DNA from: Candidatus Eisenbacteria bacterium
Lineage (GTDB): Bacteria > Desulfobacterota > Binatia > DP-6
NCBI GenBank assembly: GCA_035577985.1
Contig: DATJZY010000032.1
Coordinates: 1 to 64,000, forward strand
Direction of reading: 5' to 3'
DNA: 64,000 nt
The notes under the pieces are model-generated. The model was not told where the DNA came from. It saw nothing but the letters and a program-made list of their open reading frames with translations, and made no database searches. How positions within the stretch are numbered: position 1 is the stretch's first letter; each line of letters begins with the position of its first letter. Both the position numbers and the translations under genes were made by a program. Below, in pieces: positions 1 to 64,000 of the stretch.

Positions 1-1335
1 GTCGAAGCGCTGCGTCTTGCGGGTCGCATAGCGCACCTCGCCGGGATGGATGGAGTCCCAATCGCTCGCGGTGAACGGCCCTTCCTCGCTCGCGCCGTTG
101 CACGGCTGCGTGAAGGCCTCGATCGCCGGCAGCGGATCGCCCATGCCGCGCAGGTGGCGGTTGAAGAACTGGTTCACGCGCTCGCCGACGCGCGCGCCGC
201 CGAAGCCGAGCGCCGCGCGCGAGTGGCCGAAATCGTCGGCGAACAGCAGCGAGATCTCCGCCGTCGGGTATTTTGCCACCGTCTTGCGCCAGAAGCGTAC
301 CGCCTCGTCGACCGGGAAGAGGTCGTCCGTCCATGCGTTGTAGATGAAGAGGGGCGCCGGCTCGATCGAGTCGTCGACGTAGTACGCGGAATGGTGGGCC
401 GTGATCTCGCCGAGGATCGCCTGCAGCGCCGGATCGCCGTCGTACGGCTCGCCGGCGCCGACGCGCGCGTTCCACGTCGTGAGATCGGCCGCGAAATCGA
501 CGCCCGGAGGCGAGTAGAAGCCCGCCGCGGAGCCGATGCCGTACAGGGTCGCGTTCCACGACTGCTTCTGCACGCCGCCGCGCAGGCCGTACGGATTCTG
601 GATCCGGTAGTCGATCGTGCGCCCGTTGGGCGTGAGGGCGTAGGCGAGGTCCGACCACGGGATCAGCGGCGCGGCGGCGGCGATCTCCATGTCCTTTCCG
701 CCGGGGCTCCGCCAGGGAACGAAGGTGCCGTCGGGGAGCATGATGCGGTTGCGGAGCGCGGCCAGGATCATCGACTGGCCGCCGCCGTACGACGCCCCGG
801 TGACGCCGACCTTGTTCGGGATGACGAGGCCCTCGTCGGCCAGGAGGCCGGCCAGGTGCTGCGTGTCGTGCGCCTCGTAGCGGACGTCGCCGACGTGCGT
901 CCACCCCCGTTCGGCGCACACGGTCGGGTTCGAGAGCGTGGCGTCGGGATCGCGCGACGCCGCCGAGCCGCACGAGGCGTAGAAGCCGCGCGCGGTGTAC
1001 GACAGCACGACGTAGCCCTCCTCGGCCAGGGCGACGTACGGCGCGCCGTTCTTGCCGAGGCTCCAGCCGTGGCGATCGACGATCAGCGGAAACGGACCGT
1101 CCATCGACGCGGGCGGCAGCGTCACGCTGACGTCGAGCGGGACGCCGTCGAAGCTCTCGACGCGCGTCGTGACGTCGCCCTGACAGAACTGCACGGGGCC
1201 GTTCGGTGCGCATGCGACGCGGCCGCCGAAGACGCTCGCCACGACGGCCGCGTGCGCCGGCGCCTGCGAGATGCAGCCGGCGAGCGCCGCGACCACGAGG
1301 ACGAGTCGGATGCGAGCTTCACGCATGAGGGCCAT
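1..1335 (-). CDS. CocE/NonD-like alpha/beta hydrolase lipoprotein (3' end outside window)
   Basis: Partial gene: the frame is open from its start to the left edge, so at least 445 residues are visible and the C-terminus is missing. The N-terminus is a lipoprotein signal, a hydrophobic stretch ending in VVAALAGC, so the protein is probably anchored in the cell envelope. An alpha/beta-hydrolase core follows, with the nucleophile elbow VTGASYGG and a Gly-rich, Asp-containing downstream half like the CocE/NonD and S15 peptidase group (family knowledge). Two in-frame ATG codons, at 1335 and 1326, are both compatible with the signal peptide. The gene is divergent from the Ldh2-type gene. A second CocE-like hydrolase lies at 50665. 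Substrate cannot be inferred. Confidence 0.75.
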   Translation of the reverse strand, partial: MALMREARIRLVLVVAALAGCISQAPAHAAVVASVFGGRVACAPNGPVQFCQGDVTTRVESFDGVPLDVSVTLPPASMDGPFPLIVDRHGWSLGKNGAPYVALAEEGYVVLSYTARGFYASCGSAASRDPDATLSNPTVCAERGWTHVGDVRYEAHDTQHLAGLLADEGLVIPNKVGVTGASYGGGQSMILAALRNRIMLPDGTFVPWRSPGGKDMEIAAAAPLIPWSDLAYALTPNGRTIDYRIQNPYGLRGGVQKQSWNATLYGIGSAAGFYSPPGVDFAADLTTWNARVGAGEPYDGDPALQAILGEITAHHSAYYVDDSIEPAPLFIYNAWTDDLFPVDEAVRFWRKTVAKYPTAEISLLFADDFGHSRAALGFGGARVGERVNQFFNRHLRGMGDPLPAIEAFTQPCNGASEEGPFTASDWDSIHPGEVRYATRKTQRFD

Positions 1336-1409
1336 CGCCTACCGCGCGGGAACGAACCGCGCAACGAGGCTACACCGCCGCATGGGCCCCGTGGTAGGAG
1401 CGCCGGGCG

Positions 1410-2450
1410 ATGTCCCGCGTCTCTGCCGCAGCCCTCGAAACCTTCCTCGGGCGCGTCTACGAAGCGGCCGGCCTGCCGGCGGCCGACGCGGCCGCCTGCG
1501 CCGCGCAGACGGTGGACGCGGAGCTGCGCGGCATCGCGTCGCACGGGTGCGTCCGCGTCGGCGTGTTCGTGGAGCGCCTGCGCATGGGCACGATCAACCC
1601 GCGCCCGGCGATCGCGACGGTGATCGATCTTCCCGCCTACGCGCTGCTCGACGGCGACCGCGGCATGAGCGCGGTCGTGGGCCGGCGGGCGATGGACCTC
1701 GCGATGACGAAGGCCGGCGCGGCGGGGATCGGCGCCGTCGCCGTGCGCCGCGTCTCGCACACGGGACACGTCGGCTACTTCGCCGGCATGGCGCTCGCGC
1801 GGCGCATGATCGGGATCGCGCTCAGCAGCGCGACCGCGAACCTCGCGCCATGGGGCGGTGCGGAGCGCCTGGTCGGCAACAACCCGCTCGCGATCGCCGT
1901 CCCGTCGCGGCAGGCGTATCCGATCGTCTTCGACATGGCGACGAGCAAAGTGGCGCGCGGCTACGTCCTGGTCGCGGCGAAGGGTGGCGACCCGATCCCC
2001 GAGGGCTGGGCGCTCGACGAGAGCGGCAGCCCCACGACCGACGCCGCGCGCGCGGCCGCCGGCAGCATGCTGCCGCTCGGCGAGCACAAGGGCTACGGTC
2101 TCGCACTGGTCCTGGGACTTCTCACGAACGCGCTCAGCGGCAACCCGCCCGAGGCGGCGCAGCCCGACTGGCTCGAGACCGACCGCGAGTTCCTGCTCTC
2201 GATGCTGCTGGTCGCGATCGATCCGGTCCGCTGCCTCGGCGAGGACTACGAAGGCGCCGTCGACGCGGTCGTCGGACGCATCAAGGGGTCGCGCCTGGCG
2301 CCGGGGTTCGACGAGATCCGCATTCCGGGCGAGGGAGCGCATCGCCGCCGCCGCGACGCGCTGGCGAGCGGGATCGCGCTCGCGCCGGCGGTGGAACGCG
2401 AGCTCGACGAGCTGGCGACCCGCCTCGGCGTCGCGCCGCTGCGGGCGTGA
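1410..2450 (+). CDS. Ldh2 family (malate/L-lactate/ureidoglycolate-type) NAD(P)-dependent oxidoreductase
   Basis: 346 residues, the usual size for the Ldh2 / YlbC-type fold, which is unrelated to Rossmann malate dehydrogenases. Family hallmarks seen: DAELRGIASHGCVRV near residue 50 (substrate-side Ser-His), VRRVSHTGHVGYF near 115, GGAERLVGNNPLAIAVP near 150, and FDMATSKVARG near 175. The enzyme is expected to be cytosolic and to reduce a 2-oxo acid or oxidise a 2-hydroxy acid with NAD(P). The exact substrate (lactate, malate, sulfolactate or ureidoglycolate) cannot be told. The ATG at 1410 has a weak AGGAG about 11 bases upstream. It converges on the downstream hydrolase. Confidence 0.85.
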   Translation: MSRVSAAALETFLGRVYEAAGLPAADAAACAAQTVDAELRGIASHGCVRVGVFVERLRMGTINPRPAIATVIDLPAYALLDGDRGMSAVVGRRAMDLAMTKAGAAGIGAVAVRRVSHTGHVGYFAGMALARRMIGIALSSATANLAPWGGAERLVGNNPLAIAVPSRQAYPIVFDMATSKVARGYVLVAAKGGDPIPEGWALDESGSPTTDAARAAAGSMLPLGEHKGYGLALVLGLLTNALSGNPPEAAQPDWLETDREFLLSMLLVAIDPVRCLGEDYEGAVDAVVGRIKGSRLAPGFDEIRIPGEGAHRRRRDALASGIALAPAVERELDELATRLGVAPLRA

Positions 2451-2470
2451 GAGCGGCCGATGCCGGCGAG

Positions 2471-4846
2471 CTACTGGACGTTGCGCTCGAGGAACGCGAC
2501 CAGCGCCGGCGTGATCGGGTTGTCGACGCTGTCCTCCGCGCACACCACGTCCACGTGTGCGAAGCCCTCGGCCATGATCACCTCGTAGCCACCCGCGATG
2601 CCCCCGAAGGTGGGGAAGGCCGGGTTCGGAAACGACGCGTCGGCGACGCGCGGCTGCCCGCTACAGCTCGGCGCCGTGCAGGTGCCGATGCTCGTCCCGA
2701 ACGGCGTGTACGCGCCGGGGACCACTGCGAGGCCATTCGTCCCACCGAAGGCGATGACGGGGATGTTGATGTTCGCCGCCTGGGTCAAATTCTCGATGTC
2801 GCGGCGCCCGCGCCCGATCGAGAGCGCCGACGAGTCGAGGTTGATCGACTGCGAGCACTGCGCGGCGGTCGTGCACGCGGCGCCGACGTTGCCCGCCGAG
2901 CAGAAGCCTGCCGTGCACACGCCCGTGACCGAGGTCACGCTCGGGCCCGCGACCGGATAGTACACGTCGGTGAAGTTGGTGCCGCCCTTGTAGAAGTTCT
3001 TGGCCATACGGCTCATCAGCACCACTTCCTTCTCCTGGCCCCACCTCGAGCCGGGCAGCGTGGTCGGCGGCGGCCCGTTGTTCGGGACGATCGAGGGCGC
3101 GAACGGCCCCTCGGTGATGTCCTGCCAGGTCGTGAGGATTCCCAGCATCGGGCCCGGCGCACCGAGCGAGGTCGCGACGAACGACGCGAGACCGGCCACG
3201 AGCCCGTCGTCGTCGAGGAAGGCCCCGAGGCCGCCCTCGGCCGTCGAGCGGGGGAGGAGCGCGAGACCGTTGAGATCCGCCACCTTCAGGATCGCGTTGT
3301 TGTCGACCACGCCGCCCTGGTCGACGCGCAGGAGGTTCTCGCCCGTGTCCGGATCGAGCGCGGCCTGGAGCCCGGCCACCTCGCCGCTCGCGAGGATGCG
3401 CGCGTTCAGGATCGCCGACGTCGCGTACGACGTCGTCGGCAGCGTGCACTTGGGTGGCACCTGGCCGGTGCAATCGGTCGCCTCGGTCGCGATCGTGCAC
3501 GGGGTCACGCCGTCGACGCAGCGGGCGGCGTTGTCGCGCACGGCCCCGAACAGCCCGCCGTCGAACTTGGCGATGATGCGGTCGAGCGAATCGTTGGTGA
3601 GCGGCGTCCCCGCCGTCGAGCCGCCGCTGCCCTCGAGCAGCACGAGGCCGCGGAGCTTCGCGTAGCCGGGATCGGCCGGGCCGACGCCGGTCAGATTGAA
3701 GTCCGTCGAGGCGTAGCGCGCCGTGAACCCCGTTCCGGCCGAGTGTCCGCCGAGGAACACGTTCTGGTTCTGCGCGGCGGCGCGCGCCGCCGTCACGATC
3801 GCGTCGATGTCGCGCGAGAACATGAGGTTCGTCCACGAGGCGAAGAAGGCGAGATCGGCCTGCGTGTCGTAGAAGACCCCGCGACGATTCGGACCCGCCG
3901 CCAGGATCGGGTCGAGCGGCAGGGAGACCTCGGCGCCGAAGAGCCAGTCGAGCGCAATCTCGGGAGAGAGGAACTCCTCGGCGATCTGGAGCCCCGCCAT
4001 GTCCTCGAGCTGGTTGGTGCGTCGATCGACCGCCCACACCTCGAGGATGAAGCCGTCGGCGTAGGCTCGCGTGATCAGATTCTCGCCGATGATGCGGAAG
4101 TCGGCGGCGCCGCCCTCGAAACCGGGCACGAGGATGAGGATCGCCTGCGGCGCCCCGACCGGGGCGGCGAGGTGGTGGCGCGTGTAGCGGGCATGGTTCA
4201 GGTCGAAGCTGCCACCGCCGAACTGGGTGAGGAGCTTCGGATTCGTGACGACCACGCCGGGCGAGCCCGGTGTATTCGCCGGCTGCGCGGCGCTCGGGAC
4301 GTCGATCGTTTCCTCGGTGACGAGCGTCGTGCAGTCGTTGGTGGCGTTGGAGCTGCACGCGTCGGCGCCGAACGGCGACGCATAGCAGGCGTGCCGGACG
4401 ACGCTCCCGCTGCCGGAGTCGACGCACTTGGTCGCGCGCTTGGCCGACGCCTTCAGCTTCCCGCTGGCCACCTTCGCCTCGCAGCACATGACGCGTGGCA
4501 CGGAGGCGGAGTAGCCACACGCGGCACGCGCGTAGAGCTTCTTCAGCTCGATGCGGCACTGCGGCCGCAGCGAGTACGTGCCGAGCAGCGGCGTCCTCGT
4601 CGCGAGCTCGATCTGCGCGTTGGCGCAGCGCACGAACGCGCCGTGGCGCTTGTCCCCGGTCGTGCCGTCGTAGAAGGCGCACGGGCAGGCGCGCGCGATG
4701 GCCCCGCGCACTCCGGCGATGGACTTGGCGTCGCTGAGCGCCGAGGCGCCGGCGTGACATTCATCGGTGGCGGCGTGTGCGGCGCCGGCAAGGCCCAGCG
4801 CCAGGACGAGCGTGGCGAGACGGGTTGCGGGTGTCGGGATGCGCAT
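2471..4846 (-). CDS. Secreted Cys-rich alpha/beta hydrolase
   Basis: 791 residues. A Sec signal peptide (MRIPTPATRLATLVLALGL then AGAAHA) is followed by a ~130-residue Cys-rich module containing ARACPCAFYD and VPRVMCCEAKV. Next comes an alpha/beta-hydrolase core with LVPGFEGGAADF and the nucleophile elbow FLGGHSAGTGF. A Cys-rich insertion, CTAGFCSAGNVGAACTTAAQC, lies in the C-terminal third. I chose the ATG at 4846 over the in-frame GTG at 4864. The ATG is preceded by GGAGGG at 6-7 bases, and a promoter candidate at 4866-4895 would start transcription between the two codons. It probably acts outside the cytoplasm as an esterase or lipase; substrate unknown. Converges with the Ldh2-type gene. 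Confidence 0.75.
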   Translation of the reverse strand: MRIPTPATRLATLVLALGLAGAAHAATDECHAGASALSDAKSIAGVRGAIARACPCAFYDGTTGDKRHGAFVRCANAQIELATRTPLLGTYSLRPQCRIELKKLYARAACGYSASVPRVMCCEAKVASGKLKASAKRATKCVDSGSGSVVRHACYASPFGADACSSNATNDCTTLVTEETIDVPSAAQPANTPGSPGVVVTNPKLLTQFGGGSFDLNHARYTRHHLAAPVGAPQAILILVPGFEGGAADFRIIGENLITRAYADGFILEVWAVDRRTNQLEDMAGLQIAEEFLSPEIALDWLFGAEVSLPLDPILAAGPNRRGVFYDTQADLAFFASWTNLMFSRDIDAIVTAARAAAQNQNVFLGGHSAGTGFTARYASTDFNLTGVGPADPGYAKLRGLVLLEGSGGSTAGTPLTNDSLDRIIAKFDGGLFGAVRDNAARCVDGVTPCTIATEATDCTGQVPPKCTLPTTSYATSAILNARILASGEVAGLQAALDPDTGENLLRVDQGGVVDNNAILKVADLNGLALLPRSTAEGGLGAFLDDDGLVAGLASFVATSLGAPGPMLGILTTWQDITEGPFAPSIVPNNGPPPTTLPGSRWGQEKEVVLMSRMAKNFYKGGTNFTDVYYPVAGPSVTSVTGVCTAGFCSAGNVGAACTTAAQCSQSINLDSSALSIGRGRRDIENLTQAANINIPVIAFGGTNGLAVVPGAYTPFGTSIGTCTAPSCSGQPRVADASFPNPAFPTFGGIAGGYEVIMAEGFAHVDVVCAEDSVDNPITPALVAFLERNVQ

Positions 4847-4865
4847 CGTTTCCCTCCGACGCACT

Positions 4866-4895
4866 GGTCTACCGGTCGCCCGCGCCGTTCGGCAA
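4866..4895 (-). promoter_or_regulatory. Candidate sigma70-like promoter for the Cys-rich hydrolase
   Basis: On the minus strand TTGCCG (4890-4895) is followed after 18 bases by TAGACC (4866-4871). An A-tract lies just upstream (seven T on the plus strand, 4897-4904) that could act as an UP element. The predicted transcript start near 4859 would leave a short leader containing the GGAGGG site before the ATG at 4846. The match to consensus is only moderate. Confidence 0.3.
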
Positions 4896-4909
4896 GCTTT
4901 TTTTCCACC

Positions 4910-6040
4910 TCAGAGCGCCAGCACGCCCTCGATCTCGTCGAGGACACGAGCCCGCCAGCGTACGAGCGGGCTCGTCCCGGCGAGGAGCTGCTCGGTTTCG
5001 GCCAGGACCGCGTCGAAATCGACCAGCCAGCAGTAGGGGTCGTCGGCGGCGCGGTGTCCCACCGCGGCCGGCGGCTCCACCGGAAGCTGCCACGCCGCCA
5101 TGCGTCGGTGCTCGCCGGCCATGAGCGCGCGGACGGCGACGTGCGCGAGCCGGCTCGCGAGCAATCGATCGAACGCCGACGGACGGCCGCCTCGCACCAC
5201 GTGCCCGAGCACCGTGACGCGTGTCTCGACGGCGAGCCCCTTGCCGTCGGACTCGTGGAGCCGGGCGTCGACCATCTCCTTCAAGCGCTCGGTCGAGAGC
5301 GACACGCCCTCCGCCTTGATCACGATCACGCGATTCTTGCGGCCGCGTCGGGCGCGCACGCGCTCGATCGTCCGTATGACCGCGTCGACGACCTCCGCGT
5401 CGCTGCGACCGGCCTCGGGGAAGAGGACGGCATCGGCGGCGCCGGCGATGGCGGAGGTCATCGCGAGGTAGCCGCAGCGCCGGCCCATCACCTCGACCAG
5501 GAACGTGCGGTTCAAGGCGGAGGCGGTGTCGGCGATCTTGTCGCATGCGTCGACGATCGTGTTCATGGCGGTGTCGACGCCGATCGCGAGCCCGGTGAGA
5601 CCGATGTCGTTGTCGATCGACGCGGGCAGCGCGATCACGAGCGGGCCGCCCGATTCCGCTTCGGCGGGGTCGGAGAGCGCCGCGGCGCCCGCGATCGATC
5701 CGTTGCCGCCGATGACGAGGAGCGCGTCGATCGCGGCGTCGCGGAGCCGCCGGCGCGCGACGTCGCGCACGGCGCGCTCGGCGAACTCCCGGCACCGCGC
5801 CGAGCCGAGCATCGTGCCGCCCTCGCGGATGATGCCCGACACGTCGCCGGCGCCGAGCTCGGTGAGCCGCCCCTCGAGGAGACCCCTGTACCCGTCGCTC
5901 ACGCCGAAGACCTTCCAGCCCTGCGACATCGCCAGCAGCGCCGCGGCGCGGATGGCGGCGTTCATGCCGGGGGCGTCACCCCCGCTGGTGAGGATCGCCA
6001 TCCGGCCCGATCCGCTTCGTTGCGACCATCGTTCGCTCAT
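4910..6040 (-). CDS. pfkA: 6-phosphofructokinase
   Basis: 376 residues, family A phosphofructokinase, which commits fructose 6-phosphate to glycolysis in the cytosol. Motifs seen: LTSGGDAPGMNAAIRA (residues 18-32), PASIDNDI with the catalytic Asp at 143, VEVMGRRCGYLA, and VLGHVVRGGRP near the C-terminus. Residue 113 in GGNGS is Asn where E. coli PfkA has the Mg-binding Asp103 (GGDGS). Gly at the next position fits ATP rather than pyrophosphate use, since PPi enzymes usually carry GGDD. The start ATG at 6040 has GGGAGG about five bases upstream. The 13 residues before the first strand form a short extension. It is followed, with no obvious terminator, by the secreted hydrolase. Confidence 0.9.
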   Translation of the reverse strand: MSERWSQRSGSGRMAILTSGGDAPGMNAAIRAAALLAMSQGWKVFGVSDGYRGLLEGRLTELGAGDVSGIIREGGTMLGSARCREFAERAVRDVARRRLRDAAIDALLVIGGNGSIAGAAALSDPAEAESGGPLVIALPASIDNDIGLTGLAIGVDTAMNTIVDACDKIADTASALNRTFLVEVMGRRCGYLAMTSAIAGAADAVLFPEAGRSDAEVVDAVIRTIERVRARRGRKNRVIVIKAEGVSLSTERLKEMVDARLHESDGKGLAVETRVTVLGHVVRGGRPSAFDRLLASRLAHVAVRALMAGEHRRMAAWQLPVEPPAAVGHRAADDPYCWLVDFDAVLAETEQLLAGTSPLVRWRARVLDEIEGVLAL

Positions 6041-6117
6041 GCGACCTCCCGCGAGCGCGGAGTATAGCGCGCTCGTCGCGTTGCGCGTGAGCCCCCGTGC
6101 GACGGCTACGGAGTCGC

Positions 6118-7272
6118 TCATCCCCATGCCCGCGTGACGAACCAGAAGAGGCCGAGCCCGCAGACGGCGGCCGAGCCGATCTCGGCGATCCGGCCTCGCG
6201 CTCCCGGGTAGCGGCGGCCCAACGCGCCGAGCATGCTCCAGACAACAGCGACGATCGCGAGCTGGCCGAGCGCGACACCGACGTTGAAGGCGAAGAGCGC
6301 CGGCACGAGGCGTTCGCCGGGCAGCCCGAGCGCACCGAGCGCGCTCGCGTACCCGAGGCCATGCACGAGCCCGAAGACGAATGCGCCCAACGCGACGAGC
6401 GGCGCGGGGCGCTCGCTGCGCGCGAGGAGACCCAGGTGGCACGCGCCGAAGAGCGCGAGTCCGATCAGCACCATCGGGGGAACGGTACGCGGATCGGAGA
6501 TCGCGGCTGCGCCGAGCGCGGCCGCGACGATCCACGGCGTCGGACGATCCCGGCCGCCCAGGAGCCACGCGCCCTCGCACGCGACGAGCGTGCACGAGAG
6601 GCCGGCGAGCGTCGCCACCGCCGCCGGATCGGGGCGCACGCCGCCGAGGGTGGCGAGCGCCAGGGCGACGCTCTGCGCGATCGCGAATGCGGCGACGCTC
6701 GCGGCGAGGTCGGCCAGCGATCCCGCCAGGAGCAGCAGGGCGAGCAGGAACGCGACGTGATCGAGGCCGGTCACGGCGTGGCCCATGCCGAGCACGGCGA
6801 AGTCGACGGCGCTCGCCGATTCCCCGGCGAGCGGCCAGCGCGACGCCTCGGCCGTGAGGACGCGCTCGGCGACGGTGCCGTCCATCGCCGACACCCGGGC
6901 GAGATGGACGTGCGCCGGCGCGACGTCGGCCAGCAGGCGCGATTCGATCGTCCGCGGCGCGGGCGACGCGCATGCGAGGCTCCACGCGACGACGAGCTGA
7001 CCCTCGCGCTCCGCGCGCACGGTCGGCGGCGCCGTCGGTGTGCAGGGCGCCCCGCCGGCCACGAGCGTCAGATGCTCGGCGGCGTAGCGCCCGATGCGCT
7101 CGGCGTCGCGCCACGGATCGAGGCCGAGCAGGGTGAGGTCGATCGCGGCCAGGCGCAGCTCGACGTGCGCGCCGTCGGGACCGAGCGTCCAGCCGGACCA
7201 GGACACGCTGCGGCCGTGGGCGAGCGCGAGCGCCGGGGCGAGGACCACGAGGCCGAATGCGAGGCGCGTCAT
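6118..7272 (-). CDS. HupE/UreJ_2-family membrane protein
   Basis: 384 residues. The signal peptide (LAFGLVVLAPALALAHG) leads into a ~180-residue extracytoplasmic N-terminal region. The C-terminal half has about six membrane segments. It contains FAVLGMGHAVTGLDHVAFLL, the Gly-His-x-x-x-Gly-x-Asp-His signature of the HupE/UreJ_2 family, plausibly a metal site. Members are linked to metal or hydrogenase/urease functions or are simply uncharacterised; no hydrogenase or urease gene is present here. Its ATG overlaps the PpiC stop as ATGA (7269-7272), so it is the last gene of a coupled trio with PpiC and DUF3604. Confidence 0.85.
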   Translation of the reverse strand: MTRLAFGLVVLAPALALAHGRSVSWSGWTLGPDGAHVELRLAAIDLTLLGLDPWRDAERIGRYAAEHLTLVAGGAPCTPTAPPTVRAEREGQLVVAWSLACASPAPRTIESRLLADVAPAHVHLARVSAMDGTVAERVLTAEASRWPLAGESASAVDFAVLGMGHAVTGLDHVAFLLALLLLAGSLADLAASVAAFAIAQSVALALATLGGVRPDPAAVATLAGLSCTLVACEGAWLLGGRDRPTPWIVAAALGAAAISDPRTVPPMVLIGLALFGACHLGLLARSERPAPLVALGAFVFGLVHGLGYASALGALGLPGERLVPALFAFNVGVALGQLAIVAVVWSMLGALGRRYPGARGRIAEIGSAAVCGLGLFWFVTRAWG

Positions 7273-8138
7273 GGCAGCGGCTCGCTCGTCTGGACGTCGG
7301 CGGCCTTGCGGAGCGCGTCGAGCGAGGTGCGCAGCGCCGTCTCGTCGGCCCGGCGGCGGACCTCCGCGCGCACGCGATCCTCGATCTGGTCGAAGGGCGG
7401 GACCGCCGGCTGGCTGCGCTCGACGACCTGCAGGACGTGGAAGCCCATGCTCGTGCGGACGGGATCGCTGGTGGCGCCGACCGGCAGCTCGAGCGCGGCC
7501 CGCGTCGCCGTCTCGCCGACGTATTCGCGAAGCTTCACCGCCGGGAGAAGCGTGTCGGGGAGGGGCGCCACCTCGTCGTCGCCGAGCGCCGCCCGCACGG
7601 TCGCGAACGCTTCGCCGGCTCGCAGGCGCCTCGCTGCCTCGTCGGCGCGGGCGCGCGCGGGCGCCTCGTCGCCGCCGGGGACGCGCACCAGCACCTGCCG
7701 CACGCGGACGCGTCCCGGCTCGGCGAAGTAGTCGCGGTGCGCGTCGTAGTAGGCGACCAGCTCTTCGCGCGGCGGGTCGGCGCCGCCGCTCGCGAGCAGC
7801 TCCATGGTGGCGCCGACGAGCTGCGAGCGCACCGTGCGGTCGCGGCGCACGAGGCCGAGGTCGAGGCCGCGCTGCAGGAGCAGCTCCTCGTCGATCAGAC
7901 GATCGACGACGCGGCGCTTGTCGGCGTCGTCGATCGGCTCGCGCCGGTCGCCGGCGAGGGCGGCCAGGGTGCGCAGGTAGTCGTCGCGCGAGATGGCGAT
8001 GCCGTTCACGGTCGCGACCGCGCCGGCCGGGATCCCTCGCGCACCCCGCATACCGGTGACGAGACTCACGGCCGCGACGGCGAGCCCCGTCGCGGCGCCG
8101 ACGGCGAGCAGTGTGCGCGCCCGCCGCTCGGGCGTCAC
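7269..8138 (-). CDS. Membrane-anchored PpiC-type peptidyl-prolyl isomerase
   Basis: 289 residues. One N-terminal membrane segment (TLLAVGAATGLAVAAVSLV) is followed by a SurA_N-like helical region (IPAGAVATVNGIAISRDDYL). The parvulin domain follows (VRVRQVLVRVPG ... LPVGATSDPVRTSMGFHVLQ). It probably assists folding of an exported partner in the periplasm, presumably the co-encoded DUF3604 protein. The start is a GTG at 8136-8138 that overlaps the upstream stop as GTGA; no other start fits the membrane segment as well. It overlaps HupE/UreJ downstream by four bases. Confidence 0.85.
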   Translation of the reverse strand: MTPERRARTLLAVGAATGLAVAAVSLVTGMRGARGIPAGAVATVNGIAISRDDYLRTLAALAGDRREPIDDADKRRVVDRLIDEELLLQRGLDLGLVRRDRTVRSQLVGATMELLASGGADPPREELVAYYDAHRDYFAEPGRVRVRQVLVRVPGGDEAPARARADEAARRLRAGEAFATVRAALGDDEVAPLPDTLLPAVKLREYVGETATRAALELPVGATSDPVRTSMGFHVLQVVERSQPAVPPFDQIEDRVRAEVRRRADETALRTSLDALRKAADVQTSEPLP

Positions 8139-10354
8139 GAAGCGGGGCTGAGGTAGATCGGCGACGACCAGGCGCGCTCCTCGTTCGGCGACAGACAGTC
8201 GTCGTCGAAGGGCGTGCGGTAGTCGCCGTAGCACGGATGGACGCGCGTGCAGTTGCCCTGCGCGTCGTAGTCGCAGCGCAGCCCGCCGGCGTTGACGGCC
8301 GGCGTCGGCTCCTGGATCGCGCGCACGTAGTAGGTGGCGGGCCGCCCGTTCAGGATGAAGCTCGGGTCGTCGAACTCGACCGTGCAGCCGGCGCGATCGG
8401 CGGCGCAGTCGAAGCGCTTCCAGGGATCCTCGATCAGCTCGCGCACGGGCTCGTTCGGCCGCACCTGTGGCCGGATGCGCACCACCTCGATGCGCGTGAT
8501 GAGCCGGCGGCGATCGCTCGGGTTGTAGCACTCGCCCTTGCAGAGCAGACCGATACGGTCCGCGCCGAGGGCGTGGAGCGAATACTCGGGACATCCGGGC
8601 TTCTGCTCGAACGAGCCGACGGCGCGGACGCGAAAGCGCGGCGGGTCCACGAGCGTGGTCTCCGATCCCATCGGCAGCGGGCCGCCGTTCGGGCCGTTCA
8701 GGAGATCGAACCAGAGCAGGATGCGCTCGCCGCTCGTCGCGTAGACCTCGCGGCGCTTGAGGGCGTCCCAGACGGCGTCGCGATCGCGCCCGTTCGAATG
8801 CACGGCGACGAGGCCGCCCGTCATGAAGAACGACACCTGTCGCTCGGTCTCGACCATCCGGAAGGCCTGGCCGGGCGGGATCTCGTCGGTGGGGCGGGAG
8901 GCCGGCGCCGGCGGCTCGGGCGTGCCGAAGACGCGGGCGCGCCAGGTCTCGTCCTTTGGCCCGATGGCCTCGGTCATCTCGCGTCGCGCGTACTCCTTGT
9001 ACCCCGTGCCGGGACGCGCCGAGTGGTTGTCGCTGGAGCCGATGATGCCGAAGTGGAAGCGACGCGGCTTGGCGGGATCGTCGAAGTTCGTGATCGCGAG
9101 CGTGTACTGCACCGAGCTGCGCGGGCGCGAGGTGAAGGACGGGTTGAAGCAGTCGCGGCACTGCCCGCAGTCCTTCCAGTCGTCGATCGTGGCGCCCTCG
9201 ACCGTGCGGTGGCCGAGAATGCCCGCCGCGGCGTAGTTCGCGCGCGCGGCGACGACGCGCTCCTCGCAGTCGGGCGCCTTCGGATCCGCGCAGCGCGAGC
9301 GGATGATCTCGCCCGCCTGCCAGCAGCACGGCAGGTAGTCCTTCGTCGGCGCGGGACAGGTGAGCTTCCCCTGCGCGTCCTGGTCGACGTCCTTCCAGGC
9401 GCGGAACTCTTCGGAATTGCCGTGTCCCGAGTAGATCTCGATGAGACGCTGCTTCTCGGCGTCGTGCATCGTGCCCTTCAGCTGCTTGTCCCAGCTGCTG
9501 CCGGGCGGCGTGTAGAAGCCCCACGTGGTGCCGTGCGGGATGACGATCGTGTCGCCCCCCCACTGCGAGAGCTTCTCGTACAGCACGTCGGGGGTCTCGG
9601 CCGTCTCGTGGCAGTCGGCGGGGAGCTGGTGCACGTCCACGCCCTTCGGGCAGAGCGGCACCGCGTTGATCTCCACCTGCAGGTTGCCGAAGTCGTAGTA
9701 GCGCTGGCGGTGCCAGAAATCGAGCAGGGGATACTGGATGCGCTGCCAGAACGGCGGCCGCTGCGTGAAGGCCTGCGCGAGCAGGCCGCCGCGGGCGCTG
9801 ATCGGACGCGAGGGGACCTTGTCGTCGGCGGTGTCGTGGAAGATGACGTTCTTGTGCCCGTAGTGCGTCTCGGGCGTCTGGCCGACCTGTGTCCACTCCC
9901 AGCCGAGATACGAGACGAGGTCGGGATTCCTCGGATCGCCGGCGATGGCGTTGCACTGCCGGATCGCGTCCTTCGTCTCCTGCCAGTGGGCGGGCGTGAT
10001 GCCTTCGGCGTGGTCGTTGATGCTCCAGAAGTCGAGGTCGGAGCAGTAGCGCGCGAAGTCGCAGGCGTCGGCCGGCGGATGCGCGCCCTCGCCCTGCATG
10101 AAGGGCAGCGTGCGCATGAACGCGTCGACCGAGTACGTCGTGTGGACGTGGAGGTCGCCGAAGAGGACCTGCTTGGCCGACGCATCCCCTGCACCGAGGT
10201 CGGCGAGCGCCTTCTTCTGCGACTCGGCGCGGGCCGCGATGACCTCGGCCGGTACGGTCTTCCCGGTGATCGTCCCGGGACCCTCGTGCTGTCCCTTGCA
10301 CGCCGCGAGGACGGCGGCGAGAACGACGACCAGCAGCGCGCGGGATGTCGGCAT
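8135..10354 (-). CDS. DUF3604 family lipoprotein (PHP-like metal hydrolase fold)
   Basis: 739 residues. The lipoprotein signal VVLAAVLAAC precedes a DUF3604 protein. It shows the PHP-like metal-binding motif VLFGDLHVHTTYS (about residue 64), FWSINDHAEGI (about 105), FHFGIIGSSDNHSARPG (about 415) and a long Cys-containing central part. The fold predicts a metal-dependent phosphoesterase or hydrolase, but no substrate is established for the family. Its co-occurrence with PpiC and a HupE/UreJ membrane protein fits an exported enzyme with its own foldase and possibly a metal transporter. It is the first gene of the coupled trio. The ATG start lies right before the signal peptide. Confidence 0.85.
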   Translation of the reverse strand: MPTSRALLVVVLAAVLAACKGQHEGPGTITGKTVPAEVIAARAESQKKALADLGAGDASAKQVLFGDLHVHTTYSVDAFMRTLPFMQGEGAHPPADACDFARYCSDLDFWSINDHAEGITPAHWQETKDAIRQCNAIAGDPRNPDLVSYLGWEWTQVGQTPETHYGHKNVIFHDTADDKVPSRPISARGGLLAQAFTQRPPFWQRIQYPLLDFWHRQRYYDFGNLQVEINAVPLCPKGVDVHQLPADCHETAETPDVLYEKLSQWGGDTIVIPHGTTWGFYTPPGSSWDKQLKGTMHDAEKQRLIEIYSGHGNSEEFRAWKDVDQDAQGKLTCPAPTKDYLPCCWQAGEIIRSRCADPKAPDCEERVVAARANYAAAGILGHRTVEGATIDDWKDCGQCRDCFNPSFTSRPRSSVQYTLAITNFDDPAKPRRFHFGIIGSSDNHSARPGTGYKEYARREMTEAIGPKDETWRARVFGTPEPPAPASRPTDEIPPGQAFRMVETERQVSFFMTGGLVAVHSNGRDRDAVWDALKRREVYATSGERILLWFDLLNGPNGGPLPMGSETTLVDPPRFRVRAVGSFEQKPGCPEYSLHALGADRIGLLCKGECYNPSDRRRLITRIEVVRIRPQVRPNEPVRELIEDPWKRFDCAADRAGCTVEFDDPSFILNGRPATYYVRAIQEPTPAVNAGGLRCDYDAQGNCTRVHPCYGDYRTPFDDDCLSPNEERAWSSPIYLSPAS

Positions 10355-10443
10355 CGCGGACTGGTACTACGGCCGCGCGCGCAGGGGCAAACAGGGCGGG
10401 GCGAGCGGTCCGTTCGTCCGCCCGGGCGGCCTCCCGGCGGCTC

Positions 10444-12648
10444 TCAGGCGGGCGCGACGTCGACCGGGATGCCGTTGACGACCGCGTTGTTGCTGATCGG
10501 ATCGGTCAGGCGGCCCGGCGCCAGGAGGTTGCTGTTGATGCCGGCGTGCTCGCGCGCGACGCCCAGGCGCGTCCCCGGCTTGTCGTGTCCCCAGCCGTGC
10601 GGCAGCGAGACGACGCCCGGCATCATCTCGTCGCTCACCTCGACCGGCACCTCGACGCTGCCCGCCTCCGACGTCACGCGCGCCGGCGCACCGCTGCGCA
10701 CGCCGCAGCGAGCCGCGTCGCTCGGGTGGATGAGGAGCGTGCAGCGCTCGCGCCCGCGCACCAGCACCTCCACGTTGTGGAGCCACGAGTTGTTGGAGCG
10801 CAGGTGGCGTCGCGAGACGAGCACGAGCCCGGAGCGCGGGCGACCCAGCCGCGCCGCGAGCCGCGCCACGTCGGCCGTGATGTAGGGGGGCGCGAGCTCC
10901 ACCTTGCCCGAGGGCGTCGCGAGGATCTCGTCCAGCCGCGGCACCATCGGACCCATGTCGATCCCGTGCGGCGCGTCGCGGAACGACCGGAGCGTGAGAC
11001 CGCCGGGTCGCTCGCCGTAGCCGTCGCCGAACGGTCCCGTCCGGATCTGGAAGTCGACGAGCCGCTCGGGCCCGCGGTGATCGTAGAGCCCCAGGATCTT
11101 CGCGGGGTCGACGTTCTTCGCGGCGCACAGGGCCATGAGGAAGCCGTCGTCCATCGCCGCCGGGTCGATCTCCGAAAGCGGCATGCCGGCGCACAGGCCG
11201 CCCAGCGTGGCGAGGATCTCCCACTCCTGCGGCCGATCGGCGCACGGGAAGATCGCGGGCGAGAAGTTGCCCGCGCTGCGCACGCCCCACATGGCGATGA
11301 GGTCGTCGAAGTGCGGCTGCTCGAGCGCCGACTGCCCCGGTAGGATCACGTGCGCGTGGCGCGTCGTCTCGTTGAGCGCGTTGTCGAGGCTGATCATGCA
11401 TTCGAGCTCGGGGAGGGCGGCGTCGAGCCGCGCGGCGTCGGGCGCCGAGATCACCGGGTTGCCGGCGATCGTGACGAGCGCACGGATGCGGCCGTCGCCC
11501 GGGGTCGCGATCTCCTCGGCGAGGCACGAGAGCGGGAACTGTCCCAGCACCTCGGGCACGCCGCGCACGCGCGAGCGGAAGCGTCCGAACGAGACGCCGT
11601 CCGCCCACTGCGGATCGGGCAACGAGGTGAGGCTCCAGGCGATCGGGTTGCCGAACATGAGGCCGCCCGGCCGATCGAAGTTGCCGGTGAGGATGTTCAC
11701 GACGTCGACCAGCCACGACGCGAGCGTCCCGAACTCCTGGTTGCAGAGGCCGATCCGCCCGTAGACCGCGGACGACGGCGCGGCGGCGATCTCGTGCGCG
11801 ACGCGGCGGATGGTGGCGGCGGGCACGCGGCAGGTGGCCTCGACGCGCTCGGGCGAGAAGGGCGCCGCGAGCGCGCGCACGTCGTCGATCCCGTTCACGC
11901 GCGAGGCGAGCGCGCCCGGCCGTACGAGGCCGTCGGCGAACAGGACGTGGCACCAGGCGAGCAGCAGCGCGGCGTCGGTTCCCGGTTCGATCGGGATCCA
12001 TTCGTCGGCCTCGTCGGCGGTGCCGGTGCGGCGAGGGTCGACGACGACGGTCTTCCCGCCGCGCGCGCGGATGCGATCGATCTCGCCCAGCACGTCGGGG
12101 CAGGCGAGCAGGCTTCCCTGCGACGCCTGCGGGTTGCCGCCCATCACCACCCAATACTGCGTGCGCTGGATGTCCGGCGTCGGGATCCACCACATGCTCC
12201 CGTACATCAGCATGCACGAGACGTTCTTCGGCCACTGGTCGACGGTGCCCGCCGAGTAGAGCGTCGGGAGCTGGGAGAGCCCCATGAAGAGCCCGACGTA
12301 ACGGGAGAGGTGGATGCTGTGCGCGGTCGGATTCCCGATGTACGCGGTGATGGCCTGTTTGCCGTGCTTCGCGAGGACGCCGCCGATCAGCTCCTCGCAG
12401 CGCGCGAAGGCCTCCTTCCACCCGACCTCGCGCCAGCGCGTGCCCTCGCGAACCATCGGGACGCGGATGCGGTCGGGATCGTGGTGGAGCGCGCCGAGCG
12501 TCGTCCCCTTGGGACAGATGAACCCCTTGCTCCACACGTCGTCGTGATCGGGTCGGATGGCGACGACGCGATCGCCCTCGGTCTGCACCTCGAGACCGCA
12601 CATGGCTTCGCAGAGCGGGCACGTCCGGAAGTGGCTCGTCGGCGGCAT
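10444..12648 (-). CDS. Molybdopterin-dependent oxidoreductase (DMSO reductase family, 4Fe-4S)
   Basis: 734 residues. N-terminal 4Fe-4S ligands C10-P-L-C13-E-A-M-C17 and C45 (FICPKG) are followed by molybdopterin domains. These include a GNPTAHS element, YWVVMGGNPQASQG, VVDPRRTGTADEADEW and a C-terminal dinucleotide-binding domain (RRHLRSNNSWLHN, PHGWGHDKPGT). There is no twin-arginine leader, so a cytosolic enzyme of the formate-dehydrogenase/nitrate-reductase-like type is likely; the substrate is unassigned. I prefer the ATG at 12648 because upstream codons give a low-complexity Arg/Pro leader. No electron-transfer subunit is adjacent. The tetrahaem cytochrome gene lies upstream on the same strand, across a 239-base gap. 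Confidence 0.85.
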   Translation of the reverse strand: MPPTSHFRTCPLCEAMCGLEVQTEGDRVVAIRPDHDDVWSKGFICPKGTTLGALHHDPDRIRVPMVREGTRWREVGWKEAFARCEELIGGVLAKHGKQAITAYIGNPTAHSIHLSRYVGLFMGLSQLPTLYSAGTVDQWPKNVSCMLMYGSMWWIPTPDIQRTQYWVVMGGNPQASQGSLLACPDVLGEIDRIRARGGKTVVVDPRRTGTADEADEWIPIEPGTDAALLLAWCHVLFADGLVRPGALASRVNGIDDVRALAAPFSPERVEATCRVPAATIRRVAHEIAAAPSSAVYGRIGLCNQEFGTLASWLVDVVNILTGNFDRPGGLMFGNPIAWSLTSLPDPQWADGVSFGRFRSRVRGVPEVLGQFPLSCLAEEIATPGDGRIRALVTIAGNPVISAPDAARLDAALPELECMISLDNALNETTRHAHVILPGQSALEQPHFDDLIAMWGVRSAGNFSPAIFPCADRPQEWEILATLGGLCAGMPLSEIDPAAMDDGFLMALCAAKNVDPAKILGLYDHRGPERLVDFQIRTGPFGDGYGERPGGLTLRSFRDAPHGIDMGPMVPRLDEILATPSGKVELAPPYITADVARLAARLGRPRSGLVLVSRRHLRSNNSWLHNVEVLVRGRERCTLLIHPSDAARCGVRSGAPARVTSEAGSVEVPVEVSDEMMPGVVSLPHGWGHDKPGTRLGVAREHAGINSNLLAPGRLTDPISNNAVVNGIPVDVAPA

Positions 12649-12662
12649 GGGGACGGACGATA

Positions 12663-12840
12663 GCACGAGCGCGCGCGCAGGCGCGACGCTTTCTCGTGCG
12701 CGGCGGGCGGGCGGCGGGGTGTTCGCTCGCGGTCCTCGGGCCACGCGCGCCTCGTGGGCCGCGACGACACAGCCGCCAACCGCGGCGCGCGCCGGGCCCT
12801 GCGGGCTCGCTCACACCCCACCCCCGCCACCCGCCCGCCG
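12663..12840. repeat. Long imperfect palindrome in the oxidoreductase/cytochrome gap
   Basis: The 239-base gap holds nested inverted repeats. The outer arm 12701-12720 (CGGCGGGCGGGCGGCGGGGT) pairs imperfectly with 12815-12840 read on the other strand. Inner segments up to about 12750 and 12780 also resemble each other after inversion. A separate 7-base pair, GCACGAG (12663-12669) and CTCGTGC (12693-12699), lies at the left end. No T-tract follows, so it is not a standard terminator. No coding frame looks real here. Confidence 0.5.
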
Positions 12841-12887
12841 GGACGAGGACGCGTCGCGCGGCTCGCTCGCGCTTCACCGCCGCCTCG

Positions 12888-14864
12888 CTAGCGACGATAC
12901 GTGCCGGTGTAGCCGAAGCTGAACGCGTCGCCGTCGGGATCGCCGGGCGCCGGCGGCACGGGGTTGGGAACCTCGGAATGCGCGGGCGGGATGTGGCGGA
13001 GATACGCGATCAGCGCCTCGAGATCCTCGGGCGTGAGCCGGGAGAAGTGATCCCACGGCATCGCCTGCCAGTGCATGATGCGTCCGTCGCGGCTGATGCC
13101 GCTCGTGATCGCGCGGCGGATCTGGGCGTCGTTCCACGTGCCGAGCCCGGTCTCGCGATCGGGGGTGAGGTTGCGCGAATACGTCGTGCCGAAGACCTTC
13201 CACGCGACGCGCATGCCGCCGCCCATGTCGGGGAACGCTTGCCACAGGCGCAGGGGATCCGGTCCGGCGGTGTGGCAGAGCGAGCAGGTTCCGACGGTCG
13301 CGACGTAGCGGCCATGGTTCACCAGCACGCGCGTGTCGTCGTCGAGGTTGCCGACGGGGAAGGGCGGTGGGCGCAGCGGCGGAAGACCCAGGGCGCGCCC
13401 GAGTGCCGCGACCGGCGGCGCCGCCTTCACGAGCGCGGGCGGCATCCAGCGCAGCGGCGGCCACGTGTAGACGAGCGGCACGCCGATGAGGACGGTCCAG
13501 ACGGCGAGCGTCTCCAGGCGGCGCTGTCCCTTGCGCGTCCTCGCGTAGAGCGCGAGCGCGAACAGGCAGCCCAGCACCATCATGGTGTCGGTCGACGGAT
13601 TCACGACGGGGGCGTTCGGCTGGTCGGGCGGCGGTGTACGGCCGGCGTTGCCCGGAAAGTAGATGCCCGCGATCTGCTCGCCCGTGAGGAAGGCGCCGAG
13701 CTTCCCCACGATGCCGTCGACGAGCGACGGCGCCTCGGGTGGCGGGACGCGGTTGCGAACCGGCGGAAGCGACTGCAGGTATGCGTGGATCGCGTCGACG
13801 TCGGCGTCGCGTACGCCGGCGAGGATCGTCCACGGCATGTCGAGCGCGCTCAGAACGCGCCCGCTGCGCGAGCGTCCCTTGCGGATCGCCGCACGCAGGT
13901 CGGCATCGCTCCACCCCCCGAGGCCGGTGTCGGGATCGGGCGTCAGGTTCCGCGTGTAGACGACGCCCGAGTGCGTGATGACGACGCGCATGCCGCCGGC
14001 GCCGAAGCTGCCCGGGACGTACGCGCCGTCGGGCTGCATCTGCACGTGGCACAGGAAGCACGTGCCGGACTGTGCGAGGTATTCGCCGCGCTTCGCGGGC
14101 GGCTCGCCGGCGCCCGCTTCGGCGCGTGCGGCCTCGCGCGCGGCGGCGGCGAGCGACGGGGCGCGCGCGCGCGACAACGCCCAGTGCGAGACGTCCCAGA
14201 GCTGGGCCACCGACGCGGCGTCGAGATAGCTCGGCATCGGCGTGCCGCCGATGCCCGACGCGAGCCGCATCGTGACGTCGGCCGCCGTGGCACCGCCCTT
14301 GAACGTCCACGGCCGGGTGAGGTCGGCGGGTGCGATGCGGGTGCCGTCCGAGGCGCGAAGCTGCGCCGCCGACGCGCCGTCGCCGCGGCCGCGGTCGCCG
14401 TGGCACGCAGGGCAGCCGAGCTCCACGTACGCGACCGCGCCGCGCCGCCGGCTGTCGTCGTCGTCGGGCGGCTCGCGTCCGAGGTCGAGCGGCGTTCCCG
14501 GCGCGCGCGGCATCGTCGCGAAGCTCCGTACGACGGCGACGAGACGTGCGATCTCGTCCGCCGAGAGCAGGTCCGAGAAATACGGCATGCTCGTGCCGGG
14601 AATGCCCGAGCGGATCGTGCGCGCGAGATCCTCGTCGGTCGGCGCCGAGCCCGAGGGCACGCTCGTCAGCTTGAAGCGCCCCGTCGTGAAGTCGCGCGGC
14701 GGCGCGCCGTTGAACGCGAGCGCGACCGCGGCCGGTCCGCGGCCGTCGCCGCGCTCGCCGTGGCAGCGTGCGCACCAGTGCTGATAGAGCGCGACGTCGG
14801 CCGGTGGCGGCGCCGCGCCGGCGGCGGCCGCGAACAGGACGAGCGTCGCGATCGCTCGCGTCAC
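12888..14864 (-). CDS. Tetrahaem c-type cytochrome with internal membrane segments
   Basis: 658 residues. The Sec signal (AIATLVLFAAAAGAAPP) is followed by four CxxCH haem sites: CARCH 31-35, CPACH 151-155, CFLCH 269-273 and CSLCH 527-531. Domains 3 and 4 share the TRNLTPD / SRNLTPD plus GLGxW pattern of alcohol-dehydrogenase-type cytochrome subunits. Each has downstream Met candidates (MPW). Between haems 3 and 4, about residues 425-470, lie one or two membrane segments. This suggests three haems and the fourth are tethered to the inner membrane. The GTG start at 14864 overlaps the hydrolase stop (GTGA). It probably takes electrons from a co-encoded oxidoreductase; the partner is not proven. 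Confidence 0.85.
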   Translation of the reverse strand: MTRAIATLVLFAAAAGAAPPPADVALYQHWCARCHGERGDGRGPAAVALAFNGAPPRDFTTGRFKLTSVPSGSAPTDEDLARTIRSGIPGTSMPYFSDLLSADEIARLVAVVRSFATMPRAPGTPLDLGREPPDDDDSRRRGAVAYVELGCPACHGDRGRGDGASAAQLRASDGTRIAPADLTRPWTFKGGATAADVTMRLASGIGGTPMPSYLDAASVAQLWDVSHWALSRARAPSLAAAAREAARAEAGAGEPPAKRGEYLAQSGTCFLCHVQMQPDGAYVPGSFGAGGMRVVITHSGVVYTRNLTPDPDTGLGGWSDADLRAAIRKGRSRSGRVLSALDMPWTILAGVRDADVDAIHAYLQSLPPVRNRVPPPEAPSLVDGIVGKLGAFLTGEQIAGIYFPGNAGRTPPPDQPNAPVVNPSTDTMMVLGCLFALALYARTRKGQRRLETLAVWTVLIGVPLVYTWPPLRWMPPALVKAAPPVAALGRALGLPPLRPPPFPVGNLDDDTRVLVNHGRYVATVGTCSLCHTAGPDPLRLWQAFPDMGGGMRVAWKVFGTTYSRNLTPDRETGLGTWNDAQIRRAITSGISRDGRIMHWQAMPWDHFSRLTPEDLEALIAYLRHIPPAHSEVPNPVPPAPGDPDGDAFSFGYTGTYRR

Positions 14865-15727
14865 CGCAGAAAGTCGAGCACCAGGCGATTCACCATCTCC
14901 GGCTTCTCCTGGTGCACGAAGTGCCCGGCGCCGGCAATGACCTCGATCCGAAGGCCGCGCGGGAAGTACTCGCGCATGGACGGGACGAGCTCGGCGCCGA
15001 TGCACCCGTCGTCGGCGCCGTGCAGCATGAGGGCGGGCACCTCGAGCGGCACGCTCGTGGCGGTGAGGCTGGCCTCCATGACCGCCGGGTCGGCCAGCGC
15101 GGGGCCCATGGTGGCGCGATAGTACCCGAGCGCCGCCTCCACCGTTCCCGGGGCGCGGAAGGTCGCCTTGGTGCGCTCGCGCTCCTCGGCCGGGCACGTC
15201 CAGCCAGGGGACCAGTCGGCGACCAGGCGATCGACGAGGGCGAAGTCGTCGTGGCGGAGCGCCGCGTCCGCGATCGGCTGCTGGAAGAAGAACATGTACC
15301 AGGAGCGACGGATCTGTGCGGGGCTGGTCGTGAAGGCGCGGAACAGCGCCGGGCCGTAGGGCACGGCGGCGGTGACGATCTTGCGCAGGCGCTGCGGCGC
15401 GAGCAGCGCGGCGAAATAGGTCGCCACCGCGCCCCAGTCGTGGCCGAAGACGACCGCCTGCTCGGCATCGAGGGCGTCGAGCAGCGCGAGCACGTCCTCG
15501 GCGAGCGCCATGCCGTCGTAGCGTCCGTCGGCGGGCGCGCTCGTCGGCGCGTAGCCGCGCATGTACGGCGCGACGGTGCGGAATCCTGCCCGGGCGAGCG
15601 CGGGCATCTGATGGCGGAACGAGTGGGCCTGATCCGGGAAGCCGTGCAGGCACAGCACGAGCGGACCCGAGCCTTCCTCCAGCGCTTCGAACGCGACGTT
15701 GGGCGTGCGGATCGTGCGCGAGGTCAT
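14861..15727 (-). CDS. Epoxide-hydrolase-like alpha/beta hydrolase
   Basis: 288 residues, cytosolic. The sequence has the epoxide hydrolase / haloalkane dehalogenase arrangement. HGFPDQAHSF gives the oxyanion side. FGHDWGAVAT has the nucleophile Asp in the elbow. Lid Tyr candidates are in SWYMFFFQQP, an acid candidate in LMLHGADDGCI, and the catalytic His in GAGHFVHQEKPE. The reaction is therefore probably hydrolysis of an epoxide or alkyl halide, with specificity unknown. It is coupled on both sides: its ATG overlaps the upstream 4Fe-4S/SCP2 stop (ATGA at 15724-15727) and its stop overlaps the cytochrome start. Confidence 0.85.
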   Translation of the reverse strand: MTSRTIRTPNVAFEALEEGSGPLVLCLHGFPDQAHSFRHQMPALARAGFRTVAPYMRGYAPTSAPADGRYDGMALAEDVLALLDALDAEQAVVFGHDWGAVATYFAALLAPQRLRKIVTAAVPYGPALFRAFTTSPAQIRRSWYMFFFQQPIADAALRHDDFALVDRLVADWSPGWTCPAEERERTKATFRAPGTVEAALGYYRATMGPALADPAVMEASLTATSVPLEVPALMLHGADDGCIGAELVPSMREYFPRGLRIEVIAGAGHFVHQEKPEMVNRLVLDFLR

Positions 15728-17280
15728 GCCCGCCTTTCAGCACGCCGCAGCAACCGACGCACGCGCCAGGCGAGCCGATGTGCCCACGACCGTCCCGGCT
15801 CGTGGCCGAAGAGCGCCGGGAACTTGAGGAAGAGACGGCGGTCGCCGGACAGGCGAAGGCGGCCGGTCACGAGCCCCAGCACCGGGTTCACGTCGCCGCG
15901 ATGCACGGCGAGCCAGTAGGTCGCCCTGGTGCGGATCGTCAAATCGGCGCGCCCGGCGCGCCCGGGCCGCACCTCGCAGCGCTCGTCGGCGACGCGCATC
16001 ACCCAGGGACCGCCGCCGGGTCCGGTGAGATCGAGCTGCACGGTGAACGCGAGACCCGCCGCTTCGCTCGGCCGGAAGTACTGCGGCATCCAGCGCATCA
16101 TCGCTTCGACGTTCTGCGTGCGGATGCGCCGCAGGTTGACCAGCCGGACGCCCCTCCACGACTCGCCCGCGCGGTCGATCGGCGTTCGCCACTCGCCCGG
16201 TGGGATGTCGTACCTCGCGCGCGCCGACGGCGTGTCGAGCACGAACTGCGCATCCTCGACGCCGCGCGTGTGCGTGAGCGGCTTCAGCGTCTCGTCGAGG
16301 TACTCGCGCCGCACCCGGCGATCGCCCTGGAATGCGTCCTCGATCTCCGCCGGGCAGGTGGCGACGCAGTTGAAGCAGCGATACTCGACCTTGAACGCCA
16401 TGGCCTGCCAGAGCGCCGCGATCTCGTTGTCGGCCCAGCGCTTGCGGAAGTCCTTCGTCGAGCGCTCGGCGAGGTCGCCCACCAAGTCGAGGAAGCCGGG
16501 GATCGAGTCGCGGTAGGTGTGGTTGTAGCAGGCGAAGAAGTCGAACGTGCCGTCGGAGCGGATGGCGTCGGTCGGACACGAGGCGACGCACAGGTTGCAG
16601 GTGAGGCACGGGTTCCAGGTCGTCGGCTGATCGTATGTGGGCCACTCGAGGTTCGTGACCACGGTGTCGATCAGGCAGTAGGCGCCGAACTTCCGGTGCA
16701 GGAAGTTCCGGCTGGTGCCGATGACGCCGAGGCCGGCCGCCTGCGCGACGAGCTTGTGCGAGAGCGGCCAGATCTTGTCGGCCCACCGCTGGCTTACCTC
16801 CTGCGGCCATCCGATGGTCGTCGTGAGACCCGCGCCGCCGAGGCTCTGGATGTACTTCACGGTGCGATGGCCCATCGCGAAGAGGCGCTCCTCGCACGAG
16901 TAGAGCTCGTGGTTCGCGGTCGGCAGGTAGCGCGACTGCATGGCGGCCTTGTTCTCCTCGCCGATCATGCAGACGAGCGAGCGCGCGTGCGGGTAGACGT
17001 AGAGGATCTCGTCGCGCTCGTGTGCGATCGCCGGGTCGTCGATCGAGACGATGCCGACGTCGTCGCACCAGGTGGCCATCTCGCGCTTGAAGTCCGCGAG
17101 CGGGACGGGTGCGGGGACGCCGCGATTCGGCACGGGGCTCGGGTCGAGCGCACGGTACGGCCAGCGCCAGGCCGTCGGTGGCGGCACGCCGCCCGGCTCG
17201 ATCGGACGCGGCCTCCCGGGGGCCGGGAAGGGGAACCCCCAGTCGCTCGCGGTGGTGAACGCCGTCAACTTCGGTGCCAT
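15724..17280 (-). CDS. QueG/RdhA-like 4Fe-4S protein fused to an SCP2 lipid-binding domain
   Basis: 518 residues. Residues ~60-210 resemble the N-terminal half of epoxyqueuosine reductase and reductive dehalogenases (AAGLGVIGTSRNFL, FGAYCLIDTVVTNLE). A double 4Fe-4S module follows: C225, C228, C231, C235 with CPTDAI, then C302, C305, C309 with CP, and a spare Cys at 251. Residues ~395-490 look like an SCP2 sterol/lipid carrier domain (FTVQLDLTGPGG, RADLTIRTRATYWLAVHRGD, GRLRLSGDRRLFLKFPALF). I infer a redox enzyme that receives a hydrophobic substrate through the SCP2 domain. Cobalamin use is possible but not shown. TAGGAG precedes the ATG at 17280. It is the second gene of the TetR-headed operon. 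Confidence 0.75.
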   Translation of the reverse strand: MAPKLTAFTTASDWGFPFPAPGRPRPIEPGGVPPPTAWRWPYRALDPSPVPNRGVPAPVPLADFKREMATWCDDVGIVSIDDPAIAHERDEILYVYPHARSLVCMIGEENKAAMQSRYLPTANHELYSCEERLFAMGHRTVKYIQSLGGAGLTTTIGWPQEVSQRWADKIWPLSHKLVAQAAGLGVIGTSRNFLHRKFGAYCLIDTVVTNLEWPTYDQPTTWNPCLTCNLCVASCPTDAIRSDGTFDFFACYNHTYRDSIPGFLDLVGDLAERSTKDFRKRWADNEIAALWQAMAFKVEYRCFNCVATCPAEIEDAFQGDRRVRREYLDETLKPLTHTRGVEDAQFVLDTPSARARYDIPPGEWRTPIDRAGESWRGVRLVNLRRIRTQNVEAMMRWMPQYFRPSEAAGLAFTVQLDLTGPGGGPWVMRVADERCEVRPGRAGRADLTIRTRATYWLAVHRGDVNPVLGLVTGRLRLSGDRRLFLKFPALFGHEPGRSWAHRLAWRVRRLLRRAERRA

Positions 17281-17289
17281 ACGACACTC

Positions 17290-17904
17290 CTATGGTCGGA
17301 GGGGCACGAGGGCGCCTTCGAGGACCGCTTCGAGCACCTCGGCGTCGTGGCCCGCGGCCGTCGCCAGCAGCAGGCCCGACACCGCGAGCGCCGTCACGCC
17401 GTGTACCTGGGCCCACAGCGCGTTGGCGACGACGGTCGCGTCGCCGGGACGCAGCTCCCCCGCCTGCATGCCGGCCTGGACGGCGTCGCGCACGACGAGG
17501 AGGGTCTGCATCTCGCGCTGCACCGCCTCGCGTCCCGGCATGTCGGACGGGCGCAGGCTGAACATGAGGACATAGTACGAAGGGTTGTCCTTACCGAACC
17601 GGAAGTAGGCCCGGCCCATGGCGCGCAGGCGCTCGATCGCATCCCGACCGGTCACCGCGCGCAGCGAGCTCGACAGACGCGCGTGTCCCTCCATACGGAG
17701 GTGCTCGAGCAGATCACCGACGCTACGGTAGTAGAGGTAGATCGCGGTCGGGCTGCAGCCGACCTCGCGCGCCAGGCGGCGCGCCGAAACGCCCTCGGCG
17801 CCGTGGGCCAGGTAGAGCCGTCGCGCGGCCTTCAGCAATGCCGCGCGAATGGGCTGCGGCCCTCGCCGCGGGCGGCGTGCGAGAGCCTCCTTCGTGGTTG
17901 ACAC
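17290..17904 (-). CDS. TetR family transcriptional regulator
   Basis: 204 residues. The TetR DNA-binding domain is at residues ~18-65 (AALLKAARRLYLAHGAEGVS, SARRLAREVGCSPTAIYLYY). A ligand-binding C-terminus of the WHG / TetR_C_13 type follows (MQTLLVVRDAVQAGMQAGEL ... ANALWAQVHGVTAL). It lies nine bases before the QueG-SCP2 gene on the same strand and probably controls that operon, itself and perhaps the divergent DUF1329 gene. The only plausible start is a GTG at 17902-17904 with no Shine-Dalgarno sequence, inside the candidate operator. Repression would then block translation-proximal DNA directly. Confidence 0.85.
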   Translation of the reverse strand: MSTTKEALARRPRRGPQPIRAALLKAARRLYLAHGAEGVSARRLAREVGCSPTAIYLYYRSVGDLLEHLRMEGHARLSSSLRAVTGRDAIERLRAMGRAYFRFGKDNPSYYVLMFSLRPSDMPGREAVQREMQTLLVVRDAVQAGMQAGELRPGDATVVANALWAQVHGVTALAVSGLLLATAAGHDAEVLEAVLEGALVPLRP

Positions 17905-17915
17905 TGTTCATGTCA
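17899..17915. promoter_or_regulatory. Candidate TetR operator in the TetR/DUF1329 divergent gap
   Basis: TGACA-N7-TGTCA is a perfect 5-base inverted repeat typical in size and spacing of TetR operators. It overlaps the GTG start of the regulator and a TTGACA hexamer (17898-17903) on the plus strand pointing at DUF1329. No good -10 box is seen 16-18 bases further on, so promoter use is uncertain. Confidence 0.5.
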
Positions 17916-18003
17916 GTAACCGATCGATCCCCCTGCGGCAATGCCCTCCCCAGCGTCCCACAAGGGTGCTATGGGAGATAGCTCCACAGGAGGGGGACAT
18001 CTC

Positions 18004-19266
18004 ATGAGTGACCGCCGCTTCATCGTGACCTGCGCCGCGGCCCTGGCGATCTGTCTGCGCGCGCTCGTCGCGACCGCCGACGTATCGCCGGGCGACAAGA
18101 TCAACGACTCCAACGTCGACAAGGCGAAGGACCTGATCTCGCCCGGGCTCGAGTGGTGCATCAAGCACGGCCTGCCGATCACCGTCGTCGAGACCAAGAA
18201 GGTCGAATGGCCGCGCGCCTACAAGGAGGCGACCGAGAAGTACGCAGGCCAGGTGAAGCTCACCCCGGACGGGATGAACGTACAGAACTACGTCGCTGGC
18301 CAACCGTTTCCGGCCCTCGACCCGAAGGACCCGCAATTCGCCATCAAGGTCATGTGGAACTACGAGTACGGGTTCGTGAACGGGATCGACGACACGGATC
18401 TCCGGAACTTCGACGCCGACACGGGGTCGATCCCCGCGAAGGGCCCGATGACGGTCGAGCGCCACTTCCTGCTCGACCATCTGCGCCGACTCTTCTGGAC
18501 GGGACGGCTCTACGTCGAGCCCAAGCCGTCGAAACCGAACCCGAACGGCTACCGCGCGCAGCAGGGCCTGTACCCGATCCTCGAGCCCTTCGACCTGAAG
18601 GGCGTCGGTGCGCTCGGCAACCGGTACACCGATTCCGCGAAGCAGGACGATTCGTGGCTCTACCTCCCGTCGCTCCGCCGCGTGCGTCGCCTCTCGACCG
18701 CGCAGCGCTCGGACGCCCTCTTCGGGCAGGACACCGACGTCGACAGCTACTACGGCTACGCCGGTCACATCTCGTGGATGGAGTGGAAGTTCCTCGGAGA
18801 GAAGGAGGTCCTGGGCGCCGTCCACGCACAGCACTTCCCGGTCAAGTGGGACGACAAGGTCGACTGGGCCTTCGACGACGTGTGGGAGAAGCGCAAGGTG
18901 TACGTGATCGAAGGAATCTCGAAGCTCCCACAGTACGCCTACTCCAAGCGCGTCCTCTACATCGACAAGGAGTATTGGGGCATCCCGTTCTCCGACATCT
19001 ACGATCGCTCGGGCGAGCTCTGGAAGATCTGGATCAACGACCTGAGCTTCCGGAAGTCGGTGCCTGGCGGAATCGTCTACGAGGACGAGATGCCGTTCGC
19101 GCCGGCGATCGACATGGTCGACATGCAGCTCGAGCACGCCACCAAGGCGTCGCTGCCGAGCCCGCGCTTCCCCGGCGAGCAGGGCTGGTACTACCACCAG
19201 GGCGAGAAGGCCGGCATCACCGACGACTGGTTCACGGTCGCGGCGCTCGTCGGCGCGGGACACTAG
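18004..19266 (+). CDS. DUF1329 periplasmic/outer-membrane protein
   Basis: 420 residues with a Sec signal (FIVTCAAALAICLRAL, ending ATADV). The mature part is a DUF1329 protein. Family features seen include a Tyr/Trp-rich body, DDSWLYLPSLRRVRRLS, KVYVIEGIS and LYIDKEYWGIPFSDIYDR. This resembles the LolA/LolB-type half-barrel outer-membrane lipoprotein-sorting fold. In other bacteria DUF1329 genes often accompany DUF1302 proteins and RND/MMPL transporters near hydrophobic-compound catabolism genes. None of those partners is adjacent here. AGGAGG at 17988-17993 precedes the ATG at 18004, which I prefer to an upstream in-frame ATG at 17941 that spoils the signal peptide. A strong terminator follows. 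Confidence 0.85.
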   Translation: MSDRRFIVTCAAALAICLRALVATADVSPGDKINDSNVDKAKDLISPGLEWCIKHGLPITVVETKKVEWPRAYKEATEKYAGQVKLTPDGMNVQNYVAGQPFPALDPKDPQFAIKVMWNYEYGFVNGIDDTDLRNFDADTGSIPAKGPMTVERHFLLDHLRRLFWTGRLYVEPKPSKPNPNGYRAQQGLYPILEPFDLKGVGALGNRYTDSAKQDDSWLYLPSLRRVRRLSTAQRSDALFGQDTDVDSYYGYAGHISWMEWKFLGEKEVLGAVHAQHFPVKWDDKVDWAFDDVWEKRKVYVIEGISKLPQYAYSKRVLYIDKEYWGIPFSDIYDRSGELWKIWINDLSFRKSVPGGIVYEDEMPFAPAIDMVDMQLEHATKASLPSPRFPGEQGWYYHQGEKAGITDDWFTVAALVGAGH

Positions 19267-19290
19267 TTCCGAGGATCTTCGCACGATGAG

Positions 19291-19331
19291 ATCGGGGCGT
19301 GGCGCCTGCGCGCCGCGCCCCGATTGTTTTT
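19291..19331 (+). terminator. Rho-independent terminator after DUF1329
   Basis: A 15-base stem (19291-19305 with 19310-19324, one G-T wobble) closes a 4-base loop and is followed by TGTTTTT. It sits 25 bases after the DUF1329 stop, insulating it from the glycosyltransferase. It also rules out a TTG start at 19324 for that next gene. Confidence 0.85.
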
Positions 19332-19374
19332 GCCCTGGTCACCGTCCGCCGGCGCCTGCTACACGGCCAACCCA

Positions 19375-21611
19375 GTGACGCGTCGCCAACGCGTGCTCTT
19401 CTGGAGCATCCTCGCCCTCGGGACCGCGCTGCGGCTCGCGCTCTACAGCGGCTACGGCCTGGGCGACGATCCCAACTTCACGTCCGCGTTCTTCCGCCTG
19501 GCGCGCGCGGGAACGTACGATCCCGGCGACCCCTACGACGTTCGTTTCGGGATGTGGATCCCGATCGTTTGGTTCATCCGGGTCGTCGGCTATCGCGAGA
19601 TCGGCGTCATCGGCCCGATCACCGTCTGCTCGATCCTGAACCTGCCGCTCGTCTATGCGATCGCGCGCCTCGAGTGGGACGCGACCGCCGCGCTCGTGGC
19701 GATGGCGCTGCTCGCGGTCTTCCCGCTCGACGTCCTCTGCAGCACGCTCTTCGCGCCCGACGTCATGCTGGCCACGTACGCCTTTGGTGCGTTCTGGCTC
19801 TACGCCGTCGCGCTGCGTGACGAGGCGCGTCCCGCGCTGCGGCACGCCGCCGCCGCCGGCAGCGCGGTGCTCTTCCTCGCCGGGTTCGCGAGCAAGCCGT
19901 GGGTCTTCTTCGTGGGCGCAATGATGGTGCTGGACACGCTGCCGCGCTTGCGGACGAGCTGGCGCTGGGCGCTGCTCACCGCAGGCGAGACGACGTTCCT
20001 CGTCGCGCTCTTCTGCGCCTGGCAGTGGTGGAGCTTCGGCGATCCGCTCCACTACGTGACGATCGCGAAGGCGTTCGCGAACCTGGTGCCGTACGACCGT
20101 GACGTCGTGCTCGACTATCCGCGCATGCTCTTCCTGCCGAACGACTACGGCGCGTACTTCGCGGGCTGGTATCCGCACACGCTCGTCCTGCTCGCCGTCC
20201 TGTTCGCCCTGCGCCTCGTGCGCGCGGGGAAGTGGCTCGTGTACTTCGCGATCGTGGTGGCCGGGCTGTCCGCCATGCCGGCGGGTCGCGTGCACGGCGT
20301 CTGGGTGACGTTCGTGCCCCACATCTTCCGCTACCTCACGATCGCGTCGCTGCCGCTGTGCCTGGCCCTCACGGCCTACGTGCGCGAGCTGGTGGCCTGG
20401 CGGTCGCGCATCGGATGGTCGTTCCTGGCCGCGTTCCTCGCGCTCGGCGTCGTGCAGGCCTGGCAGGTGACGTTTCCGACCCGTGATGCGTTCGGCGAGG
20501 AGCGACGCGCCGTCGCGCTCGCCCACGAGCGGTTTCCCGACGAGCGCATCATCAGCGACGCGCACCTGGCGTCGTACTACAGCTTCTTCTATCCGGAGGC
20601 GTTCGGGCGCGATCGGACGATCCCGATCCTGAGCGAACGGTCGGCCGGCCGCGCGAAGGAGTTCCGGAAGCTCACCGAGGGCGTGCTCGTGACCGGCGGT
20701 GGGCGCCTGCCCTGGTACACGTGCCTTCCCTGCCATTGCTTCCTCGACGGCATCAGGCCGCCGAAGCACTGGCGCCTGGTTGCGACGTTCGACGGCGCGC
20801 CGCGGATGCCGTACCGACCCGAGCCGCTGCGCATCTGGCGCGTGTCGAAGGCCGCCGAGAAGGCCGACCGCCTGTGGGTGAAGCATCCGGCGCGCGCGGC
20901 GCGCGTGGCGATCGTGCGGGCGCTCGCCGAGGGGCGTCACGCGGCCGTGGCGGCGGAGATCGGGCAGCGCCTGCTCGCCGAGGGCGCGGGTTCGGCCGAT
21001 CTCGCCTACTGGACGGGGATCGCGTGCGCGCAGGCCGCACGGCCGTCGTGCGCGACGACGCAGCTCGCCGCGAGCCTCGAGCAGGGCTTGTCCCCCGCCC
21101 GCGCGCGTCCGGTGCTGGTGCGCCTCGGCATGGACGCGACGAATCGGGGCGACTTTCGGGCGGCGCGGCGGTGGGCCGCCGAGTACCGCCGTCGCTTCCC
21201 GAAGGAGCCGCTCGATCCGCAGCTCGCGGCGGCCGAGAGCGGGTTCGGCGAGGCGCAATACCGGTTTGCGCGTGGCGAGTACCCAACTTCGCGCCGGATG
21301 TTCGAGGCGATCGTGGTCGATCCCCAGACGCCGCCCGACTACGTCCGGCAGGCGCGCTACTACCTCGCGTTCATCGCCTTCCAGGAGCGCCGGGTCGGGG
21401 CGGGCCTCGCCTACGCCGACGCGTATCGCGCGGCCTACGGCGAGGACCCGTTCTGGATCGAGCTCCAGTTCCGCCACGCCCAGGCGCTGCGCTGGAGCGA
21501 CACCGCTGCCGCGCGCGCCGCCTTCGCGGACATCGAGAAGCGCTACGCCCACACCCCGTGGGCGAACGAGGCACGGCGCGAGCTGACGGAGCTCGCGCGT
21601 CTCGGTCGCTC

Positions 21612-21615
<4 letters not shown>
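19375..21615 (+). CDS. GT39-like polytopic glycosyltransferase with C-terminal TPR region
   Basis: 746 residues. The N-terminal ~420 residues hold about ten membrane segments. A first extracytoplasmic loop has [16 protein letters not shown], the acidic DD motif expected of PMT/GT39-type enzymes that use polyprenyl-phosphate sugars. Downstream segments include [20 protein letters not shown]. The C-terminal ~240 residues are soluble, Ala/Arg-rich and TPR-like ([20 protein letters not shown]). It probably moves a sugar onto a lipid or protein acceptor at the inner membrane; specificity is not inferable. I chose the GTG at 19375 because the longer frame starts inside the terminator. Its stop overlaps the convergent fumarase stop (CTAG, 21612-21615). 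Confidence 0.75.
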
Positions 21616-23222
<1,607 letters not shown>

Positions 23223-23276
23223 GGCCTCATCGTAGACCACGCCACGCACCCGACGCCACGGGCGGCGTCGCGCGAC

Positions 23277-24167
23277 CTATCGCTCGCTCGGCAGGCGATC
23301 CGAGAACGTGTCGCAATCGTCGATGCGCCCGGACGAGAGTCCCCGCTTGAACCACGCGACCCGCTGGGCCGACGACCCGTGCGTCCACGTCTCCGGATTG
23401 ACGGTTCCGGTGGCGCTCTTCTGGATCCGGTCGTCGCCGATCGCCGAGGCCGCGTTGAGGGCCTCCTCGGCGTCGCCCTGCTCCAGGATGTTGCGCTCGT
23501 TCGTCGAGTGCCCCCACACGCCGGCGAGGCAGTCGGCCTGCAGCTCCATGCGCACGGAGATCGCGTTCGCCTGGCTCGGGTTCGACTCCTGGAACTGGCG
23601 GACCCTGTCGGAGATGCCGAGCACCTTCTGGACGTGGTGCCCGAGCTCGTGCGCGATGACGTAGGCCTGCGCGAAGTCGCCCGGCGCGCCGAAGCGTCGC
23701 TTCAGCTCCTGGTAGAAGGCGAGGTCGATGTACACCTTCTCGTCGACCGGACAGTAGAAGGGGCCCATCGCCGTCTCGCCGAAGCCGCACCCCGAGCGGA
23801 CGCCGTTCGTGAACAGCACGAGCTTCGCGTTGCGATACGGCCGCCCGGCCGCCGGCAGCACGCGGTTCCAGGTCGACTGCGCGTCGTCGAGCACGAACGA
23901 CACGAACTGCACCTGCTCCTCGTCCTCGGGCGACGACGGCCGCGGCGCCTGCTGCTGCGCGTCGTCGTAGCCCCCGCCGCCGGTCATGCCGGGATCGAGG
24001 ATCGACAGGAAGTTCTGCCCGGTGATGACCGAGAGCACGAGCAGCACGACGATGCCCCCGAGCCCGATCCGGATGCCGCCCGGAAAGCGCGGGCCGCCGC
24101 CTCCGCCGTCGTCCTCGCCACGACGGTCCTCGAGATCGGCGCTTCGGCCCCCTGGTCTCCAGCGCAT
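23277..24167 (-). CDS. ypfJ: YpfJ-type neutral zinc metallopeptidase
   Basis: 296 residues. The cytosolic N-terminus is Gly/Asp-rich, followed by one membrane segment (LGGIVVLLVLSVITG, about residues 35-50). The Zn_peptidase domain follows, with PFYCPVDEKVYIDLAFY, the HExxH-type motif YVIAHELGHHVQ (about residue 170) and MELQADCLAGVWG, where the Glu is the likely third ligand. It ends DDCDTFSDRLP as in the family. It faces the periplasm if the topology is as predicted; its role is uncharacterised. GAGGAGG sits six bases before the ATG at 24167. Confidence 0.88.
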   Translation of the reverse strand: MRWRPGGRSADLEDRRGEDDGGGGGPRFPGGIRIGLGGIVVLLVLSVITGQNFLSILDPGMTGGGGYDDAQQQAPRPSSPEDEEQVQFVSFVLDDAQSTWNRVLPAAGRPYRNAKLVLFTNGVRSGCGFGETAMGPFYCPVDEKVYIDLAFYQELKRRFGAPGDFAQAYVIAHELGHHVQKVLGISDRVRQFQESNPSQANAISVRMELQADCLAGVWGHSTNERNILEQGDAEEALNAASAIGDDRIQKSATGTVNPETWTHGSSAQRVAWFKRGLSSGRIDDCDTFSDRLPSER

Positions 24168-24244
24168 CGTGACCTCCTCGCACGCCCGGCGGCGCGACGG
24201 AGGTCCTAGCTAGCGCCGCGCGCAGCGCCGGCGCAAGGGGCCGG

Positions 24245-26050
24245 TCACCGCGGGCACACGCTCGGCGCCGGTGCGTTCCGCCCGCGGTAGACCTTGTCGG
24301 GCTTGTATTCCGTCGTCCCGCCGTACACCGCGCAGTACCGCTGCCCGTGGTCGCCGAGCTGCAGCACGATCGCCAGCGGGTCGGGGTTCATGGCGAGCGA
24401 GTGCTGGAGCTGGGCGCCGCGTCCGACCACCTTGAACCGGCCCTGGCGGAAGCGTGCTGCCTTCACGGGACCCGCGAGGAGCGCGGAGTCGCGATAGACG
24501 TAGGTGCGCGACGGTCCGGTGCCGGCGGCACGCCAGTTCGCCGCCGGCAGGTCGTACGTGTCGTCGAAGGTCTCGCTCCGCACGCGCAGATGGCCGCCGC
24601 TGAGCGTCGGATCGTCGATGCTGCCCTCGCCGCCGCCGAGGTCGATCGTCACGTCGTCGGCCCGGGCGGAGAGGCTCTTCTTGCGCGCGTTCAGCGGATC
24701 GTCGTGCAGAACGACGCGGTTGCCGGCGACGAGCTCGGGCGCGGTGAAGGCGGTCGTCTTGAGGCGCTGGCCGAACACGCCGGTGCCGGAGCCGTCCTGG
24801 AAGTACGCGCCCTCCCACGCGACCACGAAGTCGCCGCCCGCCGCCGCGCCGACGCGCGGCTGGTGCTGGTAGCTGGTCGTGTAGGTGTTCACCTGGAACT
24901 CGAATCCGAGGGGAACCCCGCCGGTCGAGAAGTGCTGCCCGAAGATCCCGCTGCCCGATCCGTCCCCCGTGTCACCGTAGTAGCCGCGCTGCCACGCCAC
25001 GACGAAGTTGCCCAGGTCGTCGGTCGCGACGCTCGGGTCGACCTGCTCGCTCGTCGTGTAGGTGTTCACCTGGAACTCGCCGCCGATCGGCATCCCGGAG
25101 GCGTCGAAGCGCTGGCCGAAGATGCCGGACGACGACCCGTCGTGCCCGTTGTACGAGTCCTCCCACACCACCACGAAGTCCCCGAGCGCGTCGCGCGCGA
25201 TCGCCGGACGGATCTGCTGGCCCGTGGTGTACGTGTTCACCTGGAACTCGGGTCCGAGCGGCGTGCCCGCGCTGTCGAACAGGCGCCCGAAGATGCCCGA
25301 GCTGCTGCCGTCCTGGGCGAGCCCGTACGAGCCGCCCTGCCACACGACGACGAAGTTGCCGAGCGCATCGGACGCGACCTTGGCGCGGAACTGGGGGCCG
25401 GTGGTGTAGGTGTTCACCTGGAATTCGGGTCCGAGCGGCGTTCCGAAGGCGTCGAAGCGCTGCCCGAAGATGCCGGTGTTGCTCCCGTCCTGGGTGAATT
25501 GGTAGTTGCCGCTCTCCCACACGACCACGAAGTTCCCGGCGGTATCGAGCGCAACCGACGGGGCGGCCTGCCGGCCGCGCGTCGTGGTGTTGGCGAGGAA
25601 CTCGGGCCCGACCTTCGCGCCGGCGGGGTCGAAACGCTGCACGAAGACGCCCGACGCCGAGCCGTCCTGCTGATTGCCGTAGAAGGAGCTGTTGGAGCCA
25701 CCCTGCCAGGCGACGACGAAGTCGCCGGATGGGGTCGCCGCGACCGCCGGGAACCGCTGGTAGCCCGTCGTGTAGGTGTTCACGACGAACTCGCTTCCGA
25801 CCGTCGCGCTGGATGCGTCGTAGCGCTGCGCCGAGACCCCGGCGGACGAGCCGTCGCGTCCCGTGCTGTAGTTGCCACTCTGCCAGACGATCACGAAGTT
25901 CCCGGCGCCGTCACCGGCGACGCCCGGCTCGCCCTGGAATCCGAACGTGTACGTGTTCACCTGGAACTCGCTTCCCTTCGGACCTACCTCGGCGGGCGCG
26001 CGACTCGCCAGCAGCGCGACGAGGACGAGAGCGATGCGCGAGAATGTCAT
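24245..26050 (-). CDS. Secreted repeat protein with seven VNTYTT repeats and a C-terminal module
   Basis: 601 residues. The Sec signal is MTFSRIALVLVALLAS. Seven tandem units of about 57-62 residues follow. Each starts with GPEFQVNTYTTG or a close variant, and each has DALGNFVVVWQGG and DGSSSGIFGQRFD segments. The pattern suggests beta-propeller-like blades with Asp/Gly calcium loops. The last ~150 residues form a different module (from VAGNRVVLHDDPLNARKK to GQRYCAVYGG, ending PAPSVCP). The neighbouring 1111-residue protein shares this C-terminal module. Function unknown; a surface or extracellular structural/binding role is an inference. Confidence 0.75.
   Translation of the reverse strand: MTFSRIALVLVALLASRAPAEVGPKGSEFQVNTYTFGFQGEPGVAGDGAGNFVIVWQSGNYSTGRDGSSAGVSAQRYDASSATVGSEFVVNTYTTGYQRFPAVAATPSGDFVVAWQGGSNSSFYGNQQDGSASGVFVQRFDPAGAKVGPEFLANTTTRGRQAAPSVALDTAGNFVVVWESGNYQFTQDGSNTGIFGQRFDAFGTPLGPEFQVNTYTTGPQFRAKVASDALGNFVVVWQGGSYGLAQDGSSSGIFGRLFDSAGTPLGPEFQVNTYTTGQQIRPAIARDALGDFVVVWEDSYNGHDGSSSGIFGQRFDASGMPIGGEFQVNTYTTSEQVDPSVATDDLGNFVVAWQRGYYGDTGDGSGSGIFGQHFSTGGVPLGFEFQVNTYTTSYQHQPRVGAAAGGDFVVAWEGAYFQDGSGTGVFGQRLKTTAFTAPELVAGNRVVLHDDPLNARKKSLSARADDVTIDLGGGEGSIDDPTLSGGHLRVRSETFDDTYDLPAANWRAAGTGPSRTYVYRDSALLAGPVKAARFRQGRFKVVGRGAQLQHSLAMNPDPLAIVLQLGDHGQRYCAVYGGTTEYKPDKVYRGRNAPAPSVCPR
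24850..25990 (-). repeat. Seven direct repeats of about 171-186 bp inside the VNTYTT protein gene
   Basis: The core gtgtaggtgttcacctggaa or a close variant recurs near 24881, 25058, 25229, 25406, 25586, 25772 and 25949. Spacings are 171-186 bases, all multiples of three or nearly so by eye. The strongest conservation is in the middle four copies, which suggests recent duplication or gene conversion. Copy number may vary between strains. Confidence 0.8.
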
Positions 26051-26072
26051 GTGAGGGCTCTCCTTCGATCGA

Positions 26073-29000
26073 TCACGGTCTCGGCGGGCAGGAGGAGGGT
26101 GCAGGCGACTTCGCTTGCGCGACGAAGCGATTGGGGCGGTCGTTGGGCGTGGTCGACGCGGGACTGCCGCTCGTCTTCGCCGGCGCGTCCGCGCACCAGC
26201 GCAGGCCCGTACCGAGGCTGAGGCGCAGGGCGACGCGTCCCTGGCTCGGCTCGTCGAGCGTGTAGCCCCAACTCGCGGCGCCCCCCTTCACGACGATCCG
26301 GTCGCGCGTCACCGTGACGAGCGAGATCGGCGCGCCCGGGGTGCGGTCGCGATAGCGGTAGGTCGGGCTCGCGACGCTTCCGAGCACGGTCCAGCCGACC
26401 GCCGGCAGGTCGACCGGCGCCTCGTCGAGCGTGAGGCCCGCGGCGTTGTACATGATGAGGCGCGCGCCGTGGAAGCTCGGATCGGCGGACGACCCGTACG
26501 CCGGCGGAAGGATCCGGAGCGCGAGCGGGTCGAGCCGGCTGGAGCTCGCTTTGAACGTCACCCTCCGACTGGTCGGCGCAGCGCCGTCGGTGAGCTTCAA
26601 GGCGCGCGTTCCGATGAGGACGAACGGCGAGCCGCCCCCCGGCGTGACGTTCGGATCGTCCGGATCGCCGTCCTCGTCGAGCTCGGTCAGGTCCGGGAAG
26701 CCGTCGTCGTCGTGATCGATGCCGATCCGGACGCCCGATCCCGGCGGCACGCAGGTGTACGTGAAGGCACGTCCGGGCGCGGTCGCGAGCGCGCGGAGCT
26801 CCGCGTCGGTGAGCTCCGGCTCGGAGTCGAAGTCGCTCCGGAACAATGCCGAGCCCAACCGCACCCAGCCGCGCATGCGCCCGTTCAGGACGCCCTTCAC
26901 GACGACGTCGCACTCGGCGTGCGCGGCGCGGTCGAGGAAGAGATCGATGCGATCGTGCACGTCCTGCCCGCTCGCGGCCGAGAGGGTCGCCTGCTGTCCG
27001 ACGATCGGCGCCAGGTTCGAGTCGAACGCGAGCATGAAGCGCTCGACCTGCCGCCGCAGCAGGTCGCCCGCGGGTCCGTTCGGGAAGCCGCCCGGGTTCG
27101 GGCCGAAGAACGACGAGTCCTGGCTGAAGACGAGCCCGTTGTGGAAGCGGAAGAGCGTGTCGAAGCTCCCGTCGTGCAGGAAGCCGAAGCCGCGGACCTG
27201 ATCGCCCTTCCAGCCGAAGTCGCTGCCCGTGACGGTGATCACGTGCGGGAAGCCGAACATCCCGACCTTCTGATAGAGGTTTCGCAGGTGCGGGATCTTG
27301 AAGAACTGCGTCTCGCCCTCGAAGGTCATGAGCCCGTCGGTGCCGAACTGCCCGAGCGACGGGTTCAGCGCGTGGCAGCCGTTGCAGTTCGAGAACACAT
27401 CCGACGCCGATCCGAAGAAGAAGTTGCGCCCGGCCTGCTCGTCGGCCGTGAGCGAGTCGTCGAGCGCCCGGATCGGATTCGGGGGCAGCGTCACCTGCAG
27501 GATGAAATCGGTGAACGCCTGCATGTCGTCGGTGTCGATCGGACCGCCGCGGCCGAGGAGCCCGTCGAACGCGACGTTGAACGCCTTGAACGCGAGCGTC
27601 TCGTCGAGCGCGTCGCCGCCCGTGCTGGCGCCGGTGCGATCGCCCCGCCAGTGCATCGGCCCGTTGTTCGCCATGCCGCGCAGGGTCTGCGTGGTCATCG
27701 GCCCCTTCATCGGATGGAAGCCGTCGAAGGTGATCCCGAACGTGCCGCCCAGACGGAACGGATTCGGGACCGGCGATACGACCACCCCGTCGGGATCGCC
27801 GAGATCCCAGGCGAGGCTGTCGAAGTCGCCGAAGATGTGGCACGACGCGCACGCCGCCTCGCCGTTGCTGGACGTCGCGACGGCGTCGTAGAGGAAGCGC
27901 CGCCCCGCGGTCACGCTCGCCGGCTCGGGATTGAAGACCGGCAGGTGCGCGACCTCCGACCGGGTCGTCGTGTCGACGACGGACACGGCGTTGTCGAAAC
28001 GCGTGAAGGCGTAGAGGCGGTGCCGCGGCTCGTCGAGCACGACGCCGCTCGGACCGCCGCCGGTGACGGGAATGTGGTCGAACGGGCTCGGCATGAACGT
28101 GTCGTCCTCGAGTGACGCGGTGTCGAACACGCCGATCTTGCTCGACCCGAAGGCGGCCACGTAGAGCGTCGTGCCGTCGGCCGTGACGGCCATGCCGAGC
28201 GGTGTCGCGAGGCTCGCGTCCTTCACGCCCGGCGGACTCGGCACGACGTCGTAGTCGATGTGCTTGTTCAGGTGGCGCGGGTGCACGCCGCCGCCGTCGA
28301 GCACGGTGATGCGCGCCTCGGCGAGGTGGCCGCGCACCGTGCTGCCGCCGAAGACGCCGGGGCCCTCGAAGCGGACCTCGTTCCGCGCTTCGGTGTTGGC
28401 GACGTAGACCGTGCCCGACACGGGATTGACCGCCATGTCGAACACGACCGTGCCGACGTGCGCGAACGACGCGGTCTCGACGGGCGGATTTGCGTTCGCG
28501 TCGATCGCGAACACGTCGCGGTCGGGCAGCGCGAAGTTGATGGCGGCGCTCCAGTCGCGGCCGAGCCCGTCCTCCCAATGCCCGGTCGTGCCGTTGAACC
28601 GGACGACGAGCCCCACCTGGGGCCGCGTGATCCCCTGGAAGTTCGTGTCGGGTGGCGGCAGGCCGCCGGGCATCGTCGCGCCGAAGATCGTGCACGGCCC
28701 CACCGCCGAGCTGCCGGAGCAGACCGCGAACGCGTTCACGGTCGTGGTCTGGTTGCCGGTGTGGAAGCCGGCGGCGTAGACCGTCGCGCCGTTCGGGCTC
28801 GCGGCGAGCGCACGCGGCGTGTCGGTGAAGAGCGTGACGATGGTGATCGGCGTTCCCCCGAGCGTCGTGCCGAGGTCCGTCGCGTCGAACACCCACACGT
28901 CGGCGCGTCCGACGCCGGGGGTGGTGAGCTGCGGATCGATCGGGCTGTTCTGGCCGCGATGCGCCGTCGTGATGAACGCGCGCGAGCCGCCCGGTCCGGC

Positions 29001-29408
29001 GAACACGACGTCGCGCGGCTCGTCGCCCACGAGCAGGGTGCGCACGACGTGTCCCGGCGTGCTCGCGACGTCGACGATGCTGACGCTGTCCGAGAGGTGG
29101 TTCACCACCCAGACCTCGCCGTTCGTGCGCGCGGCGACGGCGACGGGCTCGAGCCCGACCGGGATCGACGCCGTGTGCGTGAGCCCCGCCGCGGTGACGG
29201 AGAAGACCTCGAGCCGGTCGTCGGGCGTGTTGACCGCGAACAGGCGCGATCCGTCCGGCGAGAGCGCGAGCGGCCGCACGTGACCGCTCTCGAACGTGAC
29301 GAAGCTCGACGCGCTCGCGAGGCCTCCGGTCGCCGTCCATACGACCGCGAGCGCGCCGGCGATTCGCCGCGCACGACGACTCACACGCTGCCACGAGATC
29401 GGGACCAT
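26073..29408 (-). CDS. Secreted YVTN-type beta-propeller / di-haem MauG-like cytochrome
   Basis: 1111 residues. A signal peptide precedes a YVTN/lactonase-like beta-propeller. Its blades carry PLALSPDGSRLFAVNTPDD, VGDEPRDVVF, VVNHLSDSVSIVDV and PSGVVLDEPRHRLYAF. Two haem sites follow, CASCH (about 570) and CNGCH (about 695). The MauG/CCP-like signature FKIPHLRNLY ... GFLHDGSFDTLFRFHN comes next. The C-terminal ~150 residues are the module shared with the gene downstream. I chose the ATG at 29408 because it has GGGAGG about seven bases upstream and gives a good signal peptide. It is probably an exported di-haem redox protein; its substrate is unknown. Confidence 0.8.
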   Translation of the reverse strand: MVPISWQRVSRRARRIAGALAVVWTATGGLASASSFVTFESGHVRPLALSPDGSRLFAVNTPDDRLEVFSVTAAGLTHTASIPVGLEPVAVAARTNGEVWVVNHLSDSVSIVDVASTPGHVVRTLLVGDEPRDVVFAGPGGSRAFITTAHRGQNSPIDPQLTTPGVGRADVWVFDATDLGTTLGGTPITIVTLFTDTPRALAASPNGATVYAAGFHTGNQTTTVNAFAVCSGSSAVGPCTIFGATMPGGLPPPDTNFQGITRPQVGLVVRFNGTTGHWEDGLGRDWSAAINFALPDRDVFAIDANANPPVETASFAHVGTVVFDMAVNPVSGTVYVANTEARNEVRFEGPGVFGGSTVRGHLAEARITVLDGGGVHPRHLNKHIDYDVVPSPPGVKDASLATPLGMAVTADGTTLYVAAFGSSKIGVFDTASLEDDTFMPSPFDHIPVTGGGPSGVVLDEPRHRLYAFTRFDNAVSVVDTTTRSEVAHLPVFNPEPASVTAGRRFLYDAVATSSNGEAACASCHIFGDFDSLAWDLGDPDGVVVSPVPNPFRLGGTFGITFDGFHPMKGPMTTQTLRGMANNGPMHWRGDRTGASTGGDALDETLAFKAFNVAFDGLLGRGGPIDTDDMQAFTDFILQVTLPPNPIRALDDSLTADEQAGRNFFFGSASDVFSNCNGCHALNPSLGQFGTDGLMTFEGETQFFKIPHLRNLYQKVGMFGFPHVITVTGSDFGWKGDQVRGFGFLHDGSFDTLFRFHNGLVFSQDSSFFGPNPGGFPNGPAGDLLRRQVERFMLAFDSNLAPIVGQQATLSAASGQDVHDRIDLFLDRAAHAECDVVVKGVLNGRMRGWVRLGSALFRSDFDSEPELTDAELRALATAPGRAFTYTCVPPGSGVRIGIDHDDDGFPDLTELDEDGDPDDPNVTPGGGSPFVLIGTRALKLTDGAAPTSRRVTFKASSSRLDPLALRILPPAYGSSADPSFHGARLIMYNAAGLTLDEAPVDLPAVGWTVLGSVASPTYRYRDRTPGAPISLVTVTRDRIVVKGGAASWGYTLDEPSQGRVALRLSLGTGLRWCADAPAKTSGSPASTTPNDRPNRFVAQAKSPAPSSCPPRP

Positions 29409-29514
29409 CGGCGCACCTCCCGCGCGGATCACCCGTTCACGCGCCTGCGTTAGCACACCCCGGGGCGGGACGAGAAGGCCAGATTGCACTCTCGGTGCCG
29501 ACTACGACGAGATT

Positions 29515-31476
29515 TCACCCATTCGGGGGGATCGTCGTCGTGGGGGCCGCGCGCAGTCGCTGGAGGTTGCCGCGATAGAGCACGTTCTCGGGATCGAGCG
29601 CGAGCGCGCGCTCCAGGGCGGCGATCGCCGCCGCGCGATCGCCCCGCAGGAAGGCGACGTTGGCGCGGTACTGGTAGACGAGCGAGTAGTCGGGCGCGAC
29701 GCGGGCGGCGTCGTCGAGGAGGCGCCATGCGGCGTCGTAGTCGCCGCGACGCGCTGCGGCGCTGGCGCGCTGCGTGACGGCGAGGGCACGGCGCTCGGCG
29801 TCGGTCCGGGGTGGGCTGGCCAGCGGCGAGCCGGTGAGGCGCTGCAGAGCGTGCCTCGCCGGCTCGTAACCCGGATTGCACTGCGCGGCCGCGCGGTAGT
29901 CACGGAGCGCGTCGTCACGTTTGCCCTGGCGCTCCAGGACGAGGGCGCGATTGTGATAGCCCTCGGGACCGAGCGGCTCGAGCCGGATCGCCTCGCTCGC
30001 CTGAGTGAGGGCCTCGTCGTAGCGCCCGAGCGCGCCGAGCGCACCGGCAAGGCTGGCCCGGAGCCCGCCGTCGCTCGGATTGGCATCGACGAGTCGCCGG
30101 TAGGCCTCCGCCGCCTCGGCGAAGCGGCCGGCCTCGAACTGGCGCCCCGCGAGCGTGCGGTCCGCCTTGGGCGACGACGTCTCGAGGTAGCCGAGCGCGC
30201 GCAGGCGATCGAGGATCGCCGGATCGACGCCGGCGTCGGGGGCCTTGTCGGCGGCGGTCACGCTGGTGCCGTCCTCGTAGCTCGCGATCGACCGCACCGG
30301 ATCGTCGATGGTGATGCCCTCGGTGAGCACGCGGCCGGGCATGTCGGCCGGCGGAGTGATCCCGGCGAGCGCGAGCAGCGTCGGCGCGACGTCGAGCAGC
30401 GCCGGGCGATCCAGGCGCGCGCGGGGACGGACGCGCGCGCCGTAGAGGTAGAGGATGCCGTCGATCCGGTGGTAGCGCTCGGTCACGCGCCGCATGTCGC
30501 GCATCGTGCTCGGGTCGTCGGGAAGCGCGCCCAGAAGGAAGCCGTGGTCCGAGAGCACGACGAGCGTCGTGCCGGCGTCCATCGCGGCCATGTAGTCGCC
30601 GACGATCTCGTCGGCGAAACGATAGACCTCCTCGACCGTGTGCCCGAAGCGCGCCTGCTGCGCGGCGAGCTCGCCGCCCATGGGGCCGGCACGGAAGAGA
30701 TGGCCGAAGAGGTGGGCGGTCGAGTCGGTCGCCTCGATGTAGACCATGAGCAGGTCGGGCCGCTCTTCGCGCCACAGGCGAAGCCCGATTGCGCGATACG
30801 TCTCCGCGGTCGCGATGGCCCAGCGCAGGTGTGAGAGCTCGTCGTCGAACCGGAACGGTCGCGCGAGCTCCTCGGGCGGGACGGTCGCGAAGCGCGCGAG
30901 GTCGCCCGCGCCGACGTCGCCCGGCCGTCGCACGAGCGGCGTGATCTCCGCCTCGAGCTCCGGAGGATGCACCATGCCGACGTCGAGGTGGCTGCCGCTC
31001 GCGCCCTCGGGGAAGAGGAAGTGGTAGCAGGTGTGGTCGCTCACGATCGCGCCGTGGACCGTTTCCGCCGGCCAGGTGGCCCACCAGCCGACGACCGCGA
31101 CCGTGCGACCCGCGCCCGAGAAGAGATTCCAGAGCGCCTTCACGCGCCGCATGCGGCTCGTCACCGGGAGCTGCTCGCCCGTCTTCTCGTTGACGGCGAC
31201 GAAGTGGCCGATGCCGTGCGCCTCGGGTGGCTTGCCGGTCGCGATGGTCGTCCAGATGATCGGCGAGAGGATCGGGCGCATGCTGCGCAGGCGCCCGTAC
31301 GCGCCCTCCTGCCGCAGGCGAGCGAAGTGCGGCAGCTTGCCCTCGGACATGAGCAGATCGACGGTCTCCGGGTCCATACCGTCGAGCCCGAGGACGATGA
31401 TGCGCTCGCGCGCGTCGCCCCCGCATCCCGCCGCGAGCAGGGCGAGGAGCACGCAGCTCACGACGGCCCGGCGCAT
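29515..31476 (-). CDS. Alkaline-phosphatase-superfamily lipoprotein with TPR tail
   Basis: 653 residues. The lipobox LLALLAAGC is followed by a type I phosphodiesterase / nucleotide pyrophosphatase-type domain. Motifs include IIVLGLDGMDPETVDLLMS (metal Asp), a nucleophile region SPIIWTTIATGKPPEAHGIG, and ATDSTAHLFGHL and VVLSDHGFLLGALP (metal ligands). About 200 C-terminal residues are TPR units (AAEAYRRLVDANPSDGGLRA, YDEALTQASEAIRLEPLGPE). Such proteins hydrolyse or transfer phosphate-containing headgroups or glycans, and an envelope location is implied. It sits in tandem with the DUF2723/TPR gene, with a 52-base gap. The ATG at 31476 is set by the lipobox. Confidence 0.8.
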   Translation of the reverse strand: MRRAVVSCVLLALLAAGCGGDARERIIVLGLDGMDPETVDLLMSEGKLPHFARLRQEGAYGRLRSMRPILSPIIWTTIATGKPPEAHGIGHFVAVNEKTGEQLPVTSRMRRVKALWNLFSGAGRTVAVVGWWATWPAETVHGAIVSDHTCYHFLFPEGASGSHLDVGMVHPPELEAEITPLVRRPGDVGAGDLARFATVPPEELARPFRFDDELSHLRWAIATAETYRAIGLRLWREERPDLLMVYIEATDSTAHLFGHLFRAGPMGGELAAQQARFGHTVEEVYRFADEIVGDYMAAMDAGTTLVVLSDHGFLLGALPDDPSTMRDMRRVTERYHRIDGILYLYGARVRPRARLDRPALLDVAPTLLALAGITPPADMPGRVLTEGITIDDPVRSIASYEDGTSVTAADKAPDAGVDPAILDRLRALGYLETSSPKADRTLAGRQFEAGRFAEAAEAYRRLVDANPSDGGLRASLAGALGALGRYDEALTQASEAIRLEPLGPEGYHNRALVLERQGKRDDALRDYRAAAQCNPGYEPARHALQRLTGSPLASPPRTDAERRALAVTQRASAAARRGDYDAAWRLLDDAARVAPDYSLVYQYRANVAFLRGDRAAAIAALERALALDPENVLYRGNLQRLRAAPTTTIPPNG

Positions 31477-31528
31477 CGCCGCGTCGCCTACGGCCGGCGC
31501 GCCGCCGCTGTCAAGGCGAGACGAGGGC

Positions 31529-33289
31529 TCACCGCGCCTCGCGTGGCCGCTCGCGATCGATCTCGGCCGCGAGATCGGCTGCGCGCGGCCGGCCGGCCGT
31601 CGCCAGGTGACGCGGGTTGATCGCCTGCGAGCGCCGGGCCGCCTGTAGCGCTTCGTTCCAGTGTCCGCTCCGTCGATAGACGAGCGCCAGGTTGTAGAAG
31701 AGGACGTCGTTCTCGGGCGCGGCCGCCGCTGCACGCTCGAGCTCGCGCGCACCGTCAGGCCAGCTCGTGGCCGCTGCCGTGACGCCGCGCATGTAGTGGA
31801 AGTGGCCGAGGAGGTTCTGCGTCAGGTAGTCCTTCGGCACGCGGGGGTCGTCCTCGCCCGCGAGCACATCGGGCGTCGCGAGCGGCGCCGGGTGCGGTCC
31901 CGGACGGCGCGCCTCGAAGACGAGCCCCATGGGGACGATCTCGAGCCCAGGCACCTTCCAGTTCGGATGGTGCGTGAAGAAGAGCCGTTCGCCCTCGGGA
32001 TCGAACCGCATCGCGGGCGGCACCGGACCGCCGATGCCCTGCAGAACGAGGTCGACGTCCGGACGGCGTCCTTCGACGAAGTGGAGGTACATGAGCGCGA
32101 AGAGCACGTTGTCGTCGGTCGCGACCAGGTGTGCGCCCGGTGGCAGCGCTCCAAGGACCGCGAGCCCGAAGTCCTCGGCGATCCGGTACCGGCTGCGATC
32201 GAACTCCGGCCAGCGGGCGACGAGCGCGACCAGAGGCAGAAGGAGCGGGGCCGCGCGAAGCGCGCGGGGCAACGCCGTGACCAGCACTTCGCAGCCGAGC
32301 GCCGCCACGATGGCGGCCAGCGCGTAGGACGGAACGTAGTAGCGGTGCCACACGAAGACGTCGGCACGCGACCCGTGCAGTGCGACGCTCGCGAGGTTCG
32401 CCAGCATGAGGAGGACGAAGAGGGCGAGCGGCGCCTGGCGCCGCCACGCCACGCCGGCTCCGACGAGCACGAGGGCGACGCCACCCCAGCCGAGCTCGAT
32501 CGGGAAGCTCGCGACGTAGTCGCGCGCGATGGTCCAGAGGTCGCCCGGTTGCTCGACCCAGGCGCGCTGCCAGAAGTTCCGCCGGGTCACGACCGCGGCG
32601 AAGGCGCGCATCGTCTCGGGATCGCCCCAATCGAGGACGGGGTGCGCCCGCGAGCGCACCGGCAGATACAGGTAGGGGAGGAGCCCCAGGACGAAGGCGC
32701 CGGCCGCGGCGGCGAGCGGGACGGGTCTTCTGGTCCCGGGTCCTCCGGTCGCGACGGCCCAGGCGCCGAGGACCGCGGCGTAGACCGCCATGAACGCATG
32801 GTTCGTCGCGCCGAGGCCGCACAGGAAGAAGGCGCGGGCGAGGCTCGCGGTGTCGCGGCGGTCGCGCCAGGTGACGGCGGCGTGGGTCGCCGCGACGACG
32901 AACAGAGCGTTCAAGGCGTAGACGCGCTGCACGTTGGCTTCGCCCCAGAGGCTCGGGCTCGCGGCGAACAGGAGCGCTGCGACCAGGGACGCGACGGACC
33001 CGGCGCCGAGCCGCCGGCAGAGGTGATGGAGACCGCCGACCGCGACCGCGGCGCATGCGGCGCTGAAGAGGCTCATCCGCCAGGCGACCGATCCGAAGGG
33101 GAGCACGAGCGTCCAGAGCTTCCCGGCCAGGACGTAGAGGGGATAGCCGGTCGGATGCGGGATCCCGAGCCGATCGACCGCCGTCACGAGCTCGCCGCTG
33201 TCGCCGACGTAGATCGTCGGGCAGGCCCCGAGCGCGTAGATCGCGAAGACCACTGCACCCAGGGCGAGCGACCCTCGCACGGCGCGCAT
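31529..33289 (-). CDS. DUF2723 (TMEM260-like) membrane glycosyltransferase with TPR tail
   Basis: 586 residues. About ten membrane segments are followed by a C-terminal TPR-like tail (LERAAAAAPENDVLFYNLAL). The first loop contains VGDSGELVTAVDRLGIPHPT then GYPLY, the signature of DUF2723, whose eukaryotic member TMEM260 is a protein O-mannosyltransferase. The Asp in that loop is the likely catalytic base. It is thus a candidate envelope protein/glycan glycosyltransferase using a lipid-linked donor. With the phosphatase-fold/TPR lipoprotein downstream on the same strand it probably forms a two-gene unit. Confidence 0.82.
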   Translation of the reverse strand: MRAVRGSLALGAVVFAIYALGACPTIYVGDSGELVTAVDRLGIPHPTGYPLYVLAGKLWTLVLPFGSVAWRMSLFSAACAAVAVGGLHHLCRRLGAGSVASLVAALLFAASPSLWGEANVQRVYALNALFVVAATHAAVTWRDRRDTASLARAFFLCGLGATNHAFMAVYAAVLGAWAVATGGPGTRRPVPLAAAAGAFVLGLLPYLYLPVRSRAHPVLDWGDPETMRAFAAVVTRRNFWQRAWVEQPGDLWTIARDYVASFPIELGWGGVALVLVGAGVAWRRQAPLALFVLLMLANLASVALHGSRADVFVWHRYYVPSYALAAIVAALGCEVLVTALPRALRAAPLLLPLVALVARWPEFDRSRYRIAEDFGLAVLGALPPGAHLVATDDNVLFALMYLHFVEGRRPDVDLVLQGIGGPVPPAMRFDPEGERLFFTHHPNWKVPGLEIVPMGLVFEARRPGPHPAPLATPDVLAGEDDPRVPKDYLTQNLLGHFHYMRGVTAAATSWPDGARELERAAAAAPENDVLFYNLALVYRRSGHWNEALQAARRSQAINPRHLATAGRPRAADLAAEIDRERPREAR

Positions 33290-33388
33290 CTCAGCGGGCT
33301 GCCCCGGCGCGCGTCAAGTCGGTGGCGTCCCGACGCGCCGCGCCAGGCTCGGGCGACCCGGCGCGGCCATGCAATCGCGATTTTTCTG

Positions 33389-33418
33389 TTGACGCCCCCG
33401 ACCTTCCCGGCGTAGAGG
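33389..33418 (+). promoter_or_regulatory. Candidate promoter for the SGNH hydrolase
   Basis: TTGACG (33389-33394) and TAGAGG (33413-33418) are separated by 18 bases, with a T-run just upstream (33381-33385). The gene begins about 50 bases further on, behind a strong AAGGAGG. The -10 is only a partial match. Confidence 0.35.
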
Positions 33419-33457
33419 CGCGGGAATCGGCCCGCGCACTTTCGCGCGGCGCAATCG

Positions 33458-33471
33458 AAGGAGGGGGAATG
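33458..33471 (+). promoter_or_regulatory. Strong ribosome binding site fixing the SGNH start
   Basis: AAGGAGG at 33458-33464 lies four bases before the ATG at 33469. It decides this start over the longer open frame that begins at 33322. Confidence 0.7.
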
Positions 33472-34545
33472 AAGCGGAGCATGGCTTTGGGGGTGTGTGC
33501 CGTGCTGCTCGCGGTGGGATCCATCGCGGGCGCGAGCACGATCACGCAGAACGTTTCGTGGACGATCGACCGCCCCGGCACCTCGACGACGTACCGCATC
33601 ACCGCCTACGGCGACTCGATCTACGCCGGCTATCGCGGCTCGCTGTCGAGCGTCGCCAAGCGTGCCGCGCCGCACGTCGACGGCGAGTACCTCTCGCAGC
33701 TCTGGAACGCCGACATCGAGGTGCGCCGGCGCACCAAGTCCGGCGCGGTCGCGTCGGACATCTACAACAACAAGATCGTGGCCGAGCGCTCGTACATGCA
33801 GTCGGCGAACACGCGCGTCGTCACCTTCGAGATGTGCGGCAACGACGGCCTGCAGGCACGCAGCAACTTCGCGGGCCAGAGCGGCACCTGCAACCTGGCG
33901 CCGCTCAACACGGCGCAGTCGAACTGCACCACCTACCTCCAGTCCGCAATGGACTACATCAACGCCAACGCCAATGCGGGCACGGTGCTGAAGGTGGTCT
34001 CGAACCTCTACTACCCGGGCTATGCGGCCGACAACGCGCTCGCGAACTGCACCATCTCCGGCGTGCGCCCGAACAAGCAGGAGATCTTCCTGCCGTACAT
34101 CGCGCGCATGAACTGGCGGGCGTGCAACTTCGCCGCGCAGAAGGGCTTCGCGTGCGCGGACAGCTTCGCGCAGTACATGGGCGCGGACTACGACTCGAAT
34201 GGCGACGGCCTGATCGACTCCGAGGCCATCCGCTACGTGCAGGGCGAGTCCGAGACGGACTACGTGAACAAGATCGTCACGACCTACCGCGCGACCCTGC
34301 GTGACGCGAACACGCACTTCGTGAGCTCGAGCACGAGCTACGACTACATCCAGTCCGACAACACGCACCCGACCTACACCGGCTCGACCGTCAGCGTCGG
34401 CATCTTCGGCGGCACGGGCTCCGGCTCGGGCGCGCCGGACTACAGCGGCTCGCAGATCGTGGGCGGCAAGAACCCGGTCTGGAACCAGTTCGGTCACGAG
34501 CGGATGGGCTGGGCGATCTCGGTGAACAACCCCGCGACGCCCTGA
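33469..34545 (+). CDS. Secreted SGNH/GDSL-type hydrolase
   Basis: 358 residues with a Sec signal (MALGVCAVLLAVGSIAGAS). SGNH blocks seen: ITAYGDSIYAGY (nucleophile Ser), FEMCGNDGLQAR (block III Asn) and the C-terminal DNTHPTYTG (Asp-x-x-His dyad). A calcium-loop-like element DYDSNGDGLIDSE lies near residue 245. The fold hydrolyses esters of lipids, acyl sugars or polysaccharides; the target is unknown. The start is fixed by AAGGAGG at 33458-33464. It is followed by a hairpin terminator. Confidence 0.82.
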   Translation: MKRSMALGVCAVLLAVGSIAGASTITQNVSWTIDRPGTSTTYRITAYGDSIYAGYRGSLSSVAKRAAPHVDGEYLSQLWNADIEVRRRTKSGAVASDIYNNKIVAERSYMQSANTRVVTFEMCGNDGLQARSNFAGQSGTCNLAPLNTAQSNCTTYLQSAMDYINANANAGTVLKVVSNLYYPGYAADNALANCTISGVRPNKQEIFLPYIARMNWRACNFAAQKGFACADSFAQYMGADYDSNGDGLIDSEAIRYVQGESETDYVNKIVTTYRATLRDANTHFVSSSTSYDYIQSDNTHPTYTGSTVSVGIFGGTGSGSGAPDYSGSQIVGGKNPVWNQFGHERMGWAISVNNPATP

Positions 34546-34566
34546 TCCGATCGATCCCGTCGACAC

Positions 34567-34610
34567 ACGCGGCGCACTTCGCTCCGGCGGGGTGCGCCGC
34601 GTTTCGTTTC
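34567..34610 (+). terminator. Hairpin terminator after the SGNH hydrolase
   Basis: An 11-base perfect stem (34567-34577 with 34592-34602) encloses a 14-base loop and is followed by TTTCGTTTC. It lies in the 69-base gap between convergent genes. The interrupted T-tract makes it less than ideal. Confidence 0.65.
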
Positions 34611-34614
34611 GGGG

Positions 34615-35421
34615 TCAGGCGAGGAAGCGCAGCGCGACCATCGCCGGGACGCCGACCCAGTACGCGAGCCAGCACGCGATCTCGACCGCGCGGCGAACGC
34701 CCGGCGTCGCGACCGGCATCGCGTGGGCGGCGGCCAGCACGATCGCTTCGGCTCCGATCCGCCAGAGCGTCGCCCACGCCGTCAGGTAGACCACCATCGT
34801 CGCCCAGAAGACGGCGAGCGTCCGGAGCCACGCGCCCGGCCCCTCGAGATAGTACTGCCCGAACGTGCCGCCGTAGGCGATGAACTGATGCGCGTTGAAG
34901 AAGATCGCCGCCGGCGCGAAGCCGAAGACGGCGAATTTGAGGACCGGATGATACCAGGCGCGCGCGCGACGGCCGCGCGCGTAGACCACGACCGGCGACG
35001 CCGTCGCGCCACGCGGCTCGAGCGCATCGACGAGCGCCGCGAGGTCCGCGGGGCGCAGCTCGTATGCGAGACGCCGTCCGGACGCGAGCCGCAGTCCGAG
35101 ACCGGGGCCGGGCAGCGGCAACCGCCACGGCAGCAGGCCCGCGATCGACGCAACGGGCACCTCGACGCGGCGATCGCGGCGTCGAAGCACGACGAGGCCG
35201 TCCGCCACGTCGACTTCGCCGGCCCACGCCCGATCGAGCAGCCGGGCGAGCGTCCAGGGCAGGAGCGTGAGCCATGCGAAGGTCGCGACCGTCGCCTCGG
35301 GGGTCACGTCATCGCGAAGGACGACGGCTCGCATGAGGAGGAGGAGCGCGATCGCTCCCACCCCGAGCAGGACGGCGACCGCGATGCGCCCGGCCCGGGC
35401 ATAGACGATGGCGCGCTGCAC
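34615..35421 (-). CDS. Membrane protein of unknown function
   Basis: 268 residues. Four or five membrane segments are seen: VAVLLGVGAIALLLLMRAVV, ATFAWLTLLPWTLARLL, FAVFGFAPAAIFF, TLAVFWATMVVYLTAWATLW and a C-terminal pair. A ~110-residue PH-like soluble part lies between segments 2 and 3 (VDVADGLVVLRRRDRRVEVP). I recognise no family. The only plausible start is a GTG at 35419-35421. An AAGGAGG (35442-35448) lies 20 bases upstream, too far unless the intervening CCCCGGGG folds. Transcribed divergently from the next gene with a very short gap. Confidence 0.6.
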   Translation of the reverse strand: MQRAIVYARAGRIAVAVLLGVGAIALLLLMRAVVLRDDVTPEATVATFAWLTLLPWTLARLLDRAWAGEVDVADGLVVLRRRDRRVEVPVASIAGLLPWRLPLPGPGLGLRLASGRRLAYELRPADLAALVDALEPRGATASPVVVYARGRRARAWYHPVLKFAVFGFAPAAIFFNAHQFIAYGGTFGQYYLEGPGAWLRTLAVFWATMVVYLTAWATLWRIGAEAIVLAAAHAMPVATPGVRRAVEIACWLAYWVGVPAMVALRFLA

Positions 35422-35466
35422 AGGTTGCGGGTCCCCGGGGGCCTCCTTATGGTATTCGCGAGCCCG

Positions 35467-36141
35467 ATGGCGAGCGATCCCGAGTGGCCGCGCGTACGCG
35501 TCGACGCCGACGGCGTGCGGATCGTCGAGACGCCGGATCACCGTCCCGACGTCTGGATCGTGCTCGCCGTGGGCGTGGTCCTGATCGCAGGCATCGTGGG
35601 TCTGTGGCCGAGCCGTCCGCAGGGCGCGACCGAGACCGCGCGCGCCGCCGCGCCGGCGGTCGGGGCGACGCCGGCCCCGCCGCGTGCGGAGCCCGCCACC
35701 GGCGACGCCGCGCTTCCGCACTCCGCTCCCGCGACGCGCGCCGGCAAGATCCGTGCGCTCCGGAAGATGGGCGTCGAGCCCCGGCGCGGCCCCGACGGCA
35801 AGCGCGAGTACGCCGCCAAGGACGTCATCGGCGCCCTGCGCGCCGCGGGCGTGCGCGACGGGATCGCCGCCTTCGAGCCGCCGGGGACGGACCCGCCGAA
35901 GCCCGGCATCATCGTTCCCGACGACTGGGTGCTGCCCGAAGGCTACGTGCGCCACTACCAGGTGACCGACGACGGCCAGCAGCTCCCGCCCATCCTGATG
36001 TTCCATCCCGACTACGAGTTCGTCGACGAGCAGGGCAACGCGATCGCGGTGCCGGCCGATCGCATCGTGCCGCCGGATCTCGCGCCGCCGGGGCTCGTCG
36101 TCCGCATGCTCGAGGTTCCGAGCCCGGATCGTCCGCGCTGA
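35467..36141 (+). CDS. Single-pass membrane protein of unknown function upstream of lnt
   Basis: 224 residues. One membrane segment (VWIVLAVGVVLIAGIVGLW, residues ~28-46) is followed by an Ala/Pro-rich linker and a conserved-looking C-terminal part. That part contains KIRALRKMGVEPRRGPDGKR, PDDWVLPEGYVRHYQVTDDG and MFHPDYEFVDEQGN. Family unrecognised. It ends eight bases before the lnt GTG, so the two are probably co-transcribed and may share an envelope role. An in-frame ATG at 35449 is an alternative start. Confidence 0.6.
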   Translation: MASDPEWPRVRVDADGVRIVETPDHRPDVWIVLAVGVVLIAGIVGLWPSRPQGATETARAAAPAVGATPAPPRAEPATGDAALPHSAPATRAGKIRALRKMGVEPRRGPDGKREYAAKDVIGALRAAGVRDGIAAFEPPGTDPPKPGIIVPDDWVLPEGYVRHYQVTDDGQQLPPILMFHPDYEFVDEQGNAIAVPADRIVPPDLAPPGLVVRMLEVPSPDRPR

Positions 36142-36149
36142 GCCGGCCG

Positions 36150-37727
36150 GTGGCGCGGCGCGGGCTGGTTCGAACCCTCGGCGGCGTCGTCGCGACCGGC
36201 GTTGCGTTCTCCTTGTACTCGCGGGTCGAGCCGCGCTGGTTCGCCCTCGGCTGGGTGGGGCTCGTGCCGTGGCTCCTCGCGCTCGACCGCACGACGACGT
36301 GGCGCGGCGTCCTCGCGTCCGGCGTCGCCATGTCGATCGCGTTCACTCTCGGGGTGTTCTCGTGGTTCGCGGACGCGATGGCCGACTACGTGTCGGTGCC
36401 GCTCTGGCTCATGTACGTCGTCCTCGTCGTCGGGGCGCCGTTCTTCCAGCCGCAGGTCGTGGCCTTCTCGCTGGTGCGCCACGCCGCCCGGTGGCGAGGC
36501 TTCGGCGCCACGCGCCGTGCGCTCGCCGGCGCATGCGCGTACGTCGCGACCGAGTGGGCGTTGCCTCGGCTCTTCGGCGACACGATCGGGCAGGGCTTCT
36601 TCGCGTCGCCCGTCCTGCGTCAAGCGGCCGACGTCGCCGGCGCGCCGGGGCTCACGTTCGTCCTCGTCGTCGCGAACGAGTGCGTGCACGAGGCGGTGAC
36701 GCGCATGCGGCGGCGCGAGAGCGTGCTCGCACCGATCGCCGCCGTCGCACTCTTGTTCGCGGCGCTCGGGGTCTACGGCGCCATGCGCCTCCGCCAGCTC
36801 GACCGTGCGGAGACGCTGCCGCCCCTGCGAGTGGCGATCGTGCAGGGGGACGTCGTCCACTACGACCGCCTCGCGGCCGAGGTCGGGACGTACGAGGCCG
36901 TCCGGCGCATCCTCGACACCCACTTCGATCTGTCGGCGACGGCGGTGCAGCACGACGGCGTGGATCTCGTCGTGTGGCCGGAGACGGTCTACCCGACGAC
37001 CTTCGGCACGCCGAAGAGCCCCGAGGGCGCCGCGTTCGACCGTGAGATCGGCGCGTTCGTCGTGCGGAGCCGCCGGCCCCTTGTGTTCGGGTCGTACGAC
37101 GGCGAGAACGGCCACGAGTACAACGCGGCCGTGTTCCTCGAGCCGACCGACGACGGTGCGGTGACGTTCGACACGTACCGCAAGGCGTCGCTCTTCCCGC
37201 TGACCGAACGTGTCCCGGCGTGGCTCGACGGCCCGCGGCTGCGCCGCTGGCTCCCGTGGCTCGGAACGTGGACGCCCGGCGACGGCGCGACCGTGGTGTC
37301 GCTCGCGCTGCCGGACGGTCGCAGCGTCCGGGTGGCGCCGCTCGTCTGCTACGACGCGGTCGAGCCCCGCAACGCCGCCGGCGCCGTGCGCGAGGGCGCC
37401 GAGCTCATCGTGACGCTCTCGAACGACAGCTGGCTCGGCGCGGGCGCGCACCTGCACTTCGTCGTGTCGGCCCTCCGCAGCGTGGAGACGCGCCGCCCCC
37501 AGGTGCGCGCGACGACCACCGGCGTCTCGGCGGTGATCACGCCCACCGGGGAGCTGACGGCCGTGGCGGACGTCCACGTGCAGACGGTGCTGGTCGGATC
37601 GGTGACGCCGGTCCGCGGGGAGATGCCGCTCGCCGTGCGATGGGGCGACTGGCTCGGTCCGGTCGCGCTCGTCCTCGGCCTGGCGTTTTTCTTCACGAGG
37701 CCGGTGCACGCGCGCACGGCGATGTGA
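36150..37727 (+). CDS. lnt: Apolipoprotein N-acyltransferase
   Basis: 525 residues. Lnt adds the third acyl chain to outer-membrane lipoproteins at the inner membrane. The N-terminal ~210 residues contain six or so membrane segments. The nitrilase-type domain has the expected triad: Glu in DLVVWPETVYP, Lys in TYRKASLFPLTE and Cys in APLVCYDAVEP. It also has the substrate-side TLSNDSWLG and a last membrane segment near the C-terminus. The start is a GTG at 36150-36152. The many lipobox proteins in this window are its likely substrates. It runs straight into pcm (gap 12 bases). Confidence 0.9.
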   Translation: MARRGLVRTLGGVVATGVAFSLYSRVEPRWFALGWVGLVPWLLALDRTTTWRGVLASGVAMSIAFTLGVFSWFADAMADYVSVPLWLMYVVLVVGAPFFQPQVVAFSLVRHAARWRGFGATRRALAGACAYVATEWALPRLFGDTIGQGFFASPVLRQAADVAGAPGLTFVLVVANECVHEAVTRMRRRESVLAPIAAVALLFAALGVYGAMRLRQLDRAETLPPLRVAIVQGDVVHYDRLAAEVGTYEAVRRILDTHFDLSATAVQHDGVDLVVWPETVYPTTFGTPKSPEGAAFDREIGAFVVRSRRPLVFGSYDGENGHEYNAAVFLEPTDDGAVTFDTYRKASLFPLTERVPAWLDGPRLRRWLPWLGTWTPGDGATVVSLALPDGRSVRVAPLVCYDAVEPRNAAGAVREGAELIVTLSNDSWLGAGAHLHFVVSALRSVETRRPQVRATTTGVSAVITPTGELTAVADVHVQTVLVGSVTPVRGEMPLAVRWGDWLGPVALVLGLAFFFTRPVHARTAM

Positions 37728-37739
37728 TATCGCTTGCGC

Positions 37740-38459
37740 ATGCGCGCGCACGCCGCGGCATTGGTCGCCCTGGGCATCGCGTGCGCGGACCCGACGACCA
37801 CGACGACGACGATGCAGCCCGACTTCGACGCGCTTCGCGAGCGCATGGTGCGCGAGCAGCTCGCGTCGCGCGACGTGACGGACGCCCGCGTGCTGGCCGC
37901 CATGCGGCGCGTGCCGCGCCACGAGTTCGTGCCGGCGGCCCTGCGGGCGCAGGCGTACGAGGACGGTCCGCTGCCCATCGGGCACGAGCAGACGATCAGC
38001 CAGCCATACATCGTGGCGCTCATGACGCAGCTCGCGGCCCTCGGGCCCGCGAGCCGGGTGCTCGAGGTCGGCACGGGCTCGGGGTACCAGGCGGCGATCC
38101 TCGCTGAGGTGGCGCGCGACGTCTACACGATCGAGATCGTCGAGCCGCTCGCGCGCAGCGCCGAGGCGACGCTGCGGCGGCTCGGCTACGAGCGCGTGCA
38201 CGTCCGCGCCGGCGACGGCTACCGCGGCTGGCCGGAGGCGGCGCCTTTCGATGCGATCCTGGTCACGGCCGCGCCGGAGAAGGTGCCCGCGCCGTTGCTG
38301 GAGCAGCTCGCCGTCGGCGGCCGGCTCGTGATTCCGGTCGGACGGCTCGACCAGGAGCTCGAGGTCCATCGCCGGACCGCCGGCGGGTTCGAGGTGGAGC
38401 GCGTCGCCCCGGTGCGGTTCGTGCCGATGACCGGTGAGGCCGCCGGCCAGCGCCGGTGA
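37740..38459 (+). CDS. pcm: Protein-L-isoaspartate O-methyltransferase with exported-type leader
   Basis: 239 residues. The Pcm core is complete: [13 protein letters not shown] (about 37), [26 protein letters not shown], the SAM loop [15 protein letters not shown], and [11 protein letters not shown] near the end. It repairs isoaspartate in damaged proteins. The first ~25 residues ([16 protein letters not shown] then six Thr) look like a Sec or weak lipobox leader, which Pcm normally lacks. If real, the enzyme would be in the periplasm, where S-adenosylmethionine is not expected. A later start at the Met in TMQPDF would restore a cytosolic form. Neither start has a clear ribosome binding site. 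Confidence 0.85.
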
Positions 38460-38490
38460 CGCAGCCGGTCCAGTGGGATAGAGAGGGCGC

Positions 38491-38847
38491 ATGGTCGTCG
38501 TCACGAATCGCATTCCCGTCTCCAAGGGTCACGAGATCGACTTCGAGGATCGCTTCAAGCGACGCGTGCACCTGGTCGATCGCGCGCCGGGCTTCGTGCG
38601 CAACGAGGTGCACCGGCCGCGGCCGCTCAAGTTCAGCCACGAGACGGGTGGCTGGGTCGAGGATCCCGACGCGCAGGGCTACTACGAGGTGAAGACCTGG
38701 TGGAGGACGTTCGAGGATTTCGTCGCGTGGACGAAGAGCCCGGCCTTCGCCGAGGCGCACTCGAACCGCCCGCCGCAGGGCATGTTCGCCGGGCCGAACG
38801 TGCTCGAGGTGCACGAGATCCTGACGAGCACCGACTTGAAGCTGTAG
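38491..38847 (+). CDS. Antibiotic biosynthesis monooxygenase (ABM) family protein
   Basis: 118 residues. The small ferredoxin-like ABM fold is indicated by VVVTNRIPVSKGHEIDFEDR, LVDRAPGFVRNEVHRP, GYYEVKTWWRTFEDFVAWTK and SPAFAEAHSN. Close relatives are heme-degrading or quinone-type monooxygenases of the IsdG/HmoB group (family knowledge). The His before the C-terminus is in the right area for haem contact but function is not proven. The start has only a GAGAGGGCGC stretch as possible ribosome binding site. Confidence 0.8.
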   Translation: MVVVTNRIPVSKGHEIDFEDRFKRRVHLVDRAPGFVRNEVHRPRPLKFSHETGGWVEDPDAQGYYEVKTWWRTFEDFVAWTKSPAFAEAHSNRPPQGMFAGPNVLEVHEILTSTDLKL

Positions 38848-39035
38848 CGGCGGCTCACAGATCCGGCGGCGCACCTCTTCTCGCCGGGTCGAGCGGGGCT
38901 CCAGGTGCACGGTCAGCTGGCGCTCTGGTCATCGACGAACTCGTAGCGCTTGCGTCCCAAGCCTGGAGGCAGCAGGCGGCTCTTGACGTCGCTCACGACT
39001 CGCGCGCCCGTGCTGCGTCGCTCATTCGGATCGGG

Positions 39036-39719
39036 TCAAGCGGAGCGAAGGACCTTCAGCAGCTCTTTCGCTCCGGGTCCCGAGGAGGCCGGGTTCTGGC
39101 CGGTCACCAGCTTGCCGTCCACCTGGACGTAGGGAACCCAGTTGGCGACCTTGCTGAAGATGGCGCCCCGTTCCTTCAAGCGGTCTTCCACCAGGAAGGG
39201 CACGACCTTCGTCAGCTCGACCGCCTCTTCTTCCTCGTTCGTGAACGCGGTCACGCGCTTCCCTTTGACCAGATACTCGCCGTTCTTTCCGCGCACGTTC
39301 ACCAGCGCGACGGGCGCGTGACATACGGCGGCGACGGGCTTGTCGGCCTTCACGAAGGCTTCGATCAGGGCGATGGAGGTCGCGTTGTCGGGCATGTCCC
39401 ACATGGGGCCATGTCCGCCGGGGTAGAAGACGGCATCGAAGTCGTTCGCGGACACGTCGGCCAGCTTCTTCGTGTTGGCGAGCGCAGCCTTCGCAGGGGA
39501 GTCGGCCTGGAAGCGCCTCGTCAAATCGGTCTGGTTCTCGGGTTGGTCGCTCTTCGGATCGAGCGGCGGCTGGCCACCCTTCGGCGAGGCCAGCGTGAGC
39601 TCCGCGCCGCCGTCCCTCAGCACGTAGTAGGGAGCGGCGAGCTCCTCCAGCCAGAAGCCGGTCTTCTTTCCGGTGTCACCGAGTCGGTCGTGAGAAGTGA
39701 GAACGATGAGGATCTTCAT
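39036..39719 (-). CDS. DJ-1/PfpI family protein (Hsp31-like)
   Basis: 227 residues, cytosolic. The class I glutamine-amidotransferase-like fold is clear: ILIVLTSHDRLGDTG at the N-terminus, FDAVFYPGGHGPMWDMPDN, and the nucleophile elbow VAAVCHAPVALVNV with the reactive Cys. The length and the second half (KGKRVTAFTNEEEEAVEL ... VDGKLVTGQNPASSG) match Hsp31 / glyoxalase III type members that handle methylglyoxal or act as chaperones. GGAGG is seven bases before the ATG. It opens a run of small minus-strand genes with no obvious shared operon structure. Confidence 0.88.
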   Translation of the reverse strand: MKILIVLTSHDRLGDTGKKTGFWLEELAAPYYVLRDGGAELTLASPKGGQPPLDPKSDQPENQTDLTRRFQADSPAKAALANTKKLADVSANDFDAVFYPGGHGPMWDMPDNATSIALIEAFVKADKPVAAVCHAPVALVNVRGKNGEYLVKGKRVTAFTNEEEEAVELTKVVPFLVEDRLKERGAIFSKVANWVPYVQVDGKLVTGQNPASSGPGAKELLKVLRSA

Positions 39720-39876
39720 TGCAAACCTCCGATGGAAGGGTCAGGCGCCGCCCGCTGACACGGTCATCGACACGACGCGCTGACTCACGCGATCTCCCAA
39801 CGTCTCGACGTGAGCTGAGTCAATGGACGTCGATCCTCGGAGGCAAGACGCCGCTACGTCGACGGCCGGGCGTTGG

Positions 39877-40257
39877 TCAGGCGCCGCCACTCCCCGCGCC
39901 GCGCATGGGGAAGGAGAGCTCCAGAACGACGCAGCCAACCTCCGTCTTGAAGGGGCCATGCACTTCACCCCCGGGACGACTCGCGTAGTGGCCCGCTTCG
40001 AGCCACAGGTCGAAGGCCTGGTCGTAGAGCCGACCGCTCACGATGAAGACCTCCTCGGGGTAGTCGTGACTCTTCCCGCCGAATGGCGTGGTGTCGGCGC
40101 CAGGGTGGAATCGCGTCAGTCGTGTGTACTCGCCCGTCACCGGATCGATGCTGAGCGTGAGCTCTTCGACCATCCCCTCGAGGCCCGTGACGGGCGTCCA
40201 CCGCCCTTGGCTCTCCGATGCCAGCGGGTTCCAGTACCGTGCGGTCGACTTCGCCAT
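39877..40257 (-). CDS. ChrR-like cupin protein
   Basis: 126 residues. One cupin barrel is predicted. Metal-ligand candidates are the His in TRFHPGADTTPF and Glu in DYPEEVFIVSGRL, with a later His in GGEVHGPF. The arrangement resembles ChrR-type and acetylacetone-cleaving cupins; no substrate can be assigned. The ATG at 40257 is preceded by GAGGGAAG. I reject the longer frame from 40311. Confidence 0.75.
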   Translation of the reverse strand: MAKSTARYWNPLASESQGRWTPVTGLEGMVEELTLSIDPVTGEYTRLTRFHPGADTTPFGGKSHDYPEEVFIVSGRLYDQAFDLWLEAGHYASRPGGEVHGPFKTEVGCVVLELSFPMRGAGSGGA

Positions 40258-40323
40258 GGTCTTCCCTCGTCTCGTAGGTAGCGGCGGCCCTCGTCGGTGC
40301 TGTGCGCGCAACGACGCGGCGGC

Positions 40324-40551
40324 TCAGCGCCGGCGCGTGAGCGCCGTCCGCTGCAAGCGCGGGCTGGGCGCCCTCGCAGGAGCTCGTTTGGCGAGCGCTC
40401 GCTCGGCCTGTCTGGGGATTTCGACAGCGACGAAGTAGGCTTCCGGGTAGAGGTAGCCCTCTTGGGACCCGTCGACGACGCGCACGTATCCCTCTCGGGT
40501 CGCCACATTGTCGGGTAGGCGCTCGTAGACCCAATCCCTGGACCGCGTCAC
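40324..40551 (-). CDS. Small protein of unknown function
   Basis: 75 residues, basic at the C-terminus. It has a compact aromatic-rich N-terminal part (DWVYERLPDNVATREGYVRV, GYLYPEAYFVAVEIPRQAE). No family recognised. Its GTG start overlaps the stop of the YdhR-like gene (GTGA, 40548-40551), so the two are translationally coupled and this is probably a real gene. Confidence 0.55.
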   Translation of the reverse strand: MTRSRDWVYERLPDNVATREGYVRVVDGSQEGYLYPEAYFVAVEIPRQAERALAKRAPARAPSPRLQRTALTRRR

Positions 40552-40844
40552 GGCCGGACATTTTCCACGAGGCCGGCAATCTGCACGAACTCGACGCTAG
40601 GGCGCACACCGTAGAGACCGGCTACCCGCTCGAGTAGCTCATCAGTGAAGAACGCCTTGGCGGCCTCCTCGGAGTCCCAGACATAGAAGTTCGCGGCCTC
40701 ACGCTTCCCGGAATTGAGCGTGAAAGCCTTTGAGCGTAGCCCCGGCAGTCCTTCGAAGCTTACGCGTGCGGTCTCCGCGATCTTCCGCACGGCTCGCTCA
40801 TCGAAGTTGTCTCCATAACGGAACGTAACGAATACACCGATCAT
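40548..40844 (-). CDS. YdhR-like putative monooxygenase
   Basis: 98 residues. The ferredoxin-like fold of the YdhR/ABM group is indicated by MIGVFVTFRYGDNFDERAVR, FEGLPGLRSKAFTLNSG, FYVWDSEEAAKAFFTDE and VEFVQIAGLVENV. GGGAG lies about eight bases before the ATG at 40844. The DNA here is AT-richer than the surroundings: bases 40801-40860 count 29 G+C of 60 and 40681-40740 count 33 of 60, suggesting acquisition from elsewhere. Confidence 0.75.
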   Translation of the reverse strand: MIGVFVTFRYGDNFDERAVRKIAETARVSFEGLPGLRSKAFTLNSGKREAANFYVWDSEEAAKAFFTDELLERVAGLYGVRPSVEFVQIAGLVENVRP

Positions 40845-41276
40845 GTCGCACTCCCTTCGACGTAGTCGTTGAGGTCCCCTCAGTGGGCACGCGCCTTGAT
40901 GACGCCCACCGGCAATTGGCCGGACCTGGACGATCCCGCACGGCGCCCACCTATCATCAGCGCGCATCGGTCGGAAGGATGGGCAGCCCGACGGGAACTC
41001 GCGGTGATCGACGGGACGGGCAGAGCGGCGGGCGAGCGCTCAGACAGACGGCGACCAAGCGAACGGCCCCCTTCTGACTGCGCGCCGTCGCGTCGCGAGG
41101 TTGGCGGGTGAGGCGGAGGCGCCTGCGTAGCGGCGCGACGAAACGCGGGGCCGGGCCGAGCCGTGTGTGCTCTCGCGCGGCGAAGCCGAAGCCGCAGCCT
41201 CACCCGCCAACCTCGCGGACCGACGCCCGCATTCAGACCCCGCATCCGCCGCGACGCGTCGCGCGTAGGGACGCCG
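40845..41276. other. Gene-poor interval (about 430 bases) containing a long palindrome
   Basis: No coding frame here has a start with a ribosome binding site or a recognisable product on either strand. The right half is occupied by a long inverted repeat, annotated separately. The left third holds the low-GC upstream region of the YdhR-like gene. Confidence 0.6.
41080..41232. repeat. Long imperfect palindrome with 21-bp perfect arms
   Basis: Bases 41094-41114 are the exact reverse complement of 41197-41217 (21 bases). The adjoining ~26 bases inside each arm still match at about 16 of 26 positions without gaps. The flanks outside the arms are also similar. The central loop is about 30-55 bases. 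There is no T-tract and no transposase; it could be a folded RNA, a REP-like element or a MITE relic. Confidence 0.75.
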
Positions 41277-41399
41277 ATGATCGCGCAGATGCTGATACTG
41301 GGGTTGGTGAAGGTGGTGGCGCCGGTCCTGCTCGTGCGGGCAGCCTGGTGGGTCCTCGCGGACCTGATCCTCGACCGCGTGGACCTGCCGTTCGTGTGA
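41277..41399 (+). CDS. Possible 40-residue membrane peptide
   Basis: The reading frame from the ATG at 41277 encodes 40 residues with one hydrophobic helix (MLILGLVKVVAPVLLVRAAW) and a charged tail (LADLILDRVDLPFV). A weak AGGG precedes the ATG. The composition is protein-like and it fills the space before a convergent gene, but no family is recognised. It could be spurious. Confidence 0.35.
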   Translation: MIAQMLILGLVKVVAPVLLVRAAWWVLADLILDRVDLPFV

Positions 41400-41412
41400 C
41401 GGCCGGCTACCG

Positions 41413-41880
41413 CTACGCGGGCGAGAGCCGCAGGACCGGGATGTCCCGCGTCGTGCGCGCCTGGTAGTCGTCGTAGTCGGGGTACATCGCGCACAGGCGA
41501 GGCCAGAGGGCCTTCTTCTCCTCGGGGCTCACGCGGCGCGAGACCATGGTCCGGCGCTCGCGCCCGATCTCGACCTCGCAGCGCGGGTTCGCCTCCAGGT
41601 TCAGGTACCAGACCGGATGCTTCGACATCCCGCCCTTCGACGCGACCAGGATGATGTCGTCGCCGTCGGCGAGGTAGAGGAGGGGGAGGGTGTGCAGGTT
41701 CCCGGACTTGCGCCCCTTCACGGTCACGAGACACACCGGCGCGCCGCCCCTGAACTTGCCGCCGAGCCATCCGCCCGTCGCACGGTAGGCCCACGTGTTG
41801 GCGGCGGACATGATCTTGATGAAGACGGTCGCCCAGCGCTCCTCGGTCGGCGTCCACGGCCTCGGTGCTGCCTTCGCCAT
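41413..41880 (-). CDS. Ddn-like (deazaflavin/F420-dependent) nitroreductase family protein
   Basis: 155 residues. The split-barrel Ddn family pattern is visible: GGAPVCLVTVKGRKSGNLHT, LPLLYLADGDDIILVASKGG, HPVWYLNLEANPRCEVEIG, and PDYDDYQARTTRDIPVLRL at the C-terminus. Members reduce quinones or nitro-compounds with reduced F420 in F420-producing bacteria. F420 biosynthesis genes are not in this window. I prefer the ATG at 41880; a GTG at 41916 is possible. Confidence 0.8.
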   Translation of the reverse strand: MAKAAPRPWTPTEERWATVFIKIMSAANTWAYRATGGWLGGKFRGGAPVCLVTVKGRKSGNLHTLPLLYLADGDDIILVASKGGMSKHPVWYLNLEANPRCEVEIGRERRTMVSRRVSPEEKKALWPRLCAMYPDYDDYQARTTRDIPVLRLSPA

Positions 41881-41963
41881 GGGCGTCTTCTGCCACAGCT
41901 CGTCGCCGTGCTCCACCGCCGCCGGCCGATTGACTTCATGGCGAAGACGGACGAGTCGAGGGC

Positions 41964-42659
41964 ATGCGAAGAGCTTTGGCTTCCGTCGTCGTCCTCGCCG
42001 GCCTCGCCGGGCCGGCGGCAGCGGAGCAATGGTCCGGGCCGCCGGTGCTCGTCACGAGCGGCGAGGCGTCGATCCGGGCGGTGCCGAACCAAGCCATGGT
42101 GAACGTCGCCACCGAGGGGCGCGCGCAGAACGCGAAGGACGCGCAGCGCGCGGACGCCGAGGCGATGGCCGCCGTCCGCAAGGCGCTGAAAGAGGCCGGC
42201 GTCCCCGACACGAGCGTGCGGACGCTCGCCTACGACCTGCAGCAGGAGTTCGACTACGTGAGCGGCAAGCAGACGCCGCGTGGCTACCTCGCCCGGCACA
42301 CGATCGAGATCCGCGTCGACGACGTCGACAAGCTGGGCGATCTCATCTCCAAGGTCGTCGGCGCCGGCGGCGCATCGGTCGCCGGCATCCGGTTCGACGT
42401 GAAGGAGCGCGACCAGCTCGAGCGCGACGCGCTCCGCAAGGCGGTCGAGGACGCGCGCAGCCGGGCCGACGCGGCCGCGGCGGGCGCCGGCACGAGCGTC
42501 ACGGGGCTCATCCGCATCGAGGAGCTGCGCATGCCCGAGCCCCGTCCCATGGTGATGGCGCGCGCCATGGCGGCCGAGCAGTCCGCGGTCGCGACGCCGA
42601 TCGCGGCGGGCGAGCTCGAGATCCGCGCCGCCGTCACGCTGACGTCGGCGCTCAAGTGA
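41964..42659 (+). CDS. SIMPL (DUF541) periplasmic protein
   Basis: 231 residues. The Sec signal (ALASVVVLAGLAGPAAA) is followed by the SIMPL domain: VTSGEASIRAVPNQAMVNVA near the start, TLAYDLQQEFDYVSGKQTPR then GYLARHTIEI, DLISKVVGAGGASVAGIRF and ARSRADAAAAGAGTSVTGLI. Family members form oligomeric envelope proteins linked to oxidative-stress resistance in some species; no enzyme activity is known. It is eight bases upstream of the LLM oxidoreductase gene. Confidence 0.85.
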   Translation: MRRALASVVVLAGLAGPAAAEQWSGPPVLVTSGEASIRAVPNQAMVNVATEGRAQNAKDAQRADAEAMAAVRKALKEAGVPDTSVRTLAYDLQQEFDYVSGKQTPRGYLARHTIEIRVDDVDKLGDLISKVVGAGGASVAGIRFDVKERDQLERDALRKAVEDARSRADAAAAGAGTSVTGLIRIEELRMPEPRPMVMARAMAAEQSAVATPIAAGELEIRAAVTLTSALK

Positions 42660-42666
42660 GGACCCC

Positions 42667-43731
42667 ATGGACGTCTCCCTCCAGCTGATCTTCCAGAACT
42701 ACGGCGGCGCGCTCCCCGACGCCGAGCACGTGGCGTGGGAGACGCGCATCGCGGAGCTCGCCGAGCCGCTCGGCTTCGACAAGGTGTTCGTCGTCGAGCA
42801 CCACTTCACCGACTACGCCGCGTGTCCCGACAACGCGCAGTTCCTGTCGTACCTGGCGGCACGCACGAAGCGCATCGGGCTCGGGACGGGCGCCTTCATC
42901 CTGCCGTGGAACACGCCGCTGCGCGTGGCGGAGAAGATCACGCTCCTCGACCACCTCTCGGGCGGCCGTGCCGTGCTCGGGCTCGGCCGCGGCCTCGCGC
43001 GCCGCGAGTACGACGGGTTCGGCATCGCCATGAAGGAGTCGCGCGACCGCTTCGACGAGGCGGCGCGCATGGTCCTGGACGCGACCGATCGGGGTTGGAT
43101 CGAAGGGGCGGGCCCGTACTATCCGCAGGCCCGCACCGACATCCGCCCGCGTCCGCTGCGCGGCTTTCGTGACCGTCTCTACGCGATCGGCATGTCGCCG
43201 GAGTCGGTGGAGCAGGCGGCGCGCCTCGGCGCGCGGCTCGCGATCTTCTCGCAGATGCCCTGGGAGATGTGGGCGGGCACGGCGCTCGCGAGCTACCGCA
43301 CCGTGTATACCGACACGCACGGCGGGACGCCGCCGCCGCCGATGACCTGCGACCTCATGTACTGCGCGCCCGACGACGCCGAGGCCGAGGCGACCGCGCG
43401 CGTGCACATGGCCGAGTACTATCTGTCGGTGCTCGATCACTACGAGATCCTCAGCAAGAACTTCGAGGGCGTACGCGGCTACGAGATGTACGCGCAGGCG
43501 GCGGAGATCCTCTCGTCGATGGGCAAGGAGGACCAGGCACAGAGCTACCTCTACGTGCAGAGCTGGGGCTCGCCGAAGACGATCCTCCACAAGCTCCACC
43601 AGCGGCGCGAGGTGGTCGGCGACTTCGAGCTCTCGGTGATCGCTCGCTACGGCGCGCTGCCGCCCGAGAAGGTCGACGCGAGCCTGCGCCTGTTCGCTCG
43701 CGAGGTGCTGCCCGAGCTGCACCGCTGGTGA
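42667..43731 (+). CDS. LLM class flavin-dependent oxidoreductase (luciferase-like)
   Basis: 354 residues, TIM-barrel luciferase-like fold. Features: LGFDKVFVVEHHFTDYAACP, AARTKRIGLGTGAFILPWNT, the family signature VAEKITLLDHLSGGRAVLGL, GRGLARREYDGFG, and a C-terminal helical section. It uses FMNH2 or F420H2 as a cosubstrate. The cosubstrate cannot be told from sequence, though the Ddn-like gene a few hundred bases away makes F420 plausible. Likely co-transcribed with the SIMPL gene. Confidence 0.85.
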   Translation: MDVSLQLIFQNYGGALPDAEHVAWETRIAELAEPLGFDKVFVVEHHFTDYAACPDNAQFLSYLAARTKRIGLGTGAFILPWNTPLRVAEKITLLDHLSGGRAVLGLGRGLARREYDGFGIAMKESRDRFDEAARMVLDATDRGWIEGAGPYYPQARTDIRPRPLRGFRDRLYAIGMSPESVEQAARLGARLAIFSQMPWEMWAGTALASYRTVYTDTHGGTPPPPMTCDLMYCAPDDAEAEATARVHMAEYYLSVLDHYEILSKNFEGVRGYEMYAQAAEILSSMGKEDQAQSYLYVQSWGSPKTILHKLHQRREVVGDFELSVIARYGALPPEKVDASLRLFAREVLPELHRW

Positions 43732-43738
43732 CGCGCGA

Positions 43739-44821
43739 TCAGCCGGCCTCCACGCCGCGGTAGAGGTCCGAGTCCTTGTAGCGTCCGATCGCAAAGCGCG
43801 TGAGGACGCCGATCACCGCGCAGACCGGAACCGAGAGCAGCACGCCGACGAAGCCGAAGAGCGCGCCACCCGCGAACACCCCGAAGATGACCCAGAGCGG
43901 ATGGAGTCCGATCCGCTCGCCGACCAGGCGCGGCACCAGCACGTAGTCGCTCACGATCTGACCGGCGAAGAAGATCGCGAGCACGATCGCGACGCGCATC
44001 CAGTCCGGCCAGAACTGGTAGAGCGCGACGCCGACCGACGAGGTCAACCCCACGATGAAGCCGAGATACGGGACGAACGACACCGCGCCCGCCGTGAGGC
44101 CGATCACGAGACCGAAGTCGAGCCCGACGGCCGAGAGCGCGATGCCGTAGAAGAGCGCGAGAAGGCCGCACACGGTGGCCGAGCCGCGCGCGAATCCGGC
44201 CAGCACCGTGTCGATGGCGCGGATCTGCGCGCGGATGGTCGGCGCGGACGCGCGCGGCAGCCAGTCGTCGATCTCGGCGACGATCTTCGGCCAGTCGCGC
44301 AAGAGGTAGAAGGCGACGAGCGGCGTGATGGCGAGGAGCGAGAGCACGTTCACGAGCGCGAGCCCTCGCCCGACGAGATCGCCCGCTATGCCGGGCAAGC
44401 GGTCGGTGGCCTTGTCGATCACCTGGGAGAGCGGCCCCGTGAGGTCGCCCGCCGGCGTCGCCTGGACGTCGGCGAGGACGCGGGCGACGAGCGGCTGCAG
44501 CCGGTCGCGCAGCGCGCCGAGGAGCTCGGGCACGTGGCGTGCGAAGTCGACCGTCTGTCCGATGATGGCCGGCAGGACCGTGATCAGCGCGACCACTCCC
44601 CCGAGGAACGCGCCCACGATGAGGAGCCCCGACGCCGCCGTGCGCGAGAGCCCGAGGCGCGCGAGCCACTCGACGACCGGGTCCAGGAGGTAGCCGAGCG
44701 CCATGCCGAGCACGAACGGCAACAGGATGGGGGACAGGAGCCAGAGCAGGAACGCCAGCCCCCCGAGCACGCCGAGCCAGAAGACCGTCTCTCGCCGCAG
44801 CGCCATGGCCCCACGCCTCAT
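43739..44821 (-). CDS. AI-2E family (PerM-like) transporter
   Basis: 360 residues, about eight membrane segments. Family features: LLSPILLPFVLGMALGYLLD near the N-terminus, a ~100-residue extracytoplasmic region, LLAITPLVAFYLLRDWPKI, and the C-terminal signature VPYLGFIVGLTSSVGVALYQ with LVPRLVGERIGLHPLWVIFG. Members export signals, sodium or other solutes; the substrate is not inferable. Start codon uncertain: GTG 44845, ATG 44821 and ATG 44806 are all in frame and none has a strong ribosome binding site. Confidence 0.85.
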   Translation of the reverse strand: MRRGAMALRRETVFWLGVLGGLAFLLWLLSPILLPFVLGMALGYLLDPVVEWLARLGLSRTAASGLLIVGAFLGGVVALITVLPAIIGQTVDFARHVPELLGALRDRLQPLVARVLADVQATPAGDLTGPLSQVIDKATDRLPGIAGDLVGRGLALVNVLSLLAITPLVAFYLLRDWPKIVAEIDDWLPRASAPTIRAQIRAIDTVLAGFARGSATVCGLLALFYGIALSAVGLDFGLVIGLTAGAVSFVPYLGFIVGLTSSVGVALYQFWPDWMRVAIVLAIFFAGQIVSDYVLVPRLVGERIGLHPLWVIFGVFAGGALFGFVGVLLSVPVCAVIGVLTRFAIGRYKDSDLYRGVEAG

Positions 44822-44967
44822 AGAAGAAGCGAGGTCGGGCGTCACCTGCCCGGTCCGGGGTCGCTTGGCGGCAGGGCCGCCGACGGCCAGAACACCGCGC
44901 GCATACCGACGACGGTCCCGGTGGGCCGAGGAGAAAACGATCGCCGCACACCGTCGAACCTGCTACC

Positions 44968-45645
44968 GTGGTCTTCATCGTGCTGGAGCCGGATCGCAGC
45001 ATCCATGCGCCGTCGAAGCCCCGCCTGCGCGGTGTCCTCCACCACTACGCGTTCTTCGTCTCACTGGTGACGGGCGCCGTGCTGCTCGCGTTCGCGCCCG
45101 ATCGCCGCGCGCTCGTCGCGGCCGGTGTCTACGGCGTCAGTCTCTCGGCGCTTCTCGGCGTGAGCGCACTCTACCACCGTCCGACCTGGTCGGTCCCGGC
45201 TCGGCGATGGATGGGACGGCTCGACCACTCGATGATCAGCGTGCTGATCGCGGGGACGTACACGCCCTTCGGCATGCTCGCGATCTCGGGCACCTTCGCG
45301 GCCCTCCTGCTCGGCGTCATCTGGGGCGGGGCGCTCGCGAGCATCGTCCTGCACGTGGTGTGGATCGACCTTCCGAAGTGGCTGAGCGCAAGCCTCTACG
45401 TCGTGCTGGGATGGGTGGGCATCGCGGCCATGCCCGACCTGGTCGACCACGCGGGTTGGACGGTGACGGCGCTGCTCGCGTCCGGCGGCATCCTCTACTC
45501 CGTGGGCGCGCTCGTCTATGCGCTCCGGCGCCCCGATCCCGTGCCGGCGGTCTTCGGCTACCACGAGGTCTTCCACGCGCTCGTGCTCGCCGCGGCGACG
45601 GCGCACTACGCGGCCGTGGCGCTCACCGTGCTGCCGGCGGGCTGA
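44968..45645 (+). CDS. Hemolysin III family / PAQR-like membrane protein
   Basis: 225 residues with seven membrane segments. Metal-ligand-type motifs of the PAQR/HlyIII superfamily are seen: SALYHRPTW, WMGRLDHSMISVLIAGTYTP, and GYHEVFHALVLAAATAHYAA. These suggest a zinc-dependent intramembrane hydrolase fold. The haemolysin name is historical and does not imply toxicity. The start is GTG at 44968. Its 3' end overlaps the convergent peptidase/hydrolase gene by 23 bases. Confidence 0.85.
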   Translation: MVFIVLEPDRSIHAPSKPRLRGVLHHYAFFVSLVTGAVLLAFAPDRRALVAAGVYGVSLSALLGVSALYHRPTWSVPARRWMGRLDHSMISVLIAGTYTPFGMLAISGTFAALLLGVIWGGALASIVLHVVWIDLPKWLSASLYVVLGWVGIAAMPDLVDHAGWTVTALLASGGILYSVGALVYALRRPDPVPAVFGYHEVFHALVLAAATAHYAAVALTVLPAG

Positions 45646-47647
45646 TCCGCTCGAGCACCTGCCGCCGATCACGCCGGCTGGACGGGCTCGCCTCGAACTT
45701 GAGGTCGGGCGCGGCGGCCTGCTTGCCGAGGATGCGAGCCAGGGTCGCGCGAACGGTCGGCTCGTCGTCGTCGAAGTCGCCGTGATGTCGCGCGGCGGAT
45801 GCCACGGGACTTCCCGGCGGCGCGTCGTTCGGCGCCTTCACCCAGTCGACGTTCGGGTTCACTCCGCCGAACAGCTTCGCCAGCTTCGGATCGCGCTCGA
45901 CCCAGTGCTCCATGCCGAGCAGCGGCTCTCCCTGCTTGGACGTGAGCGGAATCCGCGGCACCGCCTCGAAGGCGTGCGACACGAGGTAGAGGAGGGACTT
46001 GTGGTAGATGCCCGCGCAGTCGTCGTCCTGCTCTATCTGGTCGGTGAGCGTGAACAGCGCGAAGCGCCGCAGTCGGCCGGCGTTGATGACCGGCATGTAG
46101 CACTCCGCGAAGAGCTGGGTCGTACACGCCGGCGCCCAGAGCGTGCACGTCTCGATCGTCGCCCCGAGGCCCGTCTGTCCGGCGAGTGGTCCCCTGGCGA
46201 TCTTGCCGGCGGTCGCGAGGAGCGCGACGAGCGGGGCGTGGAAGATGCTGCCGGCGCTGTGGCCGGCGACGTGGATCTGGACGCCCGAATCCTTCGCGAG
46301 GCGCGCGACGAGCGTCGCCACGAGCCGTGCCCCGCCGTCGTCTCCGGTCGTGGCCGCGAGCCCGTTGTCCTTCATCTCGTCCCACACGAGCTTGCCGGTG
46401 CCGAGCCGCGCGATCGGCTCCAGCATGTCGTCGAGGCGATCGAGCATGAAGTCCTTCGCGGCGTCGAGAACGCCCTCGGGGCGGCGCTTCACGACGGCGT
46501 CCTTCAGTGCGCCCGTGAGGCTCGACCAGTAGTCGGTGTGCCACACGAAGGCGAGCGGATAGATCTCGTTCTCGAGCAGCGTTTCGCGCACGTCGGCGAT
46601 CCGCTGGAGCGCGCCCGACTCGCCGACGAGCCCACCGTGGGCGTAGAGCAGGATGCGCTTTTGCTTCCAGCCTTTGGTGATGCGGGGGAAATCGCTGCGG
46701 AGCGTCGCCTCGACCGCCTCGCGGTTCTTGCCGTAGGTTCCGTCTTCGCGCAGCAGGCCGTACTCGCCGATGCTGATCACGTGCGGGCGCAGGTCGTTCG
46801 ACGTGTAGCTCGAGCCCTGCGCGGACATGACCGAGCGCGCGCTGGCCGCATCGACCGCCGCGAGCGTCACCGGCACCCCGAGCCGGGCCACCCAGACGTC
46901 GGTACCGTTGGCGAGCCAGTCGTCGTACGAGATGTGGCAGAAGCCCTGGTGACCCCAGTCGGCGCCCCACGAGTTCTGGATCCAGAAGCCCCGGCGATCG
47001 TACGCGACCAGCGCGAACGCGTGCCCGCCTTCGTCCTTCTGCTCGAACGGGATGTGGCCGTCCGGTCCGACCTTGTCCCAGCCCGAATGCACCGACGCCG
47101 TCGCGTACAGGATGCCGACCTCGCTGATCGCCGCGTGCATCGCGACGAGGTCCTTGTGGTTCACGCGGAAGTAGGCGCCGAGCGGCCGCTCGCGCGCGTC
47201 GACGGCGCGCTTGTCGGTGAGGACGTTGGCCTGCGCGGCGCGGCCTCCCGGCGCCCACAGGGCCGCGTTGCACACCCCGTGCTTGTGCCAGCCCTTCATC
47301 GCGCCGCGCGCGCTCGAGCCTTCGTAGCTCTCGCCCGGCCACTCGTCGTACCGCTTCGCCATGGCGTAGAGCATCGACGGGCTGACGGCCGTCACGTCCG
47401 GAACGACCCTCCGCGTTCGAAGGAGGTAATGGACCGTGGTCGCGAGCCCGTAGCCGGTGCACGCACCTTCGCGCCCCTGGTCCAGGATCGGCACCTTCGC
47501 GGCGCGGTAGCGCACCAGTGGAATCTCGACCGGCACCTCGACCAGCGTCGGCGTGTACATGAGGTCGCGGAAGTCGAGGGTGTCCGGACGGGCGTCGCGA
47601 CGGTAGTCCTTCAGCGACTTGCGACGGGTCTTTCGGTTGGTGGGCAT
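45623..47647 (-). CDS. Papain-like (C1) peptidase fused to an alpha/beta hydrolase
   Basis: 674 residues, no signal peptide, so cytosolic or delivered by another route. Residues ~45-260 form a C1 peptidase: catalytic Cys63 in ILDQGREGACTGYGLAT, His209 in GGHAFALVAYDRRG and Asn225 in FWIQNSWGADWG. Residues ~325-560 form an alpha/beta hydrolase with RILLYAHGGLVGE and the nucleophile elbow HVAGHSAGSIFH (Ser464). A ~100-residue hydrophilic C-terminal tail follows. Both catalytic sites look intact. The N-terminus is very basic (PTNRKTRRKSLKDYRRDARP). The role is unknown; regulated effector, maturation or storage-lipid enzymes are all possible. Confidence 0.8.
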   Translation of the reverse strand: MPTNRKTRRKSLKDYRRDARPDTLDFRDLMYTPTLVEVPVEIPLVRYRAAKVPILDQGREGACTGYGLATTVHYLLRTRRVVPDVTAVSPSMLYAMAKRYDEWPGESYEGSSARGAMKGWHKHGVCNAALWAPGGRAAQANVLTDKRAVDARERPLGAYFRVNHKDLVAMHAAISEVGILYATASVHSGWDKVGPDGHIPFEQKDEGGHAFALVAYDRRGFWIQNSWGADWGHQGFCHISYDDWLANGTDVWVARLGVPVTLAAVDAASARSVMSAQGSSYTSNDLRPHVISIGEYGLLREDGTYGKNREAVEATLRSDFPRITKGWKQKRILLYAHGGLVGESGALQRIADVRETLLENEIYPLAFVWHTDYWSSLTGALKDAVVKRRPEGVLDAAKDFMLDRLDDMLEPIARLGTGKLVWDEMKDNGLAATTGDDGGARLVATLVARLAKDSGVQIHVAGHSAGSIFHAPLVALLATAGKIARGPLAGQTGLGATIETCTLWAPACTTQLFAECYMPVINAGRLRRFALFTLTDQIEQDDDCAGIYHKSLLYLVSHAFEAVPRIPLTSKQGEPLLGMEHWVERDPKLAKLFGGVNPNVDWVKAPNDAPPGSPVASAARHHGDFDDDEPTVRATLARILGKQAAAPDLKFEASPSSRRDRRQVLERISPPAAR

Positions 47648-47783
47648 GTCCGCCTCCTAGCTCGATCGCGACGGGCGCACCATGGCCGCCATCGAATGGC
47701 GCATGGCGTCCGCGCTGTCGTGACACTCGGGCTCCCGCCCCGCACAATGACCGTAGCGCGCAGGGAGGGGGGCAGGACGCCCA

Positions 47784-49316
47784 ATGAAAAACACGCGCGC
47801 CATCTTCGCCACCGTGCTCCTCGCAGGAGCGTCGGTCCTCGTGTCGCCGGCCGGAGCCAAGCTGCTCCCATGTCCCGGCGGCCGCTACCTCGTCCTCGGC
47901 CAGCCGATCATGGGCGACGCCGACGCGCCGGGGGTCGACACCGTCGACATCGCCGGCCGCATGGTCGGGATCGCCAGCGGCTGCAGCGCCGTGAAGGCCA
48001 AGGTGCGCGCGACGCGCAGCGGAACCAAGATCGTCGCGCGCTGGCCCTCCTGCCAGGGCATGGCCGGGAAGGCGATGCTGAAGGGCACGATCGTCGAGCA
48101 GTGCCGGACCCTCAGCGCCGCCTTCAGCGTGCGCGCGATGGGCATGACGAAGCCGTTCATCGCCGCGCTCAGCATGTGCGGCGACGGCGTGTGGGACCCC
48201 GACGGCGGCGAGGAGTGCGACGGCGCGCTCGGCCCGTGCGGCGGCCTGTGCAACGCCTGTCGGTGCAGCGGGGGCGTCACGACGACCACGATCACCGACG
48301 TCACGACGACGACCGGCGCGACCACCACGACCGGCGCCACGACGACCACGACCACGGGCGGCACCACGACGACTGCTGGCGGCACGACCACGACCGTCGC
48401 GACGACGACCAGCGTGACGACCACCTCGTCGGCCGGCTCGACGAGCACGACGGTGACCACGACGACCCATGCGACGACGTCGACCACGGTCACGACCAGC
48501 ACGACCGTCACCACCACGACGACGCCCGGCGGAACGACCTCGACGTCGACGAGCACCATGCCCGTCTTCACCACGACCACCACGTCGACGACGCTCATCG
48601 CCCCCGACCTCCTGCCGATCATGTTCTCGTGTCCTTTCCAGATGCCCGCGGGGTCGGCGGTGTTCATGGACTACACCGTGAAGAACCAGGGCCAGGCCAC
48701 CGCGGTCGCTCCCTGGTTCGACTACATCCTCATCTCGACCGATCAGACGCTCGGCGGCGACACTGCGATCGGCGTCTACCAGCGCGCGAGCAACCTGGCC
48801 GCGGGCGGCAGCTACAGCGGCATGCCGACGGTGACGATGCCGAACGTGCCGCCGGGAACCTACTACATCTTCTTCCAGACCGACGGCGCGAACGCCGTCG
48901 CCGAGGGCGCCAACGAGGCGAACAACGTCGGCGGCGCCGTCCAGATCACGATCACGGCGCCCGACCTCACGCCCACCGCGTTCAGCGCCCCGGCGTCGGG
49001 CACGGCGGGGTCGCAGATCTCGGTCTCGTACACGGTGAAGAACCAGGGGACGGCGTCCGGCGCGGCGCCCTGGTCGGACCAGGTGTTCCTGTCGACCGAC
49101 ATGACCTTCGGCGGCGACACGCTCATCGGGTCGTTCTCGCGCGCCGTCGGCGTGGTGGCCAACGGCACCTACACCGACACGCAGAACGCGACGCTGCCGG
49201 TCGTCTCGCCGGGCACCTACTACCTCTTCTTCGTCGCCGACGGCATGAACCAGATGTACGAGGGCGGCCAGGAGGCCAACAACGTCCGCGGCCCCCTGAC
49301 GATCACGGTCAACTGA
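47784..49316 (+). CDS. Secreted protein with Thr-rich linker and two CARDB domains
   Basis: 510 residues. A signal peptide precedes a ~110-residue Cys-containing domain, then SMCGDGVWDPDGGEECDG, a motif common in Deltaproteobacteria-like secreted proteins. A ~100-residue linker is almost entirely Thr with Gly, Ala, Ser and Val (about residues 165-270). Two CARDB adhesion-like domains follow, each with YTVKNQG near its start and GTYY(I/L)FF near its end. A surface adhesin or scaffold is the likely role; the linker would be a target for O-glycosylation (inference). AGGGAGGGG precedes the ATG. Confidence 0.82.
   Translation: MKNTRAIFATVLLAGASVLVSPAGAKLLPCPGGRYLVLGQPIMGDADAPGVDTVDIAGRMVGIASGCSAVKAKVRATRSGTKIVARWPSCQGMAGKAMLKGTIVEQCRTLSAAFSVRAMGMTKPFIAALSMCGDGVWDPDGGEECDGALGPCGGLCNACRCSGGVTTTTITDVTTTTGATTTTGATTTTTTGGTTTTAGGTTTTVATTTSVTTTSSAGSTSTTVTTTTHATTSTTVTTSTTVTTTTTPGGTTSTSTSTMPVFTTTTTSTTLIAPDLLPIMFSCPFQMPAGSAVFMDYTVKNQGQATAVAPWFDYILISTDQTLGGDTAIGVYQRASNLAAGGSYSGMPTVTMPNVPPGTYYIFFQTDGANAVAEGANEANNVGGAVQITITAPDLTPTAFSAPASGTAGSQISVSYTVKNQGTASGAAPWSDQVFLSTDMTFGGDTLIGSFSRAVGVVANGTYTDTQNATLPVVSPGTYYLFFVADGMNQMYEGGQEANNVRGPLTITVN
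48283..48600 (+). repeat. Thr-codon low-complexity tract
   Basis: This stretch consists of degenerate runs of ACG/ACC Thr codons, broken by Gly, Ala, Val and Ser codons. It encodes the linker of the CARDB protein. It is likely to expand and contract by slippage and to be difficult to assemble. Confidence 0.75.
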
Positions 49317-49398
49317 CCCGGCTTGCTCCGCTGCGCGGAGCCAGCATAAGGTCCCACCGGGCACGAGATCCGACGCTGCCCGTGGAGGCCGTCCTGCG

Positions 49399-50580
49399 AT
49401 GCACGATGAGGTGCCTGGCCGTCAGGAGAACGGAATCGCCGGCGACGTCGCGTCGCCAGCGGACGTCGAGTCGTCGTCCGATCTGGTGGCCACGAGGCTC
49501 CTCGTGGCGCTCCGGTCGCGGGCCGGGCACATCCTCGTAACCGGCGAGGATGCGAAGTCGGCCGCGGCGCTCTTCACGGAGGTCGAGCGGCAGGTTCCCG
49601 TGTACTGCAGCGTGCGCGTCAACGGGCGGTCGCTGGATCCCGACGCCGTCGTCCTCGCGCTCTGGAAGTCGCGCGAGAGCGTCGATCCGTCGCTCAAGCG
49701 GCATCAGATGGTGCAGGTGCTCGTCGAAGACGCGCGCCTCGTCAAGCTGCCGATCTTCGTCGTCGTCATCGACGCCGACGCAGCGGACGCAGGACAGCTC
49801 GATGCCCTGCGCCGCGCGCTCGAGGGCGCGCCCGATGCGAACGAGGTCGTGCGCGTGATCCTGCTCGGCGGCCCCCGCGTGAGCGAGGTCCTGGCGCGCC
49901 CCGAGTCGCGCGCGCTCGCGACCCGCATCGTCGCGAGCGTGCACGTTCCGCCGGCCAGCGCCCGATCGGCTCCGGTTGCCGCGATCACGAACGTGTCCCC
50001 GCCGGTCGCGCAACCCGAGACCTCCCGCTTCCCGCTCGTGGCGGTCCTGGGTGCCACGGCGTTGCTGGCGGCCTGGCTCTTCCTGCGAACGGCCCCGGAG
50101 CGTTCCGTCGAGACTGCCCCGGTCGCCGACACGACGGTGGTGCAAGCTCCCCCGGCGCCCGAGCAGCCGCTCGCGGCCGCGCCGCCGGTGGTGCCCGAGG
50201 CGATCGCGCCTCCGCCGGCCGTCGCGCCCGCAGCGCCCGCGCCATCGGCAGCCGCCGCGCCAACGACCGCGACGCCACCGCCCGTCGCACCGGCAGCCGC
50301 ACCTCCGAGCGAGGTCGCCACCGCTCCGAGCGCGCCCAAGTCGCGCGCTCTGCAGGTGGGCGCCTTCCTCTCCATCGAGCGCGCCGAGGCCCTGCGGGCG
50401 AAGCTGGCGCAGAAGTACAAGGACGTCTACGTCGCGCCCGTCGATCGGGACGGCAAGACCTTCTATCGTGTGAGGGTCGGAGGCCTCACGAGCGACGCCG
50501 ACCTCGCGGCCGCCACGACGGCGCTGCGGGAGGCCGGCCTGACGCCCATCCGCGTCCCCAACCGAGCTACCTCGGACTGA
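49399..50580 (+). CDS. DamX-like SPOR-domain membrane protein
   Basis: 393 residues. The N-terminal ~180 residues look like a degenerate ExeA/DamX-type AAA domain (GHILVTGEDAKSAAALFTEV, FVVVIDADAADAGQ); no canonical Walker A Lys-Thr/Ser is present. One membrane segment follows (FPLVAVLGATALLAAWLFL, about 207-226), then an Ala/Pro-rich periplasmic linker. A C-terminal SPOR domain ends the protein (SRALQVGAFLSIERAEALRA, YRVRVGGLTSDADLAAATTA). SPOR domains bind denuded septal peptidoglycan, so a role at the division septum is likely. The gene stands alone and a short hairpin follows it. Confidence 0.78.
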   Translation: MHDEVPGRQENGIAGDVASPADVESSSDLVATRLLVALRSRAGHILVTGEDAKSAAALFTEVERQVPVYCSVRVNGRSLDPDAVVLALWKSRESVDPSLKRHQMVQVLVEDARLVKLPIFVVVIDADAADAGQLDALRRALEGAPDANEVVRVILLGGPRVSEVLARPESRALATRIVASVHVPPASARSAPVAAITNVSPPVAQPETSRFPLVAVLGATALLAAWLFLRTAPERSVETAPVADTTVVQAPPAPEQPLAAAPPVVPEAIAPPPAVAPAAPAPSAAAAPTTATPPPVAPAAAPPSEVATAPSAPKSRALQVGAFLSIERAEALRAKLAQKYKDVYVAPVDRDGKTFYRVRVGGLTSDADLAAATTALREAGLTPIRVPNRATSD

Positions 50581-50590
50581 GGACTAGCGG

Positions 50591-50611
50591 CCGCGCACTT
50601 GCGCGGATTTT
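50591..50611 (+). terminator. Short hairpin with T-tract after the SPOR gene
   Basis: CCGCGC-ACTT-GCGCGG (50591-50606) is followed by ATTTT. The stem is short. The following AT-rich stretch (50612-50632) may also hold the promoter of the next gene, but I see no convincing -35/-10 pair. Confidence 0.5.
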
Positions 50612-50664
50612 CGTGCAAAAAATGTTTTACGGCCGGCGAGGGTTTGCGGTAGACCACCCCGGTG

Positions 50665-52872
50665 ATGAAACGCTCGCCCGTAGTCCTTCTCTTCGCCGTC
50701 GCGCTCCTCGGGAGTACCCCCCAGCCGGTCCGGGCCGCCCTGCGGGCTCAGGCCGGCATCGGATTCGTCGCGGTCCTCGACACCACGCCCGGAACCGAGG
50801 TCGTGCTCCAGGACCGTCGCGGGCTCGAGGTGGGTCGTGGCACGACCGATGCCTTCGGCAGCTTCATCTTCCGCGAGCTCGCCCAGGGCGAGCAGTACAC
50901 CGTCCGGGCCGGCGGCAGCTCGACCACCGCGAAGGTGCTCTCGTTCGACGACACGCCCGATCCGTCGCTCTACACCAGCCAGAGCCTCGGCGCGGGCCTG
51001 CAGTACATCCGGATGCGCGACGGGACGTTGCTCTCCGCCATGGTCCGCGCGCCGGCCGGTATGACGCTCGCCGATGGGCCGTTTCCCACCGTGGTCGAGT
51101 ACTCGGGCTACGCGGTCGCCGACCCCGACGACGCCCACATGCAGGCGTCGTCGCTGATCGCGAGCGTGCTCGGCTTCGCGACCGTCGGCGTCAACATGCG
51201 CGGCTCGGGATGCTCGGGCGGCGTCATCGATCTCTTCGACCTTCCGACGACGGCCGACGGCTACGACGTCATCGAGGCCGTGGCGGCGCAGCCGTGGGTG
51301 CAGGGCGGCAAGGTCGGCATGATCGGCATCTCGTTTCCGGGCATCAGCCAGCTCTTCGTGGGCGGCGCACGCCCGCCGCACCTGGCGGCCCTCGCGCCGC
51401 TCTCGACCATCGCCGACATCTATCGGGCGCCGGGCTTCCCCGGTGGCATCTTCAACAACGGCTTCGCCGAGACCTGGCTCCGCGAGCGCAAGGACGACGC
51501 GGCACCCGCGCCGGCGGGCGGGCAGTCGTGGGCCATCAAGCGCGTCAACGACGGCGACCAGACGTGCCTCGCGAACCAGCGCCTGCGCCTCCAGACGCAG
51601 GACCCGGTCGAGGTGACGCGTGCGAACTCGTACTTCACGCCGTCGCTCATGGTGAACCGGTCGCCGATCAACTGGGTGGCGAAGATCGACGTGCCGATGT
51701 TCTACTCGAGCGCCTTCCAGGACGAGCAGACGGGCGGCGACTTCGCGTCGATGCTGTATCGCTTTCCCAAGCGGCCCGACGTGAAGATCACGGTGACGAA
51801 CGGCGTGCACTCGAGCACGCTCGATCCCGAGACGCTGTGGAACTGGAACGCGTTCCTCGACATCTACGTCGCGAACCGCGTGCCCGACCCGTTCGTGCTC
51901 GGGCTGATCGCGCCGATCGTCTACCACGAGATCCTCGGCGCCGGGACGCCGACGCCGCCGCTGCCGGCCGTGAACCGCTTCGCCGGCATCACGAGCGTCG
52001 ACGAGGCGCGGCAGCTCTTCGAAGCCGATCCGTACGTCCGCGTGATGATGGAGAACGGCGCGGGCTCGCCCATCGCGGGGCTGCCGGCGTCGACGTTCGA
52101 GCTCGGCTTCGACAAGTGGCCTCCGCGCCAGGTGCGCGCGACGACCTGGTACTTCGGACCGAACGGCACGCTCGGGCGCACGCGGCCGCGCGGCGGGGAC
52201 GCCGGCGTCGACGTCTACTACCCCGATCCCGACGTGCGGCCTGCGCAGACGATCCCGGGGCAGGGACAGTCGGAGTCGTGGGAGATCATTCCGCCGTACG
52301 ACTGGCGCCCGCTGGTCGATCGCACCGCGGTCGCCTACGCGACGGCGCCGCTCACGGACGACACGACGATCGTCGGTCCGGGGAGCGTCGATCTGTGGCT
52401 GCAGTCGACCGATGCGGACACCGACCTGCAGGTGACGCTGAGCGAGATCCGTCCCGACGGGCTCGAGACCTACGTGCAGAACGGCTGGCTCCGGGCGAGC
52501 CACCGCAAGCTCGGCCGCTCGTCGAAGCTCGAGCCGCGACCGACGCACCTCGAGAAGGACGCGAAGCCGCTCCCGCCGCACGAGTTCGTGAAGACGCGCG
52601 TCGGCCTGTTCGCGTCCTCGCACGTGTTCCGCAAGGGCTCGCGGATCCGCATCAGCATCGAGGCGCCGGGCGGCGATCGGACGCGCTGGCGCTTCGACAC
52701 ACCGGCCACCGGCGGCCACGTTCGCAACGAGATCTCGCGCATCGGTGCGCGGGCGTCGCGTCTCGTCCTTCCGGTGGTTCCCGGAGTGGAGGTCCCCCAG
52801 ACACTCCCGCCCTGCCCGGGGCTGCGCGGACAGCCGTGCCGGACGTACGTGCCGGCGTGGAACGGGGGCTAG
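50665..52872 (+). CDS. Secreted CocE/NonD (S15) family hydrolase
   Basis: 735 residues. The Sec signal (SPVVLLFAVALLGSTPQPVR) is followed by a ~90-residue beta-rich domain. The alpha/beta hydrolase core has GFATVGVNMRGSGCSGG, the nucleophile elbow VGMIGISFPGISQLF (Ser) and downstream Asp and His candidates (FYSSAFQDEQTGGDF, TNGVHSSTLD). A C-terminal jelly-roll of the X-Pro dipeptidyl-peptidase type completes it. It probably cleaves esters or amides outside the cell. I start at the ATG 50665; the GTG one codon earlier is equivalent. Its stop overlaps that of the 50-residue convergent gene (CTAG, 52869-52872). Confidence 0.83.
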   Translation: MKRSPVVLLFAVALLGSTPQPVRAALRAQAGIGFVAVLDTTPGTEVVLQDRRGLEVGRGTTDAFGSFIFRELAQGEQYTVRAGGSSTTAKVLSFDDTPDPSLYTSQSLGAGLQYIRMRDGTLLSAMVRAPAGMTLADGPFPTVVEYSGYAVADPDDAHMQASSLIASVLGFATVGVNMRGSGCSGGVIDLFDLPTTADGYDVIEAVAAQPWVQGGKVGMIGISFPGISQLFVGGARPPHLAALAPLSTIADIYRAPGFPGGIFNNGFAETWLRERKDDAAPAPAGGQSWAIKRVNDGDQTCLANQRLRLQTQDPVEVTRANSYFTPSLMVNRSPINWVAKIDVPMFYSSAFQDEQTGGDFASMLYRFPKRPDVKITVTNGVHSSTLDPETLWNWNAFLDIYVANRVPDPFVLGLIAPIVYHEILGAGTPTPPLPAVNRFAGITSVDEARQLFEADPYVRVMMENGAGSPIAGLPASTFELGFDKWPPRQVRATTWYFGPNGTLGRTRPRGGDAGVDVYYPDPDVRPAQTIPGQGQSESWEIIPPYDWRPLVDRTAVAYATAPLTDDTTIVGPGSVDLWLQSTDADTDLQVTLSEIRPDGLETYVQNGWLRASHRKLGRSSKLEPRPTHLEKDAKPLPPHEFVKTRVGLFASSHVFRKGSRIRISIEAPGGDRTRWRFDTPATGGHVRNEISRIGARASRLVLPVVPGVEVPQTLPPCPGLRGQPCRTYVPAWNGG

Positions 52873-53021
52873 GACGCGAAGCGCGCGCCCCGGAAGTTGC
52901 CGCAGAGGCGGACGGCGCCGGAGTTCACCAGCTCGACGACGATGCTGATCGTCTCGGCCTCGCTCCCGGTGTGTCGTCCGACGGTGGTCACCAGCTCCAG
53001 CAGGGTCACGGCGTTCGACAT
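52869..53021 (-). CDS. Conserved-looking 50-residue protein with strong ribosome binding site
   Basis: The minus-strand ATG at 53021 follows AAGGAGG (53026-53032) with a 4-base spacer and opens a frame of 50 codons ending in TAG at 52869. The product is MSNAVTLLELVTTVGRHTGS through to SGAVRLCGNFRGARFAS. A helix-rich first part (AETISIVVELVNSG) and a terminal VRLCGNFRGA motif resemble small proteins I have seen annotated as hypothetical in Myxococcota-like genomes. The end overlaps the convergent hydrolase stop by four bases. Function unknown; a small winged-helix-like or adaptor protein is conceivable. Confidence 0.7.
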   Translation of the reverse strand: MSNAVTLLELVTTVGRHTGSEAETISIVVELVNSGAVRLCGNFRGARFAS

Positions 53022-53025
53022 GCTG

Positions 53026-53032
53026 CCTCCTT
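53026..53032 (-). promoter_or_regulatory. Strong ribosome binding site of the 50-residue gene
   Basis: AAGGAGG on the minus strand, four bases from the ATG at 53021, is the best Shine-Dalgarno match in this part of the window. It is the main reason to believe the short gene. Confidence 0.7.
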
Positions 53033-53117
53033 GCCCTCCCTACGCGCGAGGCCGGGGGCCGGATGCGGGGCGGGATTTCCGCTTGAAACGGTTCCCCGGC
53101 GCTGTCAGGACCCGCGC

Positions 53118-54011
53118 ATGGCGACGACCGAGGCGATCCCGCCGGGATTCGACCTGGACGGCCACGTCCGGCGGATCGAGGAAGAGGGCTTCACGATCAT
53201 TCCCGACTTCCTGGGCGCGGCGGACCTGGCGGAGGTGCGGCGCGTGCTCGGCTTCTACCTCGGAACGCACGCCGGCCGGAACGACTTCGAGGGCACGCGC
53301 ACCGAGCGGGTGTACACGCTCGTCGCCCGCGGGCGCGTGTTCTGGCGGATCGTGCTCGACGCCCGCGTGATGGCGCTGTGCGAGCGGTTCCTCCTGCCGG
53401 GGTTCCTGTTGACCGCGAGCCAGGCGATCCAGATCAACCCCGGCGAGACGCCGCAGCCCTTCCACACCGATGACGCGTTCTACGTGCTGCCGCGGCCGCG
53501 TCCGATGGTGTCGCTCTCGACCATCGTGGCGGTCGACGCGTTCACCGCCGAGAACGGCGGCACCGAGGTCGTCCCGGAAAGCCATCGCTGGGACGATCGG
53601 AAGCTCGCGGGATCCTTCGACACCGGCGCCGAGGGCTCGGCGCGCGAAGCCGTCGACGCGGAGTTCGAGCGCCTGGCGCGCCCGGTCACGATGCCGGCCG
53701 GCGGTTGCATCGTGTTCGCCGGCACGCTCCTCCACCGCGGCGGCCGCAATCGCGGCACGACGTCTCGCTGCGCTTTCTCGAACCAGTACTGCGAGCCGTG
53801 GGCGCGCCAGCAGGAGAACTTCACCCTCGGCGTCCCCTTCGAGGTGGCGCGCGAGATGCCGGATCGCCTCCAGGAGCTCCTCGGCTACTCGATCCACCCG
53901 CCCTTCATGGGGCAGCTGAGCGCCAGCCACCCGCGCAAGGCGCTGGCCCCCGACTACGTCGTCCCCGTCGTCGAGCAGGCGCGCGCCGCGGGTGCGAAGC
54001 TTCCCGAGTAG
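53118..54011 (+). CDS. Phytanoyl-CoA dioxygenase (PhyH) family protein
   Basis: 297 residues. The Fe(II)/2-oxoglutarate PhyH fold is indicated by IEEEGFTIIPDFLGAADLAE, QAIQINPGETPQPFHTDDAF (metal His-x-Asp) and GGTEVVPESHRW. The distal ligand and oxoglutarate Arg are in IVFAGTLLHRGGRNRGTTSR. It probably hydroxylates a small hydrophobic or secondary-metabolite substrate; none is indicated by neighbours. The ATG at 53118 is preceded by a weak AGGA; upstream codons of the open frame give no sensible protein. Confidence 0.85.
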   Translation: MATTEAIPPGFDLDGHVRRIEEEGFTIIPDFLGAADLAEVRRVLGFYLGTHAGRNDFEGTRTERVYTLVARGRVFWRIVLDARVMALCERFLLPGFLLTASQAIQINPGETPQPFHTDDAFYVLPRPRPMVSLSTIVAVDAFTAENGGTEVVPESHRWDDRKLAGSFDTGAEGSAREAVDAEFERLARPVTMPAGGCIVFAGTLLHRGGRNRGTTSRCAFSNQYCEPWARQQENFTLGVPFEVAREMPDRLQELLGYSIHPPFMGQLSASHPRKALAPDYVVPVVEQARAAGAKLPE

Positions 54012-54023
54012 CGGCCGCCGCTC

Positions 54024-56387
54024 TCAGGGATACTTGAGGCCGTTCTTCGCCGAGGTGAACGCCTGCACGGCCGCCGAGCAGCTGTTCTGGTCGACTCCAC
54101 CCGTGGTCGACTGGAAGCCGACGGTGACCTGTATCGTTCCAGCCGGCGGCGTGGTGAACTCCACCTTCTTGCCCTTGGAGCCGAAGACCACCTTCCCGTT
54201 CGACTTGACCTTCACCCGCATGTCGCCGATGCCGCGCGCGGTCGGAGTCGGGGTCGGGCTCATCATCGACCAGAACTTGAACTCCCCGTGCTTCTTCATG
54301 AACTTGCCCGCCGGCACGTAGGCGCACAGTATCTCGCCGGTGCCCGTCTGCCGGATCTGCAGGTAGACGTTCTGCGTGAGCGGATCGATGCGCGAGGCGA
54401 GGCCCGCGGTCGCGAGCGTCGAGGTGAGCTTCATGAAGCTCTGGTCCGCGCCCTTGGGGCGGAAGCGTCCATGCTTCAGGCTCATCGGGAAGACCGAGAC
54501 GTCACCGCAGCAGTCGGGATCCTCGAAGTCGACGAGCCCGTCGCCGTCGTTGTCGATGCAGTCGCCGCAGATCTCCTGGGGCGGCTCGCAGCGTCCGTCC
54601 ACGCAGAGGAAGTCGCCGGGGCCGCCGTTGTTGCAGTCCTCGTTCGTGGTGCACTCGGGCTGACACGTCCCGCCGAGGCAGAGCTGACCCTCCGGACAGT
54701 CGGCGTCGTCGTTGCAGCCGGTGTGGCAGGTGCCGTCGAGACAGATCTGACCATCGGGGCAATCCTGGTCCGTCGTGCACTCGGGGAGCGTCGTCGAGGT
54801 GGTGGAGGTGGTCGACGGCGTGGTGGTCGTCGACGTCGTCGTGGTCGCCGGGCCGACCGTCGTGGTGGTCGTCGGGGCGACGGTCGTCGTGGTCGTGGTC
54901 GGCCGGGGCACGCAGTGGCCGTCGATGCAGATGAAGGCGCCGTCGGGCGAGCCGTCGTTGCAATCGGCGTCGGTCATGCACTCGAGCGTCGTCGTCGACG
55001 TGGACGTGGTGGTGGTCGTGATGGCGGCGGTCGTGGTCGTGGGCGCCGTCGTGCTGGTGGTGGTCGTCGTCGGGCCCTCGGTCGTGGTGGTCGTCGGGCC
55101 GACGGTCGTCGTGGTCGTGGTCGGCCGGGGCACGCAATGGCCGTCGACGCAGATGAAGGCGCCGTCGGGCGAGCCGTTGTTGCAGTCGGCGTCAGTCATG
55201 CACTCGAGCGTCGTCGTCGACGTGCTGGTCGTGGGCGTGGTGGTCGTGCTGGTGCTGGTCGACGTCGACGTACTGGTACTGGTCGAGGTCGACGTCGAGC
55301 TCGAGGTGCTGGTGCTCGTGCTGGTCGAGGTGGAGGTGCTGGTCGACGTGCTGGTGGTGCTCGTGGTCGTGCTGGTCGACGTCGTCGTGGGATGGTTCGG
55401 CACGCACCTGCAGTCGACGCACACGAGCTGTTCGGCGGCACGGCCGAGTCGCAGGAGGGCCAGCTCCTCGTCCGAGCAGTCCTCGTCGATCTCGCACTCC
55501 TCGTCGGGGCTCACGATGTCGTCGCCGCACACGCCCGGCAGAGCGGGTCCGATGGTCACGCTTCGAAGGTTGATGTCCTTCGCGACGAACTGACCCTCGA
55601 GGTTCGAGCCGGAATTGGCCTTCAACTGGGCGTTCGGTGCGCAGATGAGACCTTCCACCTGGTCCCGGCGCGAGAACTTGACGCTCTTGCCGTCGACGAA
55701 CCACCGGATCTCACTCGGCATCGGCGGGCTGGTGGCGCCGGCATCGGCTCCGATGGTGACGTTGTTGCCGACGTTCACCGCGTCCTCGACGTTCACCGTG
55801 GACGGACCCTGGAAGAGCGCGCGCGCCTCCTGCGACAGTTTCACGTCGCAGAAGGTGTACGTGCCGTTCAGGATCACGGTCCCAGCGGGGCCGCTTCCTC
55901 CGCCGTCGACGGTGAGATCGCCGTAGGTCCCCGGTGCGAGGTTCAGTGTGGCGCCCTTGGCGACTCTCACCGAGGCGCTCGAGTTGCAGTGCGGGAACGG
56001 GCTCGGATAGTGGCAGGCGACCGGCACGTTCGCGATGAGCGGGACGGGGACCGCAACGCCGATCACCTGCGGGCAGAGCGCAGACGAGCCTTTGACCGTG
56101 TTCGCGAACATGTCCTCGCAGGTGACCCTCGACTGCACGACCACCTTGTTCGCCGCCATGTCCGACGACGGGGCCAGGATCGTGCGCTCGTTCGTCAGCG
56201 TTCCATCGCTCACGCCGAGGTCGCCGTCTGCGATGCTCGCGGAGCGCACCTTCAGGCTGTGGCTGCCGAACAAGACGTAGGTACCGAGGTTCGTGCTCGG
56301 TTGCGCGGCGGCCGGGACGGCCGCCATGACCGGCAGAGCGGCGAGCAGAATCGAATATCGGATGAGAGCAGCCGCACGCTGGGTCAT
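54024..56387 (-). CDS. Large secreted Thr-rich, Cys-rich surface protein
   Basis: 787 residues. After the signal peptide (AAALIRYSILLAALPVMAA) comes a ~270-residue beta-helix-like domain. It contains NLGTYVLFGSHSLKVRSASI, NLAPGTYGDLTVDGGGSG and NVGNNVTIGADAG. A GVCGDDIVSPDEECEIDEDC element follows, then long Thr runs separating two near-identical Cys modules (DADCNNGSPDGAFICVDGHC type). Further CTxDxDCPxGQxCxxGxC units and a CIDNDGDGLVDFEDPDCCG element come next. A final ~150-residue domain ends the protein. A surface-exposed adhesive or glycosylated stalk protein is an inference. The ATG at 56387 starts the signal peptide; its ribosome binding site is weak. Confidence 0.78.
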   Translation of the reverse strand: MTQRAAALIRYSILLAALPVMAAVPAAAQPSTNLGTYVLFGSHSLKVRSASIADGDLGVSDGTLTNERTILAPSSDMAANKVVVQSRVTCEDMFANTVKGSSALCPQVIGVAVPVPLIANVPVACHYPSPFPHCNSSASVRVAKGATLNLAPGTYGDLTVDGGGSGPAGTVILNGTYTFCDVKLSQEARALFQGPSTVNVEDAVNVGNNVTIGADAGATSPPMPSEIRWFVDGKSVKFSRRDQVEGLICAPNAQLKANSGSNLEGQFVAKDINLRSVTIGPALPGVCGDDIVSPDEECEIDEDCSDEELALLRLGRAAEQLVCVDCRCVPNHPTTTSTSTTTSTTSTSTSTSTSTSTSTSTSSSTSTSTSTSTSTSTSTSTTTTPTTSTSTTTLECMTDADCNNGSPDGAFICVDGHCVPRPTTTTTTVGPTTTTTEGPTTTTTSTTAPTTTTAAITTTTTSTSTTTLECMTDADCNDGSPDGAFICIDGHCVPRPTTTTTTVAPTTTTTVGPATTTTSTTTTPSTTSTTSTTLPECTTDQDCPDGQICLDGTCHTGCNDDADCPEGQLCLGGTCQPECTTNEDCNNGGPGDFLCVDGRCEPPQEICGDCIDNDGDGLVDFEDPDCCGDVSVFPMSLKHGRFRPKGADQSFMKLTSTLATAGLASRIDPLTQNVYLQIRQTGTGEILCAYVPAGKFMKKHGEFKFWSMMSPTPTPTARGIGDMRVKVKSNGKVVFGSKGKKVEFTTPPAGTIQVTVGFQSTTGGVDQNSCSAAVQAFTSAKNGLKYP
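54790..55395 (-). repeat. Thr-codon tracts with a 222-bp direct repeat of a Cys module
   Basis: Three Thr-codon tracts occupy this stretch, separated by short Cys modules. The segment 54859-55001 recurs at 55081-55223, offset by exactly 222 bases (74 codons), with only about seven differences by eye. This indicates a recent in-frame duplication. Confidence 0.75.
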
Positions 56388-56572
56388 GGCCGAGGCCGTA
56401 CCACGTTGTCCCTCGCCCGCTCCAGTACCTGGAGGGTTCGCGGGTGGCGCAGGCGCGACTCCGAGATGAAGAAACCGCGCAACCCTGCACGACTCCGCCC
56501 AGGCATCGAGCAACAGGGCGATACTCTGGCGGCCGGGTCATTCCGGGCGCGGCCTGAGCCCCCCGAAGCCAG

Positions 56573-57670
56573 TCAGCGCGCGCTGTGACGAACCCGGAAG
56601 AGACGCAGCCCGAGCGCGAGGGTCGCCGCGCCGTACGCGACGAGCACGACGATCGGCTGCAGCACGTCGTCGAGTCCCCGCTGGCGCAGGATCAGGTCGT
56701 TCAGCCCCCGCATCGCCCACGTCGTGAAGAGCGCCGGCGAGATGCGATCCATCCATTGCGGCTGCATCGACTGTGGCCACCACAGCCCACCCAGCGCCGA
56801 GAGCGCCATCACCAACGAGAGGCCGATCGGCAGCGTCTGCTCGCGCGATCGGGCGAGTCCCGCGACCAGCATGCCCGCGGCGACGACGGCGAACACGGCC
56901 GCTGCCGTGAGCAGGAGGAACGCCGACGGCGAGGAGCCGAGCGAAACGCCGTACACCCAGTGGCCCCAGGCGAGGAGGAGGAGCATCTGGACGAAGCCGA
57001 CCACGAAGCGGGCCCCGAGCTTGCCGAGCAGGAGCCGCGTGAAGCCGCTCGGCGCGACGAGCAGGCGCACGAGCGTTCCCCAGTCGCGCTCGTCGTGCAT
57101 GCTCATCGAGGTGCCGAAGACGACCGCCAGCAGCACGAACATGAGCGCGAAGCCGGGCACGCGCTGCTCGAAGGCGTTGATCGAGAGGCTGCGGCCGGTG
57201 AGGTTCTGCTCGCGCATCGTGATCTTGTCCTCGGCGAACGGATCGGCGAGCGCCGCGGCCTCCTTGTCGATCAGGAGGAGCAGGACCTTCACGCCCTGCA
57301 CGTCGCTGCCCGCCGCGGGGTCGGTCAGGAGCTCGATCTCGGTGGTGTGACCCTGCAGGTAGCGCTTGCTCAACTGCGCCGGAAAGACCATCGCAGCCGC
57401 AGCCTCGTGCGTATCGCGCACCATGTGCTCCGCTTCGGCGCGGCTCACCTGCCGGACGTCCGCGTGGTCGGCGAGGAGCTTCGTGAAGGTGGTCGCTACC
57501 GGACCACCGTCCTCGTTCACGACCGGTACCCTGAGGCGAGGGCCTTCGTCGCCGTGCAGGATGCTCCCGGCGATGACGGTGATCACCAGGATCGGCATCA
57601 GCAGCGAGAAGACGAGCGCGCTGCGATCACGCAGGAAGATGCGCAGGTCGTTGCGGAAGACGGCGAACAT
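56573..57670 (-). CDS. ABC-2 type (exporter-class) permease
   Basis: 365 residues. The N-terminal membrane segment (ALVFSLLMPILVITVIAGSI) is followed by a ~130-residue extracytoplasmic domain. A bundle of five C-terminal segments contains SMSMHDERDWGTLVRLLVAP and WPQSMQPQWMDRISPALFTT, features of ABC-2/DrrB-like permeases with a large loop. It forms the membrane part of the ABC system encoded by the two genes upstream. It sits five bases after the MlaC-like gene. No MlaE or MlaD gene is present. Confidence 0.83.
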   Translation of the reverse strand: MFAVFRNDLRIFLRDRSALVFSLLMPILVITVIAGSILHGDEGPRLRVPVVNEDGGPVATTFTKLLADHADVRQVSRAEAEHMVRDTHEAAAAMVFPAQLSKRYLQGHTTEIELLTDPAAGSDVQGVKVLLLLIDKEAAALADPFAEDKITMREQNLTGRSLSINAFEQRVPGFALMFVLLAVVFGTSMSMHDERDWGTLVRLLVAPSGFTRLLLGKLGARFVVGFVQMLLLLAWGHWVYGVSLGSSPSAFLLLTAAAVFAVVAAGMLVAGLARSREQTLPIGLSLVMALSALGGLWWPQSMQPQWMDRISPALFTTWAMRGLNDLILRQRGLDDVLQPIVVLVAYGAATLALGLRLFRVRHSAR

Positions 57671-57675
57671 GGCGA

Positions 57676-58281
57676 TCAGGATCCTCCCGGCCCGGGCGCA
57701 CCGACTTTCGCGCGCAGGCGGTCGAGGAGACCCGCGAACGAATCCTTCGCCACGGCATTGTCGAACTGGGCGCGGAAGTTCGTCGCAAGGCTGACGCCTT
57801 CCACCTGGATGTCGGTCGCGCGCCAGCCGGCCGGCGTCTTGTGGAGGGTGTAGTCGACGGCGAAGCGATCGCCCGGCGTGACCACCTTCGTGGCGACGCT
57901 CGCCGTATCGCCGGACACCTTCTCGTCGCCGAACTCGAAGTCCGGCGCGTCGAAGAGGAGCAGCCGCTGCACGTAGGTGCGGACGAAGAACTCGTGGAAG
58001 AGCCGCATGAACTCGTCCACTTCGGCCGGGCTCCGCCCCTGGAGGTGCTTGTCGGCGGCCAGGCGCGCGAGCGCGTCGGTGTCGAGGAAACCACGCATGA
58101 GGTCGCTCAGCTCCGCGAGCTTCTGCTTGCGGTCACCGGAACCGCGGACGATCGCGTTGCTGCGGGTGAGCACGTCGCGCGTGAGGGCGAGCGGTCCCAA
58201 GACCTCGGTGCCGGACGCCGGCCGGGTGGCCGTGAGGATCGAGAGCGCCATCGCGACGATCGGCGCCGCCGCACGCACCAT
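57676..58281 (-). CDS. mlaC: MlaC/Ttg2D-family periplasmic lipid-binding protein
   Basis: 201 residues. The signal peptide (VRAAAPIVAMALSILTAT) is followed by the MlaC/Ttg2D domain: LMRGFLDTDALARLAADKHL, EFMRLFHEFFVRTYVQRLLL, VVTPGDRFAVDYTLHKTPAG, and the signature DIQVEGVSLATNFRAQFDNA. MlaC ferries phospholipid between outer-membrane MlaA and an inner-membrane ABC complex. Related HpnM proteins work in hopanoid transport. The start overlaps the ATPase stop by one base (TGATG). The symbol refers to the family; the partners here differ from classical Mla. Confidence 0.85.
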   Translation of the reverse strand: MVRAAAPIVAMALSILTATRPASGTEVLGPLALTRDVLTRSNAIVRGSGDRKQKLAELSDLMRGFLDTDALARLAADKHLQGRSPAEVDEFMRLFHEFFVRTYVQRLLLFDAPDFEFGDEKVSGDTASVATKVVTPGDRFAVDYTLHKTPAGWRATDIQVEGVSLATNFRAQFDNAVAKDSFAGLLDRLRAKVGAPGPGGS

Positions 58282-59276
58282 CAGTCACGCAGCTCCTTGC
58301 CGGTCAGCTCGAGGAACACGTCGTCCAGGGTCACCGGCGTGAGCCGGGTGCGGACGATGCCGATCCCGAGCGAAGCGAGGGTCCGGTAGATGCGGGGCAA
58401 TGCGAGCTGGGCACGCGTCGTGAAGACGCGCAGCTCGTTGCCGATCGACTCGACCTTCTGTACGCCCTCGATCGTCTCGAACGGCGCCAGCGTCTCCGGC
58501 GGCTGGTGAAGGCGCAGCTCGATCACCTCGGTCGCATGCGACAGCGCGAGGAGCTGCGGGAGCGTGCCGCACGCCACCACGAGCCCTTCGTCCATGATCG
58601 CGATGTGATCGCAGAGGTCCTCGGCCTCCTCGAGATAGTGCGTCGTGTAGAGAATGGTCGTTCCGCGGGCGCGCAGCGCGCGCACGGCGTCGAAGATGTG
58701 CGCGCGCGACTGTGGATCGACGCCGGCCGTCGGTTCGTCGAGGAGGACGAGCTTCGGGCCGTTCACGAGCGCGCAGCCGAGGTTGAGACGCCGGCGCATG
58801 CCGCCGGAAAACGTCGCGACGCGATCGTCCTTGCGGGCGGTGAGGCCCACCGCCTCGAGCGCCTCGGCGACCCGCTGGCGCCGTTCCCACCGCCGCACGC
58901 CGTAGAGCTCCGCGAAGAAACGCAGGTTCTCCTCGGCCGTGAGGGTCGGGTAGAGCGCCTCCTCCTGGGGCGCGACGTTCACCAGGCGGCGCACCGCGTG
59001 CACGTCGTTCACGACGTGCTTGCCGTGCACCCACGCGTCGCCGCCGGTCGGGCGCAGGCGGGTCGAGATCATGGAGAGGAGCGTCGTCTTGCCGGCGCCG
59101 TTCGGGCCGAGGAGCCCGAAGATCTGCGCTTCGCCGATCTCGAGAGACACCCCACGCACGACCTCGCGATCAGCGTAGCTCCGGCGCAGCTCGCGCAGCA
59201 CGACGGCCGACGACACCGCGCGCAGCTCGGGTCGCACGCGGTCGGGAACGACGAGAGGGCGTACGGAGGTGGTCAC
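58281..59276 (-). CDS. ABC transporter ATP-binding protein (DrrA/CcmA-like)
   Basis: 331 residues, cytosolic ATPase. Walker A GLLGPNGAGKTTLL, Q-loop region NVAPQEEALYP, signature FSGGMRRRLNLG, Walker B LVLLDEPTAGVD and H-loop TTHYLEEAE are intact. The ~100-residue C-terminal extension (ELRLHQPPETLAPFETIEGV, DDVFLELTGKEL) is typical of ATPases partnering ABC-2 exporter permeases, not of MlaF. Its GTG start overlaps the MlaA stop (GTGA). It energises the system whose membrane part is the ABC-2 permease. Confidence 0.9.
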   Translation of the reverse strand: MTTSVRPLVVPDRVRPELRAVSSAVVLRELRRSYADREVVRGVSLEIGEAQIFGLLGPNGAGKTTLLSMISTRLRPTGGDAWVHGKHVVNDVHAVRRLVNVAPQEEALYPTLTAEENLRFFAELYGVRRWERRQRVAEALEAVGLTARKDDRVATFSGGMRRRLNLGCALVNGPKLVLLDEPTAGVDPQSRAHIFDAVRALRARGTTILYTTHYLEEAEDLCDHIAIMDEGLVVACGTLPQLLALSHATEVIELRLHQPPETLAPFETIEGVQKVESIGNELRVFTTRAQLALPRIYRTLASLGIGIVRTRLTPVTLDDVFLELTGKELRD

Positions 59277-60130
59277 GTCGGATCCTCGAGCGCCACGGTC
59301 ACGACTTGGTTCGTGACGTGCGCGGTGTCAGGCGCTTCGTCGCGCGCCGCCCACATCCACTCTTTGTCGCGGTCGGCCATGGCTCGCTCGATCGTCTGAT
59401 GCCGGCGCTGCAGGTAGCCGTTTCGGGCCGCGCTGTAGAGGTCGATGACGCTCTCCTCGACGTTGTCGTACAGCTGCATGTTGAGGGAGCGCTCGTTCAC
59501 GGCCGACACGATCGAGCGGGTGAGGCCGACGAAGAACGGGGTCGTGACCAGGTACGACAGCGGATCGAGGAGGGAATCGAGCCCGCGGCCGATCGCGTCC
59601 CGAACCGTCGTGGGCGGGAGGGTCGGGAGCACGAGGAAGGGGCCGGGCCCGACGCCGAGGAGCGCGAGCGTCTCTCCGGCGTCCGCCTCGCTGGGATCGA
59701 GATGGAACTCGGAGGCGATGTCCATGACGCCCGCGACCCCGATGGTGGTGTTCACGAAGAAGCGCGCCAGCTCGCGCCCGGCACCCAGGGGACGCGCCTG
59801 CAACAGGTTGTTCACGAAGCGGCGCGGCATGTCGATGTTGTTGAGAACACGGGCGACGCTGCGCCGGGCGATCGGAGGCGTGACCGCTGCCCATCCGGTG
59901 GCGAGCGGCTTCACGATCCAGCGGTCGAGGACGTCGTGGTTGAAGTCGAACATCGCCTCGTTGAACGGCTGCCAGGGATCGTAGTCCTCCTGGAGAACGG
60001 CATCGTCCGGCCCGGTGTCGATCGCGTTGCGGGCGAGGCCGGACGGGCGGGCGCACCCCGCCATGGCCACGACGACCACGAGCCCCACGAGGGGGCGCAG
60101 CGACGGCGCTTTGTGCCTCTGTCGATTCAT
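59273..60130 (-). CDS. mlaA: MlaA/VacJ family outer-membrane lipoprotein
   Basis: 285 residues. The lipobox VVVVAMAGC is followed by the MlaA fold: EDYDPWQPFNEAMFDFNHDV, the conserved FVNNLLQARPLGAGRELARF region, FFVNTTIGVAGVMDIASEF, and VLPTLPPTTVRDAIGRGLDS. MlaA removes phospholipid from the outer leaflet of the outer membrane in partnership with porins. It is the first gene of the four-gene operon and divergent from the endonuclease/exonuclease/phosphatase gene. Confidence 0.9.
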   Translation of the reverse strand: MNRQRHKAPSLRPLVGLVVVVAMAGCARPSGLARNAIDTGPDDAVLQEDYDPWQPFNEAMFDFNHDVLDRWIVKPLATGWAAVTPPIARRSVARVLNNIDMPRRFVNNLLQARPLGAGRELARFFVNTTIGVAGVMDIASEFHLDPSEADAGETLALLGVGPGPFLVLPTLPPTTVRDAIGRGLDSLLDPLSYLVTTPFFVGLTRSIVSAVNERSLNMQLYDNVEESVIDLYSAARNGYLQRRHQTIERAMADRDKEWMWAARDEAPDTAHVTNQVVTVALEDPT

Positions 60131-60258
60131 CGTGGCGGCTCGCGGGGGTCCGATACCCCACCCGTGGCCGATAGGCTCCCCTTATGCTCGTACGACGCCC
60201 CCGTGTCGAACGCGGCATGAAGGGCCCGATGAGAGGCAGGGCGTTTGCGCCCGAACGG

Positions 60259-60287
60259 TTGTTCGAGGAGCGCCCTCTGTGTAGATA
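60259..60287 (+). promoter_or_regulatory. Candidate promoter of the EEP-family gene
   Basis: TTGTTC (60259-60264) and TAGATA (60282-60287) are spaced by 17 bases, a good sigma70-like geometry. The predicted start near 60294 lies about 28 bases before the ATG at 60322. Confidence 0.4.
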
Positions 60288-60321
60288 CCTCGCCCGTCCT
60301 GAGACGGGGAGATCCGGCTGC

Positions 60322-61146
60322 ATGCTGCGGGTGCTGACGCTCAATTGCTGGAACGTATCCGAGCCCCTGGACGCGCGTATGGCGATCGTTCGGCGCGGTG
60401 TGGCGGAGCTTCGCCCGGACGTCGCGGCCTTCCAGGAGGTCGTCGTCCGTCGCGACGGCTTCGACCAGGGGGTGCTCCTCCTGGACGGCATCGGGTACGC
60501 GCGCGCCTTCGGCCCGGCCTTCAGCTGGAGCGACGATGGAATCATGGTCCCTCCCCACGAGCATACCCGCGTCGGCTTCGGCAACCTCATCGCCTCGCGC
60601 TGGCCGATCCTGCGGAGCGAGGTGCGGCGCCTGCCCGGACGGGAGGGCGACGAGCCACGGACCGTCCTCGGGGTGATCATCCAGAGCCCCGACGGGAACC
60701 TGCCGGTTCTGACGACGCACCTCGACTGCGAGGCCGATCACGGGTGGGTGAGGGAGCGCCAGGTGCAGGTGGTCGACGACTTCGCCCGCGATCTGGCGGC
60801 GGAGGCGCACCTTCCGGCGATCGTCATGGGCGACTTCAACGCGCACCCCGATTCCGCCGAGATCCGCTACCTGCGGGGTCTGTCGCCCCTCGACGGGCGG
60901 CGAACCTGCTTCCAGGACGCCTGGGAGATCGGCGGTCCCGGTGGACACGGTCACACCTGGGACAACCGCAACCGCTTCGCGACGCTCGATCCGGGTCCCG
61001 ACGGGCGCCTCGACTACATCTTCGTCGGCGCACCGGACGGTCGGGGGCGCGGCGCCATCGTCTCGGCGCGGCTCGTATTCGAGGATCCGACCGGCGACGT
61101 GTTCGCGAGCGACCACTTCGGCCTGTTCGCCGAGATCGACGTCTGA
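60322..61146 (+). CDS. Endonuclease/exonuclease/phosphatase (EEP) family protein
   Basis: 274 residues. EEP metal and catalytic motifs: LRVLTLNCWNVSEP (Asn), DVAAFQEVVVRRDGF (Glu), VLTTHLDCEADHGW, IVMGDFNAHPDSAEIRYLRG, DGRLDYIFVGA and ASDHFGLFAEIDV (terminal Asp-His). Cytosolic, as no signal peptide is seen. The family includes nucleases, sphingomyelinases and inositol phosphatases; which one applies is not evident. I chose the ATG at 60322 because it starts immediately before the first strand and lies behind a promoter candidate; the frame opens 46 codons earlier. Confidence 0.85.
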   Translation: MLRVLTLNCWNVSEPLDARMAIVRRGVAELRPDVAAFQEVVVRRDGFDQGVLLLDGIGYARAFGPAFSWSDDGIMVPPHEHTRVGFGNLIASRWPILRSEVRRLPGREGDEPRTVLGVIIQSPDGNLPVLTTHLDCEADHGWVRERQVQVVDDFARDLAAEAHLPAIVMGDFNAHPDSAEIRYLRGLSPLDGRRTCFQDAWEIGGPGGHGHTWDNRNRFATLDPGPDGRLDYIFVGAPDGRGRGAIVSARLVFEDPTGDVFASDHFGLFAEIDV

Positions 61147-61160
61147 GCGCGGGCGCTCAG
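61143..61160. repeat. Perfect palindrome spanning both convergent stop codons
   Basis: CTGAGCGC-GG-GCGCTCAG forms an 8-base stem containing the stop codons of the EEP gene and the convergent sulfotransferase gene. It has no T-tract. It could act as a small bidirectional terminator or RNA 3' end stabiliser. Confidence 0.45.
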
Positions 61161-62380
61161 GCCGGCGCGGGCACGCCCCAGCGATCCCAGTAGGCGCGAT
61201 AGCGCTCGCGCTCGACGCGCTCGTCGAGCCCGAACTCCGCCAGCGAGTAGACGTGCGGGCCCTCGGCGTCCTTGCGGTTGCGGCCGAGATGGCGCTGCAT
61301 CGCCTGCTCCGCCTCGGCGGAGAGCGGCAGATCGAAGTGACGGTAGATCCGCCGCACGATCCCCATCGGATCGCGCACCAGGTCCGTGTACTGCACGTCG
61401 ACGAAGCGCTCCGGCGGCGCGCAGCCCTCGTCGCGGGCTTCGAAGCCGCGCCGGATGTCGTCGGCGAGGAGCCTGGTCACCTCGTCGCCCACCTTCACCG
61501 GGTCGACGAAGGCGCTGAACGTCTGCCGCAGGACCACGTGGAGGCTCGTGACCGACGCCACCACTTCCAGCGGATCGCGATGGGTGACGACCATGTTCGC
61601 GTCCGGGTACGTCGCGCAGAGCGCGCGGAGTCCCGGCAGATGCGGTGGCGCCTTCAGCACCCAGCGCTCGCCGGGACAGCGCCATTGCAGGTTCTGCAGG
61701 AACTGGCGGTGGTAGCGGTACGCCGGGCGCAGGTCCTGGCGGTCGAGCCACGACTGGTACGACGGCACGAACCAGGTCGACGAGAACTGGAAGCTCAAGA
61801 ACGAGTGGCTGAGGATGACGACACACTCCTCGGGAAGCTGGGCGCCCACCGGATGGATCGTCTTGAAGCGCGGCGCGAGGCGCAGGAACCAGCGGATGTC
61901 GCGCGCCGCGCGCTCGATGCGCGGATCGGTGTCGTACGTGGCGCGGTCGGGTGGCGGCGACGGGCTGCGCAGCTCCCAGTGGCGCGGAACCCGGTTCGCG
62001 GGATCCTGCGCCAGCAGGCCGTGGAGGAACGTCGATCCGCTGCGCGGGAGGCCCAGGATGAAGAGGGGGCGCCGGATCTGCTCGTCGGTTATGGCCGGAT
62101 GCAGACGCCGATCGCGCTCCATCAAGAGGCGATTCATGAGCATGCCGGTGAGATCGTGGCGTGCCGCGATGCGGCCCACGATGCTCAGGCGCGACTCCTC
62201 TTCGATCGACTGCATCAGGCGGCGCAGCGGATCGCGGAACGACGGATCACCGAAGTCGTCGAGCCCGGTGCGCCGACGTGCGCCCGCGAGCAGGCTCTCC
62301 GGGTCGAGCCGTACGAGGCGCCCCGCCCCGTCGAAGATGCGGGCGCCTCGCAGGACGAGCTGCGGCCATGCGCTCGTCAT
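61157..62380 (-). CDS. Sulfotransferase family protein
   Basis: 407 residues. The PAPS 5'-phosphosulfate loop LFILGLPRSGSTFLHGLLAQ lies at residues ~105-124, and the 3'-phosphate element THRDPLEVVASVTSLH near 260. Both are intact. An N-terminal ~100-residue helical region precedes them. It transfers sulfate from PAPS to a hydroxyl or similar group; the acceptor is unknown. Its ATG overlaps the stop of the upstream HpnL-like gene (ATGA, 62377-62380), so the pair is translationally coupled. Confidence 0.85.
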   Translation of the reverse strand: MTSAWPQLVLRGARIFDGAGRLVRLDPESLLAGARRRTGLDDFGDPSFRDPLRRLMQSIEEESRLSIVGRIAARHDLTGMLMNRLLMERDRRLHPAITDEQIRRPLFILGLPRSGSTFLHGLLAQDPANRVPRHWELRSPSPPPDRATYDTDPRIERAARDIRWFLRLAPRFKTIHPVGAQLPEECVVILSHSFLSFQFSSTWFVPSYQSWLDRQDLRPAYRYHRQFLQNLQWRCPGERWVLKAPPHLPGLRALCATYPDANMVVTHRDPLEVVASVTSLHVVLRQTFSAFVDPVKVGDEVTRLLADDIRRGFEARDEGCAPPERFVDVQYTDLVRDPMGIVRRIYRHFDLPLSAEAEQAMQRHLGRNRKDAEGPHVYSLAEFGLDERVERERYRAYWDRWGVPAPA

Positions 62381-63405
62381 GGCGTCCGTCCGCGCGCGGC
62401 GCCGTCGCGGGCGGCGAGGGCCGCGGAGGCGGTCTCGAGCTGCCAGACGACGAGCCCGGGGATGCCGAGGATCAGCTCGCGGACGCGCTTGGAGAGCGAG
62501 AGCGCGATCGAGAGGTCGGGCGCGAACCCGAAGATCCGTCCGAGCAGGAGGAAGCCGCCCTCCTGCACACCCAGCGCGCCGGGGACGGGGAAGGCCGCCG
62601 TCCGCACCGCTTCGCCCAGGCTCTCGATGACGAGGGCCGTCGCGAGGTCGACGGGATGGCCGAGGAAGTGCATGGCGAGCCAGATCTCGCCCGCACCGAA
62701 CAGCCAGCTGAGGAAGTGCCAGACGCTCGAGCCCGCGAGACGGCGGCGCTCCGCATACAGGTTTCCGATCGAGACATCCATCGCTTCCGCGCTCGAGGAG
62801 AGCGATGCCCAGTCGGGCGACCGGACGAAGCGGGCGATCGCGCGCGCGAGCGCGCCGAACATGCCGCGGCGCTGCAGCGCGTAGAACCCGGCGGCCACCG
62901 CGGCCGTCGCCGCGATCCCGGCGATCGCCGGGCCCGCCAGGCGCTCGCCGCCCACGTGGGCGAGGAGCAGGGAGAGGCCGAGCAGCGTGAACAGGATCTG
63001 CCCCAGGAGGTGCAGCGTGATGTCGACGACGACGCTGGCGCCCGAGAGCGTCCCCGGAACGCCGGCGCGCGCCAGGAGCTGGGCACGGACCAGGTTGCCG
63101 CCCACGTGCAGCGCCGGCAGGAGCTGGTTGATCGACTCGGCGATCCATCGCGCGCGGAAGAAGGTGCGGAAGCGCGGGCGCCGTTTCTCGTCGAACAGCG
63201 TGTACCAGCCGAGCGCGCTCGCGAGCAGGGGTACCGTGTGGAACAGCGCGACCCAGAGGAGCCCCACGCCGGCCACGGCGAGCGTCCGGGTGACGTCGCG
63301 GATCCCCTGGTAGGCGAGGATCGCGGTGAAGAGCGCGAGACCCAGGAGCAGGCCGGCGTGCGCGAATACCACGACCTGCCTCGTACCGGAGGGCCCTGCC
63401 GACAT
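62377..63405 (-). CDS. HpnL-like / lysylphosphatidylglycerol-synthase-type membrane protein
   Basis: 342 residues with eight or so membrane segments. The C-terminal signature VPGALGVQEGGFLLLG followed by SLSKRVRELILGIPGLVVWQ is close to HpnL-type proteins and the UPF0104/MprF-N transporter group. Such proteins act in hopanoid or polar-lipid metabolism, possibly as flippases. With the sulfotransferase it may handle a sulfated lipid or isoprenoid (inference). No squalene-hopene cyclase is in the window. I chose the ATG at 63405 over a GTG at 63426. Confidence 0.75.
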   Translation of the reverse strand: MSAGPSGTRQVVVFAHAGLLLGLALFTAILAYQGIRDVTRTLAVAGVGLLWVALFHTVPLLASALGWYTLFDEKRRPRFRTFFRARWIAESINQLLPALHVGGNLVRAQLLARAGVPGTLSGASVVVDITLHLLGQILFTLLGLSLLLAHVGGERLAGPAIAGIAATAAVAAGFYALQRRGMFGALARAIARFVRSPDWASLSSSAEAMDVSIGNLYAERRRLAGSSVWHFLSWLFGAGEIWLAMHFLGHPVDLATALVIESLGEAVRTAAFPVPGALGVQEGGFLLLGRIFGFAPDLSIALSLSKRVRELILGIPGLVVWQLETASAALAARDGAARGRTP

Positions 63406-63456
63406 CGGGATCAGAGCCTCTGGCACGAGCCGCGCCGGACGGCAAACCGCGCCGCG

Positions 63457-64000
63457 CTACGAGCACTGTGCGGCGAGGGTGTCGGACGGATCGGTGAGGG
63501 GTCGATCGCCGTCGACGCGCGTGACGCCGTCGGCGCCTTCCGTCATCGCGAAGCGGCGGACGTCGCCGGCGTCGTCGTCCACGAGCTGCAGCTCCGCGGC
63601 GCCGTCCCGGACCTCGACGAACCAGCGGCCTCGCTCGTTCGGGGCAATGCCGCGGAACGTGTAGCTGCCGGAGTCGCACAGGGCGAGGGTCGATCGGAGC
63701 GGGCTCCCGGGGCGGAGGCGGAAGAGATAGACGCTGCCGCTGACGGCGGCGGTGAGCCGCTCCTGGAGGGCGACGTCGTCGCAGAAGCCGCGCTGGTCGA
63801 GGAGGTCCACGACCTCACCGCCGATGGCGACGTGGCCGTCCTGCAATGCCACCTCGATCGAGCCGGTGTCGGCGCTGCCGTCGCCCAGCGCGAGAGAGAG
63901 CACCGCGCCGGCGGGGTCCAGCGACCAGGTCCCGCGGTCGGAGCTCGCGTCGATCGTGCTGTTCGACAGGTGCACGAGGGTCGTCACCTCGAGCAAGCCC
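63457..64000 (-). CDS. Protein of unknown function (5' end outside window)
   Basis: The frame is open to the right edge, so the start is not in the window; about 180 residues of the C-terminal part are visible. The sequence is beta-rich and acidic, with two Cys in RGFCDDVALQ and ALCDSGSYTFRG. It ends TLAAQCS. No family recognised. The gene lies upstream of, and in the same direction as, the HpnL-like gene. Confidence 0.6.
   Translation of the reverse strand, partial: GLLEVTTLVHLSNSTIDASSDRGTWSLDPAGAVLSLALGDGSADTGSIEVALQDGHVAIGGEVVDLLDQRGFCDDVALQERLTAAVSGSVYLFRLRPGSPLRSTLALCDSGSYTFRGIAPNERGRWFVEVRDGAAELQLVDDDAGDVRRFAMTEGADGVTRVDGDRPLTDPSDTLAAQCS

Follow-up and report, generated by a model that had tools for sequence, protein, structure and literature searches.

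Which genes at this locus belong together, and what would the TetR-type regulator at its center control? The window, the whole 64,000-nucleotide stretch of a Candidatus Eisenbacteria contig that we analyzed, carries on its minus strand a gene for a TetR-family repressor (17290..17904), followed after 9 bases by one for a 518 aa protein that joins a QueG/reductive-dehalogenase (RDH) core to a C-terminal SCP2 domain (QueG-SCP2, 15724..17280). Two further genes follow, each with a 4-base overlap, for an epoxide-hydrolase-like alpha/beta hydrolase (14861..15727) and a tetrahaem c-type cytochrome (12888..14864). A molybdopterin oxidoreductase gene (10444..12648, minus strand) lies beyond a gap of about 239 nt, and a DUF1329 gene (Pfam 184 bits; ORF 17941..19266, likelier start 18004) diverges on the plus strand from an intergenic region shared with TetR. 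No known RNA, riboswitch included, was found in the window at the gathering threshold. This order and these spacings agree with a first-pass annotation, which had read the whole set as a TetR-centered catabolic pathway for a hydrophobic compound.

We compared 16 distinct QueG-SCP2 loci. A TetR gene adjoins the enzyme gene or sits in its cluster in 15 of them, L014 being the one without a TetR nearby, which supports the view of the locus as TetR-centered. The six best TetR homologues in 58 relatives (48–63% identity) likewise adjoin QueG-SCP2 or, in G035, lie one gene off. The other neighbors recur less often: DUF1329 in 6/16 loci, the hydrolase and the cytochrome in 2/16 each, and the molybdopterin enzyme in 1/16 (the window), all of these being lower bounds because several contigs stop close to the QueG-SCP2 gene. 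Neighbor genes in relatives were called by simple scripts, and their starts are approximate. Co-occurrence thus holds for the regulator and one enzyme and fails for the full set; a multi-enzyme pathway is unsupported as a conserved unit because its remaining members accompany QueG-SCP2 in few loci. Judged from gene order, the conserved module is two genes, TetR and QueG-SCP2, and the remaining genes are mostly local neighbors.

The hydrolase is related by sequence to proven epoxide hydrolases, its best PDB relatives (5ng7, E = 2e-42; EphA, EphB, and sEH are also kin), and its alignment contains the Asp nucleophile motif GHDWG. With a homologue near the enzyme also in G001 (64% identity), it is a probable accessory gene of the operon. 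So, probably, is the cytochrome, a 50% homologue of which stands between TetR and QueG-SCP2 in G035; it has four CxxCH motifs and, by hydropathy, a signal peptide and an internal hydrophobic segment, and looks exported. DUF1329, which is multicopy in the genomes, is by its distribution a lineage-variable partner. It had been proposed as an outer-membrane uptake protein, a role at odds with the description of DUF1329 as a periplasmic LolA-like protein in the available text of PMC6394551. The window protein belongs to the same DUF1329 family as AmeB and PP_0766, but no DUF1302 partner was recognized beside it. The best orthologues of the molybdopterin oxidoreductase (63–75%) occur in genomes that have no orthologue of QueG-SCP2 or, in G012, on a different contig, and none had QueG-SCP2 beside it in the three neighborhoods read; given this missing linkage and the intergenic gap, we rejected its membership in the unit for the window family. 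Counting against that rejection, two of five loci with the SCP2-less homologue (L158, L159) have a molybdopterin enzyme nearby, albeit a distant one of about 24% identity.

The regulator scores above the Pfam cut-offs for both its TetR_N helix-turn-helix and its TetR_C_33 domain (37.0 and 56.8 bits). Two TetR types occur among QueG-SCP2 loci, each with its own conserved candidate operator: GTTAACRGTGTTAAC in 9/9 type-1 loci and AATTGAGTNNNACTCAATT in 6/6 type-2 loci. Leave-one-out tests gave 0/1000 shuffles in every case for both types, and column agreement inside the operators was 0.87 and 0.85, compared with 0.48–0.53 in the flanks and 0.46–0.50 by chance; the flanks of the window's site O1 are not conserved across type-1 loci. 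O1 (ATGAACAGTGTCAAC, 17897..17911, minus strand) contains the GTG start of TetR at 17904. The palindrome TGACA-N7-TGTCA (17899–17915), singled out earlier as the TetR site, is present but absent from the loci of all 15 relatives, and we rejected it as the exact operator; the conserved 15-mer overlaps it. TetR very probably acts in this region, at a site displaced a few bases from the palindrome; a second, operator-like one lies at the enzyme gene. Promoter-like hexamers near O1 (TTGCCG, 17936–17941; 17 nt; TACTGA, 17913–17918) are put forward from comparison, since a consensus sigma-70 scan called no promoter there.

The second site, O2 (GTTGACGGCGTTCAC, 17255..17269, minus strand), falls inside the coding sequence, within the first codons of QueG-SCP2, and was recovered by a matrix trained on O1 sites only (0/1000 shuffles). 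A site at this same boundary was found in 5/8 type-1 loci tested and none in the other 3/8; type-2 operators stand directly before the enzyme gene. Genome-wide scans at ≤2 mismatches placed the sole two sites of G001 at the QueG-SCP2 locus, which was also the only place with a site in G003 and G005; G018 had no site at the locus and G037 none anywhere. For type 2, the best site was the QueG-SCP2 promoter in 5/5 genomes searched. O1 and O2 are weak, with 3 mismatches each, and a scan of their own genome at ≤3 mismatches returned 16 matches versus 15 for the control, so that a wider regulon was rejected. Extra sites in G112, G035, G018, and G002 (seven loci read) revealed no common function. These patterns point to a local, near-single-target repressor.

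What, then, is the enzyme? Eight cysteines (C225, C228, C231, C235, C251, C302, C305, and C309) are the predicted ligands of two [4Fe-4S] clusters, are invariant in 14/14 sub-family I proteins, and follow the order and spacing of QueG, the QueG/RdhA ligand pattern of class III corrinoid/[4Fe-4S] enzymes. The 16 residues between C235 and C251 equal those separating C194 and C210 in the ligand order given for QueG in the available text of PMC4646009. The full pattern is not universal, as 7/9 members of the sister sub-family (II) replace one cluster cysteine. An SCP2 domain at about 386–496 (PF02036, 43.4 bits; cut-off 21.3) bears out the earlier idea of a lipid-binding redox enzyme to the extent that a redox protein carries a lipid-type domain. 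A basic amphipathic helix, found in 13/13 proteins, forms the C-terminus, and hydropathy gave no signal or membrane segment.

VIA comparison of a predicted model of moderate confidence (pLDDT 68.7, from an alignment that included QueG rows) matched residues 58–314 to QueG (5d6s, Z 12.8 over 210), 21–333 to PceA (4ur3, Z 12.3 over 221), and 388–496 to SCP2; NpRdhA gave Z 10.7, and the QueG/RDH matches span 210–225 residues. In this model, the predicted fold includes the corrinoid-binding domain. A first, weak model built without QueG rows (pLDDT 61.7) already matched RDH and QueG. By hhalign only the Fe–S half aligns with QueG, and none of the computational tools applied to QueG-SCP2 indicated corrinoid binding. 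The QueG catalytic Asp has no unambiguous counterpart, invariant Lys169 standing opposite it in one alignment and a gap in another; the catalytic Tyr likewise could not be placed in these alignments.

QueG-SCP2 is not QueG itself. We rejected that identity on a TIGR00276 score of 53.8 bits where the cut-off is 200 (47–60 bits for five other family members), the missing HEAT-type tRNA-binding C-terminus, and a separate clade: an unrooted tree, with a long-branch warning on one QueG row, parts the 9 QueG rows from the 28 of the SCP2/core family at 100/100 support. QueG (5d6s, 5d08) shares the cysteine order and spacing, the GLGxIG loop, and the fold over residues 56–314, but has its HEAT-repeat tRNA domain where QueG-SCP2 has SCP2, and the window genome encodes a separate QueG. 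Nor is it RdhA by the curated model (TIGR02486, 30.4 bits against 160); profile similarity to RDH over residues 96–311, the core fold, and two clusters are common to PceA and NpRdhA (6zxu), whereas QueG-SCP2 has no detected N-terminal export segment, a fused SCP2 domain, and local TetR control. Proteins annotated without assigned function as "SCP2 sterol-binding domain-containing protein" (Nostoc sp. C052, Priestia megaterium plasmids) have the same two-part architecture at 30–32% identity, but are about 410–450 aa long, replace one cluster cysteine, and end at the SCP2 domain. On the Priestia plasmids, a TetR gene lies directly upstream of the homologue, and near-identical palindromes precede both (L129), forming a third TetR–operator pair. 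The C-terminal fold is shared with SCP2 proteins (human MFE-2 SCP2 domain, AF1534, UbiJ) and alkylsulfatase C-terminal domains (SdsA1, Pisa1), in whose entries it is not fused to an Fe–S reductase. No description of a QueG/RDH–SCP2 fusion appeared among the matches listed for full text of freely available journal papers.

Our computations show module conservation, operators, cluster ligands, and fold; the direction of regulation, the corrinoid, and the substrate we infer. TetR would bind at two places, the operator that spans the start codon of its gene a short way downstream of the promoter and the second site at the QueG-SCP2 start, thereby shutting off both genes until a hydrophobic inducer frees it from DNA. 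QueG-SCP2 would be a cytoplasmic, membrane-peripheral reductase in which the SCP2 domain, together with the basic helix at the C-terminus, offers a lipid-like substrate to the QueG/RdhA-type core; electrons would run via the two clusters to a corrinoid (the enzyme probably uses vitamin B12), which may reductively remove a leaving group, either epoxide oxygen or halide. The window operon would add the hydrolase and the cytochrome as optional parts. We assign a probability of about 0.6 to this reading of the locus as an inducible one-enzyme module, a TetR-controlled reductase of a hydrophobic electrophile. Detoxification of the electrophile is at least as likely as growth on it because some relatives (G018, G342, G469) have efflux-pump genes close to the enzyme, and on balance we slightly favor detoxification. 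Crotonase and acyl-CoA-dehydrogenase genes near some relatives' enzyme genes fit catabolism and detoxification equally.

A multistep catabolic pathway, with DUF1329 uptake, reduction by QueG-SCP2, epoxide hydrolysis, and electrons passing to the cytochrome and molybdopterin enzyme, appears unlikely. The overlapping window genes, the recurrence of the cytochrome in the G035 cluster and of the hydrolase in G001, and the crotonase and acyl-CoA-dehydrogenase neighbors speak for it, as does the adjacency of DUF1329; according to the available text of PMC6394551 and PMC10866462, growing on monoterpenes and on Tween 20 requires proteins of this family. However, the molybdopterin gene is unlinked, most loci lack hydrolase and cytochrome, and the type-2 operator stands between DUF1329 and the enzyme, so that the two are probably on separate transcripts there. 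An exported-looking cytochrome is also a poor match for an enzyme lacking signal or membrane segments.

Somewhat less probable again is a noncorrinoid role like that of the SCP2 protein UbiJ, as an electron carrier or scaffold that binds lipids and serves the metabolism of membrane lipids or quinones. In its favor, the SCP2 matches include UbiJ, one of the cluster cysteines is often missing from sub-family II, and some members have acyl-CoA enzymes nearby; yet the fold match extends over both the ferredoxin part and the corrinoid domain of QueG and RDH, the window protein resembles the RDH profile, and a dedicated local repressor would be unusual for a housekeeping carrier. That TetR regulates only itself and neighbors QueG-SCP2 by inherited synteny seems very improbable: the three type-1 loci with no site at the enzyme start would fit, but this one enzyme has beside it two TetR types with different operators and, in Bacillota, a third, and type-2 operators directly precede the enzyme itself.

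QueG-SCP2 and its relatives might, though we hold this at somewhat less than even odds, constitute a third class III B12/[4Fe-4S] reductase family beside QueG and reductive dehalogenases, acting on lipid-like electrophiles that the membrane delivers, either lipid epoxides or organohalides, and substrate-induced via exchangeable TetR/MarR-type repressors. In the available text of PMC4646009, the authors of the QueG structure allowed for further B12- and [4Fe-4S]-dependent families without a recognizable corrinoid motif. QueG-SCP2 is a candidate for such a family: its clade is defined, its cluster pattern intact, and a lipid domain replaces the tRNA domain. Its dedicated operators permit inducer screening by a simple reporter. 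The outcome, which concerns little-cultured soil and groundwater bacteria as well as the cultured Priestia megaterium, would tell whether B12 reductive chemistry reaches lipids or hydrophobic pollutants.

We re-read the genes and spacings that the first-pass annotation had listed for this locus, which lies in the window (contig C32, 1-64000) of a 5.7 Mb draft genome, and they are correct. The regulator (17290-17904, minus strand) carries TetR_N and TetR_C_33 domains. In QueG-SCP2 (518 aa; 15724-17280, minus strand), the SCP2 domain scores 43.4 bits (cut-off 21.3), and the [4Fe-4S] core scores 53.8 bits against the QueG model (cut-off 200) and 30.4 bits against the reductive dehalogenase model (cut-off 160). 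The other domains are an alpha/beta hydrolase (14861-15727), a cytochrome c with four CxxCH motifs (12888-14864), and a molybdopterin oxidoreductase (10444-12648), all on the minus strand, and DUF1329 (17941-19266, plus strand).

Of 148 genomes in the class, 14 (our own counted) carry close relatives of QueG-SCP2, with 61-77% identity for full-length proteins. The phylum is probably Binatota. A scan of a public genome collection returned eight loci, all labelled Deltaproteobacteria MAGs. Five contigs common to both sets, matched by their lengths of 28441, 77174, 6628, 80590, and 17048 bases, were counted once and L016 was treated as a second G002 fragment, leaving 16 distinct loci: the window, genomes G001, G002, G003, G005, G009, G012, G018, G035, G037, G041, G048, G054, and G112, and loci L011 and L014. 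Because the contigs of L011, G041, G037, G002, and G003 stop within a few kilobases of the gene, low neighbor counts are lower bounds.

The proposal of a TetR-centered redox/catabolic locus for a hydrophobic compound is supported across these loci for its regulator and is not supported, as a conserved unit, for most of its other members. A window-type TetR is adjacent to QueG-SCP2 or in its cluster at nine loci (the window, G001, G002, where it is fragmentary, G003, G005, G018, G035, where the cytochrome intervenes, G037, where it is divergent, and G112), and a different TetR lies directly downstream at six (G009, G012, G041, G048, G054, and L011); no TetR was found near the gene in L014. Among 58 relatives, the six best homologues of the window TetR (48-63%) are all at QueG-SCP2, and the next best reach 33-38%. 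The tetrahaem cytochrome is present at two loci (window and G035), and so is the hydrolase (window and G001); we regard both as additions at the level of the window. G032, a genome in which we found no QueG-SCP2 orthologue, has a third full-length cytochrome homologue. Direct coupling of cytochrome and reductase is unlikely, since the former looks exported and the latter does not. The molybdopterin gene is present at 1 of the 16 loci, the window; its closest orthologues (75, 67, 66, and 64%) are in genomes without a QueG-SCP2 orthologue or on another contig (G012), and the three neighborhoods read contain no QueG-SCP2. This enzyme family (window, L073, L074, and L075) reaches four copies per genome in the class and has no fixed partner in those three neighborhoods. 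DUF1329 is adjacent at six loci (window, G002, G005, G009, G048, and G054) and is a multi-copy family, matching 36 of the 58 genomes at E ≤ 1e-80 with up to 12 copies.

A strong terminator-like hairpin with a T tail (19290-19325, plus strand) stands 3' of DUF1329, which is therefore probably transcribed alone. A second copy in the same genome (contig C176, 81540-82850), 76% identical, lies at a contig end with one readable flank. Acyl-CoA dehydrogenase genes occur near QueG-SCP2 in L052, L054, L055, and L014; a crotonase-like gene directly follows it in G035 (L013/L057), and genes for a CecR-type regulator, an outer-membrane efflux protein, and an ABC ATPase follow in G018. In G002 (L048 on C163, 11107-12049, and C406), TetR residues 20-57 are joined straight to QueG-SCP2 residue 253 onward, with a further part of the gene on another contig, reflecting a deletion or mis-assembly. 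A frame change near residue 248 splits QueG-SCP2 in L058 (G037, contig C225), as a pseudogene or an assembly error.

The nine loci with a window-like TetR (type-1) share a candidate operator, GTTAACRGTGTTAAC, upstream of TetR with 0-3 mismatches, and TTGAC (TTGCC in the window) lies ~25-30 nt upstream of the site. With leave-one-out matrices, all nine sites outscore all 1000 dinucleotide shuffles; per-column agreement is 0.87 within the site, 0.52 and 0.48 in the flanks, and 0.46 by chance. The GTG in the middle of the site coincides with the TetR start codon in the window (17904) and with the called starts of L049 and L050, so a bound repressor would cover the promoter end and the start codon. 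Using a matrix built from the TetR-upstream sites alone, we detected a second site at the QueG-SCP2 start in five of the eight type-1 loci tested (window, L047, L050, and L051 at 0/1000 shuffles, L058 at 1/1000), and none there in L049, L057, or L071.

Genome-wide, at ≤2 mismatches, GTTAACRGTGTTAAC falls at the QueG-SCP2 locus in both of its places in G001, in its single place in G003 and in G005, and in one of two in G002. The locus accounts for 1/8 places in G035 and 1/5 in G112, each the only perfect match in its genome, with four and eight matches, respectively, for reversed-pattern controls. None of three places in G018 is at the locus, and G037 has no place at this threshold. Our own genome has 16 places when ≤3 mismatches are allowed, two of them at this locus, and the control gives 15; the window sites are among the weakest of the type-1 series.

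The six loci with the other TetR (type-2) have a different palindrome, AATTGAGTNNNACTCAATT, directly before QueG-SCP2, and all six sites outscore all shuffles. In the five type-2 genomes searched (G009, G012, G041, G048, and G054), it occurs at 1-2 places per genome at ≤3 mismatches. The best place is the QueG-SCP2 promoter in all five, tied in G009 with one other place at 3 mismatches. Two TetR types with their own palindromes indicate that different repressors were recruited to the same enzyme.

The wider family includes a sister group, sub-family II (about 410-450 aa, 30-35% identity), found in G035, Nostoc, Priestia plasmids, and six other genomes of the phylum, as well as core proteins lacking SCP2. 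A profile at E ≤ 1e-30 matches 35/395 genomes, short partial matches counted. A TetR lies at most one gene away at six of ten sub-family II loci (both Priestia plasmids, L151, L152, L155, and L156) and a MarR is present at one (L154); no regulator was recognized at the other three (Nostoc and the short contigs L059 and L153). The five core-only loci read have TetR (one), MarR one gene away (two), HxlR (one), or no recognized regulator (one). The Priestia plasmid locus L129 has AGACCGAACGGTCT ahead of TetR and AGACCGTTCGGTCT ahead of the enzyme gene. L151 and L152 continue with RND pump genes, and L158 has an old-yellow-enzyme gene nearby. In the tree, the QueG-SCP2 family separates from QueG with full support and sub-family I, which contains the window protein, forms one clade. 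Proteins without SCP2 branch at two points of the tree, in one case from within a group of SCP2-bearing proteins, so SCP2 was lost or gained more than once.

All sub-family I (14/14) and core-only (5/5) proteins keep cysteines 225, 228, 231, 235, 251, 302, 305, and 309. Position 302 is Ala or Ser in 7/9 aligned sub-family II proteins (L059, L128, L129, and four of L151-L156), and the alignment suggests that the proximal-cluster ligand equivalent to C302 is changed or missing in these. The published QueG cluster ligands are 184, 187, 190, and 243 and 194, 210, 236, and 239 (PMC4646009). QueG-SCP2 has its cysteines in the same order, with equal spacing inside each motif and between cysteines four and five; the segment leading to the final three is longer in QueG-SCP2. 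A first structure model (pLDDT 61.7), whose input alignment lacked QueG rows, matched SCP2, the reductive dehalogenases 8q4h and 4ur3, and QueG 5d0a in Foldseek. A second (pLDDT 68.7), with QueG rows in its alignment, gave VIA Z scores of 12.8 over 210 residues for QueG, 12.3 over 221 for PceA, 10.7 over 225 for NpRdhA, and about 14 for SCP2 domains. The same genome carries a separate QueG (L108, contig C126), so QueG-SCP2 is not the queuosine enzyme.

All 13 of 13 QueG-SCP2 proteins have a basic amphipathic C-terminal helix. We infer a corrinoid in QueG-SCP2, as we do its substrate and the direction of TetR regulation, and propose that the module would be a de-repressible reductase acting on a hydrophobic electrophile, which SCP2 and this helix may bring from the membrane to the reductase.

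Follow-up and report, generated by a model that had tools for sequence, protein, structure and literature searches.

Results

Gene layout of the locus

The window, a stretch of 64,000 nucleotides, comes from a Candidatus Binatia genome and contains a four-gene operon on the minus strand (positions 56573 to 60130), which encodes an MlaA, a DrrA/ABCA-like ATPase, an MlaC and an ABC-2 permease (Table 1). According to the ORF coordinates, the ATPase gene overlaps mlaA by 4 nt, mlaC overlaps the ATPase gene by 1 nt and a gap of 5 nt lies between mlaC and the permease gene. Four such tightly arranged genes, in an operon without mlaE, mlaD and mlaB, had been described in the initial annotation; the coordinates together with the Pfam matches bear out the former, and the gene content of the operon, within which none of mlaE, mlaD and mlaB was found, bears out the latter. 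A PF03372 gene on the plus strand lies between two minus-strand gene groups; no orthologue of its product was found near the ATPase–MlaC–permease loci (hereafter triads) of other genomes, and the protein is probably not part of the system.

Table 1. Positions of the operon genes and of neighbouring genes in the window
Product	Coordinates	Strand	Length (aa)	Family match and remarks
ABC-2 (type V) permease	56573..57670	-	365	PF12698
MlaC/Ttg2D-family periplasmic lipid carrier, triad clade	57676..58281	-	201	PF05494
DrrA/ABCA-like ABC ATPase	58281..59276	-	331	PF00005
MlaA-family lipoprotein	59273..60130	-	285	PF04333
Endonuclease/exonuclease/phosphatase-family protein	60184..61146	+		PF03372, E=4e-24
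Sulfotransferase	61157..62380	-		PF13469; linked gene
HpnL-family flippase-like membrane protein	62377..63426	-		TIGR03476, PF03706

The ATPase and the permease resemble lipid exporters

The ATPase contains an ABC_tran domain (Pfam PF00005, E=6e-34), and the motifs GPNGAGKTT, SGGM and LLDEPTAGVD can be read in its sequence. The designation of this protein as a DrrA-like ATPase with a C-terminal extension is borne out by a score of 280 bits against the NCBIfam model drrA (TIGR01188), which is below the cut-off of 312, and by a match to DrrA1-3_C (PF13732; E=5e-5, 24.3 bits), which is slightly below the cut-off of 27.4. Its closest solved relatives are the ABCA phospholipid transporters ABCA3, ABCA4 and ABCA1. 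The permease matches ABC2_membrane_3 (PF12698) with E=1e-32 and 114 bits, and the top Foldseek match of its model (pLDDT 74) is the ABCH-9C lipid exporter, a ceramide pump; NosDFY is also among the matches. The protein has a periplasmic domain of approximately residues 45–160 with a fold like that of 3cni; this domain and the membrane part are conserved to the same degree. A DrrA-type ATPase with a C-terminal extension together with an ABC-2 permease is a feature of ABC-2/DrrAB-type exporters, the relatives of ABCA and ABCH, and it is present here. The ABC-2/type V proteins include an importer, ABCA4, and a case that does not involve transport, NosFY.

MlaC belongs to a separate clade and is coupled to the exporter genes

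MlaC was assigned through PF05494 (E=1.5e-31, 110 bits), and its AlphaFold model (pLDDT 90) matches solved phospholipid-bound MlaC/Ttg2D structures. Among the NCBIfam models, HpnM scores above E. coli-type MlaC, with 57 bits against a cut-off of 160. The protein is a member of a sharply separated orthologue group that is present in 29 of the 145 genomes of the class, and in a phylogenetic tree the triad MlaC proteins are monophyletic and separate from the MlaFED-linked MlaC proteins. The residues of E. coli MlaC that bind MlaD (L76, Y82, I130 and R153) were mapped onto the triad MlaC; several of these positions vary in MlaFED-linked MlaC proteins too.

As far as contig ends allow, the gene order ATPase–MlaC–permease was found at all 28 orthologue loci of relatives, the families of which are divergent (40–75% identity), and the coupling also occurs beyond Binatia in one Myxococcota MAG. 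The recurrence of the triad is far above chance. The earlier proposal that MlaC is wired to an ABC-2 exporter is supported by this conservation, and of the four-gene order that was to be looked for in relatives these three genes are kept, whereas MlaA is variable and lies outside the conserved core.

MlaA and a TolC-family protein are probable alternative outer-membrane partners

The MlaA protein (PF04333, E=3e-59, 200 bits) contains the sequence ...VVVAMAGC-ARP, which provides a plausible lipobox. MlaA accompanies the triad in two lineages, that of this genome and one other, and the remaining lineages have TolC; MlaA was rejected as a core component. In families f6, f11, f13 and f15, a TolC-family protein (PF02321) adjoins the triad wherever this could be assessed, at 22 of 22 loci. 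No TolC-family partner was found at the locus in the window and no triad-type TolC anywhere in the same genome, which rules out that TolC was merely relocated in this lineage. Genome-wide, the orthologous TolC was found in none of the five MlaA-type genomes tested, of which two are 99% or more complete; it is present in nine of nine TolC-type genomes. MlaA at the triad and TolC are mutually exclusive, and in a concatenated tree the TolC-type and MlaA-type lineages follow the phylogeny. MlaA is one of two alternative outer-membrane partners, and in this lineage it is likely to be the outer-membrane partner of the system.

In the MlaA tree, the protein from the window groups with the MlaA proteins of other triad operons and apart from MlaFED-linked MlaA, and the triad MlaA proteins of families f1 and f9 form one clade (support 99/96), which also holds two MlaA proteins of genome G022. 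Given this separate clade, an origin of the triad MlaA in the MlaFED-linked or convergent-pair MlaA of the same genomes was rejected. Among the recurrent families, those matched by more than one of the 80 neighbouring proteins scanned, there was no HlyD-type adaptor.

A linked HpnL–sulfotransferase gene pair

The HpnL-family protein scores 337 bits against TIGR03476 (cut-off 196); its gene overlaps the start of the sulfotransferase gene, and the pair is conserved. Of the 13 best-scoring sulfotransferase matches in other genomes, 12 are orthologues that adjoin the second permease or the triad. At least 12 genomes of family f6 have the pair linked with a duplicated permease, and one locus (L098) consists of a single contiguous run of HpnL, sulfotransferase, TolC, ATPase, MlaC and permease. 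It is possible that the sulfotransferase is a substrate-making enzyme, and our leading guess for the substrate is a sulfated lipid that the HpnL–sulfotransferase pair makes or modifies. This may be valid for some lineages only, because the sulfotransferase gene does not adjoin the triad in families f9, f13 and f15, is located elsewhere in genome G008 and is separated from mlaA here by the opposite-strand gene. A hopanoid as the obligatory substrate, considered on account of the HpnM-like MlaC and the nearby HpnL gene, was ruled out by the HpnM score of 57, below 160, and by the missing cyclase: no squalene-hopene cyclase above the cut-off was found in G021, G019, G034 and G044, which are all triad-bearing and include nearly complete genomes.

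Other Mla and MCE genes

No MCE-domain MlaD or MlaE permease is encoded in the operon or at any triad locus scanned. Elsewhere in the same genome there are four MlaE loci and MlaD matches on five contigs. Contig 126 carries an mlaE-F-D operon, and on contig 167 there is another mlaC/mlaA pair, in which the two genes are convergent; neither of the two MlaC genes of the genome adjoins mlaE-F-D. Because of these mlaE and mlaD genes, the ABC-2 operon supplements an MCE-type system and does not replace it, and the initial description "instead of MlaFEDB" does not hold for the whole genome. Relatives have a complete mlaF-E-D-A-C operon in addition to the triad, and in several genomes the triad MlaC coexists with MlaFED operons that have their own, distinct MlaC. 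According to the initial annotation, a complete mla locus that includes an mlaC, if present in the same genome, would count against an alternative pathway; such loci were found in relatives, but this leaves the reading standing because the triad MlaC forms a separate clade.

Discussion

On balance, we consider it probable that the triad functions in a transenvelope lipid exporter, in which MlaC would be the periplasmic carrier and the outer-membrane partner interchangeable; its direction, substrate and complex are what we infer here. The ATPase and a permease dimer would draw an amphipathic lipid out of the inner membrane and expel it towards the periplasm, in the manner of ABCH/ABCA-type exporters. 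The MlaC homologue would stand in the position of the HlyD-type adaptor of ABC–TolC systems: bound to the permease at its conserved periplasmic domain, it would cover the acyl chains and then carry the lipid through the periplasm to the outer-membrane acceptor, which would be MlaA in this lineage and one other and a dedicated TolC-family channel in all others. The export direction is argued throughout by analogy, and it gains from the TolC partner and from the lipid-exporter relatives of the ATPase and permease. However, the direction chiefly known for MlaA is the retrograde one, which counts against export, as do the importer ABCA4 and the non-transport case NosFY among the ABC-2/type V proteins, and no instance of a TolC channel cooperating with an MlaC shuttle is known to us. 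Of the alternative envelope lipid pathway, perhaps for export, that was proposed initially, the exporter coupling is retained and has been joined by the TolC partner and the lipid-exporter relatives, while MlaA has lost its place in the core. A more specific version is offered tentatively: MlaC would replace the HlyD adaptor of an ABC–TolC exporter and diffuse with a sulfated lipid as its cargo, and in evolution TolC and MlaA could stand in for each other as outer-membrane acceptors; if true, it would represent a new lipid-export architecture and a natural case of an outward-working MlaC/MlaA.

A retrograde, Mla-like retrieval of phospholipids, in which MlaA takes misplaced lipid out of the outer membrane, MlaC carries it inward and the ABC-2 pair takes it up in place of MlaFEDB, seems rather unlikely to us. 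MlaA and MlaC are retrograde parts in E. coli (PMC10245069), all four genes stand in one operon here, no counterpart of the relatives' mlaF-E-D-A-C operon was found in this genome and no mlaC lies next to mlaE-F-D on contig 126. However, most triads have TolC, an export channel, and no MlaA, the ATPase and permease are exporter-like, and relatives keep a separate mlaF-E-D-A-C operon for that job.

A DrrAB-like efflux of solvents or drugs, in which MlaC scavenges hydrophobic compounds from the periplasm for TolC or MlaA, would fit the family similarity to DrrA/DrrB, the presence of a TolC partner and the past association of MlaC/Ttg2 with "toluene tolerance"; moreover, ABCH transports an insecticide as well as lipids (PMC12578276). 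We regard this as unlikely, as MlaA is not known as a drug channel, the linked HpnL and sulfotransferase genes are lipid-related and Ttg2D is a glycerophospholipid carrier with room for four acyl chains (PMC8035174).

It is very unlikely that the ABC-2 pair is a force transmitter like NosFY with NosD, which would release lipid from MlaC or drive its transfer without translocation: the periplasmic domain of the permease is conserved like the membrane part and NosDFY is among the Foldseek matches, but the best-matching fold is that of the exporter ABCH-9C, which has a tunnel for lipid and whose transport mechanism has been described (PMC12578276), and a NosFY-like function does without an outer-membrane channel partner. 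That the MlaC and MlaA of the operon really serve the MlaEFD of contig 126 and stand beside the ABC-2 genes without meaning is scarcely credible, for although the genome has only two MlaC genes and neither is beside mlaE-F-D, the ATPase–MlaC–permease order is unbroken across divergent families and is kept where the mlaFED operon has another MlaC.

The proposed transenvelope exporter is of interest since there is a dispute of many years over which way Mla-type systems move lipid, and since little is known of carriers that export lipids to the outer membrane. With MlaC coupled to an exporter and MlaA swapped with TolC, the direction and docking of one carrier fold become testable, and if the sulfotransferase link holds, it would also suggest that a widespread phylum of uncultured bacteria has a surface lipid not known so far. 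Our literature search, judged by titles and abstracts, returned no description of MlaC with TolC and an ABC-2 transporter, and the system looks like a previously undescribed route to the cell surface for a lipid.

Several known systems share parts with the one presented here, and two of them, DevBCA-TolC and the Veillonella MlaEFD genes, serve as precedents for the exporter reading. The triad MlaC resembles HpnM of the HpnM/HpnN hopanoid transport system and an HpnL gene is nearby, but the HpnM score of 57 bits is far below 160 and in several triad genomes no squalene-hopene cyclase was found. ABC-2 exporters of the YbhGFSR and YhiI-RbbA-YhhJ type work with an HlyD adaptor and TolC; common to both are a DrrA-like ATPase, a PF12698 permease with a periplasmic domain and, at most triad loci, the TolC partner, whereas here MlaC takes the place of the adaptor, no recurrent HlyD is seen and MlaA can replace TolC. 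DevBCA-TolC/HgdD, which exports a heterocyst glycolipid (PMC6161253), is similar in that an ABC transporter and TolC take a lipid outside, but DevB is a membrane fusion protein, and here there is MlaC and no fusion protein was seen. In Veillonella, MlaEFD genes are followed by tolC and tamB (PMC10665443), so that tolC again adjoins the genes of a lipid ABC transporter; that system is of the MCE type with an elongated MlaD and without MlaC and MlaA, whereas the triad has MlaC and no MCE protein. With the Mla pathway itself (MlaA-OmpC, MlaC and MlaFEDB) the operon shares the MlaA and MlaC families and their folds; it differs in that MlaE, MlaD and MlaB are absent from it, the inner-membrane part is an ABC-2 exporter, MlaA can be replaced by TolC and MlaC is of a separate clade.

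Results

The four minus-strand genes of the initial annotation were borne out by ORF coordinates, Pfam and NCBIfam (see table), and from mlaA to the permease gene they follow one another with a 4-nt overlap, a 1-nt overlap and a 5-nt gap. Their contig is 67 kb long and belongs to a 5.7 Mb genome that is 99.5% complete; those of its relatives that bear a name are MAGs of Candidatus Binatia. The same contig encodes a large secreted-looking, adhesion-like protein (PF20597) with long Thr/Ser repeats and DUF7107/DUF7305 similarity.

Coordinates of the operon and of other loci in the same genome
Feature	Position	Strand	Remark
HpnL	62377-63426	minus	TIGR03476, 337 bits
Sulfotransferase	61157-62380	minus	
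MlaA	59273-60130	minus	family confirmed by Pfam and NCBIfam
ATPase	58281-59276	minus	family confirmed by Pfam and NCBIfam
MlaC	57676-58281	minus	family confirmed by Pfam and NCBIfam
Permease	56573-57670	minus	family confirmed by Pfam and NCBIfam
Secreted-looking protein	54024-56513	minus	
Convergent mlaC/mlaA pair	L016:13737-15224		contig 167
mlaE-F-D operon	L017:7643-12278		contig 126

With the window MlaC as query, 145 genomes of the class yielded 29 strong matches (identity at least 40%, E <1e-35), separated by a clear gap from the next ones, which drop to 33% identity and E ~1e-25. The ATPase gene lies upstream of mlaC in 28/28 relatives and the permease gene follows wherever the contig continues (that of the triad locus L096 ends before it). 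In the tree, MlaCs of this ATPase-MlaC-permease triad cluster separately from MlaFED-linked MlaC (100/100 support). A scan of the permease alignment against 84,980 species matched Binatia, several MAGs whose label gives another class or just 'bacteria', and one Myxococcota MAG (L136, CAMYLJ010000010.1), which has the triad (52/37/45% identity) and near it neither a recognisable TolC nor MlaA. Binatia genes also occur in a MAG titled Klebsiella pneumoniae (L117, L127; CAMBZJ010000008.1), a title that looks like a database mislabel.

The proposed wiring of MlaC to an ABC-2 exporter is thus upheld by a gene order kept across relatives, whereas mlaA adjoins the triad only in two families, upstream in f1 (window genome, G008) and downstream in f9 (G124, G135 and the named MAG L134). 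In families f6, f11, f13 and f15 the place beside the triad is taken by an outer-membrane efflux protein (PF02321), directly in 20 loci; like all partner counts here, this one comes from related species rather than independent events. TolC could be assigned to two further loci: in G042 TolC and the remainder of the permease lie together on a second contig, and in G019 TolC sits at the end of contig 13, pointing the way it would if this contig joined the one with the triad. Contig ends hide the neighbour at another two loci. An orthologous TolC is present in 9/9 TolC-type genomes and was not found genome-wide in G000, G008, G120, G124 and G135; G120 (87% complete) has neither MlaA at the triad nor TolC. 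Among the genomes examined, none has both at the triad. By the tree there must be two or more separate groups of MlaA type. In f1 and f9 the triad MlaAs cluster with two MlaAs of G022 (99/96), apart from MlaFED-linked and convergent-pair MlaA.

That the operon stands 'instead of' MlaFEDB did not hold genome-wide. Elsewhere the window genome carries four MlaE loci, one further gene each for MlaC and MlaA, and MlaD matches on five contigs, and the operon therefore supplements MCE-type machinery and does not substitute for it. A separate intact locus with mlaC, named earlier as grounds for refutation, was found as a complete mlaF-E-D-A-C operon besides the triad in three relatives (G008, G051, G005); it does not overturn the proposal, since the triad MlaC forms a clade of its own. 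The mlaE-F-D genes on contig 126 have no adjoining mlaC. The gene before them encodes an MprF-like flippase-domain protein, the gene after them a protein with a zinc-finger-like N terminus. On contig 167 an mlaC/mlaA pair stands tail-to-tail, its divergent MlaC being ~25% identical to other MlaC. Such convergent pairs recur in f1, f6 and f11 genomes (L217, L218, L222, L224-L227, L229-L232, L244), with no mlaE or mlaD recognised within ~3 kb on either side, and their MlaAs form a clade of their own.

The MlaC model (pLDDT 90) matches E. coli MlaC and phospholipid-bound structures, e.g. 2qgu, 6hsy and 5uwb. The permease was modelled with moderate confidence (pLDDT 74). Among solved folds the insect ceramide pump ABCH-9C fits this model best; in ABCH lipid is squeezed outward (PMC12578276). 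The nearest solved relatives of the ATPase are ABCA phospholipid transporters. The modelled periplasmic domain of the permease resembles 3cni and, with a mean commonest-residue frequency of 0.71 vs 0.66, is no less conserved than the membrane part, as expected if it docked a fixed partner.

Discussion

The triad is best read as moving lipid outward, given that TolC is the partner in most lineages. The lipid would be carried by MlaC, at the place taken by the HlyD adaptor in other systems; no HlyD adaptor recurs among the triad neighbours. In the window genome the closest two-gene paralogues lie on contigs 113 and 115 (40-45% for the ATPase, 42-47% for the second half of the permease) and lack MlaC. 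This suggests an origin of the triad in which mlaC was added to an ATPase-permease exporter of this kind.

As to the substrate, a sulfated lipid is the leading guess, because a sulfotransferase gene is linked and its product is homologous to the solved structures 2zq5 and 2z6v, which are mycobacterial sulfotransferases. In the window this gene is overlapped by that of HpnL, and both lie upstream of mlaA with one opposite-strand gene between; locus L098 has HpnL-sulfotransferase-TolC-ATPase-MlaC-permease on a single strand, the sulfotransferase and TolC genes touching. Against this guess, the sulfotransferase does not adjoin the triad in f9, f13 and f15. In at least 12 f6 genomes it lies beside a second permease copy; HpnL is also present, as far as the contigs reach, in the five of these loci that were read completely, and no triad-type ATPase was found nearby. 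L123-L127 are such HpnL-sulfotransferase-permease operons of f6 genomes, lacking an ATPase of their own. This second permease may be a heterodimer partner of the triad permease. A hopanoid as obligatory substrate is ruled out, since some nearly complete triad genomes are missing the hopanoid cyclase.

In the literature searched, mostly papers available without subscription, nothing was found that describes MlaC together with an ABC-2 exporter. The operon has MlaA and MlaC in common with the Mla pathway but departs from it at the inner membrane. The mode of working proposed here resembles that of the ABC lipid exporter DevBCA-TolC (PMC6161253); however, the triad system is no member of that kind, because the fusion protein is missing. 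The nearest published link between Mla and TolC that we found is the mlaEFD-tolC-tamB arrangement of Veillonella (PMC10665443).
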